Shown one piece after another: positions 1-64,000 of a stretch of 64,000 bases of DNA. The notes under the pieces are model-generated. The model made no database searches. It had not been told where the DNA came from and saw only the letters and a program-made list of their open reading frames with translations. The DNA is from Acidobacteriota bacterium. GTDB lineage: Bacteria > Acidobacteriota > Terriglobia > Terriglobales > SCQP01. The number at the start of each line of letters is the position of its first letter. Position 1 is the first letter of the stretch. The translations under genes and the position numbers were made by a program. Location of the stretch: NCBI GenBank assembly GCA_004299485.1, contig SCQP01000014.1:124001-188000 (forward strand). Direction: 5' to 3'.

Positions 1-734
1 GCGAACTGCTCGGTCTTGATGCGCGCGGCTGGATAGCCAGCCTGTTGGAACGCCTGCGCCAGCTCGCGGTTCATTTCATGCGGACCGCACAGGAAGACTG
101 AGTCCATCGCCTCGAGCGGCCCCCAGTAGCGCAGCAGCTCCTGGCATTTTTGGGCGGTCAGGCGGCCATTGAGGAGATCGAGATCCTGATGCTCACGTGT
201 CATCACGTGCACGAGGCTGAAGCGGTTGAGGTAGGTGTCTTTCAGATCGGCCAGCTCTTCCCGAAACAGGATGGAGCTGGAGGCGCGGTTACCGTAGAAG
301 AGAGTAAAGTCGCTGTGCGGTTCGGCGGCAAGCGTGGTTTTGAGGATTGAAAGTACGGGCGTGATGCCGCTGCCGGCCGCGATGGCCAGGTAGCGGCCGT
401 GGCGCTCGGGCGCGAGAGGGATATGGAACAGGCCCGCGGGCGGCATGACCTCGAGAGTTTGGCCGGCCTGCAGGGCATCGTTGGCCCAATTTGAGAACAC
501 GCCGCCGGGCTGGCGCTTGACCAGAATGCGCAAGCGGCCGGCCTGCACGGCTTCGCAAATGGAATAGGAACGGCGGACCTCTTCGCCCTCGATGCGCGCA
601 CGCACGTTGAGGTGCTGGCCCTGGGTGAAGCGGAAGGCGTCGTGCAGTTCAGGCGGGACGGCGAAGGTGACGGTCACCGCGTCGCGTGTCTCGGGCGTCA
701 CCGCGGCGATCTGCAGAGGGTGGTAAACGCTCAT
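1..734 (-). CDS. paaE: Phenylacetyl-CoA epoxidase reductase subunit PaaE (partial, runs off left edge)
   Basis: This reading frame starts at the ATG ending at 734 and stays open to the window edge, giving 244 residues. It looks like the FNR-type reductase that passes NADPH electrons to the PaaABC(D) epoxidase. Visible motifs are the flavin-binding RSYS (residues 55-58), GSGITP (121-126) and a CGP motif near residue 217, in the order expected for FAD and then NAD(P) domains. The C-terminal plant-type 2Fe-2S ferredoxin domain, normally about 90 more residues, lies outside the window. The start overlaps the paaD stop by four bases, indicating translational coupling in a paaABCDE operon. Confidence 0.93.
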   Translation of the reverse strand, partial: MSVYHPLQIAAVTPETRDAVTVTFAVPPELHDAFRFTQGQHLNVRARIEGEEVRRSYSICEAVQAGRLRILVKRQPGGVFSNWANDALQAGQTLEVMPPAGLFHIPLAPERHGRYLAIAAGSGITPVLSILKTTLAAEPHSDFTLFYGNRASSSILFREELADLKDTYLNRFSLVHVMTREHQDLDLLNGRLTAQKCQELLRYWGPLEAMDSVFLCGPHEMNRELAQAFQQAGYPAARIKTEQF

Positions 735-1195
735 CGCAGGGGTTTGAAGTAGTCGAAGGGTTCACGGCAGGCGCGGCAGCGGTAGAGAGCCTTGCAAGGG
801 GTCGAGCCGAAGGCACTGACGCATTCGGTCTGGGAGGAGCCACAGTGTGGGCAATGCACGCGCGGAGCGATGGCGTTGAGTTCCGGGGGGGCGATTCCGA
901 AGCCGTGCAGCTTTTCCCTGCCCTGCGGGCTGAGCCAGTCGGTGGTCCAGGGCGGCGAGAGGCGGGTGGTCAGCTTGACGCGCGCGACACCGTGCGCGTG
1001 CAGCGCGGCTTCGATATCGTGGGCGATTACGGCAACGGCGGGGCAGCCGGAATAGGTGGGCGTGATGGTAACTTCCAGCTCGTCGCCGTGCCAGGCGGCA
1101 TCGCGCAAGATGCCCAGGTCCACGACCGAGACCACGGGGATCTCCGGGTCGGGCACAGCCTCGAGCCATTCGCGGATTTTCCCGACCTCTACCAT
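731..1195 (-). CDS. paaD: Phenylacetyl-CoA epoxidase subunit PaaD
   Basis: The protein has 154 residues. The N-terminal part is a DUF59/MIP18-type domain (residues about 1-95, with the conserved cysteine in SGCPA at 51), a family linked to Fe-S cluster delivery. The C-terminal part is a zinc ribbon with cysteines around 115, 118, 134, 140 and 143 (HCPHCG and CRAC). PaaD is thought to help mature the iron centres of the epoxidase or its reductase rather than catalyse. Length and two-domain layout match the family. The gene overlaps paaC at its start by seven bases and paaE at its end by four. Confidence 0.94.
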   Translation of the reverse strand: MVEVGKIREWLEAVPDPEIPVVSVVDLGILRDAAWHGDELEVTITPTYSGCPAVAVIAHDIEAALHAHGVARVKLTTRLSPPWTTDWLSPQGREKLHGFGIAPPELNAIAPRVHCPHCGSSQTECVSAFGSTPCKALYRCRACREPFDYFKPLR

Positions 1196-1920
1196 TGCGC
1201 TCCCGGATAGGCGCGCTGCAGGAACTGCATTTCGGCGAGCAGCGTACCGAGTTTTTCGGTATGAACGCCTTGCTTGCCGCCGTGCTGCATCCAGGCATCG
1301 GAGGGCACGGCCAAGGTCGCATGGGCAAACGTAGATTCAATTTCGGATTGCCAGCGCGGGCGCAGAGCTTCCAGATCGATCACGCTGCTGTCGACCGCAT
1401 CGGCGGCGAACATTTCACCGGTGAGGGGCCAGAGGGCAGCGATGGCGGTTTCCATGCGCCGGTGGCTTTCTTCGGTGCCATCGCCAAGGCGGATGATCCA
1501 GTCGCGGCTGCGGCGCAGATGATAGGCGGCCTCGCGCGAGGCCTTGGCGGCGATGGCGGCTATGGCTGCATCGGAGCTCGACCCGAGCGTTTCCAGCAAG
1601 GGCAGGTGCCAGGCGTCAAAGAAGAACTGCCGCGTCATCGTGTGGGCGTAATCGCCATTGGGCTGTTCGACCAGCAGCAGATTGCGGAACGCACCCGCGT
1701 CGCGCAGGTAGGCAAGCTGATCTTCACTGCGTCCGCAGCCTTCGCGCTCGCCCGCGAGCGTGAGCCAGAGCCGCGCCTGGCCGAGGAGATCGAGAGCGAC
1801 GTTGGCGAGCGCCAGGTCCTCTTCCAGCACTGGGCCGTGGCCGCACCACTCGCCCAGGCGTTGGCTCAGGATCAGGTCCGTATCGCCCAACCTTAGACAG
1901 AACTCGAACGGCGCGGTCAT
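1189..1920 (-). CDS. paaC: Phenylacetyl-CoA epoxidase structural subunit PaaC
   Basis: The 243-residue protein is an alpha-helical ferritin-like subunit. In this family PaaC resembles PaaA but has lost the di-iron centre and serves as a structural partner in the PaaA-PaaC oxygenase core, which epoxidises the ring of phenylacetyl-CoA. The segment GHGPVLEEDLAL followed by NVALDLLGQAR is characteristic. The gene is packed between paaB (start overlaps the paaB stop) and paaD (seven-base overlap), so it is certainly part of the same transcript. Confidence 0.94.
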   Translation of the reverse strand: MTAPFEFCLRLGDTDLILSQRLGEWCGHGPVLEEDLALANVALDLLGQARLWLTLAGEREGCGRSEDQLAYLRDAGAFRNLLLVEQPNGDYAHTMTRQFFFDAWHLPLLETLGSSSDAAIAAIAAKASREAAYHLRRSRDWIIRLGDGTEESHRRMETAIAALWPLTGEMFAADAVDSSVIDLEALRPRWQSEIESTFAHATLAVPSDAWMQHGGKQGVHTEKLGTLLAEMQFLQRAYPGAQW

Positions 1921-2186
1921 ATGTTTTTGACCTCGGGAGGGACTTTGAAGAAGCCGGGATGGCGATAGACCTTGGTCTGGGCGGGGTCGAAGAGGGGTTG
2001 TTTGTCGCCGGGGGCGCTGGCGGTGATCGCCTCCGAGGGGACGACCCAGATGCTGATGCCTTCGTTGCGGCGGGTGAAGATGTCGCGCGCATTGTTCATG
2101 GCAATTTCGGCGTCGGGGGCGTGGAGGCTGCCCACGTGCTTGTGCGCCACGCCGTGCTGGCTGCGGATAAACACTTCATAAAGCAT
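1917..2186 (-). CDS. paaB: Phenylacetyl-CoA epoxidase subunit PaaB
   Basis: This is an 89-residue protein of normal length for PaaB, the small non-catalytic subunit that bridges PaaAC heterodimers. The segments EVFIRSQ near the start, HVGSLHAPD, NARD and WVVPS are recognisable. It starts two bases after the paaA stop and overlaps paaC by four bases, consistent with coupled translation in the paa operon. Confidence 0.94.
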   Translation of the reverse strand: MLYEVFIRSQHGVAHKHVGSLHAPDAEIAMNNARDIFTRRNEGISIWVVPSEAITASAPGDKQPLFDPAQTKVYRHPGFFKVPPEVKNI

Positions 2187-2188
2187 GG

Positions 2189-3130
2189 CTACTCTCCAGC
2201 ATGTTTGGCGGCGTGAGCGTCAAGGGCGGCGCGGACCCAGGCGCCTTCCTCGTGCGCGCGGCGACGGGTTTCGAGGCGGTCGCGGTTGCAGGGGCCGTGG
2301 CCGCGAATGACCTGGTTGAACTCCTCCCAGGGAATGGGACCGATGTCGTAATGGCCGCGCTCTTCGTTCCACTTGAGCTGTTCATCGGGAACGCGCAGGC
2401 CAAGGTAATCGGCCTGGGGCACGGTCTGGTCGATGAACTTCTGGCGCAGGCCGTCGTTGGAGATGAGCTTGATCTTCCAGGCCATCGACTGCGCCGAGTG
2501 CGCCGAGGCGACGTCGGGCGGGCCGAACATCATCAGTGAAGGCCACCACCAGCGGTTGAGGGCGTCCTGCGCCATGGCTTTTTGCTCGGCGGTTCCCTGA
2601 GACAGCTTCACCAAAATGTCGAAGCCCTGGCGCTGGTGAAAACTCTCCTCTTTGCAGATGCGGATCATGGCCCGCGAATAGGGGCCGTAGGAGCAGCGGC
2701 AGAGCGGGATTTGATTCATGATCGCGGCCCCGTCGACGAGCCAGCCGACAGCGCCGATGTCGGCCCAGGTGAGCGTGGGGTAGTTGAAGATGCTGGAATA
2801 CTTGGCTTTGCCGGTGAGCAGGTCGTCAATGAGTTGGGCGCGTCCGACGCCCAGGGTCTCGGCGGCGCAGTACAGATAGAGGCCGTGGCCGCACTCGTCC
2901 TGCACTTTGGCCAGGAGGATGGCTTTGCGCTGGAGCGTGGGGGCACGGTTGATCCAGTTGCCCTCGGGGAGCTGGCCGACGATTTCGGAGTGGGCGTGCT
3001 GCGAGATTTGGCGGATGAGGGTCTTGCGATAGGCATCGGGCATGGGATCGCGCGGTTCGACCTTGATGCCCTCGTCGAGGCGGGCCTGGAAGGCAGCATC
3101 GGCCAGGCTGGATTGTGTCACGCTCGCCAC
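2189..3130 (-). CDS. paaA: Phenylacetyl-CoA epoxidase catalytic subunit PaaA
   Basis: The 313-residue protein is the di-iron oxygenase subunit that makes the ring-1,2-epoxide of phenylacetyl-CoA. Two E-x-x-H iron-ligand motifs are visible: DECGH at residues 78-82 and EESFH at 161-165. It is the first gene of the paaABCDE operon. The start is a GTG at 3130; a second GTG three codons in is an alternative. A copy of the 111-bp repeat begins about 20 bases upstream, so the operon's leader or promoter probably lies in or beyond that repeat. No paaK, paaG or paaZ gene is in the window. Confidence 0.95.
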
Positions 3131-3148
3131 AGCTCTATTTTACGATGG

Positions 3149-3258
3149 GTGGCTCGCCACTTTTTGCCCTGGTCGCTCCCGTTGGTCGCTTGGAGGGCAG
3201 GCTCCGATTCCCGGCAGGGTTCGCCCGCTGGCGCTCAGGGATCCTCCAAGCCGCCGCA
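3149..3258 (+). repeat. 111-bp dispersed repeat, copy 1 (slightly divergent)
   Basis: The copy begins with a terminal hairpin (GTGGCTCGCCAC) and carries the shared GTCGCTCCCGTTGGTCGC core and the GCTTGGAG ... CTCCAAG arms. It lies just upstream of paaA, in the gap before folE. Its 3' end differs slightly (CCGCCGC). Plus orientation, like all other copies. Confidence 0.9.
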
Positions 3259-3603
3259 AGCCGTGCGGCGCGGTGTTCCATTGGTTGTTCCATTCGCGCT
3301 CCAAAGTGTGCCACTTTGCATCGCAAAGTGGCGTGTTTGCCGGAGTTCTTGCTGGAATGGGGTGGCACATGCCGAAAAATAGATGGAACAGAGGAAGGGT
3401 CTGTCGGTCTGGCGATCGATGGGTCTGGGGGTCGGCGAGAGGGGCGGGCATAGCTTGACTGTTGGATCGGCGGTGCGCACCCACGAGGCTGCGGCACACA
3501 CGGGGGCGCGCTGGCAGAGCGGGGCCGGCGGGCTGCCCGGCGCTGATCCGCTATGAATAGTTAGACGTGAAAAGCCGAAGGAGGGTTGGCCAGTGGTGCA
3601 GAA
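3259..3603. other. Intergenic region with no supported gene
   Basis: This stretch separates the paa operon from folE. Short open frames here have no recognisable product. It holds a perfect inverted repeat (listed separately), a GGTCT/GGTCGG-rich low-complexity part around 3400-3440 resembling that at 51.9 kb, and an AT-richer piece near 3555-3575. The last is downstream of folE, not upstream, so it is more likely a folE terminator region than a promoter. Confidence 0.6.
3310..3332. repeat. Perfect 10-bp inverted repeat (hairpin)
   Basis: GCCACTTTGC, a three-base loop ATC, then GCAAAGTGGC. The arms resemble the 5' end of the 111-bp repeat (GCCACTTTTTGC) in head-to-head arrangement, about 50 bases after copy 1. 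No T-run follows, so a simple terminator is not obvious. Confidence 0.75.
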
Positions 3604-4329
3604 TTACAGGCCGGCGGAGCCGTAGATGAGGTTGAGGACCTCATTGCGGCTGGCCTGGCTTTCGACGAAGATGCCGCGGATGGCGCTGGTCACCATGGCG
3701 GTGCCGGGCTTCTGGATGCCACGGATGGTCATGCAGGTGTGGGAGCCTTCGAGGACGGCGAGGGCGCCGAGCGGCTGCAGTCCCTCCATGATGGCATCGG
3801 CAATTTGGTCGGTGAGCCGCTCCTGGACCTGGGGGCGGAGGGAAAAGGCTTCAACCACGCGGGCGAGCTTGCTGAGGCCGACCACGCGTTTGTCGGGCAG
3901 GTAGGCGACGTGGGCGTGGCCGACGAAGGGCAGAAAGTGATGCTCGCAAATGGAGTGGAAGGGGATGTTGCGCAGCAGAACGATCTGGTTGTACTTCACG
4001 TGGAAAATGGTTTTGAGGTAAACGCGGGGGTCCGTGCGCAAACCGGCGGTCAGTTCGGCATAAGAGCGAGCGATGCGGCGCGGGGTGCGTCGCAGGCCTT
4101 CGCGTTCTGGATCTTCGCCGATGGCGATGATAATTTCGCGGACGGCACGCTCGATGCGGGCGAGGTCGATTGAGTGGCGCGGGGCCTGGCGTGGCTGCGC
4201 CCGTAAACGACGCACTGCGTCATTGACCCCGGCTTGACGCTCGGCCGAGCTGGAGGCCCCGAGAGCCCCAGCTCGGCCTGCGCGTACTGTCTTCCGGCTG
4301 GCGGTGCGCATCGGGCGGGTGGTCGCCAT
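3604..4329 (-). CDS. folE: GTP cyclohydrolase I
   Basis: FolE converts GTP to 7,8-dihydroneopterin triphosphate, the first step of folate (or queuosine-type) biosynthesis. The start chosen is the ATG at 4329, giving 241 residues; the frame is open further upstream but that would run into tsaB. The zinc site is visible as CEHHF (C128, H131) and SHTC (C199). The first 55 residues are a basic, low-complexity extension not needed for the fold. Its coding DNA holds an 11-bp inverted repeat (4243-4278). The gene is divergent from tsaB with about 40 bp between starts. Confidence 0.95.
   Translation of the reverse strand: MATTRPMRTASRKTVRAGRAGALGASSSAERQAGVNDAVRRLRAQPRQAPRHSIDLARIERAVREIIIAIGEDPEREGLRRTPRRIARSYAELTAGLRTDPRVYLKTIFHVKYNQIVLLRNIPFHSICEHHFLPFVGHAHVAYLPDKRVVGLSKLARVVEAFSLRPQVQERLTDQIADAIMEGLQPLGALAVLEGSHTCMTIRGIQKPGTAMVTSAIRGIFVESQASRNEVLNLIYGSAGL
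4243..4278. repeat. 11-bp inverted repeat inside the folE 5' coding region
   Basis: GGCCGAGCTGG and CCAGCTCGGCC are perfect reverse complements separated by 14 bases. On the folE mRNA it would form a stable hairpin 50-86 bases after the start codon. It encodes part of the nonconserved N-terminal extension. Confidence 0.7.
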
Positions 4330-4370
4330 GCGAGAATCATAACATTCGGCATTCGCACGACCCCCAAACC

Positions 4371-4979
4371 ATGTGGACCTTGGCGCTGGAAACAGCATCG
4401 CAACACGGCAGTCTGGCGCTATTCGAGGGAGACAGATGCGTGGGGTGCGAGGGGCTGGAGGGGCGGGCGTACGCGGCCACATTGATTCCAGCCATTGAGC
4501 GGCTGCTGCGGGCGCAGGGACTGAGGCCGGCAGCATTGGGCTTGCTTGCCGTGGCGGATGGGCCGGGTTCGTTCACGGGAGTCCGGATCGGGCTGGCGAC
4601 GGTGAAGGCGCTGATGGAGACGAACCATACGCCCGCGGTTGCCGTGGGAACGCTGGAGGCGGTAGCGGGCGCGAGCGAGGACGAGCACACGTTGGCGGTG
4701 ATGGATGCGGGTCGGAATATGGTCTATGTGCGGCGGGACGGTGTTGAAGAAGAGGAAGCAGCGGAGGCGTTCGCCTCGAAACTGGAGCAATGGAGAGGCA
4801 AGGCGGTGACGCCGGATGCGGCGCTAACGGCGCGCTGGCCGGTGCTCGAAGCCATCGAGCCCCGGCTGGCGCCAGCGGTGGGGCGGCTGGCGCTGGCGCG
4901 CTGGCGGCGGCAGCCGGGGGCAGCCGATGATGTGCTGAGGCTCGATGCGCGCTATCTGGGAGCGCGCTGGGGCACGTAA
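4371..4979 (+). CDS. tsaB: tRNA threonylcarbamoyladenosine biosynthesis protein TsaB
   Basis: The 202-residue protein belongs to the ASKHA-fold TsaB family, which pairs with TsaD and TsaE to put the t6A modification on ANN-decoding tRNAs. The N-terminal LALETAS and the GPGSFTGVRIGL motif near residue 65 are diagnostic. TsaB lacks the metal-binding residues of TsaD and acts as its partner. The stop codon shares one base with the rimI start, the common tsaB-rimI arrangement. Confidence 0.95.
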   Translation: MWTLALETASQHGSLALFEGDRCVGCEGLEGRAYAATLIPAIERLLRAQGLRPAALGLLAVADGPGSFTGVRIGLATVKALMETNHTPAVAVGTLEAVAGASEDEHTLAVMDAGRNMVYVRRDGVEEEEAAEAFASKLEQWRGKAVTPDAALTARWPVLEAIEPRLAPAVGRLALARWRRQPGAADDVLRLDARYLGARWGT

Positions 4980-5428
4980 TGGAAGAGACTGCGGTTTTCC
5001 AGATCCGGCGTTCGACGCCGGCCGACGTGGACGCGATTGTCAGCGTGGCGCAGACCTGTTTCGGCGCGAGCGCCTGGGGAGCAGCGCATTTTGCGCCGCA
5101 TCCTTCCCGGGTGACATTTGTTGCCGATGTTGCAGACCAGACCTGCGTCGGTTACAGCGTGCTGGAGTTTGCGGCCGATCAGGCGGAGCTGCAGGCGATT
5201 GCGGTGTCGCCCAGCTTCCGCCGGTTGCATATCGGCTCGGCGTTGCTGGAGGCGGCGCGAACGCTGGCGCGCGAGCGGGGCGTGCGAACGATGTTTCTGG
5301 AAGTACGGGAGGGTAACGCGCTGGCGCAGGAGTTCTATCGCGGCTTTGGGTTTGCGCCCTGCGGGCGCCGGCCGGCGTATTACCGCATGCCGGAAGAGGC
5401 CGCGCTGGTGATGAGCGCGGCGCTGTAG
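4979..5428 (+). CDS. rimI: Ribosomal-protein-alanine N-acetyltransferase RimI-like
   Basis: This 149-residue GNAT acetyltransferase sits directly after tsaB, as rimI often does. The acetyl-CoA loop region is seen as FRRLHIGSALL, followed by VREGN and the aromatic FYRGFGF near the C-terminus, all typical of RimI. The likely role is N-terminal acetylation of ribosomal protein S18 or other proteins. A copy of the 111-bp repeat begins three bases after the stop. Confidence 0.88.
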   Translation: MEETAVFQIRRSTPADVDAIVSVAQTCFGASAWGAAHFAPHPSRVTFVADVADQTCVGYSVLEFAADQAELQAIAVSPSFRRLHIGSALLEAARTLARERGVRTMFLEVREGNALAQEFYRGFGFAPCGRRPAYYRMPEEAALVMSAAL

Positions 5429-5430
5429 CG

Positions 5431-5539
5431 GTGGTTCGCCACTTTGCCCTTGTCGCTCCCGTTGGTCGCTCGGAGTGCGGGCTTCGTATCCCGGCAGGGT
5501 CCGCCCGCTGGCGCTCCGGGCTCCGCCAAGCTGCCGCCA
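5431..5539 (+). repeat. 111-bp dispersed repeat, copy 2
   Basis: The copy begins GTGGTTCGCCAC and ends CTGCCGCCA, 109 bp with small deletions. It fills the convergent gap between rimI and the ydcH-like gene, where it may act as a structured 3' end. Confidence 0.93.
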
Positions 5540-5553
5540 TCAGCGCGGCGCGA

Positions 5554-5742
5554 TCATAGCCGCTGCATGGCGTCTTTGACTTGGAGTTTGAGTTTTTTTA
5601 ATCGGATAGCTTCCAGTTCTTCTTCCGGCGTAAGGAAGCGCTTTTGGTGGAGATGTTCGAGTTGCGTGTCGAGCAGGGTGTGCTCGTCGGCCAGTTGCTG
5701 TTTGGAACCCGTCGCCAAAACCGAGGACTGCATGGTTGCCAT
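5554..5742 (-). CDS. Small YdcH/DUF465-family protein
   Basis: From the ATG at 5742 this gives 62 residues; an upstream start adds 11 more. The segment TLLDTQLEHLHQKRFLTPEEE and the following basic helix fit the DUF465/YdcH family, short helical-hairpin proteins of unknown function. Almost the whole protein is predicted coiled or helical. It is divergent from truB and overlaps none of it if truB starts at 5809. Confidence 0.8.
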   Translation of the reverse strand: MATMQSSVLATGSKQQLADEHTLLDTQLEHLHQKRFLTPEEELEAIRLKKLKLQVKDAMQRL

Positions 5743-5808
5743 CCCAAATCCTCCGTAAACTTGCCGGATAAGCACAAGCTACCACCGCTCCGTGGTAGGA
5801 TCAAGCCC

Positions 5809-6687
5809 TTGACGGGGGCTCTAATAGTCAACAAACCAGCCGGGCTGACCTCGCATGATGTAGTGGCGAGGGTGCGTCGCATTTGCCAGGAACGCTCGGT
5901 GGGGCATTTGGGCACGCTGGACCCGGCGGCAACGGGGGTGCTGCCGCTGCTGCTGGGGCGATTGACGCGGCTGGCGCAGTTCTTTCAGGGACGGGAGAAG
6001 GAATATCAAGGTGCGATCCGTTTCGGATTTGCTACAGACACCTACGACGCTGCGGGGTCGACGGTGAGCGAGACGAGCAGTTCCCTGCCGGAGGCGGCAG
6101 CCATCGAGGCAGTACTCGTGCGCTTTCGCGGCAGTATCCAACAGACGCCGCCGCCGTTTTCGGCCAAAAAGGTGAACGGGGTGCCGGCCTACAAGCTGGC
6201 GCGGCGTGAGCAGCCGGTAGTACTGAAGCCCGTTCAGATTGAGGTGCGAGCCTTCGAGTTGCTGAGGTTCGAGGGCGACCGGATGGAGTTTCGGGTGGTC
6301 TGCTCGGCGGGCACCTATGTCCGCTCGCTGGCACACGATTTGGGTCAGGCGTTAGGGGTGGGCGCGCATCTGGCCGAACTCGAGCGCACGCGCGTGGGCG
6401 AATTCACGCTGGCGCAAAGCCACACGCTGGAGGAGCTGGCGGCCGTGGCGGAAGCCGGAACGCTTGCCGGTGCGTTATTGCCTGCGCTGCAATTGCTGCC
6501 GGAGATGCCGGCGGTGGTGGCGCCGCCGGAAGCTGCGGCGCGGCTGCTTCACGGGCAGGCGGCGAACCTACCCGAGTTCAGCAAGGCGCCGCGGGTGCGC
6601 GCTTTCAGCCCGGATGGCAACCTGCTGGCTATCGGCCGGCGCATCGCTGGGACGCTGTTTCAGCCGCAGATCGTGCTGGCTGGTTGA
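5809..6687 (+). CDS. truB: tRNA pseudouridine(55) synthase TruB
   Basis: TruB makes pseudouridine 55 in the T-loop of tRNAs. The motif GHLGTLDPAATGVLPL, holding the catalytic aspartate, is clear, as is the N-terminal ALIVNKPAGLTSHD. The frame is open from 5644, but the family start fits the TTG at 5809, preceded by TAGGA at a spacing of about eight bases; this gives 292 residues, a normal length. The C-terminal part contains the PUA-like tail. In many bacteria truB follows rbfA, but here it stands alone. Confidence 0.94.
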   Translation: MTGALIVNKPAGLTSHDVVARVRRICQERSVGHLGTLDPAATGVLPLLLGRLTRLAQFFQGREKEYQGAIRFGFATDTYDAAGSTVSETSSSLPEAAAIEAVLVRFRGSIQQTPPPFSAKKVNGVPAYKLARREQPVVLKPVQIEVRAFELLRFEGDRMEFRVVCSAGTYVRSLAHDLGQALGVGAHLAELERTRVGEFTLAQSHTLEELAAVAEAGTLAGALLPALQLLPEMPAVVAPPEAAARLLHGQAANLPEFSKAPRVRAFSPDGNLLAIGRRIAGTLFQPQIVLAG

Positions 6688-6706
6688 ATCGCCATCGGTT
6701 GAGCGC

Positions 6707-7259
6707 TTACGGGCTGCGGCGCCAGCCGGCGCGTTCCAGACAGTCGCGCAACATCGCGTAGGCGCGGTGCAGGAGGACGGCGAAATGACTGGGAGTGACG
6801 CCGAGGCGGCGGCTGTGTTCGGAGCGGGGGGCGGAGTCGAGTTGCTCGAGGTGGAAGGCGCCGCGCTGGCGCTCCGGCAAATTGGCGAGGCAATGGCGGA
6901 TGGCCGCGCCGGCTTCGGCGGCGGCGGTCAGGTCGGGGGCGGGTTGCGTGCCAGGATCAGTGGAAAGCGGCTCGAAACGGCGGGTGCGGCGGTAGGCGCG
7001 CATTTTGTTGCGCAAAATGCCGCACAGCCAAGTGCGGAAGCTGGCTGCGGCCTTCGAAGCGGTCGAGGCCGGAGAGAAAGGTGACGAAGGTCTCCTGGAC
7101 CAGATCGTCGGCGTCGGCTTCGGGCACACCCCAAGCGCGCGCCACGCGGTAGAGCACCGGCGCGTTCTCAGCGACCACGGACGCCAGCACTTCCGGATCG
7201 TGGCGGCGGAGGGCTACCAGATCCGGGAGGCTGGGAGTGAATGGTAGTGCGTTGGCCAA
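6707..7259 (-). pseudogene. ECF-type RNA polymerase sigma factor, frameshifted
   Basis: Two overlapping frames together make one sigma-70 family protein. The first (start at 7259) carries region 2.1-2.2 with DADDLVQETFVTFL and GLDRFEGRS. The second continues with SFRTWLCGILRNK (region 2.4) and region 4 (LPERQRGAF, a helix-turn-helix LGVTPSHFAVLLHRA). The join needs a one-base shift near 7041-7050. There is no homopolymer or slippery site, so this is a disrupted gene or a sequencing error rather than obvious programmed frameshifting. It is the last gene of the reverse-strand metal island; no anti-sigma gene follows. Confidence 0.85.
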
Positions 7260-7276
7260 GCTTCAGTTTAGTGCGA

Positions 7277-7789
7277 TCAGCGAGCGACCGACATCACCGC
7301 AAGGGCGTCGGAGCCATGGCGATGGACGATGGTTCCCTGCACCGTGACACCGGGCACACCGAGGTCATCGTAAGCGGCCTCCGGCAGCGGCATGCCATCG
7401 GTCGCGGTTAGCACGGTGTAGACGTGATTGCCGTGAATGAAGACGACGGGCGAGCCCGCGGCCACGCAGGCCTTGGCGCACATCGCATGATTGTGGCCGT
7501 GCAGGCCCTGGCTGAGATAGCAGTTGGCACCGGTCAACTCGCCGGTCCAGCTCACTTTCTCGCCCTGGACGGGCATGCCGGCCATGAGCAATACGTGGTT
7601 CATTTTGGCCATTTTCATGGCGTTCATCTTCATGGCGGGGTTGGACAACATGGCCTTGATTTTGGCGTAGGGCATGTCATTCATATCCATTTTTTGCATG
7701 CCCATGGCCTGTTGAGCGTGGGCGAACAGCGCCACTCCGAACATGGCGATGAGGGCGAGCAGAAGCCAGCGGTTACATTTGCAGCACAT
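7277..7789 (-). CDS. Secreted methionine-rich, probably metal-binding protein
   Basis: The 170-residue product begins with a signal peptide (MCCKCNRW then a hydrophobic stretch ending AHAQQ). Residues 27-75 are dense in methionine (MGMQKMDMNDM, AMKMNAMKMAKMNH), the style used to bind Cu(I), Ag(I) or other soft metals in the periplasm. The C-terminal half has the pattern TGANCYLSQG, HNHAMCAKACVAAG, VVFIHGNHVY, which resembles small periplasmic proteins with a conserved three-cysteine centre; I do not recognise a named family. Its position at the end of the mer-type operon supports soft-metal binding. Confidence 0.75.
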   Translation of the reverse strand: MCCKCNRWLLLALIAMFGVALFAHAQQAMGMQKMDMNDMPYAKIKAMLSNPAMKMNAMKMAKMNHVLLMAGMPVQGEKVSWTGELTGANCYLSQGLHGHNHAMCAKACVAAGSPVVFIHGNHVYTVLTATDGMPLPEAAYDDLGVPGVTVQGTIVHRHGSDALAVMSVAR

Positions 7790-7813
7790 AGGGAATCGGT
7801 CCTTTCGTTTATG

Positions 7814-7855
7814 CTCGCGCCGGCCTGGCGGGTATGCTTTCCAAGCCGGCGCGAG
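7814..7855. repeat. Perfect 11-bp inverted repeat between selenoprotein gene and Met-rich gene
   Basis: CTCGCGCCGGC and GCCGGCGCGAG flank a 20-base loop. It lies in the 114-bp gap between the peroxiredoxin stop (7904) and the Met-rich gene start (7789). No T-run follows on the reverse strand, so it may be an RNA-processing or partial-termination hairpin. Confidence 0.75.
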
Positions 7856-7903
7856 TCAGGAGAATGGTCGGACAGTAGATATGTGCCGGTGGAGCGATAG
7901 AAA

Positions 7904-8533
7904 TTACAGAGATGGGGGATTATTTCGTGGCTTGGGGCGGTGGGAGAGTTTCCGGGCTTGGGCGAGAACCTTTTCGACCGGTTCGCGCAGGCGGAAATTG
8001 CTGGCCTGATGAATCCAGCGGATGATCCCCTGTTGATCAATCAGCACCAGTGTCGGCGTGTTGACGCTGATGCCCAGGAGATTTCGGTACTCCGGAGAGC
8101 GGGTGCCATACAGTTTCATGACCTGTTGTTTCGCATCCGACAGAATGGGGAAAGGAGTGTGGAGGTGATCGTGTACCCAGCGGGCTTTGGCGATGGGATC
8201 AACGCTGATCGCCAGGATTTGGACATCAAGAGCTCTAAACTCGCCTGCGTGCTTCGCGAACTCACCGAGTTCGCCCATGCAGTAGGGTCACCAATAGCCG
8301 CGATAAAAGTCGATGAGCACACTGTGCCCGCGATAGCGGCGCAGCTTAACCAATCCACTCTCCGCTGAGGGCAAGACAAAAGCGGGCGCCTGCTGGCCGA
8401 CATGGATATGCAGGGGGGCGATTTTGTCTTGCCCTCTGGCGGAGGCAGGTCCGAAAATCGCCGTGATGGCCGCGAGGCACAGCACAACGCTGAGAGCGGT
8501 GTGGCGAGATCTTAGTTGTCGTAGCGGCTTCAC
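7904..8533 (-). CDS. Peroxiredoxin-like selenoprotein (in-frame TGA read as selenocysteine 82)
   Basis: The gene is open from the GTG at 8533 to 7904 except for one TGA at 8290-8288. Read through, it gives 209 residues with an N-terminal signal peptide or anchor (residues 12-35) and an AhpC/TSA thioredoxin-fold domain. The TGA falls in FYRGYW-U-PYC, exactly the place of the peroxidatic cysteine in GYWCPYC relatives, with the resolving-type C85 three residues on. Downstream the family match continues (ISVDP, FPILSD, TLVLIDQQG). A perfect stem-loop starts 13 bases after the TGA. The GTG start overlaps the preceding reductase stop (GTGA), so the two are coupled. The likely job is thiol or selenol-based peroxide or disulfide chemistry outside the cytoplasm. 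The alternative is a nonsense-mutated pseudogene. Confidence 0.85.
8256..8274 (-). promoter_or_regulatory. Predicted bacterial SECIS element of the peroxiredoxin gene
   Basis: On the reverse strand the RNA is GCGAACUC, loop GGU, GAGUUCGC: a perfect 8-bp stem with G as the first loop base. The loop begins 21 nucleotides after the UGA. Published bacterial SECIS criteria ask for a hairpin just 3' of the UGA with the loop about 16-37 nucleotides away and a G in the first two loop positions; this fits. Confidence 0.8.
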
Positions 8534-9879
8534 AGCAGGTAGGGCAGGTTGGAGGCGTGGGTAGGATAGGTAAAGAGGGGATCGGCGAGGGCCTGGATGC
8601 GGAGGCCGGAGCGAATCGCCAAGGCGAAGAGATTGATCGTCTCTTCGGCGCCGGGGCCGAGGAGATGAGCGCCGAGGATTTTGTTGCTGTCCTCTTCAAT
8701 CAGCACTTTGAAGCCAGCGTAGTTTTCGCCGACACGACGGGAGGAGTACCAGCCGCTGGTGTCTTCGCGGTGGGTGCGGAAGCGTAGGCCTTTGGTTTTA
8801 GCTTCCTGTTCGCTCAGGCCGGCGGTGGCCAGCGGCGGCACGGTGAAGACGACCGAGGCCAAGCCGGCGTAATTGGCGGTGGTGTGGTTGCCATGGAGCA
8901 AATTGGCTGCCACGACCTGACCCTCATAGCCGGCCACGGGCGTCAGTGGCGCACCGGCGGTGGCGGCCGCATCGCCGGCGGCGTAGACGGACGGGTTGGA
9001 AATGCTCTGCAAAAACTCATTGACCGCGACGCCGTGGCGGTTCCAGGTCACGCCGCCTGCGTCCAGGTTCATATCGTCAATGTCGGCGATGCGACCGGCG
9101 CCGTGCACCGCCAGATCCGTGAGGAACGAGCGGGGCGCTGACTCCGGTCCGGCACGGACGGTGAGGTCCTGGCCGGTACGCTCCAGGGAGCGCACCGGGG
9201 TATCGAGTTCGACCCGGACACCCAGGGCGCGGGTTTTGGCGACGAGCACCTCCACGAGGTCGGGATCAAAATGCGCCAGCGGGCGGGCGTCGCGATGCAA
9301 GATCGTTACTTCGGCTCCGGCACGTACAGCAATGTGGGCGAATTCGAAGGAAACGTAACCCCCACCCACAAAAGTGATCCGGCGTGGGAGCGTGTCAAGA
9401 TCCAGGAACTGTTCGCTGGTGGTCAAGAGCTCTGCGCCAGGGATAGCGAGCGGCACGGGCTTGGCGCCAGCGGCAATCGCCACACGGCGCGGCTCGAGCT
9501 GTTCCTCACCGATACGGATTGTGGTTGGAGTGACGAACCGGGCGCGGCCGTGGTAGGCGGTGATGCCAGCCTTGCGGAAACTGTCTTCCCGGGCGGCAGG
9601 AACGGGGTCGGTGAAGGTGCGCTTGAAGCGCATAAGGGCGGGCCAGTCGATGGTGGGCGGGGCCAAGATCCCCTTGCCTTGCAGGCGCCGTCCCCAAGCC
9701 ACCGCTTCGGCAGCGCCCGCCAGAACTCTTTTGGGGTCGCAACCGCGCAAAGCGCAGGTTCCGCCGAAGGGCCGCGAGTCCACGATGGCCACTTGCCAGC
9801 CGGCCGCACGGCACTGGTGAGCGATCGTCTGGGCAGCGGATCCGCTGCCAATTACGAGGAGATCGAGTGGCCTGGTCAC
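8530..9879 (-). CDS. FAD-dependent pyridine nucleotide-disulfide oxidoreductase (mercuric/glutathione reductase-like)
   Basis: The 449-residue protein has the class-I disulfide reductase layout: FAD motif near the N-terminus (VIGSGSAAQT), redox pair GGTCALRGCDPK (C42 and C47), NAD(P)-binding FVGGGYVSFE, the second FAD motif YAAGDAAAT, and a dimerisation domain. The redox loop is TCALRGCDPK rather than the TCVNVGCIPSK of MerA, and the C-terminus (YPTHASNLPYLL) lacks a MerA-style CC pair. So it is not itself a second MerA. Sitting between merA and the selenoprotein peroxiredoxin, with coupled translation to the latter, it may be the reductase for that protein; this is inference. Confidence 0.87.
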   Translation of the reverse strand: MTRPLDLLVIGSGSAAQTIAHQCRAAGWQVAIVDSRPFGGTCALRGCDPKRVLAGAAEAVAWGRRLQGKGILAPPTIDWPALMRFKRTFTDPVPAAREDSFRKAGITAYHGRARFVTPTTIRIGEEQLEPRRVAIAAGAKPVPLAIPGAELLTTSEQFLDLDTLPRRITFVGGGYVSFEFAHIAVRAGAEVTILHRDARPLAHFDPDLVEVLVAKTRALGVRVELDTPVRSLERTGQDLTVRAGPESAPRSFLTDLAVHGAGRIADIDDMNLDAGGVTWNRHGVAVNEFLQSISNPSVYAAGDAAATAGAPLTPVAGYEGQVVAANLLHGNHTTANYAGLASVVFTVPPLATAGLSEQEAKTKGLRFRTHREDTSGWYSSRRVGENYAGFKVLIEEDSNKILGAHLLGPGAEETINLFALAIRSGLRIQALADPLFTYPTHASNLPYLL

Positions 9880-9924
9880 GGTTCCTTATGGATGATGCGC
9901 CCGGCGCAATCCGGTTACGGTTTT

Positions 9925-11454
9925 TTAAGCAGCGCAGCAGGATAGTTTTTTTACATCTCGAGTGAATGTTTGTGCGGCGAGCTTCAGGCCTTCCGCGTTG
10001 GTCAAGTACGGGTGGAACATAGAGGCGAGTTCGTCGACGGGGATATGGAAGCGGATGGCGGTCGCAGCCGCCTGGACCATTTCCCCTGCTTCTGGCGCGA
10101 GAAAGTGAGCACCCAGGAGTAGACCGTTATCGCCAGCCACGAGTTTGATCATACCCCGGGTGTCGCGCGCCGCCAGCGCGCGGGGCACATAGGACATGGG
10201 CAGCCGGGCAACCCTGATGTGGCTCGCCACTTTTTGCCCTGGTCGCTCCCGTTGGTCGCTTGGAGTGCGGGCTTCGATTCCCGGCAGGGTCCGCCCGCTG
10301 GCGCTCAGGCCTCCTCCAAGCTGCCGCCATTCGGTTGCATTTTGCTCCCGGGCCTGCGCCTCGGTTAAGCCTACGGAAGCCACGGCAGGATCGGTAAAGG
10401 TCACCCGAGGCAACGCGCTCAGGTCATAGCGCCGCTGGTTACCCTGCAGGGCGTTGGTCGCAGCCAGATTTCCGGCGTAGGCCGCCACGTACACGAACAT
10501 GGGATCGCCGATTACATCTCCGGCAGCGTAAATTCCGGCGTGGTTGGTTTCCAGATGATCGCTCACCAGGATCTCGCCCTTGGCGCCCAGGCGGATTCCA
10601 GCAGATTCCAACCCCAGGCCGGCCGTATTGGCGCGCCGACCCGTAGCGACGAGAAGCTGTTCGGCTTCCAACACTGTATTGGCGCTACCTTCGCGGAGGC
10701 GCAACTGGTATGCCCCCGGCTGCCCGGTGACCCCGGTCACCATGGCGCCCGCACGGATCGTCATGCCTTCGCCGCGTAGATAGTCCACCAACAGCTCACT
10801 GATTTCGGCGTCCTCGCCGGGAAGGATCCGCGGTGCGGCTTCTAATACGGTCACCTGACTGCCCAGGCGCGCGAACATCTGCGCCAGTTCCAGCCCGACT
10901 GCCCCGCCGCCCAGCACAATGAGGCGACGGGGAATGGTGCTGAGCGCCAGAGCCTCGGTGCTGGTCAGGTAGGGGACGTCAGCCAGCCCTGAGATGGGCG
11001 GCGCCCAGGGCCGCGCACCGGTGGCCAGGAGCACTTTGCCTGCGGGGACGGGTTCGCCTCCCACGCTGACGAGGCCATCCCGGCCCAACCGCGCGCTGCC
11101 GACCGCCAGCTTGACGGAAGGATATGCGGCCAGCACATCCCTGTATTTGCTTTGGCGCAAGGAGGCGACGAGTTCGTCTTTTTGCGCCACGATAGCCTCC
11201 AGCGCTACGGGCTCCGCGTGGGTACGGACGCCGGCAAAGGCGGCGTGGCCAGCGCGATGGGAAGCCTCAGCGGCTCGAATCATGGTCTTGGAGGGAACGC
11301 AGCCTACATTAACGCAGGTGCCACCCAAAGTTCCCCGCTCCACCATGGTGACCGAGGCTCCTAATTCCGCAGCCGCGATGGCCGCCGCGAACCCTGCTGA
11401 CCCGCCGCCGATGATGAGCAGGTCGACTGCATCCGTGTGAATGGTTTGGGGCAT
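9925..11454 (-). CDS. merA: Mercury(II) reductase MerA with an in-frame 37-residue insert
   Basis: MerA reduces Hg(II) to volatile Hg(0) with NADPH. The protein has 509 residues and no N-terminal HMA domain. The redox pair is in GGTCVNVGC (C47, C52), the C-terminal mercury-delivering pair in KKLSCCAA (C506-C507), and the conserved HPYLTNAEGLKLAAQTF precedes it. Residues 376-412 do not belong to the family: they are translated from a 111-bp repeat copy inserted in frame just before the MSYVPRALA segment, at the start of the interface domain. Whether the enzyme tolerates the insert is unknown. It follows merP by 11 bases. Confidence 0.94.
   Translation of the reverse strand: MPQTIHTDAVDLLIIGGGSAGFAAAIAAAELGASVTMVERGTLGGTCVNVGCVPSKTMIRAAEASHRAGHAAFAGVRTHAEPVALEAIVAQKDELVASLRQSKYRDVLAAYPSVKLAVGSARLGRDGLVSVGGEPVPAGKVLLATGARPWAPPISGLADVPYLTSTEALALSTIPRRLIVLGGGAVGLELAQMFARLGSQVTVLEAAPRILPGEDAEISELLVDYLRGEGMTIRAGAMVTGVTGQPGAYQLRLREGSANTVLEAEQLLVATGRRANTAGLGLESAGIRLGAKGEILVSDHLETNHAGIYAAGDVIGDPMFVYVAAYAGNLAATNALQGNQRRYDLSALPRVTFTDPAVASVGLTEAQAREQNATEWRQLGGGLSASGRTLPGIEARTPSDQRERPGQKVASHIRVARLPMSYVPRALAARDTRGMIKLVAGDNGLLLGAHFLAPEAGEMVQAAATAIRFHIPVDELASMFHPYLTNAEGLKLAAQTFTRDVKKLSCCAA
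10219..10329 (+). repeat. 111-bp dispersed repeat, copy 3, inside merA
   Basis: A near-consensus copy of exactly 111 bp, from GTGGCTCGCCAC to CTGCCGCCA, embedded antisense in merA. On the merA strand it reads as 37 sense codons (starting WRQLGGG and ending KVASH). Flanking merA sequence is continuous on both sides. Confidence 0.97.
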
Positions 11455-11465
11455 CGAGACTCCTC

Positions 11466-11768
11466 CTATTTTTGCTTGGCTTTTTCGACGTGCGAAGGGT
11501 AACCGGCTCGAGCCGTAACCTTCTCCAAGGCTGCAACATTGGTTTTGGCGTCGTTGTAGCTGACGCGAATTTCTTTGCGGCTGAAATTGACCGTGACCTG
11601 TTCAACGCCGGGGGAGCGCTGCAGTGCCGTCTTGACGGTTATCGGACAAACCGGGCAGGTCATTCCGGGAACGGAAAGTACCACGGTGCGCGTTGCTGCC
11701 CAAGCGGGGGCGGAAAGAAAAGAGAGCAACGCGAGTGAGAGAACGGAATTGAGAACGAGACGTTTCAT
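11466..11768 (-). CDS. merP: Periplasmic mercuric ion-binding protein MerP
   Basis: MerP binds Hg(II) in the periplasm and passes it to MerT. The 100-residue protein has a signal peptide (residues 1-24, ending AWA) and one HMA domain with the metal site GMTCPVCPITV. This copy keeps both cysteines, in contrast to the TGA-containing HMA gene at 13.9 kb. Gene order merT-merP-merA is the classical one. Confidence 0.95.
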   Translation of the reverse strand: MKRLVLNSVLSLALLSFLSAPAWAATRTVVLSVPGMTCPVCPITVKTALQRSPGVEQVTVNFSRKEIRVSYNDAKTNVAALEKVTARAGYPSHVEKAKQK

Positions 11769-11789
11769 TGCGAGCCTCCTGAGTATCGA

Positions 11790-12167
11790 TCAGTAAAACA
11801 CTGGCGCCAGATAGGGAAAAGCAAATGCCAGCAGCAGCAGCGCGGCCACGACGAAAAAGAGGGAGCGGTAGAGCCGGCGCACCGGCGGCCGGGCGCACAT
11901 TTTTGCGGGTGCGCACGCCGGGGAAGAGCGAAATATGACACGGTAAGCCAGAGCAAGCGCAATCGCGGCTACCGCCAGAAAGATGGGGCGATAGGGTTCG
12001 AGGTTCTGCAAGTGGCTTAGCCAAACGCCGCCCAAGCCTACGGCCACAAAAAGCAATGGTCCCAGGCAGCAGGCTGAGGCCAGAATGGCGAGTACGCCTC
12101 CCGCCGCCAGCCAGCCTTTGCCAGTTCCGCGCGGGTTGGATGCTTCCGTTGTTGGGTTCGCCGCCAT
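11790..12167 (-). CDS. merT: Mercuric ion transporter MerT
   Basis: From the ATG at 12167 the protein has 125 residues with three membrane segments. The first ends with the cysteine pair SACCLGPLL, the mercury-accepting site of MerT; a second cysteine region (SPACAPAKMCARPP) lies on the cytoplasmic loop. The frame is open upstream, but that part overlaps the mer promoter and merR, so the ATG at 12167 is preferred. It is the first gene of the reverse mer operon. Confidence 0.94.
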   Translation of the reverse strand: MAANPTTEASNPRGTGKGWLAAGGVLAILASACCLGPLLFVAVGLGGVWLSHLQNLEPYRPIFLAVAAIALALAYRVIFRSSPACAPAKMCARPPVRRLYRSLFFVVAALLLLAFAFPYLAPVFY

Positions 12168-12189
12168 CGCTTTTTCTGCCTCCACTGCT

Positions 12190-12220
12190 AGACTAGAACC
12201 GTACTTAAGTACGGAGTCAA
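12190..12220 (-). promoter_or_regulatory. mer operator/promoter (MerR-type, 19-bp spacer)
   Basis: On the reverse strand: -35 TTGACT (12220-12215), a 19-base spacer containing the perfect 16-bp palindrome CCGTACTTAAGTACGG, then -10 TAGTCT (12195-12190). The over-long spacer and GTAC...GTAC dyad match classical mer promoters, where MerR bound to Hg(II) untwists the DNA to allow open-complex formation. It drives merTPA and overlaps the divergent merR promoter region. Confidence 0.94.
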
Positions 12221-12233
12221 GGGGAATGTTTGC

Positions 12234-12674
12234 ATGCTCCTCACAGTGGATACGGCCCCGAGGATGACGGTTGGCGAACTGGCCCGGCGGGCGAGCGTCA
12301 ACGTGGAAACGATCCGCTTCTACCAGCGTCGGCGCTTGCTCGCCGTGCCCTCCCGGCCACTGGGAGGGATCCGGCGCTATGGCGCCGAGGATCTTGCACG
12401 GCTGGAGTTCATCAAACATGCGCAACGGTTAGGTTTCAGCCTGGGTGAGGTCCACGAACTGCTGCGCCTGGAGGACGGAACCCATTGCCGGGAGGCGCGC
12501 TCGCTGGGCGAAAGCAAGCTGGCGCTGGTGCGCTCGCGCCTGGCCGATCTGCGCCACATCGAGCGGGCGCTGCGCGACCTGGTGCACCGCTGTGGCGACG
12601 GCGGCGGGCGCTTGTCGTGCCCCTTGATCGCTGCCCTGCAAGACCCGGGCAAGCGCGGCCGGCGCCTCAGGTAG
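12234..12674 (+). CDS. merR: Mercury-responsive transcriptional regulator MerR
   Basis: The 146-residue protein has the N-terminal MerR winged helix (VGELARRASVNVETIRFYQRR) and the dimerisation helix. Three cysteines stand where MerR uses them to bind Hg(II): THC in the EDGTHCREA segment, RCGDGG, and LSCPL. It is divergent from merT across the mer operator. The ATG at 12234 is used; an ATG at 12264 would also fit. Its stop codon TAG shares its last base with the start of a 111-bp repeat copy. Confidence 0.93.
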   Translation: MLLTVDTAPRMTVGELARRASVNVETIRFYQRRRLLAVPSRPLGGIRRYGAEDLARLEFIKHAQRLGFSLGEVHELLRLEDGTHCREARSLGESKLALVRSRLADLRHIERALRDLVHRCGDGGGRLSCPLIAALQDPGKRGRRLR

Positions 12675-12805
12675 TGGCTCGCCACTTTTTGCCGTGGCAC
12701 GGCCACCTCTTTTTGGAGCCGCCCTCCCGCTGGTCGGGCTGTGGCCGAACGTCGCTCCCCGGCAACGGACGCCCGCTGGCGCTCAGGGCGCCTCCAAGTT
12801 GCCGC
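12674..12805 (+). repeat. 111-bp dispersed repeat, copy 4 (expanded, divergent)
   Basis: It shares the first 20 bases (GTGGCTCGCCACTTTTTGCC) and the 3' part (ACGCCCGCTGGCGCTCAGGG ... CCTCCAAG) with the consensus. The middle is replaced and longer, with its own inverted segments such as CCGTGGCACGG. A further partial core (GTCGCTCCCGTTGGTCGC) follows at 12811-12828. Confidence 0.8.
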
Positions 12806-12848
12806 GACTGGTCGCTCCCGTTGGTCGCAGTGCGCACAAAAATAACGC

Positions 12849-12880
12849 TTGCTCCTACACCCGAGTGCAGGAATTAGCCT
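12849..12880 (+). promoter_or_regulatory. Candidate MerR-family promoter for the Cys-rich/outer-membrane/HMA genes
   Basis: -35-like TTGCTC (12849-12854) and -10-like TAGCCT (12875-12880) are 20 bases apart and flank the dyad TCCTACAC-CCGA-GTGCAGGA (7 of 8 pairs). The long spacer with a central dyad, and the similarity of TAGCCT to the TAGTCT of the mer promoter, suggest control by MerR or by the second MerR-family protein at 14.4 kb. Confidence 0.55.
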
Positions 12881-12899
12881 GAAGTTGAAAGGAGGCAAT

Positions 12900-13043
12900 A
12901 TGCCATTGGTGGAAGGAGAAGTCTACCGCTGCCCGGATGCGAGCTGCGGATGTGAGGTCCGCGTGACCCATAGCGCAAATCCGAAATGTGCGGGCCAAGG
13001 AAGCCCGCACTGCTGCTGTGGGAAGTCGATGATCAAACAGTGA
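12900..13043 (+). CDS. Small cysteine-rich metal-binding peptide
   Basis: From the ATG at 12900, preceded by a strong AAAGGAGG ribosome site, this is a 47-residue peptide with eight cysteines: YRCPDASCGCEV, NPKCAG and HCCCGKSM. The spacing suggests one or two zinc-ribbon or metallothionein-like metal sites. No signal peptide, so it probably buffers metal in the cytoplasm. It is followed directly by a strong terminator. I do not recognise a named family. Confidence 0.8.
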   Translation: MPLVEGEVYRCPDASCGCEVRVTHSANPKCAGQGSPHCCCGKSMIKQ

Positions 13044-13050
13044 CACTCTC

Positions 13051-13080
13051 GGGCCCGGCGCGAGCCGGGCCCGTTTTCTT
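13051..13080 (+). terminator. Rho-independent terminator or attenuator abutting the next start codon
   Basis: GGGCCCGGC, loop GCGA, GCCGGGCCC, then GTTTTCTT. The stem is nine perfect G-C pairs. The T-tract ends at the base before the ATG of the outer-membrane protein gene, leaving no room for a ribosome site downstream of it, so read-through mRNA would carry the start codon directly on the hairpin's flank. Confidence 0.85.
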
Positions 13081-13893
13081 ATGCGACTGCGAGGACAGTT
13101 CATTTTGGGATGCGCGCTGGCGCTGACAGTGACGCCTGCACTGGCGAACGGCCACGGGCCGGTGTTTGGGCTGGCCACGCCGACCAATGGTAAGGGCGCC
13201 TGGACACTGGATTTCGCGCCCATGTTCCGAGCCGGACGCGCGGGCGAGGCGGCCGAGGCAGAAATGATGCGTGCCATGCTGACCTATGGGTTAACCGCGA
13301 ACTGGGAAATCTCGTTCTCAGCGCCGGCGATGCTCGGGAACACGCGCCGGCCAGCGGCGCGGCTTACCGGGATGATGGCGGCGAATGGCGAGTTTGAGGC
13401 ATTGACGGGCTGGCGCTTTCAGCGGCGGGAACCCGCTGTGGGCTTGCGGCGGGAGAGCACGGCGTATTTCGGCGTGGACGTACCGGGGCCGCAGGCATCG
13501 CAGGGCAAAGGCGTTTACGCGGCGGTGGCAACGGGACTGGCCTCGCGCACGAACTATCTATGGGCGGGGGTTGGCGACCAGTACCTGAGCGCAGGTGGCC
13601 AAAAGGCGGCGCTGAACACGGCGTTCTACAGTCTGGTGTATGGGTATCGGCCGTTTGCCGCGCGGCAACACTATCCCGGGCTGGACTGGCGGGTTTTTGC
13701 CGAGCTCACGGGTGAACACGACAGCACGGTGCGCAGCTCTGGCGATCAGGTGTTTCTGGGACCTTCGGTGTTGCTGATTCATAAAGACATCGGCTTCAGC
13801 GCGGGCGTGCAATGGCCAATCTATTCTGGCGGCGGTGCGGGGTTTCGGCCCGAGCGGCACCGGGTGGTGATTGACGTGAGCTATTTTTTTTGA
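13081..13893 (+). CDS. Outer-membrane beta-barrel protein of the metal island
   Basis: The 270-residue protein starts with a signal peptide (residues 1-22, ending PALA). The rest alternates polar and aromatic residues and ends IDVSYFF, a terminal phenylalanine typical of barrels inserted by the BAM machinery. It resembles transporter-like or 'copper resistance' barrel proteins in general form, but I cannot name a family. It lies directly between a Cys-rich peptide and the HMA selenoprotein, with only nine bases to the latter, so a role in metal passage or binding at the outer membrane is plausible. Confidence 0.72.
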   Translation: MRLRGQFILGCALALTVTPALANGHGPVFGLATPTNGKGAWTLDFAPMFRAGRAGEAAEAEMMRAMLTYGLTANWEISFSAPAMLGNTRRPAARLTGMMAANGEFEALTGWRFQRREPAVGLRRESTAYFGVDVPGPQASQGKGVYAAVATGLASRTNYLWAGVGDQYLSAGGQKAALNTAFYSLVYGYRPFAARQHYPGLDWRVFAELTGEHDSTVRSSGDQVFLGPSVLLIHKDIGFSAGVQWPIYSGGGAGFRPERHRVVIDVSYFF

Positions 13894-13902
13894 GGAGGGT
13901 CT

Positions 13903-14385
13903 ATGAAGCGAGCGGGTCTGACATTGTTGCTGCTGGTGGCCGCGTTGGGCGTGGGCGCGCGGGCGCAGTACCAGCATATTCAACAGACGATCTACGGAAT
14001 GGATTGAGGGGTCTGCGCCCACGCCGTGAGCGTGGCCGTAGGCAAGATCCCGGGCGTGACGGGAGTCAAAGTTGAGATAAATCTGGGGCTGGCGGAAATA
14101 ACGCTGGCGCGTGTCAACCGGGTTGGATTACGTCAGATTCGCAAGGCGATCCGGGCGCAGGGGTTCAATCCGCGCCAGGCGCTGCTGAGCGCCACGGGCA
14201 AGCTGCGGCAAGAAGACGGGCACTGGGTGTTTCAGGTGAGCGGCAACGCGGAGGATCTGCGGGTTACCGGGCCGGTGCCGCGCGCGTGGGCGGAGCTGGC
14301 GGGCAAGCCGGTGCTTATGCACGGCGAGGCGCCGGCGCCGGGCAGGGACGGCCCGACAGTTCATATCTTTTCGATCGGCCCGTGA
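13903..14385 (+). CDS. HMA-domain selenoprotein (MerP-like, in-frame TGA as selenocysteine 35)
   Basis: The gene has an AGGAGG site five bases before its ATG and is open for 160 codons except a TGA at 14005-14007. Residues 1-22 are a signal peptide (ending ARAQ). The HMA domain follows: QTIYGMD-U-GVCAHAVSVAVGKIPGV, where the TGA replaces the first cysteine of the metal-binding CxxC, giving UxxC. The rest of the domain (VKVEINLGLAEITL, IRKAIRAQGF) is intact in the same frame, and a conserved-looking C-terminal extension of about 60 residues follows. A long two-part stem-loop begins four bases after the TGA. The protein would be a periplasmic soft-metal binder with selenolate-thiolate ligation. 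It could instead be a nonsense mutation, but the position argues against that. Confidence 0.83.
14011..14043 (+). promoter_or_regulatory. Predicted bacterial SECIS element of the HMA gene
   Basis: Upper stem CCACGC/GCGUGG (14019-14024 with 14030-14035), loop CGUGA. Below a single C-C mismatch come seven more pairs (14011-14017 with 14037-14043, including two G-U). The loop begins 17 nucleotides after the UGA and has G as its second base. Distance and loop rule match known bacterial SECIS elements. Confidence 0.82.
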
Positions 14386-14780
14386 GGGCGCTCGATCAGG
14401 CCACAGATTTCGCGCGAGGAGCAGGTGGGCTGCGGCTGCTGCTGCCAGCGGGCAAGCGTGCGCTGCAGCTCGCGGCGGTACGCTCGCAGGTGCTCGAGTT
14501 TGTAATCGGTGCGCGCCAGCTCGCGCTGGGCCAGAGTCTGCACTTCAGAACAGACGGCCCCGCCGTGTTCGCGGGTTGCGAGCAGGTGGCGGATGTCGTT
14601 CAGGGCAAAGCCGAATTCCTGCGCCTGGCGGATGAAGCGGAGCCGCTGCAGATCACGCGCCTGGTAGAGGCGGCGGCCGCCCTGGCTGCGGCCGGGCGCA
14701 GGCAACAGCCCCGCACGCTCGTAGAAACGTATGGTGGAGATCTTCACTTCCGCCTTGGCCGCCAATTCCCCGATTTGCAT
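14361..14780 (-). CDS. MerR-family metal-responsive regulator
   Basis: The 139-residue protein has the MerR helix-turn-helix (IGELAAKAEVKISTIRFYERAGLL), RRLYQARDLQRLRFI, and a dimerisation helix. Cysteines occur in AVCSEV, PTCSS and REICGL, a three-cysteine pattern similar to soft-metal MerR proteins. It is convergent with the HMA selenoprotein gene and overlaps it by 25 bases. It may control the forward Cys-rich/barrel/HMA genes, whose promoter has a MerR-type dyad, or respond to a different metal than the true MerR at 12.2 kb. Confidence 0.88.
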   Translation of the reverse strand: MQIGELAAKAEVKISTIRFYERAGLLPAPGRSQGGRRLYQARDLQRLRFIRQAQEFGFALNDIRHLLATREHGGAVCSEVQTLAQRELARTDYKLEHLRAYRRELQRTLARWQQQPQPTCSSREICGLIERPHGPIEKI

Positions 14781-14856
14781 AGTTATGAATCCTTAAGCGA
14801 TGGATGCAGGCTTCTTTACTATCCTCGCCCTGAAGGCGGCGTTGGCGATAGCCGGA

Positions 14857-14967
14857 GTGGCTCGCCACCTATTGCCATGATCGCTCCCGCTGGCCGCCTA
14901 GTGTACGGGCTTCGATTCCCGGCAGCGTCCGGCCGCTGGCGCTCAGGGATCCTCCAAGCTGCCGCCA
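14857..14967 (+). repeat. 111-bp dispersed repeat, copy 5
   Basis: The copy is exactly 111 bp with a few substitutions. It lies in the gap between the second merR gene's promoter side and the propeller gene, in plus orientation. Confidence 0.93.
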
Positions 14968-14998
14968 TTTGAGTACACCCTAGACGTAGCTGAGTGCG

Positions 14999-15952
14999 CT
15001 AACTTAGCGAGAACAGGTCGAGTTTACCGCCGCCGAGGCAGGCGAGAAGGGAGTGGTCGAGGCAGGTGGCGAGGCTGTGGAAGGCGAGATCGACCTGGGC
15101 TTCGCCGAGGAGTTTGAGGTCGCTGGTGCGCCAGAGGCGGATGAGGTTGAAGTTGGCCTCGGCGTCTTCTTTCATCACCAGGAAGTAGTCGGAGCCGGCA
15201 CCGAAGGCGAGGACGGGGAGAGTGTTGGCCTCGAGCGGCAGGAGGTTGGCTTCGACGCCGGTTTCCACGTCGATGAGGGAGACATGGCGCTCGTTGTTCT
15301 TGAAGTCGACCATTTCGGCGGCGAGGAGTTTGCCGTCGGGCGAGAGGGCGTGGACGCCGGCGCCGATGCCGAGATCGAAATTCTTCTGGACGGCGCCCAG
15401 GCGGTCGAGAGTGAGGACGCGGAACTTGCGGAAAATGAGATCGGCGCCTTCGACCTGCTGGACAGCGCCGACGGTTTCGCGGCCAAAGCAGACCCAGCCG
15501 CCATCTTTGCAGGCGAGGGCGCGGATTTGCAGGTTGGGCACGGGAAGGGCGGCGAGCGCGGCTTGCGGGTCGCAGTGCGCACCGGCGAGGGATTCGCCGG
15601 CGTTCCAGAAGAGATCGCCGGCATTAAAGGCGCAGGTTTCGACGGGACGCTGCGATTCGGAGGTCCAGAGCTGAGCACCGGTTGCGGCCTGAAACAGGCT
15701 CACGCGGCCGCGCGTGGCGGGGTGGTTGTCGCCCACGTTAGCGGCAGCGACGAAGCGGCCGTCGGGGCTATAGGCCAACTGTGCCAGCAGTTCCGGGAAG
15801 ACGAAACTGGCGTGGGGGGCGCCGGTCTCGACGGCGTAGCTTTGAAATTGCTTGTGGCCAACGGCGATTTCGGAGCCGTCGGGGGAGAAGGCCAGGCGGG
15901 TGAGGAGGAACTCCTCGACTTCGAGTGAGTGAACGAGGTCCAGTTTAATCAT
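14999..15952 (-). CDS. Beta-propeller (WD40/quinoprotein-like) protein of unknown function
   Basis: The 317-residue protein shows repeated blade-like units, for example LAFSPDGSEIAVG, LAYSPDGRFVAAA, and HALSPDGKLLAAE. No signal peptide is seen. Such propellers usually serve as binding scaffolds. It is the last gene of a reverse run with an O-methyltransferase and a metallo-hydrolase; starts and stops overlap (ATGA) with the methyltransferase. No specific partner can be named. Confidence 0.8.
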   Translation of the reverse strand: MIKLDLVHSLEVEEFLLTRLAFSPDGSEIAVGHKQFQSYAVETGAPHASFVFPELLAQLAYSPDGRFVAAANVGDNHPATRGRVSLFQAATGAQLWTSESQRPVETCAFNAGDLFWNAGESLAGAHCDPQAALAALPVPNLQIRALACKDGGWVCFGRETVGAVQQVEGADLIFRKFRVLTLDRLGAVQKNFDLGIGAGVHALSPDGKLLAAEMVDFKNNERHVSLIDVETGVEANLLPLEANTLPVLAFGAGSDYFLVMKEDAEANFNLIRLWRTSDLKLLGEAQVDLAFHSLATCLDHSLLACLGGGKLDLFSLS

Positions 15953-16578
15953 GCCGCACGCTTCCGTGCTACGGCGACGCCGTCGCGGAGGGGCAGGATC
16001 ACGGGCTCGAGGCGGGGGTCAGCATAGAGCAGGCGGTTGAATTCGATGATGGCCCGCGTTTCTTCATCGGTTGCAGGCTCGGCGACCTGGCCGCGCCAGA
16101 GAACGTTGTCGGCGACCAGCAGGCCGCCGGTTCGGAGGCGCGGGAGGGCTTGGCGGAGCGCGGCGGGATATTGCGGCTTGTCGTGGTCGATGAAGATGAT
16201 GTCGAGCTCACCGGGTGTCGAGGCGAGTGACTGGAGCGCATCGCCAACGCACGTACGAATGCGATCGGCAAGGCCGGCGCGCTCGAAGTAGCCGCGGGCT
16301 TCGGCGGCCAGATCGGAACTGAGGTCGGTGTAGAACACTTCCCCGCCCTCGCCGACCGCCGAGGCCCACCAGAGAGTGGAGTAGCCGATGTTGGAGCCGA
16401 GCTCGAAGACGCGCTTGGCGCCCACGAGGCGGGTGAGGAGCGCGAGGCAGCGGGCGACCATGGGGCCGATGATGGGGAGCGAACGCTGCTTAGCCTGGGA
16501 TTCCATTTCCGCCAGCACGGGCGGGCTGGGCGGCAGCAGGCCGTAGAGATAGTCTTCGACGGGAGGGTTGACAATCAT
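15949..16578 (-). CDS. SAM-dependent O-methyltransferase (caffeoyl-CoA/YrrM type)
   Basis: The 209-residue protein has the class I methyltransferase core: FELGSNIGYSTLW (motif I), VFYTDLS, GDALQSL and DIIFIDHDKPQY (motif with the metal-binding aspartates), then GGLLVADNVLWRG. These mark the family 3 (catechol/caffeoyl-CoA-like) O-methyltransferases. The substrate cannot be told from sequence; in bacteria members act on catechols, sugars or tRNA hydroxyuridine. Overlaps its neighbours by four bases on both sides. Confidence 0.88.
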   Translation of the reverse strand: MIVNPPVEDYLYGLLPPSPPVLAEMESQAKQRSLPIIGPMVARCLALLTRLVGAKRVFELGSNIGYSTLWWASAVGEGGEVFYTDLSSDLAAEARGYFERAGLADRIRTCVGDALQSLASTPGELDIIFIDHDKPQYPAALRQALPRLRTGGLLVADNVLWRGQVAEPATDEETRAIIEFNRLLYADPRLEPVILPLRDGVAVARKRAA

Positions 16579-17294
16579 ATCGTCTGGCCGGGCTTTATCT
16601 CGCAGACTTCGCAGGGCGTGCCGGCGGCCTGGAGTTGCTGGCGCAGGCCGGCGGGCGTGCCAGTGAGCACCGGGAAGGTGGCGAAGTGATTGGGCACGAC
16701 GTAGGGGACGCCGAGCAGGCGGCAGGCGTGCGCGGCTTCCATGGGACCCATGGTAAAGAAATCGCCCATCGGCAGGAAGGCGACCTCGGGCTGATAGATT
16801 TCGGCGAGCAGGCGCATGTCACCAAAGACGGCGGTGTCGCCGGCGAAGTAGGTGCGCAGGCCTTCGGCAAAATGAATCATGAAGCCGGCGGCCTCGCCGG
16901 TGTAGATGGCGAGCCCATCCGGACCCTTCACGCTGCTGGAGTGATCGGCATGGACCATGGAAATTTTGGCGCCGCCCAGCTCGATGGTGGCGCCTTTGTG
17001 GCAACCGATGATCTGGTCAGCGGGAATGCCTTCTTTTTCGAGCCAGAGGCCGAGTTCGAGCATGCAGACCACTTTGGCGTGCGTACGCTTGGCGAGCGCC
17101 ACCAAGTCACTGGTGTGATCGGCGTGACCGTGGGTGACCAGGATGAAATCGGCCTGAGTGGGGTTCTTTTCGCTTTCCGGACAGAACGGATTGGGCGTCA
17201 GGAAGGGATCCAGATAGAAGGTTTTACCGTTGGACTGGATGCGGTAGGTAGACTGGCCCAGCCAAGTGAGTTTGATGCCGCGGGTGTTGAACAT
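16575..17294 (-). CDS. UPF0173-type metal-dependent hydrolase (MBL fold)
   Basis: From the ATG at 17294 (preceded by an AGGAG-type site) the protein has 239 residues. It shows a metallo-beta-lactamase fold: THGHADHTSD (zinc site), HADHSS, FAGDTAVFGDM and PNHFATFP. The family is conserved but without an agreed physiological substrate. It sits downstream of fabG in the same direction. Confidence 0.87.
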   Translation of the reverse strand: MFNTRGIKLTWLGQSTYRIQSNGKTFYLDPFLTPNPFCPESEKNPTQADFILVTHGHADHTSDLVALAKRTHAKVVCMLELGLWLEKEGIPADQIIGCHKGATIELGGAKISMVHADHSSSVKGPDGLAIYTGEAAGFMIHFAEGLRTYFAGDTAVFGDMRLLAEIYQPEVAFLPMGDFFTMGPMEAAHACRLLGVPYVVPNHFATFPVLTGTPAGLRQQLQAAGTPCEVCEIKPGQTI

Positions 17295-17307
17295 TCCCTT
17301 TTTTCTC

Positions 17308-18087
17308 CTATGCCAAATATAGCCCACCGTTGACGGCGAGCGTTTCTCCGGTGATGTAGGCGGCGCGATCACTGGCCAGAAAGGATACGGCGGCGGCGAT
17401 ATCGGCTTCACTGCCCATGCGGCCGAGGGGCACGCGCGCGAGCAGCGCCTCCTGCACCTTGTCGCCGAGCGATGCGGTCATGGCGGTCGCAATGAAGCCG
17501 GGGGCGACGGCGTTGACGGTGATCTGACGCGAGGCGACCTCGAGCGCCAAAGCTTTGGTGAAACCGATGAGGCCGGCTTTGGCGGCGACGTAATTGGTCT
17601 GGCCGGGATTGCCGCTCTGGGCGACCACACTCGCGATATTGATGATGCGGCCCCAGTGGGCGCGCACCATGCCGGGCAGGACGGCTTGCGAGGTGAGAAA
17701 GGCGCCGGTGAGATCGGTGGCGAGGACGGCGTCCCAGTCCGCTTTTTTCATGCGCAGCAGGAGCTGATCGCGTGTCATGCCGGCGTTGTTGATCAGGATG
17801 TCGCATTTGCCGAGCTGGGCGATGACTTGCTGCACGCCGGCTTTGACCTGGGCTTCGTCGGCCACGTCCATAGGGACGGCGAGGGCGCGGCTGCCGGCGG
17901 CTTCAATTTCAGCGACGACCGCGGCCAACTTTTCGGCGTTGCGCGCGGCGCACGCGATGGCGCAACCGTCGGCGGCAAGCGCCAGCGCAATCGCGCGCCC
18001 AATGCCCTGCGAAGCGCCGGTCACCAGAGCCACGCGACCACCCGACTGATGGCTGATGACTGATGACTGATGACTGATGTCAGGCAT
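17308..18087 (-). CDS. fabG: 3-oxoacyl-ACP reductase FabG
   Basis: FabG reduces 3-ketoacyl-ACP with NADPH in each round of fatty-acid elongation. The 259-residue protein has GASQGIGRA (cofactor loop), NNAG, the catalytic S...YxxxK (NIASVV ... TNYVAAKAG), and PGFIATAM. The first 16 residues (ISHQSSVISHQS) are encoded by a CTGATGA tandem repeat and are not part of the fold. The start overlaps the fabD stop by eight bases. Confidence 0.94.
   Translation of the reverse strand: MPDISHQSSVISHQSGGRVALVTGASQGIGRAIALALAADGCAIACAARNAEKLAAVVAEIEAAGSRALAVPMDVADEAQVKAGVQQVIAQLGKCDILINNAGMTRDQLLLRMKKADWDAVLATDLTGAFLTSQAVLPGMVRAHWGRIINIASVVAQSGNPGQTNYVAAKAGLIGFTKALALEVASRQITVNAVAPGFIATAMTASLGDKVQEALLARVPLGRMGSEADIAAAVSFLASDRAAYITGETLAVNGGLYLA
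18048..18078. repeat. CTGATGA heptamer tandem repeat in the fabG start
   Basis: Four near-perfect units of TGATGAC/CTGATGA follow one another. They lie inside the fabG coding sequence, giving the repeated SHQSSVISHQS N-terminus. They belong to the CTGA-rich low-complexity class seen at 19.0, 21.0, 33.4, 43.2 and 45.3 kb. Confidence 0.85.
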
Positions 18088-19012
18088 GTGCCATCGCCTC
18101 CAGAGTTTTTTCGAGTGAGGAAGAATCTTCGACGTTGCAGGTGACCGCGCCGCGGTCGATGCGGCGCATGAGGCCGCTCAGGACCTTGCCGGGGCCGACT
18201 TCGATGAAGTGGGTGACACCTTTTTCGAGCAAACCGCGCATGGAGCGCTCCCATTGGACGGGAGCGGTGACCTGACGGATGAGGCCGTCGCGGGCTTCTT
18301 CGGCGGCTTCGATCAGCTCGGCATCAACGTTGGTCATGAGCGGCATTTCCAGCTCGGAAAAATAGGTGTTCCAGAGGTCCCACTGCAGCGTTTCCTGCGC
18401 GGGGGCCATGAGGGCGCAATGGAAGGGAGCGCTGACGGGCAGCGGAATGGCTTTGACGCCACGCGAGGAGGCGAGCTCGACGGCGCGATCGACGGCGGCC
18501 TTGTCACCGGCGATCACGATCTGGCCGGGGGAGTTGAAGTTGGCGGGCGAGCAGACCTCGCTCTGGGCGGCTTCGGCGCAGAGGGCGATGACGGCCTCGG
18601 CTTCCATACCCAGGATTGCCGCCATGGCGCCTTGGCCAGCGGGGACGGCTTCTTGCATCAGTTCGCCGCGGCGGCGGACAACTTTGACGGCTTCTTTGAA
18701 GTCGAGACAGGCGGCCGCCACCAAGGCCGAGTATTCGCCCAGGCTGTGACCGGCGACGTAATCGGGCTTGAGGCCGCGTTCGGCGAGGACGCGCGCGGCG
18801 GCGACCGAGACGGTAAGAATCGCTGGTTGCGTGTTGGCGGTGAGTTTGAGCTGCTCTTCGGGGCCCTGAAAGCAAAGCTGGGAGAGGGGCTCGCCGAGGG
18901 CCGCATCAGCGGTGGCGAAAACCTCCGCCGCAACCGGAAAGTGCTGCTGTAGGTCGTGGCCCATGCCGGCGTATTGGGAGCCCTGGCCGGGGAAAAGGAA
19001 GGCAATTTTCAT
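18080..19012 (-). CDS. fabD: Malonyl-CoA:ACP transacylase FabD
   Basis: FabD loads malonyl groups onto acyl carrier protein. The 310-residue protein has FPGQGSQYAGM at the N-terminus and the catalytic serine in GHSLGEYSAL, plus the histidine region SAPFHCALM. It is the classical length. The gene sits between plsX and fabG, as in many bacterial fatty-acid operons. Confidence 0.95.
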   Translation of the reverse strand: MKIAFLFPGQGSQYAGMGHDLQQHFPVAAEVFATADAALGEPLSQLCFQGPEEQLKLTANTQPAILTVSVAAARVLAERGLKPDYVAGHSLGEYSALVAAACLDFKEAVKVVRRRGELMQEAVPAGQGAMAAILGMEAEAVIALCAEAAQSEVCSPANFNSPGQIVIAGDKAAVDRAVELASSRGVKAIPLPVSAPFHCALMAPAQETLQWDLWNTYFSELEMPLMTNVDAELIEAAEEARDGLIRQVTAPVQWERSMRGLLEKGVTHFIEVGPGKVLSGLMRRIDRGAVTCNVEDSSSLEKTLEAMAHA

Positions 19013-19017
19013 GGGAA

Positions 19018-19055
19018 GTATTTCAGTATTTCAGTAGATCAGTATTTCAGTATCA
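19018..19055. repeat. TATTTCAG direct repeats between plsX and fabD
   Basis: The unit GTATTTCA occurs three times with one interrupting AGATC, forming an AT-rich low-complexity tract just upstream of fabD. It belongs to the CTGA-type class (TCAG on this strand). Confidence 0.8.
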
Positions 19056-19065
19056 GGCTCGGGAG

Positions 19066-20148
19066 TCATGCCAGGGGGCGGGGGGCGGGATCGGCATCGG
19101 GGGCGGAGGCGCTGGGGGCGGGTTGGAGGCGGCCGAGTTGGGTTTCGATCTGGTGGTTGATGGCGTGGGTGGCGGAATCGGCGGCGACGCGGATGGCGCT
19201 CTTGATGGCTTTGGCGTTGCTGCGACCGTGGCAGATGATGACGCTGCCGCGCACGCCCAGCAGCGGGGCGCCGCCATATTCGGAATAGTCGAGGCGTTTT
19301 TGCAGGGCGGCAAAGGCGGGGCGGGCCAGGAGGTAGCCGATTTTGTTGCGCAGGGTGCGGGAGAGCTCGTGGCGGAGGGTGCTGCGCACGGCTTCGACCA
19401 GGCCTTCGCTGATTTTGAGGGCGACGTTACCGACAAAGCCGTCGCAGACGATGACATCGACCTTGCCGCGATAGATGTCACGGCCCTCGACGTTGCCCAC
19501 GAAATTGAGGGGCAATTGGCGGAGCAGGCCCAGGGCTTCGCGGGTCAACTCGTTGCCTTTGATTTCCTCTTCGCCGATCGACAACAGGCCGACACGCGGT
19601 CCTTCGACGGCGTCTTTGCGGTCGCAGCCCAGAATCACGCGGGCATAGATCGAACCCATGATGGCGAACTGCTCGAGGTGCTCGGGACGGCAGTCGACGT
19701 TGGCGCCCACATCAATGAGGATAGCGGCGCGGCCGCCGGCGGTGGGCACGACGGTGGCGAGGGCGGGGCGCTGAACGCCTTCGAGGCTGCCCAGCATGAG
19801 CTTGCTGGTGGCCATCACGGCACCGGTGTTGCCGGCGCTCACCAGCCCCACGGCGCGGCCGGATTTCACCAGGCGGGCGCAGACATGGATGGAGGAGTCG
19901 CGCTTGGTGCGGACCGCGCGCACGGCCTTGTCCTCCATGGTGATGACTTCGGTAGCCGGGACGATTTCGATGTGCTGACGGTCGGCGGGCTTATAGGAGT
20001 CGAGAGCGTGGCGAAGGCGGTCCTCCAAACCGACGAGGAGGATTTTAACTCCGTACTCCCGAACTGCGGCGACCGCGCCATCCACCTCCGGCGCCGGGGC
20101 GTGGTCGCTGCCCATGGCATCCAAAGCAATTGTCAGTGGAGTGGACAC
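19066..20148 (-). CDS. plsX: Phosphate acyltransferase PlsX
   Basis: PlsX makes acyl-phosphate from acyl-ACP for phospholipid synthesis. The 360-residue protein has [12 protein letters not shown] at the start, [20 protein letters not shown] and [12 protein letters not shown]. The last 25 residues are a proline/alanine-rich tail that is not conserved. It lies between rpmF and fabD. Confidence 0.95.
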
Positions 20149-20160
20149 GGAAGGGTGGAG

Positions 20161-20346
20161 CTACTTCTTCTCCTTGACTTCGAAGATCTCGCGATCCTTG
20201 TAAAAACCGCAGCGCGGGCAGGCGCGGTGGGGCAGCTTCTGCTCATGGCAGTTGGGGCATTCCGACAGCGAGCCCGCGGTAAGAAAATCGTGCGCCCGGC
20301 GGGTGCTGGTGCGCTGATGGGAATGGCGTCGTTTGGGATTAGGCAT
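20161..20346 (-). CDS. rpmF: 50S ribosomal protein L32
   Basis: This is a 61-residue basic protein. The start MPNPKRRHSHQRTSTRRAHD is typical, and a zinc ribbon of two CxxC motifs is present (CPNCHEQK and CPRCGFY), marking the zinc-binding (C+) form of L32. The rpmF-plsX-fabD-fabG order is the usual one. Confidence 0.97.
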   Translation of the reverse strand: MPNPKRRHSHQRTSTRRAHDFLTAGSLSECPNCHEQKLPHRACPRCGFYKDREIFEVKEKK

Positions 20347-20364
20347 TGAAAATTCTCCAGATCG

Positions 20365-20889
20365 CTATTTGTTTTGGCCGGGCGGGCGCAGCGATTTGAG
20401 GGCGCTCCAGCGGTCGTCGGCGGCGGGCGCGCATGGGCACGGCCCTTGATTCAAGTTGGCGCCGCAGCGGGCACAGAGACCCCTGCAATCTGACTTGCAG
20501 AGCGGCTGCATGGGCAGCGCCAGCAGGATCTGCTCGCGCGCCACTTCCTCCAGGTCGACGCCGGGGCCGGAAAAGAAGGCCACTTCGGTATCGGCGGCGT
20601 GAATTTCCGCTTCGGCGCTATCGCCGATGAGGGCTTCGGGCTCGTATAAGAGGTCCACGTCGCGGTCGACCGTCATAGAGATGGGTTCGAGGCAACGCGC
20701 GCAGGCGGGGGCGATGTCGCCGCGGACATGGCCTTGCAGGCGCATGCCTTCGCCGACCAGGCGCGCTTTGCCTTCGAAATGCAACTCACCGGTGACTTCC
20801 GGCACTTCGGCCAGAGCCTCATCTTTGCCGGCGGTCCAGTGCAAAGCGAAAGGCACCGGGTGCAACCGCAGTTCCTGGACTTCAATCAT
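20365..20889 (-). CDS. yceD: YceD/DUF177-family protein (large-subunit assembly-related)
   Basis: From the ATG at 20889 the protein has 174 residues. The core ACARCLEPI and the C-terminal cysteine motif CKSDCRGLCARCGANLN are diagnostic for DUF177, the family encoded just upstream of rpmF across bacteria and tied to 23S rRNA/L32 levels. The reading frame continues upstream but that part is only the antisense reading of the tRNA-Val gene. Confidence 0.93.
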   Translation of the reverse strand: MIEVQELRLHPVPFALHWTAGKDEALAEVPEVTGELHFEGKARLVGEGMRLQGHVRGDIAPACARCLEPISMTVDRDVDLLYEPEALIGDSAEAEIHAADTEVAFFSGPGVDLEEVAREQILLALPMQPLCKSDCRGLCARCGANLNQGPCPCAPAADDRWSALKSLRPPGQNK

Positions 20890-20905
20890 CCGCACGGAAT
20901 ATTCC

Positions 20906-20982
20906 TGGTGGGCGCCACTGGGCTCGAACCAGTGACCTCGGCCGTGTGAGGACCGCGCTCTAACCAACTGAGCTAGGCGCCC
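20906..20982 (-). tRNA. tRNA-Val (anticodon CAC)
   Basis: The cloverleaf folds cleanly: acceptor GGGCGCC/GGCGCCC, D-arm GCTC...GAGC, anticodon stem with loop CTCACAC (anticodon CAC), T-arm ACTGG-TTCGAGC-CCAGT, and an encoded CCA. It stands 16 bases upstream of yceD, on the same strand, probably co-transcribed. Confidence 0.97.
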
Positions 20983-21008
20983 CAAAACCTACAACAGTAT
21001 AGGCTATC

Positions 21009-21068
21009 AGCCGTCAGCAATCAGCTTTCCGCCGCGACGGGCAAGCTGAAGGCTGATCGCTGATCGCT
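21009..21068. repeat. Imperfect CTGA-type inverted repeat after atpE
   Basis: CAGCCGTCAGCAATCAGCTT and its imperfect reverse complement AAGCTGAAGGCTGATCGCTG (16 of 20 pairs) flank a GC-rich loop. It lies between the atpE stop and tRNA-Val and may serve as the transcript end of the atp genes. Confidence 0.75.
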
Positions 21069-21076
21069 GGGTGTCC

Positions 21077-21376
21077 TTAGTAGCCGAGAAGGACGATGAC
21101 GAAGGTGTAGAGCGCCAGCGACTCAATCATGACAATACCGAAGATGAGGGCAAAGCGCACGTGGGCAATGGCGCCGGGATTGCGGGCCGCGCCTTCAGCG
21201 GCGCCTTTGGTCGCCATGCCCTGGCCGATGCCGCAGATGCCGGAGGCAATGCCCATGCCGACGGCGCCGAGCTTAATGGCCGAAGAACCGGCAGCGCCGC
21301 CTTGCGCGAGCAGGGGCTGGGCGGCAAACAAAATGGCACTGAGAGTGGCAAAAAGGTACATCAATTTAGTACGCAT
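21077..21376 (-). CDS. atpE: ATP synthase F0 subunit c, possibly sodium-binding
   Basis: From the ATG at 21376 (AAGGAG site) the protein has 99 residues: a signal-peptide-like leader (1-25), then two transmembrane helices. The polar loop is ARNPGAI. The ion-site glutamate is E85 in MIESLALY. Q52 in GIGQG of helix 1, S86 next to the glutamate, and Y90 are the residues that form the sodium site in Na+-dependent c-rings; proton-type c subunits usually have A or another residue after the glutamate. Sodium coupling is therefore suggested but not proven. Confidence 0.93.
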   Translation of the reverse strand: MRTKLMYLFATLSAILFAAQPLLAQGGAAGSSAIKLGAVGMGIASGICGIGQGMATKGAAEGAARNPGAIAHVRFALIFGIVMIESLALYTFVIVLLGY

Positions 21377-21483
21377 GAGAGCTCCTTGTTTGAACGGCAA
21401 TGAAATTCCCCACTGGAGGTGGTTCCCGTAGGCGCGGGGGCGTTACGGTCTCACGCGGCGGGGTGCTGCGGGACGGGCATGGC

Positions 21484-22215
21484 CTAGTGCTCCTCGGCGG
21501 TGGCGCCGGAGAGATAGACCATCGCCAAAACCATGAAGATGTAGGCCTGCAAGATGGCGATGAAGACGTGCAGGCCCATGAAGGCGATGCCGGCGATGGG
21601 CAGCAGCGCCAGAAAGATAGTGGTGATCATCTCGCCCGCGAACATGTTGGCGAAGAGACGAACGCTGAGGGAGAGGATGCGGGCGAAGCTGCTGATGATT
21701 TCGAGCGGCACCATGAGTGGGGCCAGAAAGATCATGGGCCCGGCGAAGGACTTGGCGTACTTCACGATGCCGAGCTTTTTCAAGCCGACGGCGTGGAAGT
21801 AGACAAACGTGGCGAGAGCCAGACCGAGCGTGGTTTCGATGCCGGCGGTGGGCGAATCGAGACTGGGTACCAGGCCCATCAGATTGCCGATCAGGATGAA
21901 GAAGAACAAGGTGAACAGGAAGGGTAGAAAGCGCTTGCCGCCATGGCCGATGACTTCTTCGCCGTGATCGCCGATGGCGTTCCAGCTCAGCTCGACCGAT
22001 TGCTGGATGGCGCCGGGACGCTCGACAGAAAGGCGGCTGCGCACGAGGGTGGCGATAATAACCAGAATCAGGGCGGTCAGGACTTCGAGGGCGAAGGTAT
22101 TGGTAATGGGCGCGGCAGGATAGAGGACGGGAATGCCGAGGAGGTGGAACAGACCGTCGACCGGCGCCGCGAAGAGGGCGTTCAGGATGTGGGTGAACCA
22201 GATTTGTTCAGGCAT
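21484..22215 (-). CDS. atpB: ATP synthase F0 subunit a
   Basis: The 243-residue integral membrane protein has the conserved ARILSLSVRLFANMFAGE, with the essential arginine in SVRLF that faces the c-ring, and a final helix HVFIAILQAYIFMVL. It lies between atpI and atpE, on the reverse strand. The remaining ATP synthase genes (b, delta, alpha, gamma, beta, epsilon) are not in this window, so F0 genes I-B-E form a separate cluster. Confidence 0.94.
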   Translation of the reverse strand: MPEQIWFTHILNALFAAPVDGLFHLLGIPVLYPAAPITNTFALEVLTALILVIIATLVRSRLSVERPGAIQQSVELSWNAIGDHGEEVIGHGGKRFLPFLFTLFFFILIGNLMGLVPSLDSPTAGIETTLGLALATFVYFHAVGLKKLGIVKYAKSFAGPMIFLAPLMVPLEIISSFARILSLSVRLFANMFAGEMITTIFLALLPIAGIAFMGLHVFIAILQAYIFMVLAMVYLSGATAEEH

Positions 22216-22239
22216 GCTAAACGGTCACAGTCAAAGTTT

Positions 22240-22635
22240 CTATTCGGAAGCCTGGGGTGCGGCCAAGAGCCGCAGTCCCTCCAGCAGCGCGGCCGCGGGA
22301 ACGACAAACAAGCCTCCCAGAACCGGCGGCAGAGGCACCAAACGACTGATTAGTATAGCGTAAACGCAGAGGCCGAGCAACGCGAAGCGGACCAGAAACA
22401 TCACCGCGCCGCGGTACATGGGCCGCGTCATTTGCTGCCCGGCGGCGGCGGCGAGGAGCGCATTGGCGCCCGAGCGCAGCCAGACGTAATTCAGGATGCT
22501 GAACACCGCGCCTACGAGCACGCCACTGCCGGCGGCAGCGCCACGCCAACCGCCGACGGCCACCGCGGCCACGAGGGCGAGGGCGATGGCGCCGTAGAAG
22601 ATGCGCCCTTCGGGGGTCGAGGTGTCGAGAGGCAT
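22240..22635 (-). CDS. atpI: ATP synthase subunit I (AtpI-like)
   Basis: A 131-residue, four-helix membrane protein directly upstream of atpB. Hydrophobic segments and the position immediately before atpB identify it as AtpI/subunit I, an assembly factor for the c-ring. Sequence conservation in this family is low, so the call rests mainly on context and topology. Confidence 0.75.
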   Translation of the reverse strand: MPLDTSTPEGRIFYGAIALALVAAVAVGGWRGAAAGSGVLVGAVFSILNYVWLRSGANALLAAAAGQQMTRPMYRGAVMFLVRFALLGLCVYAILISRLVPLPPVLGGLFVVPAAALLEGLRLLAAPQASE

Positions 22636-22749
22636 GGCTCTCTTCCATCCTATACCGGCCTATACCCGCTGTGACTTACTTGGCCGGTGGCGGACCGCCG
22701 TTGCCGCTGTTGCGGCGCATTATAGGCTCGCCATAGGCTCGCCGGCGGG

Positions 22750-24162
22750 CTAGATGTCGTAGTAGAGGGCGAACTCGTAGGGGTGAGGACGGAGGCGGAC
22801 GGCGTCGACTTCGTTTTTGCGCTTGTAGTCGATCCAGGTGTGGATGACCTCTTCGGTGAAGACGTCGCCTTTGAGGAGGAACTCGTGGTCGGCTTCAAGG
22901 GCGTCGAGGGCGGCATCGAGGGAGGCGGGGAGCGAAGGCACATCTTTGAGCTCTTCCGGTTTGAGGTCGTAGATGTCGCGGTCGAGCGGCTCGCCGGGAT
23001 CGGTGCGGTTCTCGATGCCGTCGAGGCCAGCCAGCAGCAGCGCCGAGAAACAGAGATAGGGGTTGGCCGAGGGATCGGGCGGGCGGAACTCGACGCGCTT
23101 GGCCTTGGGCGAGGACGAGTACATGGGAATGCGGCAGGCGGCGGAGCGATTGCGGCGCGAGTAGGCGAGGTTCACTGGGGCCTCGTAGCCGGGGACGAGG
23201 CGCTTATAGCTATTGGTGGTGGGCGCCATGAGGGCGGCAAGGGCGGGGGCGTGCTGCAGCAGGCCGCCGATATAGTTGAGCGCCATGGGTGCGAGGCCGG
23301 CGTAGCCGTCGCCAGCGAAGAGCGGCTTGCCTGACTTCCACAGCGACTGGTGGACATGCATGCCGCTGCCGTTGTCGCCAAAGATAGGCTTGGGCATGAA
23401 GGTCACGGTCTTGCCGTACTCGTTGGCGACGTTGCGGACGATGTACTTGTACTGCATCATGTGGTCGGCGCTCTTCAGCAAGGTGTCAAAGCGGAGGTCG
23501 ATTTCGGCCTGGCCGGCGGTGGCGACTTCGTGGTGGTGGCACTCGACGTGGAGGCCGGCGGCCTGGAGGCGCATCACCATCTCGGTGCGCAGGTCCTGGT
23601 AGTGGTCGGTGGGTGGGACGGGAAAATAACCTTCTTTGACGCGCGGGCGATAGCCGAGATTGTCGGCCTCGCGGCCGGAGTTCCAGCGGCCCTCCTCGGC
23701 GTCAATGAAGTAGAAGCCGTGCTGCTCGCGCTGATCGAAGCGGACATTGTCGAAGATGAAAAACTCGGCTTCGGCGCCAAAGAAAGCCTCGTCGGCAAGG
23801 CCGGTCGAGAGCAGGTAGGCTTCCGCTTTTTGTGCGATGTAGCGGGGGTCTTTTTCGTAATGCTGGCGGGTGAGCGGGTCGCTAATGCTGCCGATCAGCA
23901 CCAGCGTGGCTTCGGTGCAGAAGGGATCCAGCATGAACCAGGACGCGTCGGGGGTAAGGAGCATATCGCTCTCATGGATGGCGGCCCAGCCGCGGATGCT
24001 GGAGCCATCCATGCCGAAGCCATCCTCGAAGCTGGCCTCGCTGAGCTGGACGATGGGGAAGGTAATGTGATGCCACAGGCCCGGGAGGTCGGTGAAGCGG
24101 ATGTCGACCATCTTGACGTCGTTCTTTTTGGCGAAATCGAGGATCTCTTTGGGCGTGGGCAC
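22750..24162 (-). CDS. glnA: Glutamine synthetase, type I
   Basis: GlnA joins ammonia to glutamate with ATP. The 470-residue protein has the GSI hallmarks: DGSSIRGW (N-terminal loop), [12 protein letters not shown] (metal ligands), [14 protein letters not shown] (ATP/metal site), and [10 protein letters not shown] tyrosine in [11 protein letters not shown] stands where adenylylation occurs in beta-type enzymes, so activity may be controlled by GlnE. It stands alone, divergent from the LysR gene. Confidence 0.96.
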
Positions 24163-24246
24163 GGGCGTCTCCTTTGGGGATAAAATACTTGGTCATCGTA
24201 AGCGGCCTGACGCGGCGGGCGCCAATCGATTCTTTTTATAGCGGCT

Positions 24247-25131
24247 ATGGATTTTGACCAGCTTCATGCGTTTCTTGAAGTCGCACGGCTCAACTCATTC
24301 AGCCGCGCCGCCATGAGCTGCTTCCGAACGCAGCCGGCGATCAGCGCGCAGATTCGGCTGCTGGAAGACGAGCTGGGCGAACGGCTGTTCGACCGCAGCG
24401 GCGGCCGGGTGGCGCTGACCGAAGCCGGCCGGGTGTGGCAGGACTTTGCCCAGCGGCTGGTGGCCTTGCGGCAGGAGGGGCGGCGGGCGCTGGCGGATCT
24501 GGCGCAGAGCCCGCGGGGCGAATTGCGGATTGCGGCCAACGAGGGCAGTTGCCTGCACGTGCTGCCGGAGGTGTTTGCGGCATTCAAGCGGCAACATCCA
24601 GCGGTGGCGGTGCATATCCGGCGCGGGGAGCACAACGACATTCTGGAGGACGTGCTGGAGCTCCGGGCGGACTTTGGCGTGGTTTCCCTGCCGGTGCGGG
24701 ATGCACGGCTCAAGGTCGTACCCTTGCAACGGGATGAGATCGTGGCGGTGGTGGCGCCGGGACACCGACTCGTGCGGAGCGGGACGGTAGACGCCGGAGA
24801 GCTGACAGGAGAGCCGCTGCTGTTGCCGCGCTCAGGACAGACGCGGGAGGCGATTGAGCAACTGCTGGCACCGTTGGGGCCGATGCAGATTTCGATGGAG
24901 TTGGACTCGACCGAGCTGCTGAAAGGGTTTGCCGCAGCGGGGTTGGGGGTGGCCTTTGTAGCGCGGTCGTTGGCGGCGGCCGAAGAACGGGCAGGAGAGT
25001 TGGTACTGATGGAAATTGCCGGGCGCAAGCTCTACCGCGAGCTGGGGCTGATTTTTCGGCGTGATCGTGCCTTGGGGCGGGCAGCCTTGGCGTTCATTGA
25101 GATCGCGGTCAGCGGTAGAGGCCGGCAATAA
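24247..25131 (+). CDS. LysR-family transcriptional regulator
   Basis: The 294-residue protein has the LysR winged helix (LHAFLEVARLNSFSRAA ... QPAISAQIRLLEDELGERLFDR) and a substrate-binding domain of about 200 residues. The effector cannot be predicted. It is divergent from glnA (84 bp between starts), which makes glnA a candidate target. Its 3' end overlaps the convergent fadD by 23 bases. Confidence 0.9.
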   Translation: MDFDQLHAFLEVARLNSFSRAAMSCFRTQPAISAQIRLLEDELGERLFDRSGGRVALTEAGRVWQDFAQRLVALRQEGRRALADLAQSPRGELRIAANEGSCLHVLPEVFAAFKRQHPAVAVHIRRGEHNDILEDVLELRADFGVVSLPVRDARLKVVPLQRDEIVAVVAPGHRLVRSGTVDAGELTGEPLLLPRSGQTREAIEQLLAPLGPMQISMELDSTELLKGFAAAGLGVAFVARSLAAAEERAGELVLMEIAGRKLYRELGLIFRRDRALGRAALAFIEIAVSGRGRQ

Positions 25132-27103
25132 CGTCGCGGTAGTTGGCCTCCACGGCGCGGCGGCGGACCTTGATGGTGGGCGTGAGCTCGCCACTTTCGA
25201 TGGTGAAGTCGGAGGGGATGAGGGCGAACTTCTTGATGGTCTCGAAACGGGCCAGGGTGGCGTTGACGCGCTCGACTTCGGTGGAGAATACGGCACGAAC
25301 GGAATCACTGGTGCAGGCGGCGGGGTGGTCGGCGCAGGCGATGTTTTGCGCTTCGAGGGCGGGCCAATTGGGCACGAGCAGGGCCACGGCGTAGTTGTGA
25401 CCGTCGCCGATGACGACGGCTTCGGCGATCAGGCCGGAGGCTTTGAGTTTCGCCTCGATGGGTTGCGGGGCGATGAATTTGCCGCCGGAAGTCTTGAGCA
25501 AGTCCTTCTTGCGGTCGGTGAGGTAGAGAAAGCCGTCGGCATCGAGACGACCGACATCGCCGGTGTGGAACCAGCCGTCCTGGAGGGCGGCGGCGGTTTC
25601 TTCACGCAGATGGTAGTAGCCGGCAAACACGGCGGGGCCGCGCACCAGAATTTCGCCGTCGGGGGCGATTTTGACCTCGACGTTCTCCAACGGACGGCCG
25701 ACGGAGCCCAGGCGGCGGCCGCCGGGGCGGCTGAGGGCGATGACGGGCGAGGTCTCGCTCAGGCCGTAGCCTTCATCCACCATGACGCCGAGCGCGAGCA
25801 GCAAGCGCGCAACCGCAGGCGCAAGGGCGGCGCCGCCGCTGATGATTTTGCTCAGGTGGCCACCGAGCTTGGCGCGCAGCTTGCGGCCAGCTACACGGTC
25901 GGCCAGCGCCGCCCGCAAGCGGAGCCAGGCGGGGGCGGTGCGACCTTCGAGGCGATAGGGGATCATGGCCTCGCCCGTTTTTACGGCCCAACGGAACAGG
26001 AATTGCGCCAGGGCGGATTTTTGGGCAACTTGCGCCTGGACGGCGTCAGCAACTTTTTCGTACAGGCGTGGCACGGAGACCAGCGCCGTGGGTTGCAACT
26101 CGCGCAGATAGTCGGGCACGCGGTCGAGGCTTTCGGCGAAGTACATTTCCCCGCCGTAGAGCATATCGACGTAGGCCATGTGCCGTTCGGTGATATGCGA
26201 CAGGGGCAGGATCGACAGCCTCCGTTCGTCGTGACCGTAGTCGAAATCCAGGGTCGAGTAATTCAGGTTGGCGCACAGGTTGGCATGGGTGAGCAGAACG
26301 CCTTTGGGGGAGCCGGTGGTGCCGGAGGTATAGAGCAGAGTGGCGGGCTGCTCCGGCGGGGTGGTGCGCAGGCGGCCGGCGAAAGCGGCGGCGGAGTCGC
26401 CGGGTTCGTGCGCGAGCAGTTCAGTCCAGGTGGCTCGCCACTTTTTGCCCTGGTCGCTCCCGTTGGTCGCTTGGAGTGCGGCCTTCGACTCCCGGCAGGG
26501 TCCGCCCGCTGGCGCTCCGGGCTCCTCCAAACTGCCGCCATCGGAATCGGCGAAGCAGCAAATCCAGCGCAAGGCCGGCAGTGCGGATTGTTGGGCGTGG
26601 ATTTTGGCGGCTTGGGCGGGAGTGGAGACGAAGGCGCCGACGGCGGCGCAATCGTTGAGGATGAAGGCGACTTGCTCGGCGGTCAGAGTGGGATAGATGG
26701 GAACGTCGATGACTCCGGCAGCGAGGCAGGCAAAGTCGGCGAGCAGCCATTCCGGGCTGCTCTCGGCGAGGATCGCGACGCGCTCTCCGGGCGCCGCACC
26801 CAAGCGCAGCCGCAGACCGGCTTCGAGGGCGCGGACTTGCGCGTAGAAGACCGCGGAATCGAGACCCTGCCAGCAGCCGTGGCGCTTGGCGAAGCGGCGC
26901 AACGGGATGCGGCCCTCGCCATGCCAGAGCAAGAGCTCGTTCAGAGTGCACAGACCCGGGGAGTGGCTCGCCACTTTTTGCCCTGGTCGCTCCCGTTGGT
27001 CGCTTGGAGTGCGGGCTTCGATTCCCGGCAGGGTCCGCCCGCTGGCCTTCCGGGATCCTCCAAGCTGCCGCCAAGGTGCTTTTATCAACGCACGCGCTGC
27101 CAT
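25109..27103 (-). CDS. fadD: Long-chain acyl-CoA synthetase with two in-frame repeat insertions
   Basis: The ANL-superfamily enzyme activates fatty acids to acyl-CoA. The 664-residue protein has the P-loop YTSGTTGSPKG (258-268), YGLSETSP, and the hinge LYLTDRKKD followed by the KTSGGKFIAPQPIE catalytic-lysine region. Residues 11-47 and about 188-224 are not family sequence: each is a translated copy of the 111-bp repeat. The two copies are read in different frames, yet both are open and keep the gene in frame. The first lies just after the start, the second before the P-loop. Convergent with lysR. Confidence 0.93.
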   Translation of the reverse strand: MAARALIKAPWRQLGGSRKASGRTLPGIEARTPSDQRERPGQKVASHSPGLCTLNELLLWHGEGRIPLRRFAKRHGCWQGLDSAVFYAQVRALEAGLRLRLGAAPGERVAILAESSPEWLLADFACLAAGVIDVPIYPTLTAEQVAFILNDCAAVGAFVSTPAQAAKIHAQQSALPALRWICCFADSDGGSLEEPGAPAGGPCRESKAALQATNGSDQGKKWRATWTELLAHEPGDSAAAFAGRLRTTPPEQPATLLYTSGTTGSPKGVLLTHANLCANLNYSTLDFDYGHDERRLSILPLSHITERHMAYVDMLYGGEMYFAESLDRVPDYLRELQPTALVSVPRLYEKVADAVQAQVAQKSALAQFLFRWAVKTGEAMIPYRLEGRTAPAWLRLRAALADRVAGRKLRAKLGGHLSKIISGGAALAPAVARLLLALGVMVDEGYGLSETSPVIALSRPGGRRLGSVGRPLENVEVKIAPDGEILVRGPAVFAGYYHLREETAAALQDGWFHTGDVGRLDADGFLYLTDRKKDLLKTSGGKFIAPQPIEAKLKASGLIAEAVVIGDGHNYAVALLVPNWPALEAQNIACADHPAACTSDSVRAVFSTEVERVNATLARFETIKKFALIPSDFTIESGELTPTIKVRRRAVEANYRDVIAGLYR
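26430..26540 (+). repeat. 111-bp dispersed repeat, copy 6, inside fadD
   Basis: Exactly 111 bp, embedded antisense in the middle of fadD. This copy was checked by translation in all six frames and has no stop codon in any of them. In the gene's frame it reads GGSLEEPGAPAGG and so on, a different frame from copy 7. Confidence 0.97.
26963..27073 (+). repeat. 111-bp dispersed repeat, copy 7, near the start of fadD
   Basis: Exactly 111 bp, 30 bases inside the fadD coding start. In the fadD frame it reads WRQLGGSRKASG ... KVASH, the same frame used in merA. Confidence 0.97.
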
Positions 27104-27246
27104 GAATTGAGTGTAAACGGAGGCGCGGCCGCGCGGCTCTGCGACGCCCTCCGCTGGGTTGGGATCGCTGGCACAGCCAGGGCAGTCACGGCGGCGGTGC
27201 CCGATGCTGCTGCAAAATTACCGCTGATCGCGCTACCATAACGGAT

Positions 27247-28575
27247 GTGAAAACCAATGCTGCGGAAAGGATTGCGCCCGCCAAGGGCAAGCTGGGAGTG
27301 CTCATTCCCGGGCTGGGCGCGGTCAGCACGACCTTTATTGCCGGGGTGGAGGCGGTGCGGCACGGTCACGCCAAGCCCATCGGCTCGCTCACCCAGATGG
27401 GGACCATTCGGCTGGGCAAACGGACCGATAAGCGCACGCCGTTGATCAAGGAATTCCTGCCTCTGGCGGGGTTGGACCAATTGGTGTTTGGCGGCTGGGA
27501 TATCTACAACGACAACTGTTTTCAGGCGGCGAGCCACGCCAAGGTGCTGGATAAGGATCTGCTGCAGCAAGTGAAGCCGCTGCTGGCCTCCATCCGGCCG
27601 ATGCCGGCGGTGTTTGACAAGAACTTCGTCAAGCGGCTGGATGGGCCGAATGTGAAAACGGGCGCCAATAAACTGGCGTTGGCGGAGATGCTGCGCGAGG
27701 ATATCCGCAACTTCAAGGCCAAAAACGCCTGCGACCGGCTGGTGATGATCTGGTGCGCCTCGACGGAGGCCTATCGCGCACCCGGCCCGGTGCATGCCAC
27801 ACTGGAAGCGTTTGAAGCGGGGCTCAAGGCAAACCATCCCGACATTGCCCCGAGCATGATCTACGCCTACGCCGCGCTGCAGGAAGGCGTGCCCTTTGCC
27901 AACGGAGCGCCCAACCTGACGACCGACACGGGCGCGCTGCTGGAGCTGTCGAAGCGGATGCAAGCGCCGATTTGCGGCAAGGACTTTAAGACCGGCCAGA
28001 CGCTGATGAAAACCATTCTGGCGCCCGGGCTGAAGGCGCGCATGCTGGGCCTGCACGGCTGGTTTTCGACCAACATCCTGGGCAACCGCGACGGCGAAGT
28101 GCTCGATGATCCGGAGTCGTTCAAGACCAAGGAGGAGTCGAAGCTGTCGGTGCTCAACCACATCCTGCAGCCGGATTTGTATCCGGACCTGTACAAGGAT
28201 TTTTACCACAAGGTGCGGATCAACTATTACCCGCCACGTGGTGATAACAAAGAAGGTTGGGACAATATCGATATTTTCGGATGGCTGGGCTATCCGATGC
28301 AGATCAAGGTTGACTTTTTGTGCCGGGACTCGATTCTAGCGGCACCGGTGGCACTCGATCTGGTGCTGCTGATGGATCTGGCGCAGCGGACGCCTTCGTT
28401 GCGGGGCATTGGCATTCAGGAGTGGCTGTCGTTCTACTTCAAGAGCCCAATCACGCCGCCGGGGCTGTACCCGGAGCACGACCTGTTCATTCAGTCGATG
28501 AAGATGAAGAACACCATGCGGCACATCAAGGGCGAAGAGATGATCACCCACCTGGGGCTGGAGTATTACGACTAA
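27247..28575 (+). CDS. ino1: Myo-inositol-1-phosphate synthase
   Basis: Converts glucose-6-phosphate to inositol-1-phosphate with NAD. The 442-residue protein starts at a GTG (27247). The Rossmann motif LIPGLGAVSTT, FGGWDIYNDN, TGANKLALAE, the active-site region GKDFKTGQT and LGNRDGEVL are those of the eukaryote-like/large bacterial inositol-phosphate synthases. It may feed inositol lipids or solutes. Stands alone in the forward direction. Confidence 0.93.
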   Translation: MKTNAAERIAPAKGKLGVLIPGLGAVSTTFIAGVEAVRHGHAKPIGSLTQMGTIRLGKRTDKRTPLIKEFLPLAGLDQLVFGGWDIYNDNCFQAASHAKVLDKDLLQQVKPLLASIRPMPAVFDKNFVKRLDGPNVKTGANKLALAEMLREDIRNFKAKNACDRLVMIWCASTEAYRAPGPVHATLEAFEAGLKANHPDIAPSMIYAYAALQEGVPFANGAPNLTTDTGALLELSKRMQAPICGKDFKTGQTLMKTILAPGLKARMLGLHGWFSTNILGNRDGEVLDDPESFKTKEESKLSVLNHILQPDLYPDLYKDFYHKVRINYYPPRGDNKEGWDNIDIFGWLGYPMQIKVDFLCRDSILAAPVALDLVLLMDLAQRTPSLRGIGIQEWLSFYFKSPITPPGLYPEHDLFIQSMKMKNTMRHIKGEEMITHLGLEYYD

Positions 28576-28624
28576 GGGCTCGCGCCCGTGCGCACACAGG
28601 TAACACAAGTGTTACAACGGTTGC

Positions 28625-28843
28625 ATGGATACCACAATCCGCAACCTGGACGCGAAGCTGTACCGCCGGTTCCGCGCACGAGCCACCGCAGAAGGTAAAA
28701 CCGTGGGGGCGCTCGTCAACGATGCGTGGCTCGCCACTTTTTGCCCTAGTCGCTCCCGTTGGTCGCTTGGAGTACGGGCTTCGATTCCCGGCAGGGTCCG
28801 CCCGCTGGCGCTCCGGGTTCCTGCAAGCTGCCGCTTTTGTTAG
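28625..28843 (+). pseudogene. Antitoxin-like gene (FitA/ribbon-helix-helix type) interrupted by a repeat
   Basis: The first 34 residues (MDTTIRNLDAKLYRRFRARA and on to VNDA) look like the ribbon-helix-helix start of FitA/CopG-type antitoxins. A 111-bp repeat copy begins immediately after, and the frame runs through it and stops seven bases beyond. No toxin gene follows. The remnant is therefore probably a broken antitoxin, though a short DNA-binding peptide could still be made. Confidence 0.7.
28726..28836 (+). repeat. 111-bp dispersed repeat, copy 8, in the antitoxin remnant
   Basis: 111 bp from GTGGCTCGCCAC; the last two bases differ from consensus (TT for CA). The only copy here read in sense direction inside a reading frame. 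Confidence 0.95.
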
Positions 28844-28856
28844 GTGTGGGCAAGCG

Positions 28857-29693
28857 TCAAGCTGGAGGGCGCAACCATAGCAGAGGCTCCTCGAAGGAGC
28901 AGGAGCCGAAACCAAGAAAGAAACGGCGGCCGGCTTCGATGCTTGACAGGGGCCAGGGGTCGGGGGTCAGGGACCAGGGGTCGGCGGCCGCGAGCAGCTC
29001 GGCGGCGCGGGCGGGGTCGGCGCCACTTGCGAGGGCGGTGGCGGCGAGGGCCAGATTGAGGAAGCCGTACATGAGGGCCTGCGGGGCATCTGGCTCATAG
29101 GTCAGGGGATAGGAGCCGCAGAATGGGTGGTGCAAGCCGGCGGTGGCTTTGAAGCTGATGCCGAGGTCGTGGCAGGTGGTCAGGAAATGCAGCACCAGCT
29201 CGAGGCTGGGGATGGCTTCGGCGACGACGCCGCCGGTGCGGAGCTTGGCATGGACGCCGGCGCGCTGCACGGCTTCGGCGGTAGAGCGGAATTCCGGAGC
29301 AGCGGGGTTGAGCTCACAGAAGCATTCCAGGCCGCGATGAGCCGCCACGCGCGTGGCAACCGCGTGGGCATCGGGGGTTTTGGCTTCGATGGCTTCGACG
29401 CGGAGGCGGCCGTAATAGTCCTGATTGAAACGGGCGATCGCCGCGGCTTCTTCGTAGGGCTCGCCCGAGCCTGCGGCGGCGATGCGCCAGGGATCGCCGC
29501 CGTGGCCGCGGGCAATCGCCAGCTCCTGCAGGCGGCCGACGGGGCAGATGAAACGGTTCAGCGCCCAGCGATCTTCGCTCGCCAGGTAGCGGCGGTAGTT
29601 CCCTGCCGCCTGCGCCATGTCGAGCGAGGCCGGGGGAAACAGGCCTGCGTAGTCGATGGCTCCGGCGAGCAGGGCGCGTTGCGAGTCGATCAT
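28857..29693 (-). CDS. Unknown protein downstream of hmgA in the tyrosine-degradation operon
   Basis: The 278-residue protein has no motif I recognise. Notable segments are DYAGLFPPASLDM near the N-terminus, KLRTGG and GLHHPFCG in the middle. The C-terminal part contains a stretch (PWSLTPDPWPLSS) encoded by a GGGGTCAGGG-type low-complexity tract and is unlikely to be structured. Its start overlaps the hmgA stop by four bases, so it is expressed with hpd-hmgA. It is not fumarylacetoacetase or maleylacetoacetate isomerase by sequence, but the TIM-barrel-like spacing of conserved strands hints at an enzyme. Confidence 0.7.
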   Translation of the reverse strand: MIDSQRALLAGAIDYAGLFPPASLDMAQAAGNYRRYLASEDRWALNRFICPVGRLQELAIARGHGGDPWRIAAAGSGEPYEEAAAIARFNQDYYGRLRVEAIEAKTPDAHAVATRVAAHRGLECFCELNPAAPEFRSTAEAVQRAGVHAKLRTGGVVAEAIPSLELVLHFLTTCHDLGISFKATAGLHHPFCGSYPLTYEPDAPQALMYGFLNLALAATALASGADPARAAELLAAADPWSLTPDPWPLSSIEAGRRFFLGFGSCSFEEPLLWLRPPA

Positions 29694-30874
29694 AGGCCGC
29701 CGGTAAGCGGGTGCGCGCCGCTGTCTTCGACCCAGGAGCGGTAGTAATCGGTGTCTTCGATGGCGAGGGCGGGTGCGGCGACTTGTAGCGGGCGGAAGGT
29801 ATCCATCATGACGGCGAGTTCGTTGGTTTTAGGCTTGCCGAGGGAGTCTTCGGTACGGCCGGGATGAGGGCCGTGGGGGATGCCATCCGGATGCAGGGTA
29901 ACGGAGCCGTATTCGATGCCTTTGCGACTCATGAACTCGGCGTTGGCGTAGTAGAGCACCTCGTCAGACATGACGTTGGAGTGGTTGTAGGGCGCGGGAA
30001 CGCCCTGGGCGTCGAAGTCGAACGGGCGCGGGCAGAAGGAGCAGACGACAAAGCCATCGCCTTCGAAGGTCTGATGCACCGGAGGCGGCAGATGGAAGCG
30101 GCCGACGCGGGGTTCGAAGTCAGCGATGTTGAAGGCGTAGGGGTAGTAGTAGCCGTCCCAGCCGACCACGTCAAGGGGGTGGTGATCGAGCGTGACTTCC
30201 TGGATCTGATCGCCCTTCTTGATGACCATTCGGAATTCGCCCGCTTCATTGTGCACGGGCAGCTCGGAGGGCGCGCGGAAATCACGTTCGCAATAGGGGG
30301 CTGACTCCAGCAGTTGGCCGAATTCGTTGCGGTAGCGTTTGGGGGTGCGGATGTAGCCGGCGCTTTCAAACACCACGGCACGAAGTTCGCCCGAGAAGAC
30401 GAAGCGGTGCAGGATGCCGCGCGGAATGAGGACGTAATCGCCGCGGCGGACGGGAATCGAACCCAGGAGTGACTCCAGCGTGCCTTCGCCTTCGCTCAGA
30501 TAGACCAACTCGTCGGCGGAGGCATTGCGGTAATAGAACGAGTCGGGGCGGGTGGCGCGGACGACGCTCATGGCCACGTCGGCATTGAACAGCAGCGGCC
30601 GGCGGTCGAGGGTGGGACTGGCGGCCAGAGCGAGCTGGCCCGTCTTGAAATGGCGATGGCGGAAGGTGGGATCGGTGTCGGCCTCCAGCGCCTGGGTGAG
30701 CAGATGGCGAATGGCGGTGACGCGGGTGGGCGCGTGGAGGTGATAGAGCAGCGAAGAGGGACCGGTAAAGCCGTGGTTGCCGATGAGTTCTTCCGGGTGC
30801 AGCGAGCCATCCGCCTGGCGGAAGATGCTATGGCGTTTGGCGGGCAACTGCCCTAAACGATGGTAAACGGGCAT
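29690..30874 (-). CDS. hmgA: Homogentisate 1,2-dioxygenase
   Basis: HmgA opens the ring of homogentisate in tyrosine and phenylalanine breakdown. The 394-residue protein is a cupin-type iron enzyme: GDYVLIPRGILHRF (cupin motif), GWDGYYYPYAFNIADFEP, and HPDGIPHGPHPGRTE near the C-terminus, which holds the iron-ligand histidines. It follows hpd by 18 bases on the reverse strand. Confidence 0.94.
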   Translation of the reverse strand: MPVYHRLGQLPAKRHSIFRQADGSLHPEELIGNHGFTGPSSLLYHLHAPTRVTAIRHLLTQALEADTDPTFRHRHFKTGQLALAASPTLDRRPLLFNADVAMSVVRATRPDSFYYRNASADELVYLSEGEGTLESLLGSIPVRRGDYVLIPRGILHRFVFSGELRAVVFESAGYIRTPKRYRNEFGQLLESAPYCERDFRAPSELPVHNEAGEFRMVIKKGDQIQEVTLDHHPLDVVGWDGYYYPYAFNIADFEPRVGRFHLPPPVHQTFEGDGFVVCSFCPRPFDFDAQGVPAPYNHSNVMSDEVLYYANAEFMSRKGIEYGSVTLHPDGIPHGPHPGRTEDSLGKPKTNELAVMMDTFRPLQVAAPALAIEDTDYYRSWVEDSGAHPLTGGL

Positions 30875-30892
30875 GGAGAGGCGGCTCGCTTC

Positions 30893-31981
30893 CTAGAGAT
30901 TACCGCGCACGGCCTGCTCGCGCTCGATGGCCTCGAACAGGGCCCGGAAGTTGCCCTTGCCGAAGCCGCGGCAGCCGTGGCGGTCAATGATTTCAAAAAA
31001 CAGCGTAGGGCGGTCTTCGACGGGCTTGGAGAAAATTTGCAGCAGGTAGCCGTCCTGGTCGCGGTCGACGAGCACGCCGAGTTTCTGGATTTCGTGCATG
31101 GACTGGTCGATTTTGCCGACGCGGGCGGGCAGCAGCTCGTAATAAGCGTCGGGCACGCGCAGGAACTCCACGCCATCGCGCGCGAGGGCGGTCACGCTGG
31201 AGAGGATGTCGCGGGTTTGGAGCGCAATGTGCTGCACGCCGGGACCGCCATACCACTCGAGGAACTCGTCGATCTGGCTCTTTTTGCGGCCGGGCGCGGG
31301 CTCATTGATGGGGAATTTGATGGACTCGGACTCGTCGGCCATGACGATGCTCATGAGGGCGCTGTAATCGGTCGAGATGTCTTTGTCGTCGAAGCTGATG
31401 AAACGCTTGAAGCCGAGGACGTTGCTGTACCAGTCGGCCCACAGGTTCATCTCGCCCAGTCCGACGTTGCCCACCACGTGATCGATGCGCAGGATACCTT
31501 TGCCTTCCGCCTTGATTTCGGCGCGCTTGTAGCCGGGCAGGAAGGGGCCGGAGTAGCCATTGCGCGAGATGAAGGAATGCAGCGTCTCGCCGTAGGTGTG
31601 AATGGCGGCGTGGCGGACGACGCCCAGGTCATCTTCCCAGTCATGGGGCTCGATGGCCGGTTTGGCGCCGCGGGCAACGGCGGCGACAAAGGCAGCGTCA
31701 GCATCATCCACTTCGAAAGCCACGTCGTGGACGCCGTCACCATGCTGGCGGATGTGCTCGGCTACCGGGCTGTCCGGTGTAAGCGGAGTGGTGAGCAGGA
31801 ACCGCGCCCGGCCCTGTTCGAGCACGTAACCGGAAAGCTTGCGATTTCCGGTCTCCAGGCCGGTATAGGCGGTCTGCGAAAACCCAAGCGCATTGCGGTA
31901 ATAGAACGAGGCCTGCTTGGCGTTGCCGACCCAGAACTCGATGTGATGCACGCGCTTCAGCTTCAACGGGTTGTCCGGCAT
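30893..31981 (-). CDS. hpd: 4-hydroxyphenylpyruvate dioxygenase
   Basis: Hpd turns 4-hydroxyphenylpyruvate into homogentisate. The 362-residue protein has the two-domain vicinal-oxygen-chelate fold. Iron ligands are visible in [16 protein letters not shown] and FFEIIDRHG (H, H, E). It is the first gene of the hpd-hmgA-unknown operon; with the paa operon at the window start it shows that the organism degrades aromatic amino acids and phenylacetate. Confidence 0.95.
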
Positions 31982-32101
31982 GGTGGACTCCTTCCCTAGT
32001 CATTTTACTCATACCTGTGGCGGGCAGCAGCTACGCTCATGCAACAGGCCCGCGCGTCCACGCTTCTCCTAGGTCCAATGGCTGAAAACCGAGGAGTTCT
32101 T

Positions 32102-33421
32102 ATGCCCCAGCAACAATTCCGCAGTGTTGTTTCCGCGCTGGCCACAGCGCTGGTGCTCATGACCTGCGGCGCAGTCGCCCGCGCCCAATCAAGCCGGTCG
32201 CAGGATGTACAGCGCATCCAGAACGCGACGGCAATATTCCGCTCCGCTTTTGAGGGTGCGGGCGCGCAGATCCCAAAAGACATTCTGCGGAATGGCCAGT
32301 GCGTGATGATCATTCCGGGCTACAAAACGCTGGCGCTCGGCTTGGGCGGCACATATGGGAAAGGCATCGCCATGTGCCGCAACACGTCCACGCCGCCGGG
32401 CGCCCAACCGAAGCAACCGGCGGCGGCAACGACGGGCATGAAGGGCTGGAGCGCGCCGATCTTCGTTGCCATCGGCGGCGCCAGCCTGGGGCCGCAGATC
32501 GGAGTGGAATCGGCGGACCTGCTGATTGTCTTCAAGGATCGGCACGGGATGGAGAGCATGCTCAACAATAAGGTGCGGCTGGGGGTATCGGCCGCCGCTG
32601 CCGCCGGACCCATCGGGCGGCGCGTGGAAGCAGCCACGGATGCGGCCATGCGTTCCCAGGTAATCGCCTATGCGCGCAGCCGGGGCATTTTCGCGGGCGT
32701 CAACGTCAACGGCGCGATTGTGCAGCCGGATGAGAGTGGCAACCGCGCCATGTACCCGCATCAGTACTGGCAGGACGTGCTGGAGGGCAAGATCAAACCG
32801 GCTGCGGAATCCACTCACCTGATCGCCGAACTGAACGGTTCGCCATACACCAACCCCGCCCTGCGGACTCCGGCCTCAGCGGCGGGCGTACCCGCGGGAC
32901 GCATGGGGGTGTCGCCCACCATGACCATTGGGCCAGGCACGCAAGCGCCGATGCCGTATCAGATCGGATTTGGCTATGAGCACATCACCGGTTCCATGGG
33001 TCTCAATGGCTGGGATCTGCGGGCCGGCTGGCGTCCGCTGCTGCATGAGGCTGCCGGACTGAGTTTGATTGCCGATGTCGGCCGCGCCTCGGGCTCGCAA
33101 GCTTTGCTGGCGACGAGCGTCAAGAGTACAGAATGGACGTTTCTGTTCGGACCCGAATTTGGAATGCCACACCGGGTGTTCGATCCCTACGCCAATGCAT
33201 TATTTGGCTACGCGCATTTGTCGCAGGACACGTTGTCGCCGAACGCCTCGAGTTCGGCAGGATTTTCGACGTTCGCGTGGCAGTTGGGTGCGGGACTGAA
33301 GCTGAACATCACGCGCTGGGCATCGATCCGGCTGATCGAGGTGGATCTGCTGCATACCTCGTTCGCCTCCAGCGGAGCGAGTCATGCGCGCATCATTTTA
33401 GGCGGGACGCTCAATTTTTAG
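32102..33421 (+). CDS. SYLF-domain (Ysc84-like lipid-binding) protein with barrel-like C-terminus
   Basis: From the ATG at 32102 the protein has 439 residues with a signal peptide (ending AVARAQ). Residues about 40-230 form a SYLF domain: IPKDILRNGQCVMIIPGYK, GGASLGPQIGVESADLLIVF, and GRRVEAATDAAMRSQVIAYARSRG. The C-terminal 170 residues look like outer-membrane beta-strands ending RIILGGTLNF. SYLF domains bind phosphoinositides in eukaryotes; bacterial roles are unknown. Confidence 0.85.
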   Translation: MPQQQFRSVVSALATALVLMTCGAVARAQSSRSQDVQRIQNATAIFRSAFEGAGAQIPKDILRNGQCVMIIPGYKTLALGLGGTYGKGIAMCRNTSTPPGAQPKQPAAATTGMKGWSAPIFVAIGGASLGPQIGVESADLLIVFKDRHGMESMLNNKVRLGVSAAAAAGPIGRRVEAATDAAMRSQVIAYARSRGIFAGVNVNGAIVQPDESGNRAMYPHQYWQDVLEGKIKPAAESTHLIAELNGSPYTNPALRTPASAAGVPAGRMGVSPTMTIGPGTQAPMPYQIGFGYEHITGSMGLNGWDLRAGWRPLLHEAAGLSLIADVGRASGSQALLATSVKSTEWTFLFGPEFGMPHRVFDPYANALFGYAHLSQDTLSPNASSSAGFSTFAWQLGAGLKLNITRWASIRLIEVDLLHTSFASSGASHARIILGGTLNF

Positions 33422-33516
33422 TTCACAGTTGTCAGTTATCAGTAAACGCTCGTCAGGACGGGCACCCCGAGGGCGCGGCCGCAGAACTGAGAACTGACGA
33501 CTGAGAACTGATAACT
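33422..33516. repeat. CTGA-type inverted low-complexity repeat
   Basis: AGTTCACAGTTGTCAGTTATCAGT at the left is mirrored by AACTGAGAACTGACGACTGAGAACTGATAACT at the right (about 18 of 24 pairs) around a GC-rich centre. It lies between the SYLF gene and the GH57 gene, in the same style as 21.0 and 43.2 kb. Confidence 0.8.
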
Positions 33517-33523
33517 TGGTTTC

Positions 33524-35410
33524 ATGGCCCTCAGGTTTGCGCTAGCGCTGCATGCGCATCAGCCGGTGGACAATTTCGACGAGGTGATCGAGGAGGCGTA
33601 CCGCTCTTCCTACCTGCCGTTTATCAAGGCTGCGGGCGAGCGGGAGTGGCTGAAACTGAACCTGCACTTTTCTGGCTTTCTGCTGGACTGGCTGGCGGAG
33701 CGTCATCCGGAATACATCGCGCTTTTGCGCGGCCTGGTGGAGATGGGGCGGCTGGAAATGCTGGGCGGGGGGTATTACGAGCCGATTCTGGCGGCGATTC
33801 CGGCAGCGGACCAGCAGGAGCAAATACGGCGGCTGAACGCAGCCCTGCAGCGGCATTTTCATGTCCGGCCGCAGGGGGCCTGGCTGGCGGAGCGGGTATG
33901 GGAGCCGGATCTGCCGGCAGTGCTGGCGCAGGCGGGAATGCACTACGTGCTGCTCGACGATGGCCACCTGCAGCAGGCAGGCTTGCAGGCCGACGGCCTG
34001 CATGGCTACTGGCTCACCGAGGCACAGGGCGCTACGGTAGCAGTGATCCCCTCGAATTATTTTCTGCGGCAGGCGCTGCCGTTCCGGCCGGAGCCGGAAG
34101 GGCTGGCATTTTTGGCGGCGGCAGCGGAACGGCAGCCGGAGAGTCTGCTGACCATGGGGGATGACCTGGAAAAGTTCGGGAGTTGGCCGCATACGGCGCA
34201 GCATGTGTATGCGGACGGCTGGCTGCAACGGTTCCTGGACGGCCTCGAAAGCATGCAGACCCAGGTCGAAACCGTGCGGCTGAGCGGCTACCTCGAGACA
34301 CATCCGGCGCGCGGTCTGGTTTACATTCCTTCGGCGTCGTACCCGGAGATGATGCGCTGGGCAGGCAGCCATAGCTGGCGCGGGTTTCTGACCAAATATC
34401 CCGAGGCCAATCTGCTGCACAAAACGCAGCAGGATTTACACCGGCGGCTGACAGGCTATCGTGGCAGTGCCGAGGGGGCTGGCACGGCGCGAACGCACCT
34501 GCTCGCCGCAGAGTGCAACGATGTCTACTGGCACGGCTGGTTTGGAGGGCTGTACTCGCCGCATTTACGGCAAGTCGCTTTTGCACATTTACTCGCGGCC
34601 GACCGGGAGATCGACAAGCTGGCGCCGGCGCCGGCGCTGCGGCGGTTAGACCTGCTGCGGGACGGCAGCGAGATCGTCGAGATGCGTTCGCCGGAGCTGC
34701 GGGTACTGCTGGCGCCGGCGGACGGCGCAACCACGCTGGAGATTGATGCGCGCGCTGCTGATGCCAATCTGGTCAATTCCCTCCAGCGCCGCCCAGAGGC
34801 ATACCATGAGGACCTGCGGCGGCGCGCGGCGGCCAACCCGGGGAACCTGCCCGGGGCAGCCGAGGCGCCAGCAGCGGAACTGGCGGGCAAACTGCGGTAT
34901 GACGCCTGCGCGCCGAACGGGTTCCGGCTATACCGAGGGGCGGAAGCGGATAGCGCCGCGTACCGGGTGGTACGAGCCGAGCCCGGGCGCGTGCTAGTGC
35001 AAGGGACGGATGCGCGCAAATGGTTCCGGCTGAAGCAGGCAACGCTGGCCTGTGCAATTGCTTGTGGCGCATCAGAAAAGCCGCTGGCGCTGGAGTGGAT
35101 CTTTAACCTGCTGGCGCCGCAAGCGGCTGACCGCGGCATCCTGCACCAAGACCGGCGCTTGCCGCTCGACTGGCAGGGCGAACTGGCTTCCGGTCCGCTG
35201 ACACTGTGTGACGGCTGGCGGCGGCTGCACCTTGAGCTGCAAGCGCCGGCTGCCAGTCACTGGACGGTCGAGCCGCGTTACAGCGTCAGCCAGTCGGAAC
35301 AAGGGTTTGAAGCGCTGTATCAGGGCAGCGCCCTGCGTGCTCACTGGCCCGCCGGCACAGAAAAAATTGCAGGCCAAGTGAAAATTTTCCCTTGTTCATG
35401 CCACTTTTAG
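33524..35410 (+). CDS. Glycoside hydrolase family 57 (4-alpha-glucanotransferase/alpha-amylase type)
   Basis: The 628-residue protein shows the GH57 motifs in order: HAHQP (10-14), GGYYEPIL, WLAERVWEP with the likely nucleophile E123, and TMGDDLEKFGSWP with the likely acid/base D214. These two positions coincide with those of the well-studied Thermococcus 4-alpha-glucanotransferase. The C-terminal part is a DUF1926-like beta domain. It probably remodels glycogen or maltodextrins in the cytoplasm; no signal peptide is seen. Confidence 0.92.
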   Translation: MALRFALALHAHQPVDNFDEVIEEAYRSSYLPFIKAAGEREWLKLNLHFSGFLLDWLAERHPEYIALLRGLVEMGRLEMLGGGYYEPILAAIPAADQQEQIRRLNAALQRHFHVRPQGAWLAERVWEPDLPAVLAQAGMHYVLLDDGHLQQAGLQADGLHGYWLTEAQGATVAVIPSNYFLRQALPFRPEPEGLAFLAAAAERQPESLLTMGDDLEKFGSWPHTAQHVYADGWLQRFLDGLESMQTQVETVRLSGYLETHPARGLVYIPSASYPEMMRWAGSHSWRGFLTKYPEANLLHKTQQDLHRRLTGYRGSAEGAGTARTHLLAAECNDVYWHGWFGGLYSPHLRQVAFAHLLAADREIDKLAPAPALRRLDLLRDGSEIVEMRSPELRVLLAPADGATTLEIDARAADANLVNSLQRRPEAYHEDLRRRAAANPGNLPGAAEAPAAELAGKLRYDACAPNGFRLYRGAEADSAAYRVVRAEPGRVLVQGTDARKWFRLKQATLACAIACGASEKPLALEWIFNLLAPQAADRGILHQDRRLPLDWQGELASGPLTLCDGWRRLHLELQAPAASHWTVEPRYSVSQSEQGFEALYQGSALRAHWPAGTEKIAGQVKIFPCSCHF

Positions 35411-35463
35411 TCTCTGCTCGTGTACAATCACCTTGATTTTCGTACCCTTCCGGAGGAGGACGC

Positions 35464-35757
35464 ATGGCAGCACTGACCAAGACAATGATCGTTGCTCACA
35501 TGGCCGAAGCTACTGGCCTGAACAAGAAAGAGTCCGCCCGCTACCTGGACGAGTTGGCCGCACTGGCGGTCAAGGAAACCAAGCGCAGCGGCCAGTTCAC
35601 CCTTCCCGGCCTCGGGAAGCTGGTGAAGTCGAACCGCAAGGCGCGGCTGGGACGCAACCCGCAAACGGGCGAGACGATTAAGATCGCCGCCAAAACCGTA
35701 GTGAAATTCCGCGTGGCGAAAGCGGTGAAAGACGCCATCGCGCCGGGCAAAAAGTGA
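35464..35757 (+). CDS. HU-family DNA-binding protein
   Basis: A 97-residue, strongly basic protein: TKTMIVAHMAEATGLNKKES, then FTLPGLGKLVKSNRKARLGRNPQTGETIKI (the DNA-binding arm with RNP) and VVKFRVAKAVKDAI. It matches HU/IHF with a slightly atypical KxxRLGRNP arm. A GGAGGAGG ribosome site lies just upstream, a TACAAT box is at 35423, and a strong terminator follows, so it is a single-gene, probably highly expressed unit. Confidence 0.94.
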   Translation: MAALTKTMIVAHMAEATGLNKKESARYLDELAALAVKETKRSGQFTLPGLGKLVKSNRKARLGRNPQTGETIKIAAKTVVKFRVAKAVKDAIAPGKK

Positions 35758-35791
35758 AGCCGTAAGGGCCAAATTCGTTCGGCAGTACGCG

Positions 35792-35826
35792 AGCGCGCAT
35801 TCGCAAAGAATGCGCGCTTATTTTTT
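35792..35826 (+). terminator. Rho-independent terminator of the HU gene
   Basis: AGCGCGCATTC, loop GCAAA, GAATGCGCGCT, then TATTTTTT. The 11-bp stem is perfect. It overlaps the last codons of the convergent pseudokinase gene. Confidence 0.93.
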
Positions 35827-37752
35827 AGCGGCGATGCCGGTGGCCAAAAAGACATTGGTATTGTCGCGGCCGCGGCTCAGGGCCAGTCGGCCGTCGCGGG
35901 CAAAGGCGTAGGCGAAGATGTGACCGTCACGGAAGTGGGTGAGCGGATGCGGCGCGCTGCCACGGCGTGGCAGAGTCCAGAGGTTGTGATCGCGCACGCA
36001 GGTAGCGGCGTGACTGACCGGCCCTTTCGCGATCACGGCGCCGCCGCCGCCAATGAGCGCAAGGCCGGTCCAGCTGGTGCTCGGCGCACTCAGCGGCACG
36101 GCGGCGCTGCCATCCGCATTCGCACGCCAGACGCGAACTTCGTCGCCCGTGCGCGCGAGAAAAACAATGTGGCCGTCGGGAGCGACCAACGGATCGATCG
36201 GCTCGCCCAGGACTCCCGGCAGCGCAATGGGGCGGGCGTGGGCGCCGTCGACGCTCATGGCCCAAAGCTGGTGATCGTGGTGAAAGACGTGGGTGGTCAG
36301 CAGCCAATTGGTATTCAGCCAGGCGAGTCCGGCGACCCCATCGCGCGTGAGGCCGCCGCCAGGCAGCTCGGTGAACGGACCGTTCACCTTTGCTTGCGCC
36401 CACAAGGAGGCCTCGGGGGTGCTGTGGAGTACCGCCAGTGTACCGTCGCGCGATGCGGACACGCTGCTGTAGCCCTGGCGGTCATCGGTAATCTGGGCGA
36501 CCGCACCGTTAGGCCAGGGGACTTGCCAAAGCTGCGTTGCTGCGTGGGGCGAGGTTGCGCCAGTAACGATCAGGCCACGACCATTGGGCAGCCAGACAAG
36601 GCCGGAGAGCTTCCAGAACTTCCCTTCCGCCAGGCTCGATAGCTGACCGTCGGATACCGAAATTACCTCCAACGCGTTGCCGCGTACCGCCGCAATCGAT
36701 TGCCCGTCCGGCGACCAGGCCGGCGTGACCGGCGCGTAAGCGGTGGACGAGAGTTCCCGTGGCTGCGTACCGTCCGGCTGCGCTATCTCCAGGTGGCCGG
36801 AAGCGTCGATAAAGGCCATTTGCTGACCTCCCGGCGCAAAACCGGCGCTGCTGCGCGCGGGGGCAATCGCCCGCTCCATGCCGCCCGCGGCTACCGAAAC
36901 CGCGTGCAGTTCGCCCTTTGCGAGGAAATAAACCCAATCGTCGTCCCTCGAGATGGCAGGCGCGGAACAGCAGTTCGCGCCGTCGCTCACCAGTTGCCGC
37001 TCACGGCCGCCGGTCACTGACCGCCAATAGAGCGATTCACCTTCGGGATCACGATGGATGGTCGCCAGATAGAGGCCATCGGGAGAAATCGCTGCGGCGG
37101 CGATATTGGCCGTGAAAGTAGCCTGGCTGAAACTGAGGTCCGGCACGGGCAAGGGGCCCGAAGACAGCGACGCCAACTTGCGCCAGGTCACGCCACCAAT
37201 GAGCAGCGCGATGACGGCAAAGGCGATGATGCGCCAGGACGCTCCACGCCGTCCGGTGCCAGGGATTGGGCGGAGGCGCTCCAAGGCCTCGCGCAAGGCG
37301 GTTGTCGATTGAAAGCGGCGGCTGGAATGTTTCGCCTGGCAGCGGCGGGCGATGCGCCGCAGGGCGCGCGCTTGTGCTCCACTGGCCAAGGCCTCAAGGA
37401 CGATGCCGAACGCCGGCTGGTCAGCACGCGGATCGAATTCGTCGCCCTCGACCAGACCAAAGCCGAGCAGCTTGATGTGGCCGTCTGGCAGCAGCCAGAC
37501 TTTGCCGGCCGCCAAGCCGCGGTGCAAAATGCCAAGGGCGTGAGGACCTTCGAGACCTGTGGCGATCTCGATGGCGACCTCGAGGGGTTGATCGAGCGGT
37601 CCGCGCGCCAGGCGCGCAGCCAAGGTTTCACCTTCCAGCGCGTCCGCACCGAGGCTTAGATACGGCGAATGCAACGCCGCCAATGCGTCAAGTTCCTGCC
37701 GCTGGCGCGCACTGACCGGCGCTGGCCGCGCGCCTTCGCTGCTGCCATCCAT
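35818..37752 (-). CDS. Membrane pseudokinase fused to a TolB-like propeller
   Basis: The 644-residue protein is a shortened paralogue of the kinase at 38.4-41.0 kb. The first 80 residues of a kinase N-lobe are missing (no glycine loop, no VAIK lysine). It joins the family at GETLAARLARGPL and continues with HRGLAAGKVWLLPDGHIKLLGFGL. There the catalytic HRD reads HRG and the metal-binding DFG reads GFG, so phosphotransfer is ruled out. A transmembrane segment follows (about 173-190), then six or so propeller blades with ISPDG-type repeats. It probably acts as a regulatory or sensing partner of the active kinase. Confidence 0.85.
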   Translation of the reverse strand: MDGSSEGARPAPVSARQRQELDALAALHSPYLSLGADALEGETLAARLARGPLDQPLEVAIEIATGLEGPHALGILHRGLAAGKVWLLPDGHIKLLGFGLVEGDEFDPRADQPAFGIVLEALASGAQARALRRIARRCQAKHSSRRFQSTTALREALERLRPIPGTGRRGASWRIIAFAVIALLIGGVTWRKLASLSSGPLPVPDLSFSQATFTANIAAAAISPDGLYLATIHRDPEGESLYWRSVTGGRERQLVSDGANCCSAPAISRDDDWVYFLAKGELHAVSVAAGGMERAIAPARSSAGFAPGGQQMAFIDASGHLEIAQPDGTQPRELSSTAYAPVTPAWSPDGQSIAAVRGNALEVISVSDGQLSSLAEGKFWKLSGLVWLPNGRGLIVTGATSPHAATQLWQVPWPNGAVAQITDDRQGYSSVSASRDGTLAVLHSTPEASLWAQAKVNGPFTELPGGGLTRDGVAGLAWLNTNWLLTTHVFHHDHQLWAMSVDGAHARPIALPGVLGEPIDPLVAPDGHIVFLARTGDEVRVWRANADGSAAVPLSAPSTSWTGLALIGGGGAVIAKGPVSHAATCVRDHNLWTLPRRGSAPHPLTHFRDGHIFAYAFARDGRLALSRGRDNTNVFLATGIAAKK

Positions 37753-37806
37753 CGCTCCTGATTATGGCAGGCGAGCGGGAATGGCCCAAGTGCTACCATG
37801 TGCTGC

Positions 37807-38102
37807 ATGAGCAGTAAATCGGACCGGGTGGGCGTGCGGGAGCTGCGGCGGAACCTGAGCGAATACCTGCGGCGGGTGAAGAAGGGCGAGCGGTTACTGG
37901 TCACCGGACGCGGGCAACTGGTTGCCGTGCTGACACCGCCGGAGGGCAAGGTTTCCCGACGCGAGCAATGGTTCGCCGAAGGACTATTGCAACCGGCGAC
38001 GCGTTCACTGTGCGATTTGGACCGCCCATTCAGTTGAGCCCTGAACAAACGGCAGCGTTCCACCGCGCTCTCGAAGAGGAGCGAGAAGAACGGTTGCCTT
38101 AA
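37807..38102 (+). pseudogene. Phd/YefM-type antitoxin, frameshifted
   Basis: The first part (VGVRELRRNLSEYLRRVKKGERLLVTGRGQLVAVL) is a typical Phd/VapB antitoxin that would contact its operator. The frame then leaves the family and stops at 38037. In another frame the expected C-terminus appears (PPIQLSPEQTAAFHRALEEERE, ending at 38102 with TAA directly before the next ATG). A single indel near 38000-38020 explains this. Confidence 0.75.
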
Positions 38103-38370
38103 ATGGCGCGCTACTACCTCGACTCGTCAGCCGCGGCTAAGCTGGTGCTGATCGAAGCAGAATCGGCGGCGCTGAGCGAATTTCTGCGGGGCGAACACGA
38201 GCCGGTAACCACCCGGCTTACGGTGCTGGAGGTGGGTCGCGCCGTTCGGCGCACAGCCAGCGGCGAGCCGCTGCGTGCACGATTCCAACAACATTTGGCA
38301 GCGTTTCGATGTCCAGGAACTATCGGTGCAGATGCTGGAGGCGGCGGAGGCGGTGGGTCTGCGCACCTGG

Positions 38371-38382
<12 letters not shown>
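38103..38382 (+). pseudogene. VapC-type PIN toxin, frameshifted and truncated
   Basis: MARYYLDSSAAAKLVL and EVGRAVRR are the start of a PIN-domain ribonuclease with its first catalytic aspartate. After about residue 65 the frame diverges; a second frame continues FDVQELSVQMLEAAEAVGLRTWSP and stops at 38382. The second half of the PIN domain, with the remaining acidic residues, is missing. The 3' end overlaps the convergent kinase gene. With the frameshifted antitoxin this is a dead toxin-antitoxin locus, unless the indels are sequencing errors. Confidence 0.75.
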
Positions 38383-40980
<2,598 letters not shown>

Positions 40981-40992
40981 CGTTGAGACAGT

Positions 40993-41745
40993 CTACTGCA
41001 CTTTGCGATTGATTGCGGCGGCGACGAAACCGGCGCCGAAGCCGTTGTCAATATTGACGGTGACCACATTGGCGGCGCAGGAATTCAGCATGGTGAGCAT
41101 GGCGGCGAGGCCTTTAAAACTGGCGCCATAGCCGACGCTGGTGGGCACGGCAATCACCGGCGCGGAGACCAGACCGCCGACCACGCTGGGCAGCGCCCCA
41201 TCCATGCCGGCGACGACGATCACCACGCGGGCGCTTTGGAGCTTGGGCAGGTCGGCCAAAAGGCGGTGCAAGCCGGAGACGCCACAGTCGACCAAACGAT
41301 CGACGGGACCACCGAACAGATCGGCGGCGAGCGCGGCTTCTTCGGCAACGGGCAGATCGCTAGTTCCGGCCGATACGACCAGGATGGTTCCCTCGCCGCG
41401 CGCGGGATCGGCGCGGCGGAGGGTGAGCACCCGCGCGAGAACGTGATACTCGGCTTCGGGCAAGACGGTCTGAACGGCCTGTGCCGCAGCCGCATCGGCG
41501 CGGGTGACCAAAAGATTGGGTGACTGGCGGGCGAGAGCGGCGGCGATGGCCGCCACCTGTTCGGGTGTTTTGCCCTGCGCCATGACGACTTCGGGCGCGC
41601 CCTGACGGGCGCCACGATGATGGTCGACGCGGGCAAAGCCGAGGTCCTCGAAGGGCCATTGGCGTAATTGCGCGAAGGCGGCCTCGGGCGTCAATTCCTG
41701 TTGCGCAACTCGATCGAGCAAACCTCGGAGTGTCTTAGGATCCAC
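40993..41745 (-). CDS. larB: Nickel-pincer cofactor synthase LarB
   Basis: LarB carboxylates nicotinic acid adenine dinucleotide to the biscarboxylic mononucleotide that LarE and LarC turn into the nickel-pincer nucleotide. The 250-residue protein has an AIR-carboxylase-like C-terminal domain (VVSAGTSDLPVAEEA, VVVAGMDGALPSVVGGL, PVIAVPTSVGYGASFKGL). The expected partners larC and larE are not in the window. The end of the gene lies only 12 bases from the kinase start; both are on the reverse strand. Confidence 0.92.
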   Translation of the reverse strand: MDPKTLRGLLDRVAQQELTPEAAFAQLRQWPFEDLGFARVDHHRGARQGAPEVVMAQGKTPEQVAAIAAALARQSPNLLVTRADAAAAQAVQTVLPEAEYHVLARVLTLRRADPARGEGTILVVSAGTSDLPVAEEAALAADLFGGPVDRLVDCGVSGLHRLLADLPKLQSARVVIVVAGMDGALPSVVGGLVSAPVIAVPTSVGYGASFKGLAAMLTMLNSCAANVVTVNIDNGFGAGFVAAAINRKVQ

Positions 41746-41782
41746 GTCTGATTTTAGGCTATGGGGATGCTACCCTAATCCA

Positions 41783-42403
41783 GTGCCTTCCGCGCTTACC
41801 CTGACGCTTGCGCTCACCGGCGCCAGCGGCGCGGCGCTGACGCGCACGCTGCTCCACATGCTGGACAACGACGCCCGGGTGGAACATGTGGATCTGATTG
41901 CCTCGCCGCACGGATTGCGGGTGGCGCATGAAGAGCTGGGGCTGCCGGAAGGCACGCTCGGTCAGCTCCCCGAGCGGCTGCTGGGGCAGGCGACGTTGAA
42001 AGTTCAAGTGCACGACAATCGCGATATCGGCGCCAACGTGGCCAGCGGCTCTTACCCCAGCCATGGCATGATCATCGCGCCATGCAGCATGGGCACGTGC
42101 GCCGCCATCGCGCATGGCCTGGCCGACTCGCTCATTGAACGCGCGGCGGATGTATGCCTGAAAGAGCGGCGCAAGCTGCTGCTGGCGGTGCGCGAGTCGC
42201 CGCTGAACCGCATCCATTTACAAAATATGCTCACCGTGCACGATGCCGGGGCGACGGTGTATCCGCTCACGCCCGCATTTTACGATGGCGCAGAATCGAT
42301 CTCCGCCATGCTCACTCAATTCGCGGCCCGCCTGCTGGAACAGGTGGGCCTTCCCCAATCCGCTGCCTATCGCTGGCAGGGCTCCGAGCGGCGCGAGGTA
42401 TGA
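41783..42403 (+). CDS. ubiX: Flavin prenyltransferase UbiX
   Basis: UbiX prenylates FMN to make the cofactor of UbiD-type decarboxylases. The 206-residue protein starts at a GTG (41783). Family motifs are LALTGASGA, ANVASGSYPSHGMIIAPCSMGT, RKLLLAVRESPLN and YPLTPAFYDG. It is coupled to the next gene by an ATGA overlap. No ubiD gene is in the window. Confidence 0.94.
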   Translation: MPSALTLTLALTGASGAALTRTLLHMLDNDARVEHVDLIASPHGLRVAHEELGLPEGTLGQLPERLLGQATLKVQVHDNRDIGANVASGSYPSHGMIIAPCSMGTCAAIAHGLADSLIERAADVCLKERRKLLLAVRESPLNRIHLQNMLTVHDAGATVYPLTPAFYDGAESISAMLTQFAARLLEQVGLPQSAAYRWQGSERREV

Positions 42404-42864
42404 ATGAAGCCGCCCTCACGGACGCTACGCCCCAAAAGAAAAGTCCTACCGTGACTGTCTATTTTTTAATTCTGATCGCCGTCGGACTGGAGGTAGCGGG
42501 CCAAATCCTCTACAAATCCGGCATTAACCGCATGCCCGGCATGACCGGCTCGCCGTTCGACTCGTGGGCTCTGGCGATTTTCGCCTGGGAGGCCTTGCGC
42601 AATTGGCGCGTGCTGCTCGGCATTGGCATCTATTGCGCGCAAGCAGCGGTGTGGTGGGGGGTGCTGTCGAAAGTGGACCTGACGTATGCGTTTCCGCTCA
42701 CCAGCCTGAGCTATGTGATTCTGCTGGGGGTATCGCGGATTTTTCTGAAAGAGCAGATCTCAACGCAGAAATGGCTCGGCACCATCGCCGTCGTGTTCGG
42801 TGTCTATCTGATTACGCGGACGACGCCGCTCACGATCCCGCGGCATTTATTCCGCCGGCATTAG
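42400..42864 (+). CDS. Small EamA/SMR-type membrane transporter
   Basis: From the ATG at 42400 the protein has 154 residues with four hydrophobic segments. The C-terminal segment (WWGVLSKVDLTYAFPLTSLSYVILLG followed by KEQISTQKWLGTIAVVFGVYLI) is characteristic of the EamA/SMR fold, which covers small multidrug and undecaprenyl-phosphate-aminoarabinose flippases. The substrate is unknown. It overlaps the convergent PspC gene by 35 bases. Confidence 0.82.
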   Translation: MNEAALTDATPQKKSPTVTVYFLILIAVGLEVAGQILYKSGINRMPGMTGSPFDSWALAIFAWEALRNWRVLLGIGIYCAQAAVWWGVLSKVDLTYAFPLTSLSYVILLGVSRIFLKEQISTQKWLGTIAVVFGVYLITRTTPLTIPRHLFRRH

Positions 42865-43156
42865 CGGCAGCCACGGGCAGAGGTTCTTCCGGGATCAGGA
42901 CCCAGGCGACGGCGTAGGCGAGCACGCCAAAGACAAAGGCGAATAAGACGGTGAATACGGCCCAGAGCACGCGGACCAGAGTGGGGTCCCAATCCAGCGA
43001 GTTCGCAATCGCAAGACAAACGCCGGCGATCTTGCGGCCCTGGCGCGGGCGTTCAAGCGGTCCGCGCCGCGCCGGCGCATGACGCGCTGGATTCGCGCGG
43101 CCACAGGCGTGACAGTAGGCTCCGTGCAATTCGGTTCCACATCCATTGCAGTACAT
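42830..43156 (-). CDS. PspC-domain protein with zinc ribbon
   Basis: The 108-residue protein begins with a zinc ribbon (MYCNGCGTEL ... YCHACG) and continues with a PspC domain: KIAGVCLAIANSLDWDPTLVRVLWAVFTVLFAFVFGVLAYAVAWVLIPEE, which includes a transmembrane helix. PspC-type proteins act in membrane-stress responses; this fused form is common in several phyla. Confidence 0.88.
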   Translation of the reverse strand: MYCNGCGTELHGAYCHACGRANPARHAPARRGPLERPRQGRKIAGVCLAIANSLDWDPTLVRVLWAVFTVLFAFVFGVLAYAVAWVLIPEEPLPVAAANAGGINAAGS

Positions 43157-43224
43157 AAGCTATGCCCCCGTGGAAGTAACACTCAGACTATACGCGTGGG
43201 GACACCTGGGGGTTCGCGGGCTGT

Positions 43225-43279
43225 CAGCTTTCAGCCTTCAGCCATGCGTCAGACCGGTGCTGGGGGCGACTGAAAGCTG
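43225..43279. repeat. CTGA-type inverted repeat upstream of the VWFA gene
   Basis: CAGCTTTCAG (43225-43234) and CTGAAAGCTG (43270-43279) are perfect 10-bp arms, with TCAGCC repeats between. It lies in the promoter gap of the VWFA gene. Confidence 0.8.
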
Positions 43280-43291
43280 TATCCTTAAGCC

Positions 43292-44410
43292 ATGCCCTCC
43301 CTACGGGTGTGCGCCACCACTGCCGCAGGATTCCTAGCCATGGTTCTATGCCTGGTGGCGGGGGCGCAACAGACCTCGCCCAACCGTCGCGCGGCGGAAC
43401 CGCAGATTCCCATCATCCGGGCGACCACCACCATTGTGGATGTGCCAGTGCTGGTGATGGGCAAGGACGGTCAGCCCATCGAAGAACTGACCAAAGCGGA
43501 TTTCAAGATTTACGACGATGGCATGCCGCAGCACGTCAGCGGTTTTGACCATACACCGCGGCCGGTTTCGCTCGCCATCGTGGTCGATACCTACGACTGG
43601 AACGCCATCGGCCAGGCCAAGCGCGCAGCGCAAATGATCAGCGCCATGGTGGTGGGGGCGCAGGGGAAGGCGAGCATCTATATCCCAGGGCCAGAACCCA
43701 AATGCATCCTGCCGTTTACGAGCGACACCAACCGCATCGCCAACGTCCTGCAACACCTGGATCTGTCGCCAGCAGCGGCGCAGGGAGGGGGATCGATAGT
43801 CGGGCCGCTGAATCTGGCGATGCTGGCGCTGCGGCACCAACCGAAGACGCGGACACGGGCGGCCCTGGTAATTTCCAACTCGGGAGCCAAAGGCGAAGGC
43901 GCTGCAGCGCTGCTGGAGGGCGGCATGAGCGATGCCATCCCGATTTTCCGGATACAACCCAACGAACCCGCGGGCGCACCCCAGCACGTGAATCCCGATA
44001 CGCCGGAGATGCGCGGCGTCGGCCAGGGTTCGCAGCGGGTACAACATCCTTCGGCACCGATGGATGGCCGCGGGCAGCCGTATTCCTCGCCGGGCCTGAA
44101 TCTGGATCTGGCGCCGATCATTGGCGCGGCCACCGGGCTGGCCAGCAAAGTTTTTGCCGCGCATCACCTGGACTACGTCTTCTATACCGGAGGCGTGACG
44201 TACGATCCCGGCAATGACCGTCAATTCGACACGCAGCTCAACCTGATTGGGGAGGAACTGCGGTCGTACTACCACTTGTTCTATTCGCCCAATAACCTCA
44301 CGCTGCAGGCGCAAGTGCATTCCATTGCGGTGGAGCTGGACCTGCCCGCCACGGCAGGGCTGGGCCACACCAGCTATCGGCGCACTTACGTGGGCGTCAA
44401 GCCGCGTTGA
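43292..44410 (+). CDS. VWFA-related Acidobacterial-type secreted protein
   Basis: The 372-residue protein has a signal peptide (ending VAGAQ) and the pattern VDVPVLVMGKDGQPIEELTKADFKIYDDGMPQHVSGF, then a von Willebrand A-like domain with SLAIVVDTY (degenerate MIDAS) and later FYTGG and YHLFYSPNN. This combination is the hallmark of the 'VWFA-related Acidobacterial domain' family, whose role is unknown. It supports the taxonomic assignment. Its stop overlaps the ubiE start. Confidence 0.9.
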   Translation: MPSLRVCATTAAGFLAMVLCLVAGAQQTSPNRRAAEPQIPIIRATTTIVDVPVLVMGKDGQPIEELTKADFKIYDDGMPQHVSGFDHTPRPVSLAIVVDTYDWNAIGQAKRAAQMISAMVVGAQGKASIYIPGPEPKCILPFTSDTNRIANVLQHLDLSPAAAQGGGSIVGPLNLAMLALRHQPKTRTRAALVISNSGAKGEGAAALLEGGMSDAIPIFRIQPNEPAGAPQHVNPDTPEMRGVGQGSQRVQHPSAPMDGRGQPYSSPGLNLDLAPIIGAATGLASKVFAAHHLDYVFYTGGVTYDPGNDRQFDTQLNLIGEELRSYYHLFYSPNNLTLQAQVHSIAVELDLPATAGLGHTSYRRTYVGVKPR

Positions 44411-45255
44411 TGCTTTCCAGCACTGAGCGTGGGGCATTGAAGGGCGCGGGGTCCCGCCCGGCTGCGCCGGGCGACCCGCTTACGCTCGGTGAGGCTGGGA
44501 GCCCCGCGGCCCCAGCTCCACCGGCGGCCGGGACGCGGCCTGCAGGCGTAGATCCGGCCGATGTGGCGGCGCACGTGCGCGGCATGTTCGACCGGATTGC
44601 TCCTACTTACGATCGCGCCAATCACCTGCTGTCGCTCTCGATTGACCGCTACTGGCGGTGGCGGTCGGTACGGCTGTTGCGGGAAGCGATCGAGCACAGC
44701 CATCTGAGCGGTGCCCCGCGCGTTCTCGATATCTGCTGCGGAACCGGCGACTTCAGCCAAGCACTGGCGGCCGGCATACCGCACTCGCGACTGGTGGGCG
44801 CCGATTTCAGCCACGCCATGCTCGCGGCGGCGCAACGCAAAGCACCACGGCTGGGCTGGCTGCAGGCGGATGCGCTGCATTTGCCCTATGCCGACGAACG
44901 ATTTGCTGCGATTACTGCCGGCTTCGGGTTTCGCAATCTCACCGATTACCGGGCCGGACTGCGCGAGCTGCGGCGCTGCCTGGTGCCCGGCGGCGTGCTG
45001 GCGATTCTGGAGGTTTCGCGGCCGGTGGCGCCGGTGCTGAAGCAACTGTACCCGTTCTACTTCGAACGCGTGCTGCCGCTGCTGGGCGGCTGGATCTCGG
45101 GCCAGCGGGCGGCCTACCGCTATCTGCCGGATTCGGTGGCGCGGTTCCCTGCCCCGCCGACGCTGGTCGCCTGGATGAAAGAGGCCGGCTTCGCGAAGGC
45201 GCGCTTTCAGCGCTTTTCCGGCGGCATCGCGGCGCTGCACCTGGCAGTAAAATAG
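44410..45255 (+). CDS. ubiE: UbiE/MenG-type methyltransferase (quinone biosynthesis)
   Basis: Methylates demethylmenaquinone or a ubiquinone precursor. The 281-residue protein from ATG 44410 has MFDRIAPTYDRANHLLSLS, VLDICCGTGDFSQAL (SAM motif I), FRNLTDY and the C-terminal FSGGIAALHLA, all typical of UbiE/COQ5. The first 45 residues are a proline/alanine-rich extension with a GC-rich composition unlike the rest. With no other quinone genes nearby, MenG is as likely as UbiE. Confidence 0.9.
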   Translation: MLSSTERGALKGAGSRPAAPGDPLTLGEAGSPAAPAPPAAGTRPAGVDPADVAAHVRGMFDRIAPTYDRANHLLSLSIDRYWRWRSVRLLREAIEHSHLSGAPRVLDICCGTGDFSQALAAGIPHSRLVGADFSHAMLAAAQRKAPRLGWLQADALHLPYADERFAAITAGFGFRNLTDYRAGLRELRRCLVPGGVLAILEVSRPVAPVLKQLYPFYFERVLPLLGGWISGQRAAYRYLPDSVARFPAPPTLVAWMKEAGFAKARFQRFSGGIAALHLAVK

Positions 45256-45270
45256 CGGGCGGCCACCCAC

Positions 45271-45304
45271 GAACTGAAAACTGTGAACTGAAAACTGTAA
45301 ACTA
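45271..45304. repeat. GAACTGAAAACTGT direct repeat upstream of etfB
   Basis: The 14-base unit GAACTGAAAACTGT occurs twice in tandem and is followed by a partial third unit, ending a few bases before the etfB GTG start. Same CTGA-rich class as above. Confidence 0.85.
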
Positions 45305-45309
45305 TCCCT

Positions 45310-46077
45310 GTGAAGATTTTAGTCTGCTTAAAGCAAGTTCCGGCGAAGGATGCACCGCTGAAATTGGCTCCCGATGCGACCTGGATCCGGGAGGATGTCA
45401 GCTACGAAGTCAACGAACCCGATGCCTTTGCGCTGGAAGCGGCGCTGCGGCTGAAGGAAGCCCACGGCGGCGAAGTGGTGGCGTTGACGGTGGGGCCAGC
45501 ACGGGCGGCACAGATTCTGCGGGAGGCGCTGGCGAAAGGCGCCGATCGCGCCGTGCATGTCGAAGGCAGCGCACACCTGGACGCCTATGCCGCGGCGGAA
45601 GCGATTACACGGGCCATCGCAGGCGAATCGTTCGATTTGATCTGCACGGGTTTGCAATCAGACGATGACGGCTTCGGGCAGACCGGCGTCATCATTGCGG
45701 AGCTGCTGGGCGCACCGCACGCGACCATCATCATGCAGATCGAACCCGCCGGCGAAAAGCGGATCAAGGTCAAGCGGGAACTGGAAGGCGGGAATTTTCA
45801 GTTTGTCGAGATGCCCACGCCGGCCGTGCTCAGCATTCAGAGCGGCATCAACAAGCTGCGCTACGCCACGCTGATGGGCATCAAGCAGGCCAAAAACAAG
45901 CCGATGGCGCACACCACGCTGGAGGAGGTGGGGGTGGCGCCGTCGCTCAACCGCCAAGTGCTGCACAAGCTTTTTCTGCCGGTCAAGAGCAAAGGCACGA
46001 CCCGCATCGAGGGTAACCCCAAAGAGCAGGCCGCGGCCCTGCTGCAGCATCTGCGCCAGGACGCGCACGTTCTTTAG
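45310..46077 (+). CDS. etfB: Electron transfer flavoprotein subunit beta
   Basis: The 255-residue protein starts with GTG (45310). The KILVCLKQVPAKDAP start, YEVNEPDAFALEAALRLKEA and the nucleotide-binding loop DDDGFGQTG are those of EtfB, and the signature VEMPTPAVLSIQSGINKLRYATLMG is present. EtfAB takes electrons from acyl-CoA dehydrogenases. It precedes etfA and ETF-QO in an intact operon. Confidence 0.96.
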   Translation: MKILVCLKQVPAKDAPLKLAPDATWIREDVSYEVNEPDAFALEAALRLKEAHGGEVVALTVGPARAAQILREALAKGADRAVHVEGSAHLDAYAAAEAITRAIAGESFDLICTGLQSDDDGFGQTGVIIAELLGAPHATIIMQIEPAGEKRIKVKRELEGGNFQFVEMPTPAVLSIQSGINKLRYATLMGIKQAKNKPMAHTTLEEVGVAPSLNRQVLHKLFLPVKSKGTTRIEGNPKEQAAALLQHLRQDAHVL

Positions 46078-46079
46078 TT

Positions 46080-47084
46080 ATGAACCCCATCCTTGTCGTC
46101 ACCGAACAGAAGATTACTGCGCCGGGCAAGTTCAATCCGGCCACCTGGGAAGTCATCGCCGCGGCGCAGCAGTTGGGCGCGACGCTGGGCGCCACGGTTG
46201 TAGCCGCGGTCCTGGAAGCGGGCGACTCCGGCATGGCCGCAGAATGCGCCACGCGGCAGCTCGAGCGCGTGTTGCACGGGCAACATGCGCTGTTGGCGGC
46301 GTATGCACCGGATGTCTGGGTGCAGACGCTGGAGCAGATTATCACGCAGGTCCAGCCCAGCTTCGTGCTGCTGCCGCACACCTATCAGGTGCGCGATTAC
46401 GCCCCTCAGCTTGCCACGCGCATGGGGGCAGCGCTCATCAGCGATGTGACCGGCTTCGGCTTCGAAGCCGGCGAGCCGCGCTTTATCCGGCCGACGTTTC
46501 AGGGCAAATGGGCGGCGGAGGTGGGCTTCGCCCGAGGCGACAGCGCCGACGTCAAGCCAGGCTTTGTCACAGTGCAGATCGGGGCCTTTCGCGGCGACCA
46601 GGCCGCGATGGGCGCTGCGGCGGCGCGAGTGGATGCCGTTACGGTGACACCACAGCCGTCGCGCTTGCAGGCGGGCGAGATTTTCCAGGAAGCCAAGCAT
46701 GCCGTGGATCTGACGCAGGCGCCCATTATCGTCTCGGTGGGACGCGGCATCAAAGAACCGAAGAACCTGGACATGATGCGCGAGCTGGCGGCCGCGCTGG
46801 GCGGGGAACTGGCGGCCTCGCGGCCCATCTGCGATGCGGGGTGGCTGCCCATGGACCGGCAAATCGGCTCTTCCGGACAGACGGTGGCGCCCAAGCTGTA
46901 TCTGGCGGTGGGCATTTCCGGCGCGATTCAGCATTTGGTGGGCATGAAGGGCTCGCGGACTATCGCTGCTATCAATAAGGACCCGGAGGCGCCGATTTTT
47001 GAAGTGGCCGACTACGCCGTGGTCGGCAATCTGTTTGACGTCGTACCGGCACTGATTGCCGCGCTGAAGGAAAGCCCCGCGTAA
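46080..47084 (+). CDS. etfA: Electron transfer flavoprotein subunit alpha
   Basis: The 334-residue protein has the FAD-binding C-terminal domain: IIVSVGRGIK, ASRPICDAGWLPMDRQIGSSGQTVAPKLYLAVGISGAIQH and INKDPEAPIFEVADYAVVGN. These are standard EtfA motifs. Two bases separate it from etfB and none from the next gene. Confidence 0.96.
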   Translation: MNPILVVTEQKITAPGKFNPATWEVIAAAQQLGATLGATVVAAVLEAGDSGMAAECATRQLERVLHGQHALLAAYAPDVWVQTLEQIITQVQPSFVLLPHTYQVRDYAPQLATRMGAALISDVTGFGFEAGEPRFIRPTFQGKWAAEVGFARGDSADVKPGFVTVQIGAFRGDQAAMGAAAARVDAVTVTPQPSRLQAGEIFQEAKHAVDLTQAPIIVSVGRGIKEPKNLDMMRELAAALGGELAASRPICDAGWLPMDRQIGSSGQTVAPKLYLAVGISGAIQHLVGMKGSRTIAAINKDPEAPIFEVADYAVVGNLFDVVPALIAALKESPA

Positions 47085-48740
47085 ATGGACGCTGCCGAAC
47101 ATCCGCAGATGCAGGCCGATGTGGTGATTGTGGGCGCGGGCCCAGCCGGCCTCGCCTGCGCGCTGCATCTGGCGCGTCTGATTGACGCTTACAACGCCGC
47201 GCACCCCGACCGGGCGCTCTCCAAAGAGAATATTTACCTGCTGGAGAAAGGGCGCGCTATCGGCGCGCATCAGCTCAGCGGCGCGGTCATGGACCCACGC
47301 GGATTGAAGGAACTGGAGCCGAATTTCGCCAGTGACCCGGACCTGGGCGCAACCCCGGTCGCCGATGATGCGCTACTGGTGCTCACGCGACATGGCGCCA
47401 TCCGCTCACCCCTCACACCGCCGCCACTGCACAACCACGGGAATTACGTTGTCTCGCTGAACCGGCTGGCGCAATGGCTGGGAGCCAAGGTGGAAGCGGC
47501 CGGCGTCAACATCTTTACCGCGTTCGCGGGCCGGACGCTGCTGTTTGACGGCGACCAGGTCACGGGCGTGCGCACCGACGACAAGGGCGTGGACCGGGAA
47601 GGCCGGCCTAAGCCGAATTTCGAGCCCGGTTACGATCTGCAATCGCCCATCGTTGTGCTGGCCGAAGGGCCACGGGGCTCGCTCACGAGGCAATTGCTTG
47701 ACCACCTCACGCTGACCGGGCTCAACCCGCAGGTGTTCTCGCTGGGAGTGAAGGAGCTGTGGGAGATCCCGGCCGGGCGCTTCCCTGCCGGGCGGGTCTA
47801 TCACACGCTCGGCTTCCCGCTGCCCACCAGCATGTACGGCGGCGGCTGGATTTATGGCGTGCCGGGCAATCGCGTCTCCATCGGCCTGATGACGGCGCTG
47901 GAGTATCGGGATCCGGCGACGGATCCCCACAACCTGTTCCAGCAATTCAAGACCCATCCCTGGGTGCGGCGGCTGCTCGCCGGCGGCGAGCTGGTGCGCT
48001 ACGGCGCCAAGACAACGCCCATGGGGGGCTGGTACTCGATTCCGGCTACCGCCGGTGAAAACTGGCTGCTGCTGGGCGACAGCGCAGGGTTCGTCAACAG
48101 CCAACGGCTGAAGGGCATTCACCTGGCCATCAAGAGCGGCATGCTGGCGGCGGAAACGATCTTTGCAAAACTCACTGGCCGGGGGTCGCTGAAGGACTAC
48201 CCGCGCAAGGTCGAGCAGAGCTGGATGCGGGAAGAACTCTGGAAAGTCCGCAACTTTCACCAGGGCTTTGAGCATGGCCTGTGGGCCGGGCTGCTGCACG
48301 CCGGCGTGCAGCAGTTCACCGGCGGACGGGGTTTGCGTGATCCGCTGCGCACGGTTGCCGGTCCCGAGCGCATGCGCCACATCGACCAGCTCGGCGACCG
48401 GCCGTTCGAGCTGCAGCCAGATGGCAAACTGACGTTCGACAAAGTCACCGATGTCTACCACTCCGGCACGCGGCATGAGGAAGACCAGCCCTCGCACCTG
48501 GTGATCAGCGACTGGGACGTGTGCAATAACCGCTGCCTGCACGAGTACGGCAATCCGTGTGTGTCGTACTGCCCAGCCAAGGTTTACGAGATGGTATTTG
48601 ACGAACAGGGCGCCAAGAAACTGCACCTCAATCCGTCGAACTGCGTGCACTGCAAAACGTGCGACATCATGGACCCGTATGCCAATATCACCTGGGTACC
48701 GCCGGAAGGCGGCGGCGGACCGAGCTACGACGGGATGTAG
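47085..48740 (+). CDS. Electron transfer flavoprotein-ubiquinone oxidoreductase
   Basis: The 551-residue protein passes electrons from ETF to the quinone pool. It has the N-terminal FAD motif DVVIVGAGPAGLACAL, GGGWIYGVPGNRVSIGLM, and a C-terminal 4Fe-4S cluster region (CVSYCPAKVYE ... NCVHCKTCDIMDPYANITWVPPEGG). Domain order and length match the mitochondrial-type ETF-QO. Together with fadD this gives an electron outlet for fatty-acid beta-oxidation. Confidence 0.96.
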   Translation: MDAAEHPQMQADVVIVGAGPAGLACALHLARLIDAYNAAHPDRALSKENIYLLEKGRAIGAHQLSGAVMDPRGLKELEPNFASDPDLGATPVADDALLVLTRHGAIRSPLTPPPLHNHGNYVVSLNRLAQWLGAKVEAAGVNIFTAFAGRTLLFDGDQVTGVRTDDKGVDREGRPKPNFEPGYDLQSPIVVLAEGPRGSLTRQLLDHLTLTGLNPQVFSLGVKELWEIPAGRFPAGRVYHTLGFPLPTSMYGGGWIYGVPGNRVSIGLMTALEYRDPATDPHNLFQQFKTHPWVRRLLAGGELVRYGAKTTPMGGWYSIPATAGENWLLLGDSAGFVNSQRLKGIHLAIKSGMLAAETIFAKLTGRGSLKDYPRKVEQSWMREELWKVRNFHQGFEHGLWAGLLHAGVQQFTGGRGLRDPLRTVAGPERMRHIDQLGDRPFELQPDGKLTFDKVTDVYHSGTRHEEDQPSHLVISDWDVCNNRCLHEYGNPCVSYCPAKVYEMVFDEQGAKKLHLNPSNCVHCKTCDIMDPYANITWVPPEGGGGPSYDGM

Positions 48741-48744
48741 CTTC

Positions 48745-49137
48745 TTACGCCGGCAAGCACTTCAGCCCCGGCAGCGACAGTAGTTTCTGATCGGCAGTTA
48801 CCAGCGTCAGGTCATCCACCCGAGCGGTCGCCGCGATGAGATTGTCGGCCGGATCGTGGTGTGCAAACGAGATGCGGCCCACTTCCAGCGCCACCGCAGC
48901 CGTCACTGGCGCCCACTCCGGGTTGCCGGAACTGTCAATGTCTCCGACGATTGCCTCCAGGCTCCGGCGCATCTGCAACTTACCCTTTCGCTGTAGCACC
49001 ACTGCCTCCCAAATGCTCACCGGTGAAAGGTAAAGTCGAGAACCGGATTTGCGCAGAGCTTTCGCGGCGTCCTCGTTCAATCGCGTCGCATCCTCCTCAA
49101 GCCACAACCAGACATGCGTGTCCAGGAGGTAGTTCAA
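48745..49137 (-). CDS. PIN-domain toxin (VapC-like)
   Basis: From the TTG at 49137 the protein has 130 residues: NYLLDTHVWLWL (first catalytic aspartate), SIWEAVVLQRKGKL, HHDPADNLIAATARVDDLTLVTADQ (further acidic residues). This is the type II toxin PIN fold. The TTG overlaps the antitoxin stop (TTGA), a common coupling; a longer upstream start would overlap the antitoxin completely. Confidence 0.88.
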   Translation of the reverse strand: MNYLLDTHVWLWLEEDATRLNEDAAKALRKSGSRLYLSPVSIWEAVVLQRKGKLQMRRSLEAIVGDIDSSGNPEWAPVTAAVALEVGRISFAHHDPADNLIAATARVDDLTLVTADQKLLSLPGLKCLPA

Positions 49138-49379
49138 TCCCGCAGAGCCTCGATCTCCGACTCGTCCACGGCAGGCGAAATAATGTCCCCGAGAATCTTT
49201 ATGTTTCCCGCGTTCCGCCCCCACCACCAATCATTTCGGCCCTTGCCAGCCCTTGGCGGTTCGATTTTCGCCATCGGCTCGCCGCGGCGGGTAATCAGCA
49301 CTGGCTGGCCCGTCTTTTTAACGTTTTCGATCACCGCCAGGCAGGTCGCCTTGAACTTGGAGATCGCGATGGTTTCCAT
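49134..49379 (-). CDS. Phd/YefM-family antitoxin
   Basis: The 81-residue protein has the Phd N-terminal fold METIAISKFKATCLAVIENVKKTGQPVLITRRGEPMAKIEP and an acidic C-terminal tail for toxin binding. It precedes the PIN toxin. A perfect 22-bp palindrome lies 11 bases upstream of its start, where an antitoxin dimer would bind to repress the operon. Confidence 0.9.
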   Translation of the reverse strand: METIAISKFKATCLAVIENVKKTGQPVLITRRGEPMAKIEPPRAGKGRNDWWWGRNAGNIKILGDIISPAVDESEIEALRD

Positions 49380-49390
49380 GGACGGATCAT

Positions 49391-49412
49391 ACCATGGTCA
49401 ATTGACCATGGT
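49391..49412. promoter_or_regulatory. Perfect 22-bp palindromic operator of the toxin-antitoxin pair
   Basis: ACCATGGTCAA and TTGACCATGGT are exact reverse complements without a gap. Position just 5' of the antitoxin gene and ahead of the divergent marC makes it the likely autoregulatory site, possibly also touching marC expression. Confidence 0.85.
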
Positions 49413-49445
49413 CAGTTCCGGCAAGTCGGGTATTCTGGTTCGGGA

Positions 49446-50096
49446 ATGCATCTTTTTGCCAATTTATTTGAGGCCACGCTGCTGGTCGTCGTAGCGCTGT
49501 TCCCTATCGTCAATCCATTGAGCGGGGCGCTGATTTTTCTTGGACTGACGGATGGCAGCAGTCGAAGCGTGCGGCAGGCGCTGGCCTGGCGGATCAGTTT
49601 GAATGGGTTTTTAATTCTGCTCGTGTCCATGCTGATCGGCGGCAAGGTGCTGGCATTTTTCGGCGTCTCGCTGCCGGCCGTGCAGATCGGCGGCGGCCTG
49701 GTGCTGATCGCCATGGGCTGGAACATGCTCCAGGCCAAGGACGGCGAAATGCATCCCGCGACGGTCACTGCTGCGGATGCGTCCACCCAAGCTTTTTATC
49801 CGCTCACCCTACCGCTCACGGTCGGTCCCGGCTCAATCGCGGTCGCAGTGGCGCTGGGCGCCAACACCCAGCGCCAGCTCTACGGCTGGCCCGCACAGTT
49901 GGCCTCTGCGCTGCTCGGGCCGCTCCTCATCGCCGTTAGTATTCTGATTTGCTTTCGCAGCGCCGACCGCCTCGAAAAACTCCTCGGCCGGACCGGTATG
50001 AGCGTATTCCTGCGCTTGTCGGCATTTATCATTTTGTGCATTGGAATCCAGATTCTCTGGAATGGGATTGCGGCCTTCACGCATATCCGCGCGTAG
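49446..50096 (+). CDS. MarC/UPF0056-family membrane protein
   Basis: From the ATG at 49446 the protein has 216 residues and six membrane segments. FPIVNPLSGALIFLGLT, GGGLVLIAMGWNML and YPLTLPLTVGPGSIAVAVALG are typical of the MarC family. The function is unsettled; an earlier antibiotic-resistance link was withdrawn. A longer open frame upstream is only the antisense of the toxin-antitoxin genes. Confidence 0.9.
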   Translation: MHLFANLFEATLLVVVALFPIVNPLSGALIFLGLTDGSSRSVRQALAWRISLNGFLILLVSMLIGGKVLAFFGVSLPAVQIGGGLVLIAMGWNMLQAKDGEMHPATVTAADASTQAFYPLTLPLTVGPGSIAVAVALGANTQRQLYGWPAQLASALLGPLLIAVSILICFRSADRLEKLLGRTGMSVFLRLSAFIILCIGIQILWNGIAAFTHIRA

Positions 50097-50125
50097 TCTT
50101 CCGGTCGCCGTTTTCAGTCACGCGA

Positions 50126-50192
50126 GTGGCCTGCCACTTTTTGCCCTGGTCGCTCTCGTTGGTCGCAAGGAGAACGGATCCAACGCCCGGTG
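50126..50192 (+). repeat. 111-bp dispersed repeat, copy 9 (5' part only)
   Basis: The first 45 bases match well (GTGGCCTGCCACTTTTTGCC, then GTCGCTCTCGTTGGTCGC); similarity then fades. It fills the gap between marC and the glycosyltransferase. Confidence 0.8.
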
Positions 50193-50212
50193 CGCTTACA
50201 ATCGAGAGACTT

Positions 50213-50932
50213 ATGCTGACGCTGGCGGTGCCGACTTATGAGGAGCGCGGCAACATCGAGCCGCTGGTCCAGCGGATCGAGGCGGCGCTACACGATGCTC
50301 CGTTTGAATTGATCGTCGTGGATGATGCCAGCCGCGATGGCACGGCCGCGGAAGTGCGGCGGCTGCAAGCGGGGCGGCCCTGGCTGCGACTGTTGGAGCG
50401 GCATGGCTCACGGGATTTATCGTCTGCGGTGGTCGAGGCGTGGCAAGCAGGGAGCGGCGACATTCTGGGCTGCATGGATGCGGATTTGCAGCATCCGCCC
50501 GAGCTGCTGCCGGCGATGCTGCAACGATTGCGAACGGCATCGGCGGCGATGGTGGTAGCCAGCCGGTATGCGCCCGGTGGAACCGTAGGCAACTGGCGGC
50601 CTTCGCGGCACTTGGTCTCACGCCTGACGACACGCACGGCAGCGTTGCTGCTGCCCGAAGCGTTGCACGGCATCACGGATCCGATGTCGGGTTACTTTCT
50701 GGTGCGGCGCGATGCCGCCGGCCTCGAACGCCTGCAGCCGCGCGGCTACAAGATTCTGCTCGAGGTCCTGGCGCGGGCGCGGCCGCGGCCCGTCGTAGAC
50801 GTACCGTTCACCTTTGGCCGGCGCGCCAGCGGCACAAGCAAAGCGGACTGGCGCGTGAGCCTGCAGTTCCTACAGCAGGTGGCGGCGCTGAGGGGGTTGC
50901 AAGAGGCGCGGGACACAGTTACAAATGGCTGA
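50213..50932 (+). CDS. Family 2 glycosyltransferase (dolichyl/polyprenyl-phosphate mannosyltransferase-like)
   Basis: From the ATG at 50213 the protein has 239 residues: LAVPTYEERGNIEPLVQRI, FELIVVDDASRDGT (nucleotide binding), GCMDADLQHPPELL (DxD metal motif) and DPMSGYFLVRR. No C-terminal membrane helices, so it resembles the soluble DPM1-like type, which loads a sugar onto a polyprenyl phosphate. Confidence 0.9.
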   Translation: MLTLAVPTYEERGNIEPLVQRIEAALHDAPFELIVVDDASRDGTAAEVRRLQAGRPWLRLLERHGSRDLSSAVVEAWQAGSGDILGCMDADLQHPPELLPAMLQRLRTASAAMVVASRYAPGGTVGNWRPSRHLVSRLTTRTAALLLPEALHGITDPMSGYFLVRRDAAGLERLQPRGYKILLEVLARARPRPVVDVPFTFGRRASGTSKADWRVSLQFLQQVAALRGLQEARDTVTNG

Positions 50933-50951
50933 CGCCACCCAAGTGGTCATT

Positions 50952-51829
50952 TTACTGCGCGCTGACGTGCTGCAGGGCTGCACGCAGCCCTGGAGCAACC
51001 GCCCGCGGCGATCCTACTTTCCAGAAGTGCATGTAGAACAGCCGCGGCTGCTCGGTCAACATGTGACTGTGCACCGCCGTGATCGTAAACTGGTATTGCT
51101 CGAGCGCGGAAATGACTGGATTGACCTCATCCGCGGTGAGCACAAAATCACCGGTTGTCGCGACGCGACCGCCGCCCGCCTCCTGGAAATTCATGCTCTC
51201 GGCCACGCCCATGGACGGTGGCAGCGCCGCGCCTTCCATGCGGGGCGCGACTTTTCGCGGCACGCCGATGGCGAGCACCCCGCCTCTCCAGCTTCCTTTC
51301 CTGCCCAGACCGCCCTCGACGACGCTGACCCACGCGGGGGGCGAGCTCGGCTTTGCCGGAGCGAGCGGCTGCAGCGGCGTCGCCGATTGCGCCAGCGCCG
51401 CACGCAGCGTCCGCGCCAGGCTCACCGCATCGCCCTGCGCCATGAAGTGCATGAACATCACGTGGGGCTGCTCGAACAGCAGATGATTGTGCAGCGCCGT
51501 GATTTGATAGCCGCCGGCACGCAACCGCCTCATGACCGGGTTGACTTCCTGGGGCAGAAGACACAGGTCGCCCATGATCAACGTGCTTTGCCGGCTGGGT
51601 GTGAATGCCGCCCATGAACCCAGCGCCAGACCGGGCCGCAGTGTCACGCCCTGCAATTGCACATGCAGGTCTGTGCGGGGAAAGCCGACTTTATAGACCG
51701 ACCCGGAGCGTTGCCCCGACCGCCCCAGAGCGCCAGCAATTGCGCTGGCGTTCATCCGTGGGCGAAAAGCACGCCGGGAACCGACAGAAACAGTGCCAAG
51801 GTGAAGAGCGGGCAAAGCCTGGGTCGCAT
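50952..51829 (-). pseudogene. DUF1259 (LppY/LpqO-like) secreted protein, frameshifted after its signal peptide
   Basis: A GGAGG site and ATG at 51829 begin a perfect signal peptide (MRPRLCPLFTLALFLSVPGVLFAHG) that stops at a TGA (51754-51752). One frame over, an ATG overlapping that TGA starts the mature part (NASAIAGALGRSGQRSGSVYKVGFPRTDL), with two DUF1259 repeats each ending in a histidine motif (HNHLLFEQPHVMFMHF, HSHMLTEQPRLFYMHF). One indel near 51750 splits what should be one protein. It may also be made as two chains by coupled translation, but the second would lack export. Confidence 0.8.
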
Positions 51830-51900
51830 ATTGCCTCCGGAACAACTACCCAGACCAAGCTTACTTGGCCCACCTGAAAATCACATGAAAGCGGTCTTTC

Positions 51901-51995
51901 GGTCGCTCGGTCTCTCGGTCTCTCGGTCCCGCACCGGATGCTTCCGCCTCGGCGGTTCAGGGGACGAACAGACCGATAGACCGATAGACCGACCC
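51901..51995. repeat. CGGTCTCT / GACCGATA inverted low-complexity repeat
   Basis: Left arm: four CGGTCTCT-type units (51901-51928). Right arm: three GACCGATA units (51971-51995). They pair as an imperfect stem with about 21 of 25 matches. It lies between the divergent-ended DUF1259 gene and the end of the sortilin-like gene, so it may be the latter's transcript end. Confidence 0.8.
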
Positions 51996-51996
51996 G

Positions 51997-54900
51997 CTAC
52001 TTGCTCGCCGCGGCGTGGTTGACAGCAGCCAGGTCGGCCTGGATACGGGCGACCGCCTCGCTGGCGTCATGGATGTAGCCGTTGGCGATCTCCACCATGA
52101 CGGGCGTGGGTGGCACCAGAGCCATGCTCACCTGTCCGGAAATGGAGGAGAGCCAGGCGCGCAGGCGGCCGGGATAGACCAGAGCACCCTCGCCGGACTG
52201 AATCTTGAGATCGACGTACTCGTCGATATCGCGCGTCAGGCGGTCGGCGGCCGGATTGGCCTGGCCGGGGGCGTCCGCCTTGCGGATGGCGGTGCGGGCG
52301 TCAATGGCCTTGTTCAGGTTGACATCGAGATCGTTCAGGGCGCTGTGAATCCGCATGAGCAGGTCGAAGCGCTGCTGCAGCTCGGCCTGGCTGGTGTGCA
52401 GATTGGGATCGAGCGTCACCTCGAACGACTGGGATTGCGTTTTGCCGTCGTAGCTGAGCGTCACGTTGTAGGTTCCGGGCACGACTTCCGGGCCGACCGG
52501 AACGGCGGCGGCAAAACCGGAGTTGTAAATGCCTTTCACGTCGACGGCGTTGGCATAGCGCAGGTTCCACTGGAAGCGGTTCATGCCGGGATGGAGCTTG
52601 ACCGCGCGCGGAGCCTGGAAGCCGAAGCCGCCGCCGCGCGTGTGCTGCGGCTTTTCCGGCAGCGAGATGCTGCGGATGATCGTGCCATCGGCGCCCGTAA
52701 AGGTCAGCTTGACCGGCGTGCCCGCAGTGTAGCTTGCGGGCAGGTTGAAGAACACCGTAGCGCCGGCGGGGCGGTTCTGGCCGTGGGCGCCACCGCCGAA
52801 GCCGAAGCCACGGCCGCCGGAGACGAGCCAGGCTTGCTGCGGCTTGAAGACATAGGCGGCGCCGCTGGCGGCGCCCGCCGTCTGCGCGTCGGTTAACTGC
52901 TCCAGGAACTGCAGGTTGTCGAGCACCCAGAAGCCGCGGCCGAAGGTGGAGATCACGACCGCGTGCTGCTGCGGCTGAACCTCGACATCGCTGACGCGCA
53001 CCGCGGGCAGATTCAGCGACAGCGGCTGCCACTGCGCGCCGCCGTCGATGCTGTAGTAGACCGTCGAGCTGCTGGCTGCAAACATGAGATTGGGATCGTT
53101 GGGATCCTGGCGCACGCTCTCGATGTACTGATCCGAAGGCAGGCCGGTGGTCAGCGTGGCCCAGGTCTTGCCGTAATCGGTGGTCTTGTAGACGTAGGGA
53201 TGGAAATCATCCCAGTCGAAGCGGCTGGCGGAAACGTAAGCGGTGCCGGCATCGGTTTTGGAGGGATCGATGCAGGAGATAGTGGACCACATCGGAAGCT
53301 GCGGAGGCCGGACTTCGTTCCAGGTCGCGCCGCCATCGGTGGTCACGTGCACCAGGCCATCGTCGGAACCGACCCAGATTTCGTTGTCGCTGGTGGGCGA
53401 AACGGCAATGGAGGAAATCGTATCGAACATTTCCTCGCCGGTGACATCGGCGCTGATGGGACCACCGGGACGGCCTTGCTTGGACTTATCGTTGCGGGTG
53501 AGGTCGGGGCTGATCACCTTCCAGTGAATGCCGGCATCGGTGGTTTCAAATAGCACGTTGGCGCCGTAGAGCAGTTCATCGTGGTTGCCGGGCGCAAAGG
53601 TGGCGGGGTGGTGAATCCAGCCGAAGCGGTACTTGATGAGCGAGCCCTGGAGGCCGAATTTGTAGGCCGGCCAGGGGCTGACGTTGGTGGTGAGACCGGT
53701 GCGGCGGTTCTCTTTCCAGTACATGGTGTAGTAGCCGCTGCCGTAAGTCACAAAGGGATCGCCGGGCGTGGGGACAACCCAGCTCATTTCACCGCCGGTG
53801 ACGTTGGTCCAGACGCCGGCAGGGGCACCGCTGGAGCCTTCCACCGAGCTGCGATCCTGCTGCGCGCCGTAAATGTGGAAGGGGAACTGTTCGTCGAGGT
53901 TGGCGTGATAGAACTGGCCGGTGGGCTGATTGTCTTCGGAGCTGAAGGCCTTGCCGCCATTCAGCGTGACGGTGGCGCCGCCATCGTTGCCTTCGATGAA
54001 GATCTGCGAGTTCTTGGGGTTGATCCAGAAGGCGTGGTTGTCGCCATGGGGCGGATGGATGGCATGCAGCGTTTTGCCCGAATCATGCGAGATGTAGACG
54101 CCCACGTTGGGCAGGTAGATGGTATTCGCGTCTTGCGGATCAACGTAGACGCGACCGTAGTAGAAGGCGCGCTGGGTGATGTCCATGCTGTTGTTGATCA
54201 GCCGCCAGCTCTGGCCGGCGTTGTCGGAACGGAAGAGGCCGCCCGCCTGGCCTTTGTAGTCGGCCTGGATGAGCGCGTAGACCACGTTGGGATTGCTGGG
54301 CGCCACGGCGACGCCAACCTTACCGAAAATGCCGGTAGGCAGACCGGGGCGGTGCGAGATGTTGGTCCAGTGCGCGCCGCCGTCGGTCGTCTTATACAGG
54401 CCACTGCCGGGACCGCCGCTGGAGAAACCCCAATGACGGCGCGACATCTGCCACATGGCGGCGTAGACGGTCGAGGGATCTTGCTGATCCATGGCCATGG
54501 TGATGGCGCCGGTGTGCTCGTTGACGTACAGAATCTTTTTCCAGGACTTACCGCCATCGGTGGTCTTGAACACGCCCCGCTCCGGATTGGGACCGAAGAG
54601 ATGGCCGAGCGCGGCGACATAAACGATATCGGGATTCTGGGGATCGATCAGAATCCAGTTGATCATGTGCGTTGCTTCGAGGCCGATATGCGCCCAGGTC
54701 TTGCCGCCATCGGTGGACTTGAACATGCCGTCGCCGGTCAGCACCGTGTTGCGCGGGGCGGAGTCTCCCGAGCCGACGTAGATGATTTTGGGATTGGAGG
54801 GCGCAATCGCCATAGCGCCGATGCTGCCGGTCGTGAAGTCTTTATCGGAGATATTGCTCCAGTTGTGACCGTAATCGGTGGTTTTCCAAACGCCGCCGCC

Positions 54901-55101
54901 GGCGGTTGCCATATAAAAGACGTTGGGCTCGCTGCCGATGCCGGCCACGGCGTTCACGCGGCCGCCGGTGTAGGGACCGACGCTGCGCCAGTGCAGGGCG
55001 CCGGTCAGGCCAGCGGGAGGAATGGCGAAGGCCAGCGGCACGGCGACCGACAGGCAGGTGACCAGGAGGGCATATTTTGCTTGGGACAGGGCTCGGAACA
55101 T
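51997..55101 (-). CDS. Secreted sortilin/VPS10-like BNR-repeat beta-propeller protein
   Basis: The 1,034-residue protein has a signal peptide (ending PLAFA) and at least nine Asp-box/BNR blades, for example TTDYGHNWSNIS, STDGGKTWAHI, TTDGGKSWKKI, TTDGGATWNEV, TTDYGKTWATL and SIDGGAQWQPL. A C-terminal region of about 300 residues contains a fibronectin-like part (QSFEVTLDPNLH). Such proteins are abundant in Acidobacteria and are annotated as glycosyl hydrolase-like or sortilin-like, without a proven activity. Confidence 0.9.
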   Translation of the reverse strand: MFRALSQAKYALLVTCLSVAVPLAFAIPPAGLTGALHWRSVGPYTGGRVNAVAGIGSEPNVFYMATAGGGVWKTTDYGHNWSNISDKDFTTGSIGAMAIAPSNPKIIYVGSGDSAPRNTVLTGDGMFKSTDGGKTWAHIGLEATHMINWILIDPQNPDIVYVAALGHLFGPNPERGVFKTTDGGKSWKKILYVNEHTGAITMAMDQQDPSTVYAAMWQMSRRHWGFSSGGPGSGLYKTTDGGAHWTNISHRPGLPTGIFGKVGVAVAPSNPNVVYALIQADYKGQAGGLFRSDNAGQSWRLINNSMDITQRAFYYGRVYVDPQDANTIYLPNVGVYISHDSGKTLHAIHPPHGDNHAFWINPKNSQIFIEGNDGGATVTLNGGKAFSSEDNQPTGQFYHANLDEQFPFHIYGAQQDRSSVEGSSGAPAGVWTNVTGGEMSWVVPTPGDPFVTYGSGYYTMYWKENRRTGLTTNVSPWPAYKFGLQGSLIKYRFGWIHHPATFAPGNHDELLYGANVLFETTDAGIHWKVISPDLTRNDKSKQGRPGGPISADVTGEEMFDTISSIAVSPTSDNEIWVGSDDGLVHVTTDGGATWNEVRPPQLPMWSTISCIDPSKTDAGTAYVSASRFDWDDFHPYVYKTTDYGKTWATLTTGLPSDQYIESVRQDPNDPNLMFAASSSTVYYSIDGGAQWQPLSLNLPAVRVSDVEVQPQQHAVVISTFGRGFWVLDNLQFLEQLTDAQTAGAASGAAYVFKPQQAWLVSGGRGFGFGGGAHGQNRPAGATVFFNLPASYTAGTPVKLTFTGADGTIIRSISLPEKPQHTRGGGFGFQAPRAVKLHPGMNRFQWNLRYANAVDVKGIYNSGFAAAVPVGPEVVPGTYNVTLSYDGKTQSQSFEVTLDPNLHTSQAELQQRFDLLMRIHSALNDLDVNLNKAIDARTAIRKADAPGQANPAADRLTRDIDEYVDLKIQSGEGALVYPGRLRAWLSSISGQVSMALVPPTPVMVEIANGYIHDASEAVARIQADLAAVNHAAASK

Positions 55102-55208
55102 GGCGGCGTCGCCTCTCTTTAGGAAAATTCACTCCCACTATACCGGCAGTAACGGAATGTGGCGATGCAAAAATACAATGACCTTATTGACATATAACGT
55201 CATTTAAT

Positions 55209-55238
55209 TTGACAGGACTGACAAGCCTGACAAATAAT
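55209..55238 (+). promoter_or_regulatory. Predicted sigma-70 promoter of the TonB-dependent receptor
   Basis: TTGACA (55209-55214), an 18-base spacer and AATAAT (55233-55238), in an AT-rich island about 50 bases before the ATG. A second TTGACA stands at 55187. Confidence 0.65.
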
Positions 55239-55286
55239 GCCGCTAGCTTTCCCCCTTGTTGCAGGGCAAATCAACGGAGGTTTCTG

Positions 55287-58200
55287 ATGCGTGGACTCAG
55301 GCGTGGACTGGCGAGTGTAGCCTTGGCGGGAGGCCTGCTGGCGGCCTTACTGACCGGAACGGCGGTGGCGCAGACGGCCGCGGCCACGGGTGAAGTGGTG
55401 GGCACCATCACGGACCCATCGGGTGCGGTGATTCCCGGCGCCACGGTGACGCTGATCAACACCGGCACCAACGCGCGGCGCACGGCGAATACCAACGGCA
55501 AGGGTGGGTATACGTTTCCGGCAGTTGCGCCGGGGATTTACTCGATGACGGTGGCGGCCAAAGGGTTCCAAACCTCGGCCATCGCGGCGTTGCAAGTGTC
55601 GGTAGCGCAGAGTTCGCTGGCGAACGTGAAGATGAAGCTGGGCTCGGCCTCGCAAACGGTGGAGGTGACGGCGGGCGGGGCGGCGCAACTGCAGACCACC
55701 AACGCCACGATCGGCAACACGGTCGGCAGCCAGGCGTTGATCCGGCTACCCACGCTCCAACACGACGCCTCGGAGCTGCTGAACCTGCAGCCGGGCACAG
55801 CCACCAACGGTAGCAACGAAACGCGCGTGGCGGGGGCGAACGACGACCAAAATACCATCAGCGTGGACGGTATCGACGTGACCGGCGGGGTGATTGCAGG
55901 CGCGGGATCAAACACCACCATGGTGCCGATTCCGGTGGACAGCGTGCAGGAGTTCCGGGTGGGCGTGACCAACAACGGCGCCAGCATGGACACCGGCTCG
56001 GGCGGTCAGGTAACGCTGACCGGGCGCACGGGGACCAACCAGATTCACGGCGCCGTCTACGCGTACTACCAGAACAACAAGATGAATGCCAACTCCTGGA
56101 ACGACAACCACACGCCGTCGCCCGGGCCGAACGGGACCAAGCTGCCGTTTACGCCGCGGCCGCCACTGCAAGACAAGCGCTTCGGGGCGCGCATTGGCGG
56201 GCCGATCCAACACAACAAGACGTTTTACTTCGCCGACTATGAAGGCCGGCGCTTCGCGCAGGTGTTCGACACCACCAGCCTGGTGCCCAGCCCGGCGCTG
56301 CTGCAGGGGATCCTGCGGTTCCCGGATGCGAGCGGCAATATCATCAGCTATCCACTGGCCACCAGCACGGCCTGCGGAGCTGGCGGCAATCAGGCGTGCG
56401 ACCCGCGCGGCCTGGGCGAGAGTCCGACGGTGGCGGCGATGAACAAGCTGTTTCCGGCGGGCAACAACCCGGCGCAGGGCGATGGCTTGAACCTGATAGG
56501 GTACGATTCGACGGTGAAGGCACCGTTGACCTCGGATTATTGGGTGGGGCGGCTGGATCACAGCTTCAACTCGAAGTGGGCGTTCCAGGGCAGCTACGTG
56601 TACTCGCGCGAGATTTTTGACGCCGCCGGCAACAGCGCCGTCTCGCCGCAGTACTCCATCGTGGGCGGCAACGTCACCCCGATCAAGCCGGCGCCGCAGC
56701 GGGGCACGCTTATTTCCGGCAGCCTGACCGGCACCATCACACCCAATTTGCTCAACACCTTCCGCTTCGGCTGGGTGCGCAATGACACGCTGGGGGCGGG
56801 CATGACGCCGACGCAGATCGCGCAGCAGGAGAAGCTGCCCGGTACCGACACCAGCGCCGGTTGGATCGCCTATCAGCCGCAGAGTTCGTATCTGGGCTTC
56901 CGGAATCCGATCGACGACAGTACGGGCAATGCGCGGTTCCAGGCGACGAACGTGAAGAAGGTTCAGTACCTCGACGACGTCAACTGGATGAAAGGTAGTC
57001 ACACGATTCAGGCGGGATTCCATATCGACCACCTGCCGACGGTGCATACGCGCAGTGACAAGGTGGTCGGCTCGATCACGTCGCTGGCGGCGCTGACCGA
57101 TACCGCCAGCTTCCTGCGGATTCCGGCGGCGGATGAACCCCAGCGCTGCAGTGCGAGCGTCAGCAGCAACTGCCTGCCTTCCTCGTTTGCCGGCGCTTGG
57201 AACGCGCTCTATGCCTCGACGCTGGGCCTGATCGACAACGTGGGGGTGCTGGGGGTGCGCAACGCCGCTTTGCAGCCGCTGCCGTTTGGCACCAATTTGA
57301 CCAGCCACTCGACCATGGATTCCTATGATTTTTACGTACAGGATGTCTGGCGCCTGAGCCCCTCGCTGACGGCGACCTACGGCCTGGCGTACGGCTGGCA
57401 GACACCGCCGGTGGACTCGAAAGACTTGCAGACGCTGTTGATTGACAACTCGACCGGCAAGGCACTGGGCGCACGGGAGTACATGGACAATAAATTGGCG
57501 GCAGCGCAGACGGGCGAGTTTTACAACCCGGAGCTGGCCTATCTGCCGATCGCCCAGGCGGGCGGACGCAAGGTGGTGAGCACCGACTGGGGCAACTGGG
57601 CGCCGCGCATCGGGATTGCCTGGAACCCCGACATCACCAATGGTTTCCTGGGTACGCTGTTCGGTGGGAAGAAGACCGTCCTGCGCGGCGGCTTCGGCGT
57701 GGTCTACGACCGCTCGAACATGGTGCAGGAAGTCGAGATCCCAATGCTGGGCGTGGGCTTTGCGGATACGGTCACGGTGCCGACACCGGCGTGCAACACG
57801 ACGGGAACGGGAGGCACGGGCTGCAACTCAGCCTCGACGAACCCGGCGCTGGCGGACTTCCGCATTGGTGTCGACGGCACACTGCCGGTTCCGGTGCTTA
57901 AGCCTTCGGCGAGTCCTGTAGTTCCGGCCGCACCCTACGCCGAGCTGCTCTCGTTTCAACTCGATCCGAACAACAAGATCGGCAAGGGCTACAATGCCGA
58001 CATTTCGGTGCAACGGCAGTTGCCGGCGGGCATGATGCTGCAACTGGGCTGGGTGGGCCATTACGGCCGGCTGCTGCCGGAGGCGATCAACTTCAACAAC
58101 TCGCCGTACATGTTCAAGGACAAGGCCTCGGGGCAGACCTTCGCCCAGGCCTATGACGCGGTGGCCAACAGCCTGCGCTCGGGCAGCACGCCGGGTGAGC

Positions 58201-59201
58201 AGCCGTTTTTCAACAACATGCTGCCGGGGATGAAGTCGGGCAGCGCACCGATCTCGGGAACTGATTTCCTGGCCGCCAGCGATCCCGGCGATTTCATCCG
58301 CGGCAACGTCAGCAACTTGTTCAACCTGATCGATGGCGCGCGCGCCCGCCAGGGCTTGCCGAGCTTCGACAACCGCCAGGTGCTGGTGCTGTTCATGCGC
58401 ACCCACCAGGGCTACTCCAACTACAACGGCATGATTGTGACGCTGCGCAAGGAGACTCAGAATGGGCTGTCGCTGGGCATCAACTACACCTGGGCGCACG
58501 CGCTCGATGACGGGGTGTCCAACCAGGATTCGGCCGGGTTCTTCCCCAACAGCTACTACCCGACGATCAATTACGGCGCCTCAAGGTTCGACGTGCGGCA
58601 ATCGCTGAACGCGACCACGGTATGGAACTTGCCCCTCGGGACCGGGCACGCGATTTCGTTCCAGGGTCGGCGCGCCAACGGCTTCATCAACAACTGGTAC
58701 GTGTCGGCGATTGTGACGGCGCAGGCGGGCTTCCCGGTGGAAGTGTCGCAAGGCTCGCAGGTGTACGGCGGCGGCGCGATTCTGAGCGGCACGACCTATG
58801 CCGTTCCCACGGTTGGGGTCAGCTCCCTGGGCGCGGGCTTGCATAGCGGCGTGGGCGGCGGCACGGGTCTGAACCTGTTTGCCGACCCCCAGGCGGCGAT
58901 CAAGGACTTTGCGCCGGTGCAACTGGCGGCTGGAGGGGTGAGCGGGACGGCAAACCCGATGACGGGGCTGCCGTTCGTGAACCTGGACATGTCGATCGGC
59001 AAGACGACGCAGATCACGGAAGGCACGGCGCTGGCGCTGTCGGTGGACTTCTTCAACGCGCTCAACAACGTGAACTTTGAGACGCCGGGGCTGAGCCTGT
59101 TCTCGCCGCGCAACTTCGGGGCGATCACCAACCAGTTCGTGCCGGCCAACCGGACGGCGGGCAGCCGCTGGATTGAGCTGGGGGCGCGCTTCACGTTCTA
59201 A
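55287..59201 (+). CDS. Carboxypeptidase-regulatory/TonB-dependent receptor (Oar-like)
   Basis: From the ATG at 55287 (CGGAGG site) the protein has 1,304 residues: signal peptide (ending GTAVAQ), a carboxypeptidase-regulatory-like (Cna-B type) domain (GEVVGTITDPSGAVIPGATVTL), a plug-like part (VDSVQEFRVGVTNNGASMDTGSGGQVTLTGRTGTNQIHG) and a long outer-membrane beta-barrel that ends in GARFTF. Large families of such Oar-like receptors mark Acidobacteria; they probably take up oligomers or glycans. It is divergent from the sortilin-like gene, with which it may form a functional pair. Confidence 0.92.
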   Translation: MRGLRRGLASVALAGGLLAALLTGTAVAQTAAATGEVVGTITDPSGAVIPGATVTLINTGTNARRTANTNGKGGYTFPAVAPGIYSMTVAAKGFQTSAIAALQVSVAQSSLANVKMKLGSASQTVEVTAGGAAQLQTTNATIGNTVGSQALIRLPTLQHDASELLNLQPGTATNGSNETRVAGANDDQNTISVDGIDVTGGVIAGAGSNTTMVPIPVDSVQEFRVGVTNNGASMDTGSGGQVTLTGRTGTNQIHGAVYAYYQNNKMNANSWNDNHTPSPGPNGTKLPFTPRPPLQDKRFGARIGGPIQHNKTFYFADYEGRRFAQVFDTTSLVPSPALLQGILRFPDASGNIISYPLATSTACGAGGNQACDPRGLGESPTVAAMNKLFPAGNNPAQGDGLNLIGYDSTVKAPLTSDYWVGRLDHSFNSKWAFQGSYVYSREIFDAAGNSAVSPQYSIVGGNVTPIKPAPQRGTLISGSLTGTITPNLLNTFRFGWVRNDTLGAGMTPTQIAQQEKLPGTDTSAGWIAYQPQSSYLGFRNPIDDSTGNARFQATNVKKVQYLDDVNWMKGSHTIQAGFHIDHLPTVHTRSDKVVGSITSLAALTDTASFLRIPAADEPQRCSASVSSNCLPSSFAGAWNALYASTLGLIDNVGVLGVRNAALQPLPFGTNLTSHSTMDSYDFYVQDVWRLSPSLTATYGLAYGWQTPPVDSKDLQTLLIDNSTGKALGAREYMDNKLAAAQTGEFYNPELAYLPIAQAGGRKVVSTDWGNWAPRIGIAWNPDITNGFLGTLFGGKKTVLRGGFGVVYDRSNMVQEVEIPMLGVGFADTVTVPTPACNTTGTGGTGCNSASTNPALADFRIGVDGTLPVPVLKPSASPVVPAAPYAELLSFQLDPNNKIGKGYNADISVQRQLPAGMMLQLGWVGHYGRLLPEAINFNNSPYMFKDKASGQTFAQAYDAVANSLRSGSTPGEQPFFNNMLPGMKSGSAPISGTDFLAASDPGDFIRGNVSNLFNLIDGARARQGLPSFDNRQVLVLFMRTHQGYSNYNGMIVTLRKETQNGLSLGINYTWAHALDDGVSNQDSAGFFPNSYYPTINYGASRFDVRQSLNATTVWNLPLGTGHAISFQGRRANGFINNWYVSAIVTAQAGFPVEVSQGSQVYGGGAILSGTTYAVPTVGVSSLGAGLHSGVGGGTGLNLFADPQAAIKDFAPVQLAAGGVSGTANPMTGLPFVNLDMSIGKTTQITEGTALALSVDFFNALNNVNFETPGLSLFSPRNFGAITNQFVPANRTAGSRWIELGARFTF

Positions 59202-59243
59202 CAAGCAATTGCCGAAACTCCAGACGAACGACGCGCAGAGACA

Positions 59244-59480
59244 ATGAAGGCGCGCCTCCACCCTCACGCTCTGGCAAGGCTGGCGGAACGCGGCACAACG
59301 GAAACGGAGGTCTTGGCGACGGTTGCAACAGGAGAGCAGTTTCCGGCCAAGTTCGGCAGGACAGGTTTCCGGCGCAACTTCCCTTTCGGCGGCGAATGGC
59401 GCGGGCGCCATTATGCGGAGGCCTACGCCGTCGAAGAGAACGGCTGGCTTGTAATCACCGCCGTTGTAAAATTCTTCTGA
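59244..59480 (+). CDS. DUF4258-family small protein (possible toxin)
   Basis: The 78-residue protein (KARLHPHALARLAERGTTETEVLATVATGEQF ... RHYAEAYAVEENGWLVITAVVKFF) matches the DUF4258 pattern, small RelE/BrnT-like folds often in toxin-antitoxin loci. It is followed at 11 bases by a DUF2283 gene and then a higA-type antitoxin, suggesting a three-gene module. Confidence 0.82.
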   Translation: MKARLHPHALARLAERGTTETEVLATVATGEQFPAKFGRTGFRRNFPFGGEWRGRHYAEAYAVEENGWLVITAVVKFF

Positions 59481-59491
59481 GGACGCATTCG

Positions 59492-59737
59492 ATGAAGCTG
59501 ACCTTTGATCCGCGCTACAACGTCGCCTACCTCCGGTTCCAGGAGAAAACTGCGCAAGTGGAAACTATCCACGTGAGCGACGAGCTAAACGTGGACATCG
59601 CCCCCGACGGCACGATCTTCGGCATTGAAATGCTAAACGCCAACCAGCAGCTCAGCGCCGCAGACGACGGCAACCTGATCGTAGTGAACGAAGCCTTAGC
59701 CCAGCGCCGGGAAGTGTCGTTGAGCGGCAAGAGCTGA
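59492..59737 (+). CDS. DUF2283-family small protein
   Basis: From the ATG at 59492 the 81-residue protein reads MKLTFDPRYNVAYLRFQEK, then VDIAPDGTIFGIEMLNA, which is the DUF2283 signature. The function is unknown; it is frequently beside DUF4258. A truncated second copy lies 350 bases downstream. Confidence 0.87.
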   Translation: MKLTFDPRYNVAYLRFQEKTAQVETIHVSDELNVDIAPDGTIFGIEMLNANQQLSAADDGNLIVVNEALAQRREVSLSGKS

Positions 59738-59752
59738 AACGGGACGGCGGGA

Positions 59753-60046
59753 GTGAGAAACCAAAAGCGGCCGATTCATCCCGGCGAGCATCTGCGCGAG
59801 GAACTGGCGGAGTTGGAACTGTCGGCGGCGAAGTTTGCGGCGCTGCTCGCCGTACCGATGAACCGAGTTACGCAAATCCTGAACCACAAGCACGCCGTTT
59901 CTGCCGATACTGCGCTGCGGCTGGCTCGCTACTTCGGCACCACGCCGGAGTTCTGGATGCAGTTGCAGGCCGCCTACGACCTGCGCCTCGCCGAGCGCAA
60001 GTCCGGCAAGGCCATCGCCCGCCGCGTTAACCCGCGCGCAGCGTAA
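59753..60046 (+). CDS. higA: HigA-family antitoxin (XRE type)
   Basis: Starts at a GTG (59753), 97 residues. RPIHPGEHLREELAELELSAAKFAALLAVPMNRVTQILNHKHAVSADTALRLARYFGTTPEFWMQLQAAYDL is the standard HigA helix-turn-helix and C-terminal helix. HigA usually pairs with a HigB toxin upstream, but here the upstream genes are DUF2283 and DUF4258; the latter may be the cognate toxin. Confidence 0.9.
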   Translation: MRNQKRPIHPGEHLREELAELELSAAKFAALLAVPMNRVTQILNHKHAVSADTALRLARYFGTTPEFWMQLQAAYDLRLAERKSGKAIARRVNPRAA

Positions 60047-60093
60047 GCGGACCCCACCACTTCGGACTTAAGATTCCGCTGAGGGCTGAAGCG

Positions 60094-60213
60094 ATGAAGC
60101 TGACCCTTGATCCGCGCTACAACGTCGCCTATCTGCGGTTCCAGGAGAAAACTGCGAAAGTGGAGACCATCCACCTGAGTGCTGCTTTAGGCGAGGTGCT
60201 GGGGACGGGTTAA
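60094..60213 (+). pseudogene. Truncated duplicate of the DUF2283 gene
   Basis: MKLTLDPRYNVAYLRFQEK, AKVETIHLS repeats the first 29 residues of the gene at 59492 with few changes, also at DNA level from about 60092 to 60180. It then runs into unrelated sequence and stops at 60213, inside the convergent marR gene. This is a partial local duplication. Confidence 0.85.
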
Positions 60214-60696
60214 CGAGCTCTCCCAGACGCGGCCGAGGAGCCGCTTGAGCTGGGCAAACTCGCGCGCGCCGAGTTCCGCCTTCCATTCCTGCTCGATGTC
60301 GCGCAAAATGGCGTGGATTCTCATGTAGGCGTCGCGGCCGCGCCGGGTGAGGCGGACGACGCGCGCCCGGCCGGAGCCGCTGGTGCGGACCAGGTAGCCC
60401 AGGCCCTCGAGGCTGCGCAGGAGCTGGTTCATGGCCTGCTTGCTGACGCCCGCGCGCGCGGCCAGCGTGCCCGGCCGCACGCCGTCCGGACCGGGAAATT
60501 GCAGGACGGCCATGTGCGGCAGCCGCAGGGCGGAGAAACCGGCAGCATTGAGTTCCTGAATGATGCGGCGGTGGATGGCCTGGGCGGGAACGCGCAGCAG
60601 GGCGCCGATGAGCACGTACTGGATTGCGGTGGGGGCAGAGGGCGCCCGCGGGCGCTCCGGGCGGCTCCGAGTCGCAGGCTTACGAGGGATTGACAC
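60187..60696 (-). CDS. MarR-family transcriptional regulator
   Basis: The 169-residue protein has the MarR winged helix: MAVLQFPGPDGVRPGTLAARAGVSKQAMNQLLRSLEGLGYLVR, then GRARVVRLTRRGRDAYMRI. It is divergent from a cupin gene with 59 bases between start codons, and two palindromic sites in that gap, so it probably represses both itself and the cupin gene in response to a small molecule. Confidence 0.9.
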   Translation of the reverse strand: MSIPRKPATRSRPERPRAPSAPTAIQYVLIGALLRVPAQAIHRRIIQELNAAGFSALRLPHMAVLQFPGPDGVRPGTLAARAGVSKQAMNQLLRSLEGLGYLVRTSGSGRARVVRLTRRGRDAYMRIHAILRDIEQEWKAELGAREFAQLKRLLGRVWESSLTRPQHLA

Positions 60697-60700
60697 GTGA

Positions 60701-60744
60701 AGTAAACTCTGTTTACTATTATGCCACGGTAAAGTACGTTTACC
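60701..60744. promoter_or_regulatory. Paired MarR operator sites
   Basis: AGTAAAC-TCT-GTTTACT (60701-60717, perfect) and GGTAAAG-TAC-GTTTACC (60728-60744, one mismatch) share the core GTAAAN5GTTTAC. Centres are 27 bases apart. They cover the start regions of both divergent genes. Confidence 0.8.
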
Positions 60745-60755
60745 AAGGGGGCCGT

Positions 60756-61235
60756 ATGAGCGAGCATCCAGAGCTTCAGGTCAATCCGGCGGAGGAAACC
60801 GTCCGCCTGGGACCGCTGACGGTGCGTTTCCTGGTCACCGCAGTGCAGTCGAGCGGCAGCACCGCCGTGTTTGAGCTGTTTATTCCGGCCGGGGAGCGGC
60901 TGCGGGCGCCAGCGCACAGCCACGATCATTACGAAGAGACGATCTACGGCATCCGCGGCGTGTCGACCTGGACGGTGGACGGCCATGCAATTGAGGTCGG
61001 ACCGGGGCAAGCGCTGTGCATTCCTCGCGGCGCGGTGCATCGTTTTGACAACCCCGGAGCGGCGGATGTGACGGCGCTGTGCGTGATCACGCCAGCGGCA
61101 ATCGGGCCGGAGTATTTCCGCGAGGCGGCCGCGCTGGTGGCCGCCGCAGGCGGCCGGGAGCCGGATCGCGCCGCGATGGCCGCGCTCATGCGGCGCCACG
61201 GGCTGACCCCGGCCCCACCGCCGGCGGCCGCCTGA
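60756..61235 (+). CDS. Cupin-domain protein
   Basis: From the ATG at 60756 the 159-residue protein has two cupin motifs: HSHDHYEETIYGIRG (metal ligands) and PGQALCIPRGAVHRFDN. It is a single-domain cupin of the kind used as dioxygenase or sugar/auxiliary binding proteins. No substrate can be named. It is likely controlled by the divergent MarR protein. Confidence 0.87.
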   Translation: MSEHPELQVNPAEETVRLGPLTVRFLVTAVQSSGSTAVFELFIPAGERLRAPAHSHDHYEETIYGIRGVSTWTVDGHAIEVGPGQALCIPRGAVHRFDNPGAADVTALCVITPAAIGPEYFREAAALVAAAGGREPDRAAMAALMRRHGLTPAPPPAAA

Positions 61236-61263
61236 AACGCCGCGGGGAGCAGAATCGCCCGCC

Positions 61264-62301
61264 TCAGGCGGGCGTAGCGCGTTGTTGGGCGAGGGCGATG
61301 ATTTCGCCGACCAATTGCACGTAGGAGCGGCCGGCTTTTTTGGCGGCCATGGCAAACTCCGCCCCACTCGATAACCACGGGTTGGGATTCGCCTCGATCA
61401 CATACGCCTCGTTTTTAGGGGTCAGGCGCAGGTCAATGCGGCCGTAGTCCCGCAGCTTGAGGGCGCGATAGGCAGCCAGGGCCGCCTCGTTCAGATCCTG
61501 GGTCACGGCTTCCGGCAGATCCTCGACCGGCGCTGACTTGGTGACCCGGTACGCCTCGGTTCCCCGCTCCCATTTGACCTCGGCGCTGGCAATCTTCGGT
61601 GTCCCTTCCGGCAGCTTCGATAGATCCAGCTCGACCAGCGGCAGCACTTCCGGCGCGCCGTTGCCCAGAATGGCGGCGTAGATCTCCCGCCCCTCGATAA
61701 ACTCCTCGATCAGCGCCGGAGAATCAAAGGTTTCGTGGACGTAGTCGATGCGCTGCATCAAATCCTTTACGTTCTCCACCACCGAGCCTGCCTCGATCCC
61801 CACCGAGCCATCCTCGCTGGCGGGTTTGACAATCAGCGGAAAACCAATGTCGTGGGCGTGGTCCAGCCGGCCGCGATAGCAGACCGCAAAGCGCGGCGTG
61901 CGAATGCCGTGAAAGGCAAACAGCTTCTTGGCCAGCGCCTTATCCTGCGCCAGATACAGCGCGTGCGGACCGGCGCCGGTGTAGCAGCGGCCCAGCAGGT
62001 CGAAGTACGCTGCCAGATGCACATCGCGGGTGTCGTCGCCGGCGTAGGACTCGGTGAGGTTGAAAAACAGATCGGCGTCCGATTTTGCCAGGCCCAGCAG
62101 CGTGGCGTCGCGCCCGTCCAGCACGTAGTAGCTCGGCTCGTGCCCCAGCTTCGTCAGCGCCTCGAAGATTTCCTCCCGGTCGGGCTTGTCGCGCTTGCGC
62201 TGCCGTTTGCGCACGGGACCGCGGCGCGGCGCCGGCTCGGCTGCCGGCTCCTCCTCTTCCCAGGTGTCGTACACGACCGCGATTTTGAGCTGACTGTTCA
62301 C
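61264..62301 (-). CDS. ATP-grasp ligase (D-alanine-D-alanine ligase-like)
   Basis: From the GTG at 62301 the protein has 345 residues. ATP-grasp hallmarks are KPASEDGSVGIEAGSVVENV, PALIEEFIEGREIYAAILG and the metal site RIDLRLTPKNEAYVIEANPNPWLS. It resembles D-Ala-D-Ala ligases but contains a lysine/arginine-rich stretch near residue 30-45. It starts five bases after the metallopeptidase stop, so the two are one operon. The substrate is unknown; a peptide or amino-acid ligation is likely. Confidence 0.85.
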   Translation of the reverse strand: MNSQLKIAVVYDTWEEEEPAAEPAPRRGPVRKRQRKRDKPDREEIFEALTKLGHEPSYYVLDGRDATLLGLAKSDADLFFNLTESYAGDDTRDVHLAAYFDLLGRCYTGAGPHALYLAQDKALAKKLFAFHGIRTPRFAVCYRGRLDHAHDIGFPLIVKPASEDGSVGIEAGSVVENVKDLMQRIDYVHETFDSPALIEEFIEGREIYAAILGNGAPEVLPLVELDLSKLPEGTPKIASAEVKWERGTEAYRVTKSAPVEDLPEAVTQDLNEAALAAYRALKLRDYGRIDLRLTPKNEAYVIEANPNPWLSSGAEFAMAAKKAGRSYVQLVGEIIALAQQRATPA

Positions 62302-62306
62302 AACGG

Positions 62307-63425
62307 CTAGCCCTGCGGCGGCGGTTTCTCCCGGCGGCGGCGCGCCCGCCGCCGGGCACGGAAATTCATCGCCATGGCGGTCGCGTAGGTAGCGACCTCG
62401 GCCAGGTGTTCCTGGGCGCGCGCTCCGTCGGCCTGCAGCCCCAGCCCCTGCAGCCGGATTTCCATTGCCTTCATGAGCTTTCTCACCTGCGGACGCGGCA
62501 CCCCGGTCCAGTACGCCACCTTGTCGGTAATCACCTTGCGATGCTCGCCCACGAGCGCCGCCGCCGGGCGCAGCCCGTTGCGCCGCCGGGGATGCACGTT
62601 GAAGATATCGGCCAAATCCGCATCCAGCGTGAGTGTGCCCGCCGGTGCGCCCTCCCCGGCCGCCAGCACCCGGCTCCATTCGGCCGTAAATTGCCGCGCA
62701 TCTATCTCCTCTTCCGCGCCTGCCTGGCGGTAGAACTCGGCCACCGTCTGCTCCATCTCGCCGGCGGTGATGTCGGTGCGGCCGCGGCGGCGCAGCGGCG
62801 CTACGCCACGCAGGCGGCGTGCGATGCGGTCCATATAACGCAGCTTGCGCAGCGCCCCCCAGGCGCGGTACTTACGCCGCCAACGCGAGTCCGGCGTCAA
62901 CCACACCGCGAAGGTCTCGGCAAAATCTTCGTCCGGATGCTTCTGCGCGTACCAGCCCGCGATGTGGCGCACGTAATCGCGCGAAAACGCCTCCGGCGCG
63001 TACTGCTCGCGGTAGGGACGGCGGTAGGGCCCGAACAGCTCCCGCCATTCCGGCGCGCGATACAGCCGGTAGGCGTAGTTGAAGGCGTGCCCGGCCTCGT
63101 GCCGCAGATACATCATGACCTCGCGCGGCGTCTCCAGATCGTTGGTTTCCCGCTCCAGCCACGCCAGCCGTTCGTCCGCCAGATAAAACGGAATGCCGAT
63201 CACCGGCTCTCCCGACGGACAGCCCCATTCATCGCTGAGGTAGCACGCCGGCCGGAATTCGCCCAGCCCCTTGCGCTCCAGTTCGCGATACAGCCGCGCC
63301 ACCGGCGCCGCCAGCGGCGAGCCCTCCAGTTTCAGGCCCAGCTCGCAGATCCGACGCTCGAGAATCGCCGCCACCGCCGGCGGCGCCAGCGCAAAGGACG
63401 AATCAGCAGTGGCATCCGGTGACAC
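62307..63425 (-). CDS. Putative zinc metallopeptidase
   Basis: The 372-residue protein has HEAGH (109-113) in MYLRHEAGHAFNYAYRLY and a possible third ligand E170 in DFAETFAVW, a gluzincin-like arrangement. No signal peptide. The C-terminal 100 residues are basic (RARRRARRRREK). I do not recognise a named family. Operon partner of the ATP-grasp ligase. Confidence 0.75.
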   Translation of the reverse strand: MSPDATADSSFALAPPAVAAILERRICELGLKLEGSPLAAPVARLYRELERKGLGEFRPACYLSDEWGCPSGEPVIGIPFYLADERLAWLERETNDLETPREVMMYLRHEAGHAFNYAYRLYRAPEWRELFGPYRRPYREQYAPEAFSRDYVRHIAGWYAQKHPDEDFAETFAVWLTPDSRWRRKYRAWGALRKLRYMDRIARRLRGVAPLRRRGRTDITAGEMEQTVAEFYRQAGAEEEIDARQFTAEWSRVLAAGEGAPAGTLTLDADLADIFNVHPRRRNGLRPAAALVGEHRKVITDKVAYWTGVPRPQVRKLMKAMEIRLQGLGLQADGARAQEHLAEVATYATAMAMNFRARRRARRRREKPPPQG

Positions 63426-63482
63426 GCAGCTTCGAATTTAGCATGGCAATATCCTCCGAGCCAGAACTGGCCGCGCGCACCG

Positions 63483-63592
63483 GTGACTCGCCACTTTTCC
63501 CTTAGTCGCTCTCGTCGGTCGCTTGGAGTGCGGCCTGCGATTTTTGACAGGGTCTGCCCGGTGGCGCTCGATGCTCCTCCAGGCTGCCGTCA
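63483..63592 (+). repeat. 111-bp dispersed repeat, copy 10 (divergent)
   Basis: It begins GTGACTCGCCACTTTTCCC and ends GCTGCCGTCA, 110 bp with about fifteen substitutions. It lies between the metallopeptidase start and tRNA-Asp. Confidence 0.85.
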
Positions 63593-63790
63593 TCGGCGGC
63601 CTGAGACGACAACTGCACGGCGCCGAACACGCACAAGGGGTCCCTGTGTGCGCGCGGTTGGGCTGCGAATCCCGGGTTGCGGACCGAACGTGTGGGGTCC
63701 TGCTTCGCTGAGACGACTGGGCGAGTGGGGCTACCAGCAGGTGCGACGCTTTTGGCGGAGAGAAGCAGAGATTGGGGAGCTACGCAGGAC
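63593..63790. other. Intergenic, no supported gene
   Basis: About 200 bases between the repeat and the tRNA-Asp hairpin. Open frames here have no recognisable product and no plausible ribosome site. Nothing regulatory was recognised. Confidence 0.5.
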
Positions 63791-63817
63791 ATTTCTCGCG
63801 CGCTAGCGCGCGAGAAA

Positions 63818-63818
<1 letters not shown>
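63791..63818 (-). terminator. Perfect 28-bp palindrome directly after tRNA-Asp
   Basis: ATTTCTCGCGCGCT followed at once by AGCGCGCGAGAAAT, a 14-bp stem without unpaired loop bases in DNA. It starts at the tRNA's CCA end on the reverse strand and would form a strong 3' hairpin, likely a terminator or processing signal. Confidence 0.7.
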
Positions 63819-63894
<76 letters not shown>

Positions 63895-63976
63895 GCGCTT
63901 GCAGCAACGACGGGCGGTACACGGACCGGAGCCACGTGGCTCGCTCACCCTGCTTCGCGCGGTGCGCTTCGCAGGG

Positions 63977-63995
63977 CGCCCCACTTCGTGGGGCG
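63977..63995. repeat. 8-bp GC hairpin near the right edge
   Basis: CGCCCCAC, loop TTC, GTGGGGCG. It lies upstream of tRNA-Asp in otherwise unannotated sequence; the gene it belongs to is probably beyond the window. Confidence 0.6.
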
Positions 63996-64000
63996 TGGGC

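Follow-up and report, generated by a model that had tools for sequence, protein, structure and literature searches.

A predicted family of secreted HMA-OB selenoproteins encoded next to metal-handling genes in Acidobacteriota and other bacteria

Relation to described metal-binding selenoproteins

Known selenoproteins are mostly redox enzymes, and few families suggest that bacterial selenium is spent on metal binding. Among the 119 prokaryotic selenoprotein families inventoried in 2026 are the UxxU metal-binding protein of NF041115, a protein of the MerT type and a cation ATPase with UxxC (PMC13188914). The members of NF041115 (UxxU_metal_bind) are described as metal-binding (seleno)proteins and appear in surveys as 'putative mercuric reductase' (PMC13188914, PMC9312934). 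Moreover, two selenoprotein sequences were recorded as 'Mercuric transport protein MerP' in the Global Ocean Sampling survey, in a table line given without a motif (PMC2398784).

The window, i.e. the whole stretch of 64,000 nucleotides analysed here, belongs to the soil Acidobacteria and contains a gene in which an in-frame TGA replaces the first cysteine of the metal motif GMDCxxC. The deduced protein and its homologues share with NF041115 the character of small HMA-related metal-binding proteins with Sec in the metal motif, and weak similarity to this model was found for 36 of the 37 members of the window family. However, NF041115 is a model of 74 positions with two Sec residues (UxxU), whereas the window family combines UxxC with an N-terminus resembling a signal peptide and an additional OB-like domain; the scores stayed below the NF041115 cut-off of 95 bits, with 25 bits for the window protein and 40 to 49 bits for three relatives (L106, L107 and L109). 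The MerT/CopZ fusion-like heavy metal transport selenoprotein (NF045683, cut-off 375 bits) consists of fused MerT-like and HMA-like parts, whereas separate neighbouring genes are found in the window family; it was not among the matches of the window protein, and two of the 37 members matched it at an E-value of 1e-5, far below the cut-off. The mercuric transport selenoprotein ABB16073 of PF02411 (C/SxxU) also employs Sec in heavy-metal transport but is a fused membrane protein, and the cation-transporting ATPase E1-E2 selenoprotein ABB15669 (PMC13188914) carries UxxC in a heavy-metal transporter but is a membrane ATPase and not a small secreted carrier. The MerP selenoprotein of the ocean survey is, by its name, a possible relative. 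With MerP proper (TIGR02052) the window protein shares the features of a secreted HMA protein encoded near mer genes and a similar fold (1osd, TMt 0.86), but the window family has an extra OB-like domain and Sec in place of the first Cys. Membership in TIGR02052 was rejected at 29.3 bits versus a cut-off of 92.55, and the term 'MerP-like' used in the first-pass annotation is therefore loose for an HMA-OB protein of its own; a true cysteine-containing MerP is encoded separately in the window (Table 1).

The window family did not reach any NCBIfam cut-off (best E-value about 1e-14 in the alignment, single members at 25 to 49 bits), and a UxxC HMA-OB protein is absent from the 2026 inventory of 119 families (PMC13188914). 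A search of mainly openly accessible literature yielded no description of a Sec-HMA-OB family, which by itself does not prove novelty. Since proteins with Sec that bind metals or transport mercury had been catalogued before (PMC2398784, PMC13188914, NF041115, NF045683), the earlier designation as an undescribed class was too strong; the scores well under curated cut-offs, along with the absence from the inventory, rather point to a new, apparently unlisted selenoprotein family among the known Sec-containing metal-binding proteins.

The in-frame TGA, the downstream hairpin and the selenocysteine machinery

The gene extends from the ATG at 13903 to the TGA stop codon at 14383-14385, corresponding to 161 codons with the stop and 160 residues, and shows the order signal-peptide-like start, GMD-TGA-GVC and open frame up to 14385. 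The ribosome site, the signal-peptide-like start and the single TGA at 14005-14007 that had been noted for this 161-codon gene are all present in the sequence and its translation. The Pfam HMA profile PF00403 matches residues 30-88 with 33 bits (gathering score 24.8; E-value 8e-8), and since this match spans the in-frame TGA, the frame 3' of the TGA is part of the same protein. Export of the selenoprotein to the periplasm is predicted from the sequence.

A structure model was calculated by AlphaFold2 with Cys in place of Sec (pLDDT 92.7) and contains an HMA fold followed by a five-strand domain. The solved structures nearest to the HMA part are those of CopZ, HMA7 and MerP and also include Cu-ATPase domains. 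The five-strand domain was modelled alone with a pLDDT of 84, and its Foldseek matches, none of them below an E-value of 0.001, are largely proteins that we take to be OB folds, such as YgiW (TMq 0.66). The model thus suggests an HMA-OB architecture with Sec as the first metal ligand.

Table 1. Coordinates of the predicted selenoprotein gene, its elements and neighbouring genes in the window
Feature	Position	Strand	Basis
Predicted selenoprotein gene; putatively exported 160-residue protein with HMA and OB-like parts, Sec at position 35	13903-14385	+	sequence, translation, Pfam, alignment, model
Ribosome-binding site GGAGGG	13894-13899	+	sequence
Signal-peptide-like N-terminus, about 21 residues, ending ARA	13903-13965	+	by-eye judgement
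HMA domain, residues 30-88	13990-14166	+	Pfam match; model; CopZ, HMA7 and MerP as nearest solved structures
TGA predicted to be read as selenocysteine, first metal ligand in GMD-U-GVC	14005-14007	+	translation, alignment, synonymous sites, codon control, selA association
Full hairpin including lower 7 pairs, kept only partly in relatives	14011-14043	+	folding, alignment
Upper hairpin of bacterial SECIS, conserved; 6 pairs, loop CGTGA	14019-14035	+	alignment, pairing, synonymous conservation
C-terminal OB-like domain, approximately residues 89-160	14167-14382	+	models, Foldseek
Partner gene, secreted 270-aa protein (GHGPVFGLATPTN kind)	13081-13893	+	open frame, Pfam/NCBIfam scans, locus comparison
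Further metal regulator of the MerR family; convergent with the selenoprotein gene and overlapping its end	14361-14780	-	open frame, Pfam/NCBIfam
merR-type regulator of the adjoining mer cluster	12234-12674	+	Pfam/NCBIfam
merT, domain part of open frame 11790-12425	11790-12125	-	Pfam/NCBIfam
Cysteine-type merP; 117.9 bits, above the MerP cut-off	11466-11768	-	Pfam/NCBIfam
merA, mercuric reductase, 529.8 bits, over the cut-off	9925-11454	-	NCBIfam

Bacterial SECIS elements are characterized by a hairpin right after the TGA and a small loop with a conserved G (PMC1088965), and hairpin position, small loop and conserved G are likewise found in the window family. The window hairpin consists of 7+6 pairs with a C/C mismatch and a 5-base loop that starts after 17 nucleotides from the TGA. 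This geometry is as described in the first-pass annotation, but the conserved feature comprises the upper six pairs only: several pairs of the lower 7-bp stem are broken in most relatives, and the whole lower stem was in part rejected as a conserved element. The window gene and 31 further TGA homologues align without gaps from the TGA onward, and in these 32 genes the 6-bp stem is formed by columns 15-20 and 26-31 around the loop CGUG[AC], with 99.5% of the cells in the upper six pairs being paired. The outermost pair covaries (CG 17, AU 9, UA 2, UG 2 and GU 2), with changes on both sides in 13 cells, which answers the question of covarying stems among homologues raised previously. The observed pairing and covariation scores were reached by none of 500 shuffles, figures that ignore relatedness among the genes and are thus not probabilities, and sliding of the partner strand destroyed the pairing. 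Moreover, codons 40-44 (CAC GCC GTG [AC]GC GTG) are synonymously invariant in 31 genes (100% versus an expected 23-62%), and most of the flanking codons vary at background level, so that the freezing is limited to the hairpin codons. In codons 40 and 41 the search pattern had specified positions one and two but not position three, and it had placed no constraint on codons 42-44; accordingly, the synonymous invariance was not created by the scan. Such a hairpin was absent from all six Cys homologues tested.

The homologues were collected by several searches. A search of 60 relatives provided full-length plain-Cys homologues, mostly with MDCAPCAHAI, and one homologue with TGA. When 396 genomes of the phylum were searched with a profile, further TGA forms came to light, two of them in genome G121 and one in G157, along with more distantly related HMA proteins bearing UxxU, UxxC or CxxU. 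The two Sec copies of G121 lie on opposite strands about 3 kb apart (L075, 3201-3722, minus strand, and 6707-7249, plus strand). A scan of GTDB genome contigs with the window protein alone did not confirm any relative, and a scan of these contigs for GMD-TGA-xx-CAHA detected 30 stretches, all 30 of which encode relatives, which places the TGA observation far beyond chance. The TGA homologues belong mainly to Acidobacteriota and also to Gemmatimonadota, Myxococcota and Planctomycetota; one record labelled Acidimicrobiia is a metagenome bin with an unchecked label. In this latter contig (L108, 1870-2208, plus strand) the C-terminal half departs from the family, possibly by a frameshift or wrong binning, and the hairpin has one broken pair. 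In the 32 aligned genes the TGA occupies the position of the first Cys of the HMA site and the protein is conserved on both sides, with UxxC in all 31 Sec rows of the alignment.

A codon control was applied to 399 genomes of the class by allowing any T-starting codon at the Sec position. It resulted in 18 matches, comprising eight TGA and ten TGC/TGT codons and no other codon, TAA and TAG included; the reversed pattern gave no match in these 399 genomes. Homologues with a plain stop followed by decayed sequence, which had been named beforehand as an argument against selenocysteine, thus did not appear in this control. The selA gene is present in all eight TGA genomes and in none of the nine Cys genomes, an association that is strong, yet does not represent nine independent events because the tree-placed Cys proteins form one clade. 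One genome with the Cys form (G027) contains a match to the tRNA-Sec model (58.6 bits), but lacks selA. The window genome (3.3 Mb, 98.8% complete) encodes tRNA-Sec with anticodon TCA (73.1 bits), SelB and SelA, all above curated cut-offs, and the first-pass concern that tRNA-Sec or SelB might be missing is thereby removed. Among the 29 genomes behind named TGA records, tRNA-Sec was detected in 25, and the four without it may be incomplete.

Relatives in several phyla share the TGA and the same RNA signal, which indicates a real selenoprotein family. The initial proposal of selenocysteine at the first metal ligand has gained from the machinery, the restriction to TGA or Cys codons and the covarying stem, and we regard it as almost certain that the TGA at codon 35 is decoded as selenocysteine and that the gene specifies a selenoprotein.

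In a phylogenetic tree, which includes the window sequence on a long branch, the six Cys proteins group together in a single clade (100/100), which is nested among the Sec proteins under midpoint rooting; this root serves display purposes only, and part of the Sec rows had been obtained by a pattern requiring TGA. The simplest reading is a Sec-to-Cys replacement upon loss of the Sec machinery, and lineages without this machinery use Cys at the equivalent position. Since such replacements are reported to be rare outside FdhA and SelD (PMC1794560), the direction suggested by the tree should be treated with caution.

Gene neighbourhood and proposed physiological role

The stop codon of the partner gene and the ribosome site of the selenoprotein gene overlap. 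A secreted partner of the GHGPVFGLATPTN kind is encoded directly upstream of the selenoprotein gene in 29 of the 31 loci with enough flank; scans of the partner protein revealed no Pfam or NCBIfam family, and it appears barrel-like by eye. A MerT-like membrane protein is encoded close to the pair, downstream or upstream, in 22 of 32 loci, with weak similarity to MerT (E-values of 1e-4 to 0.05); the window locus lacks a MerT-like gene of the module itself. MerR-type regulators were identified at about a dozen loci of the family, and merT and merA at L120, whereas P-type ATPase genes lie near four loci (L106, L116, L123 and L125) in place of mer genes. Genes for metal regulation and transport are thus found alongside the selenoprotein gene, as expected for a system handling soft metals (Hg/Cu). 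Additionally, a small secreted Cys-rich protein with a CCKKMAG-like motif, mostly ending in ILRI, is encoded just upstream of the partner gene at L074, L099, L103, L105, L121, L122, L124 and L128 and at the Cys loci L093 and L094; the protein from L074, the only one scanned, did not belong to any Pfam or NCBIfam family.

According to the proposed mechanism, the UGA at codon 35 is decoded by SelB and tRNA-Sec under the direction of the in-gene SECIS hairpin just downstream, as indicated by the comparative evidence, and the mature protein would combine an HMA domain carrying the GMD-U-x-x-C metal loop with the modelled OB-like domain. The selenolate-thiolate pair would most probably capture Hg(II) or a related soft metal in the periplasm and either deliver it to an inner-membrane carrier of the MerT type, from which it would reach MerA for reduction, or retain it as a sink. 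The receiving carrier would be the MerT-like protein of the module in most relatives and probably the MerT protein of the neighbouring mer cluster in the window, and the upstream secreted partner would take part in the same step, perhaps at the outer membrane. On sequence evidence, we consider it fairly probable that the protein carries or stores Hg(II) or some comparable soft metal in the periplasm by means of its selenolate-thiolate pair, with Hg(II) being favoured because of the linkage to mer and MerT-like genes; an extreme Hg(II) affinity of the predicted site is plausible. The loci with P-type ATPases, the copper chaperones among the below-cut-off HMA matches, the weak MerT similarity, the window locus without a MerT-like protein of the module and the long branch of the window sequence speak against this reading. 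More tentatively, and with confidence somewhat short of even, the family may belong to an envelope system for mercury or another soft metal that depends on selenium and is conserved in approximately four phyla. This system would be composed of a barrel-like secreted protein, the Sec-HMA-OB carrier and a membrane protein resembling MerT; Sec would act in it as ligand and not as redox catalyst, and the Cys form would occur where the Sec machinery is missing.

The same selenoprotein might alternatively serve as a periplasmic carrier or sink for Cu(I), Ag(I) or another soft metal in conjunction with P-type ATPases. The four ATPase loci are consistent with this role, as are the CopZ models among the best below-cut-off matches and the CopZ and Cu-ATPase domains among the nearest structures; it nevertheless appears less likely, as mer genes adjoin the selenoprotein gene in the window and at L120 and a MerT-like partner occurs at 22 of the 32 loci. 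The UxxC site could also belong to a periplasmic thiol-selenol oxidoreductase that does not carry metals, since known UxxC selenoproteins are mostly interpreted as redox proteins (PMC13188914) and the same window contains a candidate Sec redoxin. The fold is that of HMA and not of thioredoxin, the site lies within the HMA metal loop and the neighbouring genes encode metal regulators and transporters, all of which makes a redox function improbable. Finally, since TGA normally terminates translation and the gene contains an internal GTG start (14026), one might consider decay or truncation of the HMA gene, an error in sequencing or a separate downstream protein beginning at this GTG; these possibilities are so remote, however, that they were rejected in view of the aligned TGA in 32 genes with conserved protein on both sides, the synonymous sites frozen in the hairpin only, the lack of TAA/TAG in 399 genomes and the full selA association.

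For the predicted selenolate-thiolate carrier, the question why Sec, and not Cys, is used can be asked directly in terms of metal affinity, because the protein is small and soluble, related genomes contain natural Cys counterparts and the gene module is conserved. As such genes are normally misread as truncated, their recognition would correct how mercury and copper handling is annotated in Acidobacteriota and in other soil bacteria.

Additional selenoprotein candidates

A second selenoprotein candidate of the window (7904-8533, minus strand) is a secreted redoxin with a TGA at 8288-8290 in RGYWUPYC and a stem after the TGA; its gene overlaps the end of a gene encoding an FAD-dependent reductase (8530-9879) that is located downstream of merA. 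Another match in the window genome with one TGA (C8:221975) was discarded as an ordinary Cys CopZ-like protein ending at that TGA.

Related secreted HMA proteins with two TGA codons nine bases apart (UxxU) and subsequent stem-loops are encoded at L078, L080, L082, L086 and L088; the three that were scanned (L078, L080 and L088) reached no NCBIfam cut-off, that of NF041115 included. Tandem HMA proteins are encoded at L077 (3118-3594 and 4124-4567, plus strand), the first with TGA (AUPFCAHG) and the second with Cys (CPFCAYG), and thus constitute a natural Sec/Cys pair. A related HMA-like protein at L084 (approximately 2935-3366, minus strand) carries the TGA at the second ligand (LCGNUVFN, CxxU), followed by a weak stem of -8.4 kcal/mol.
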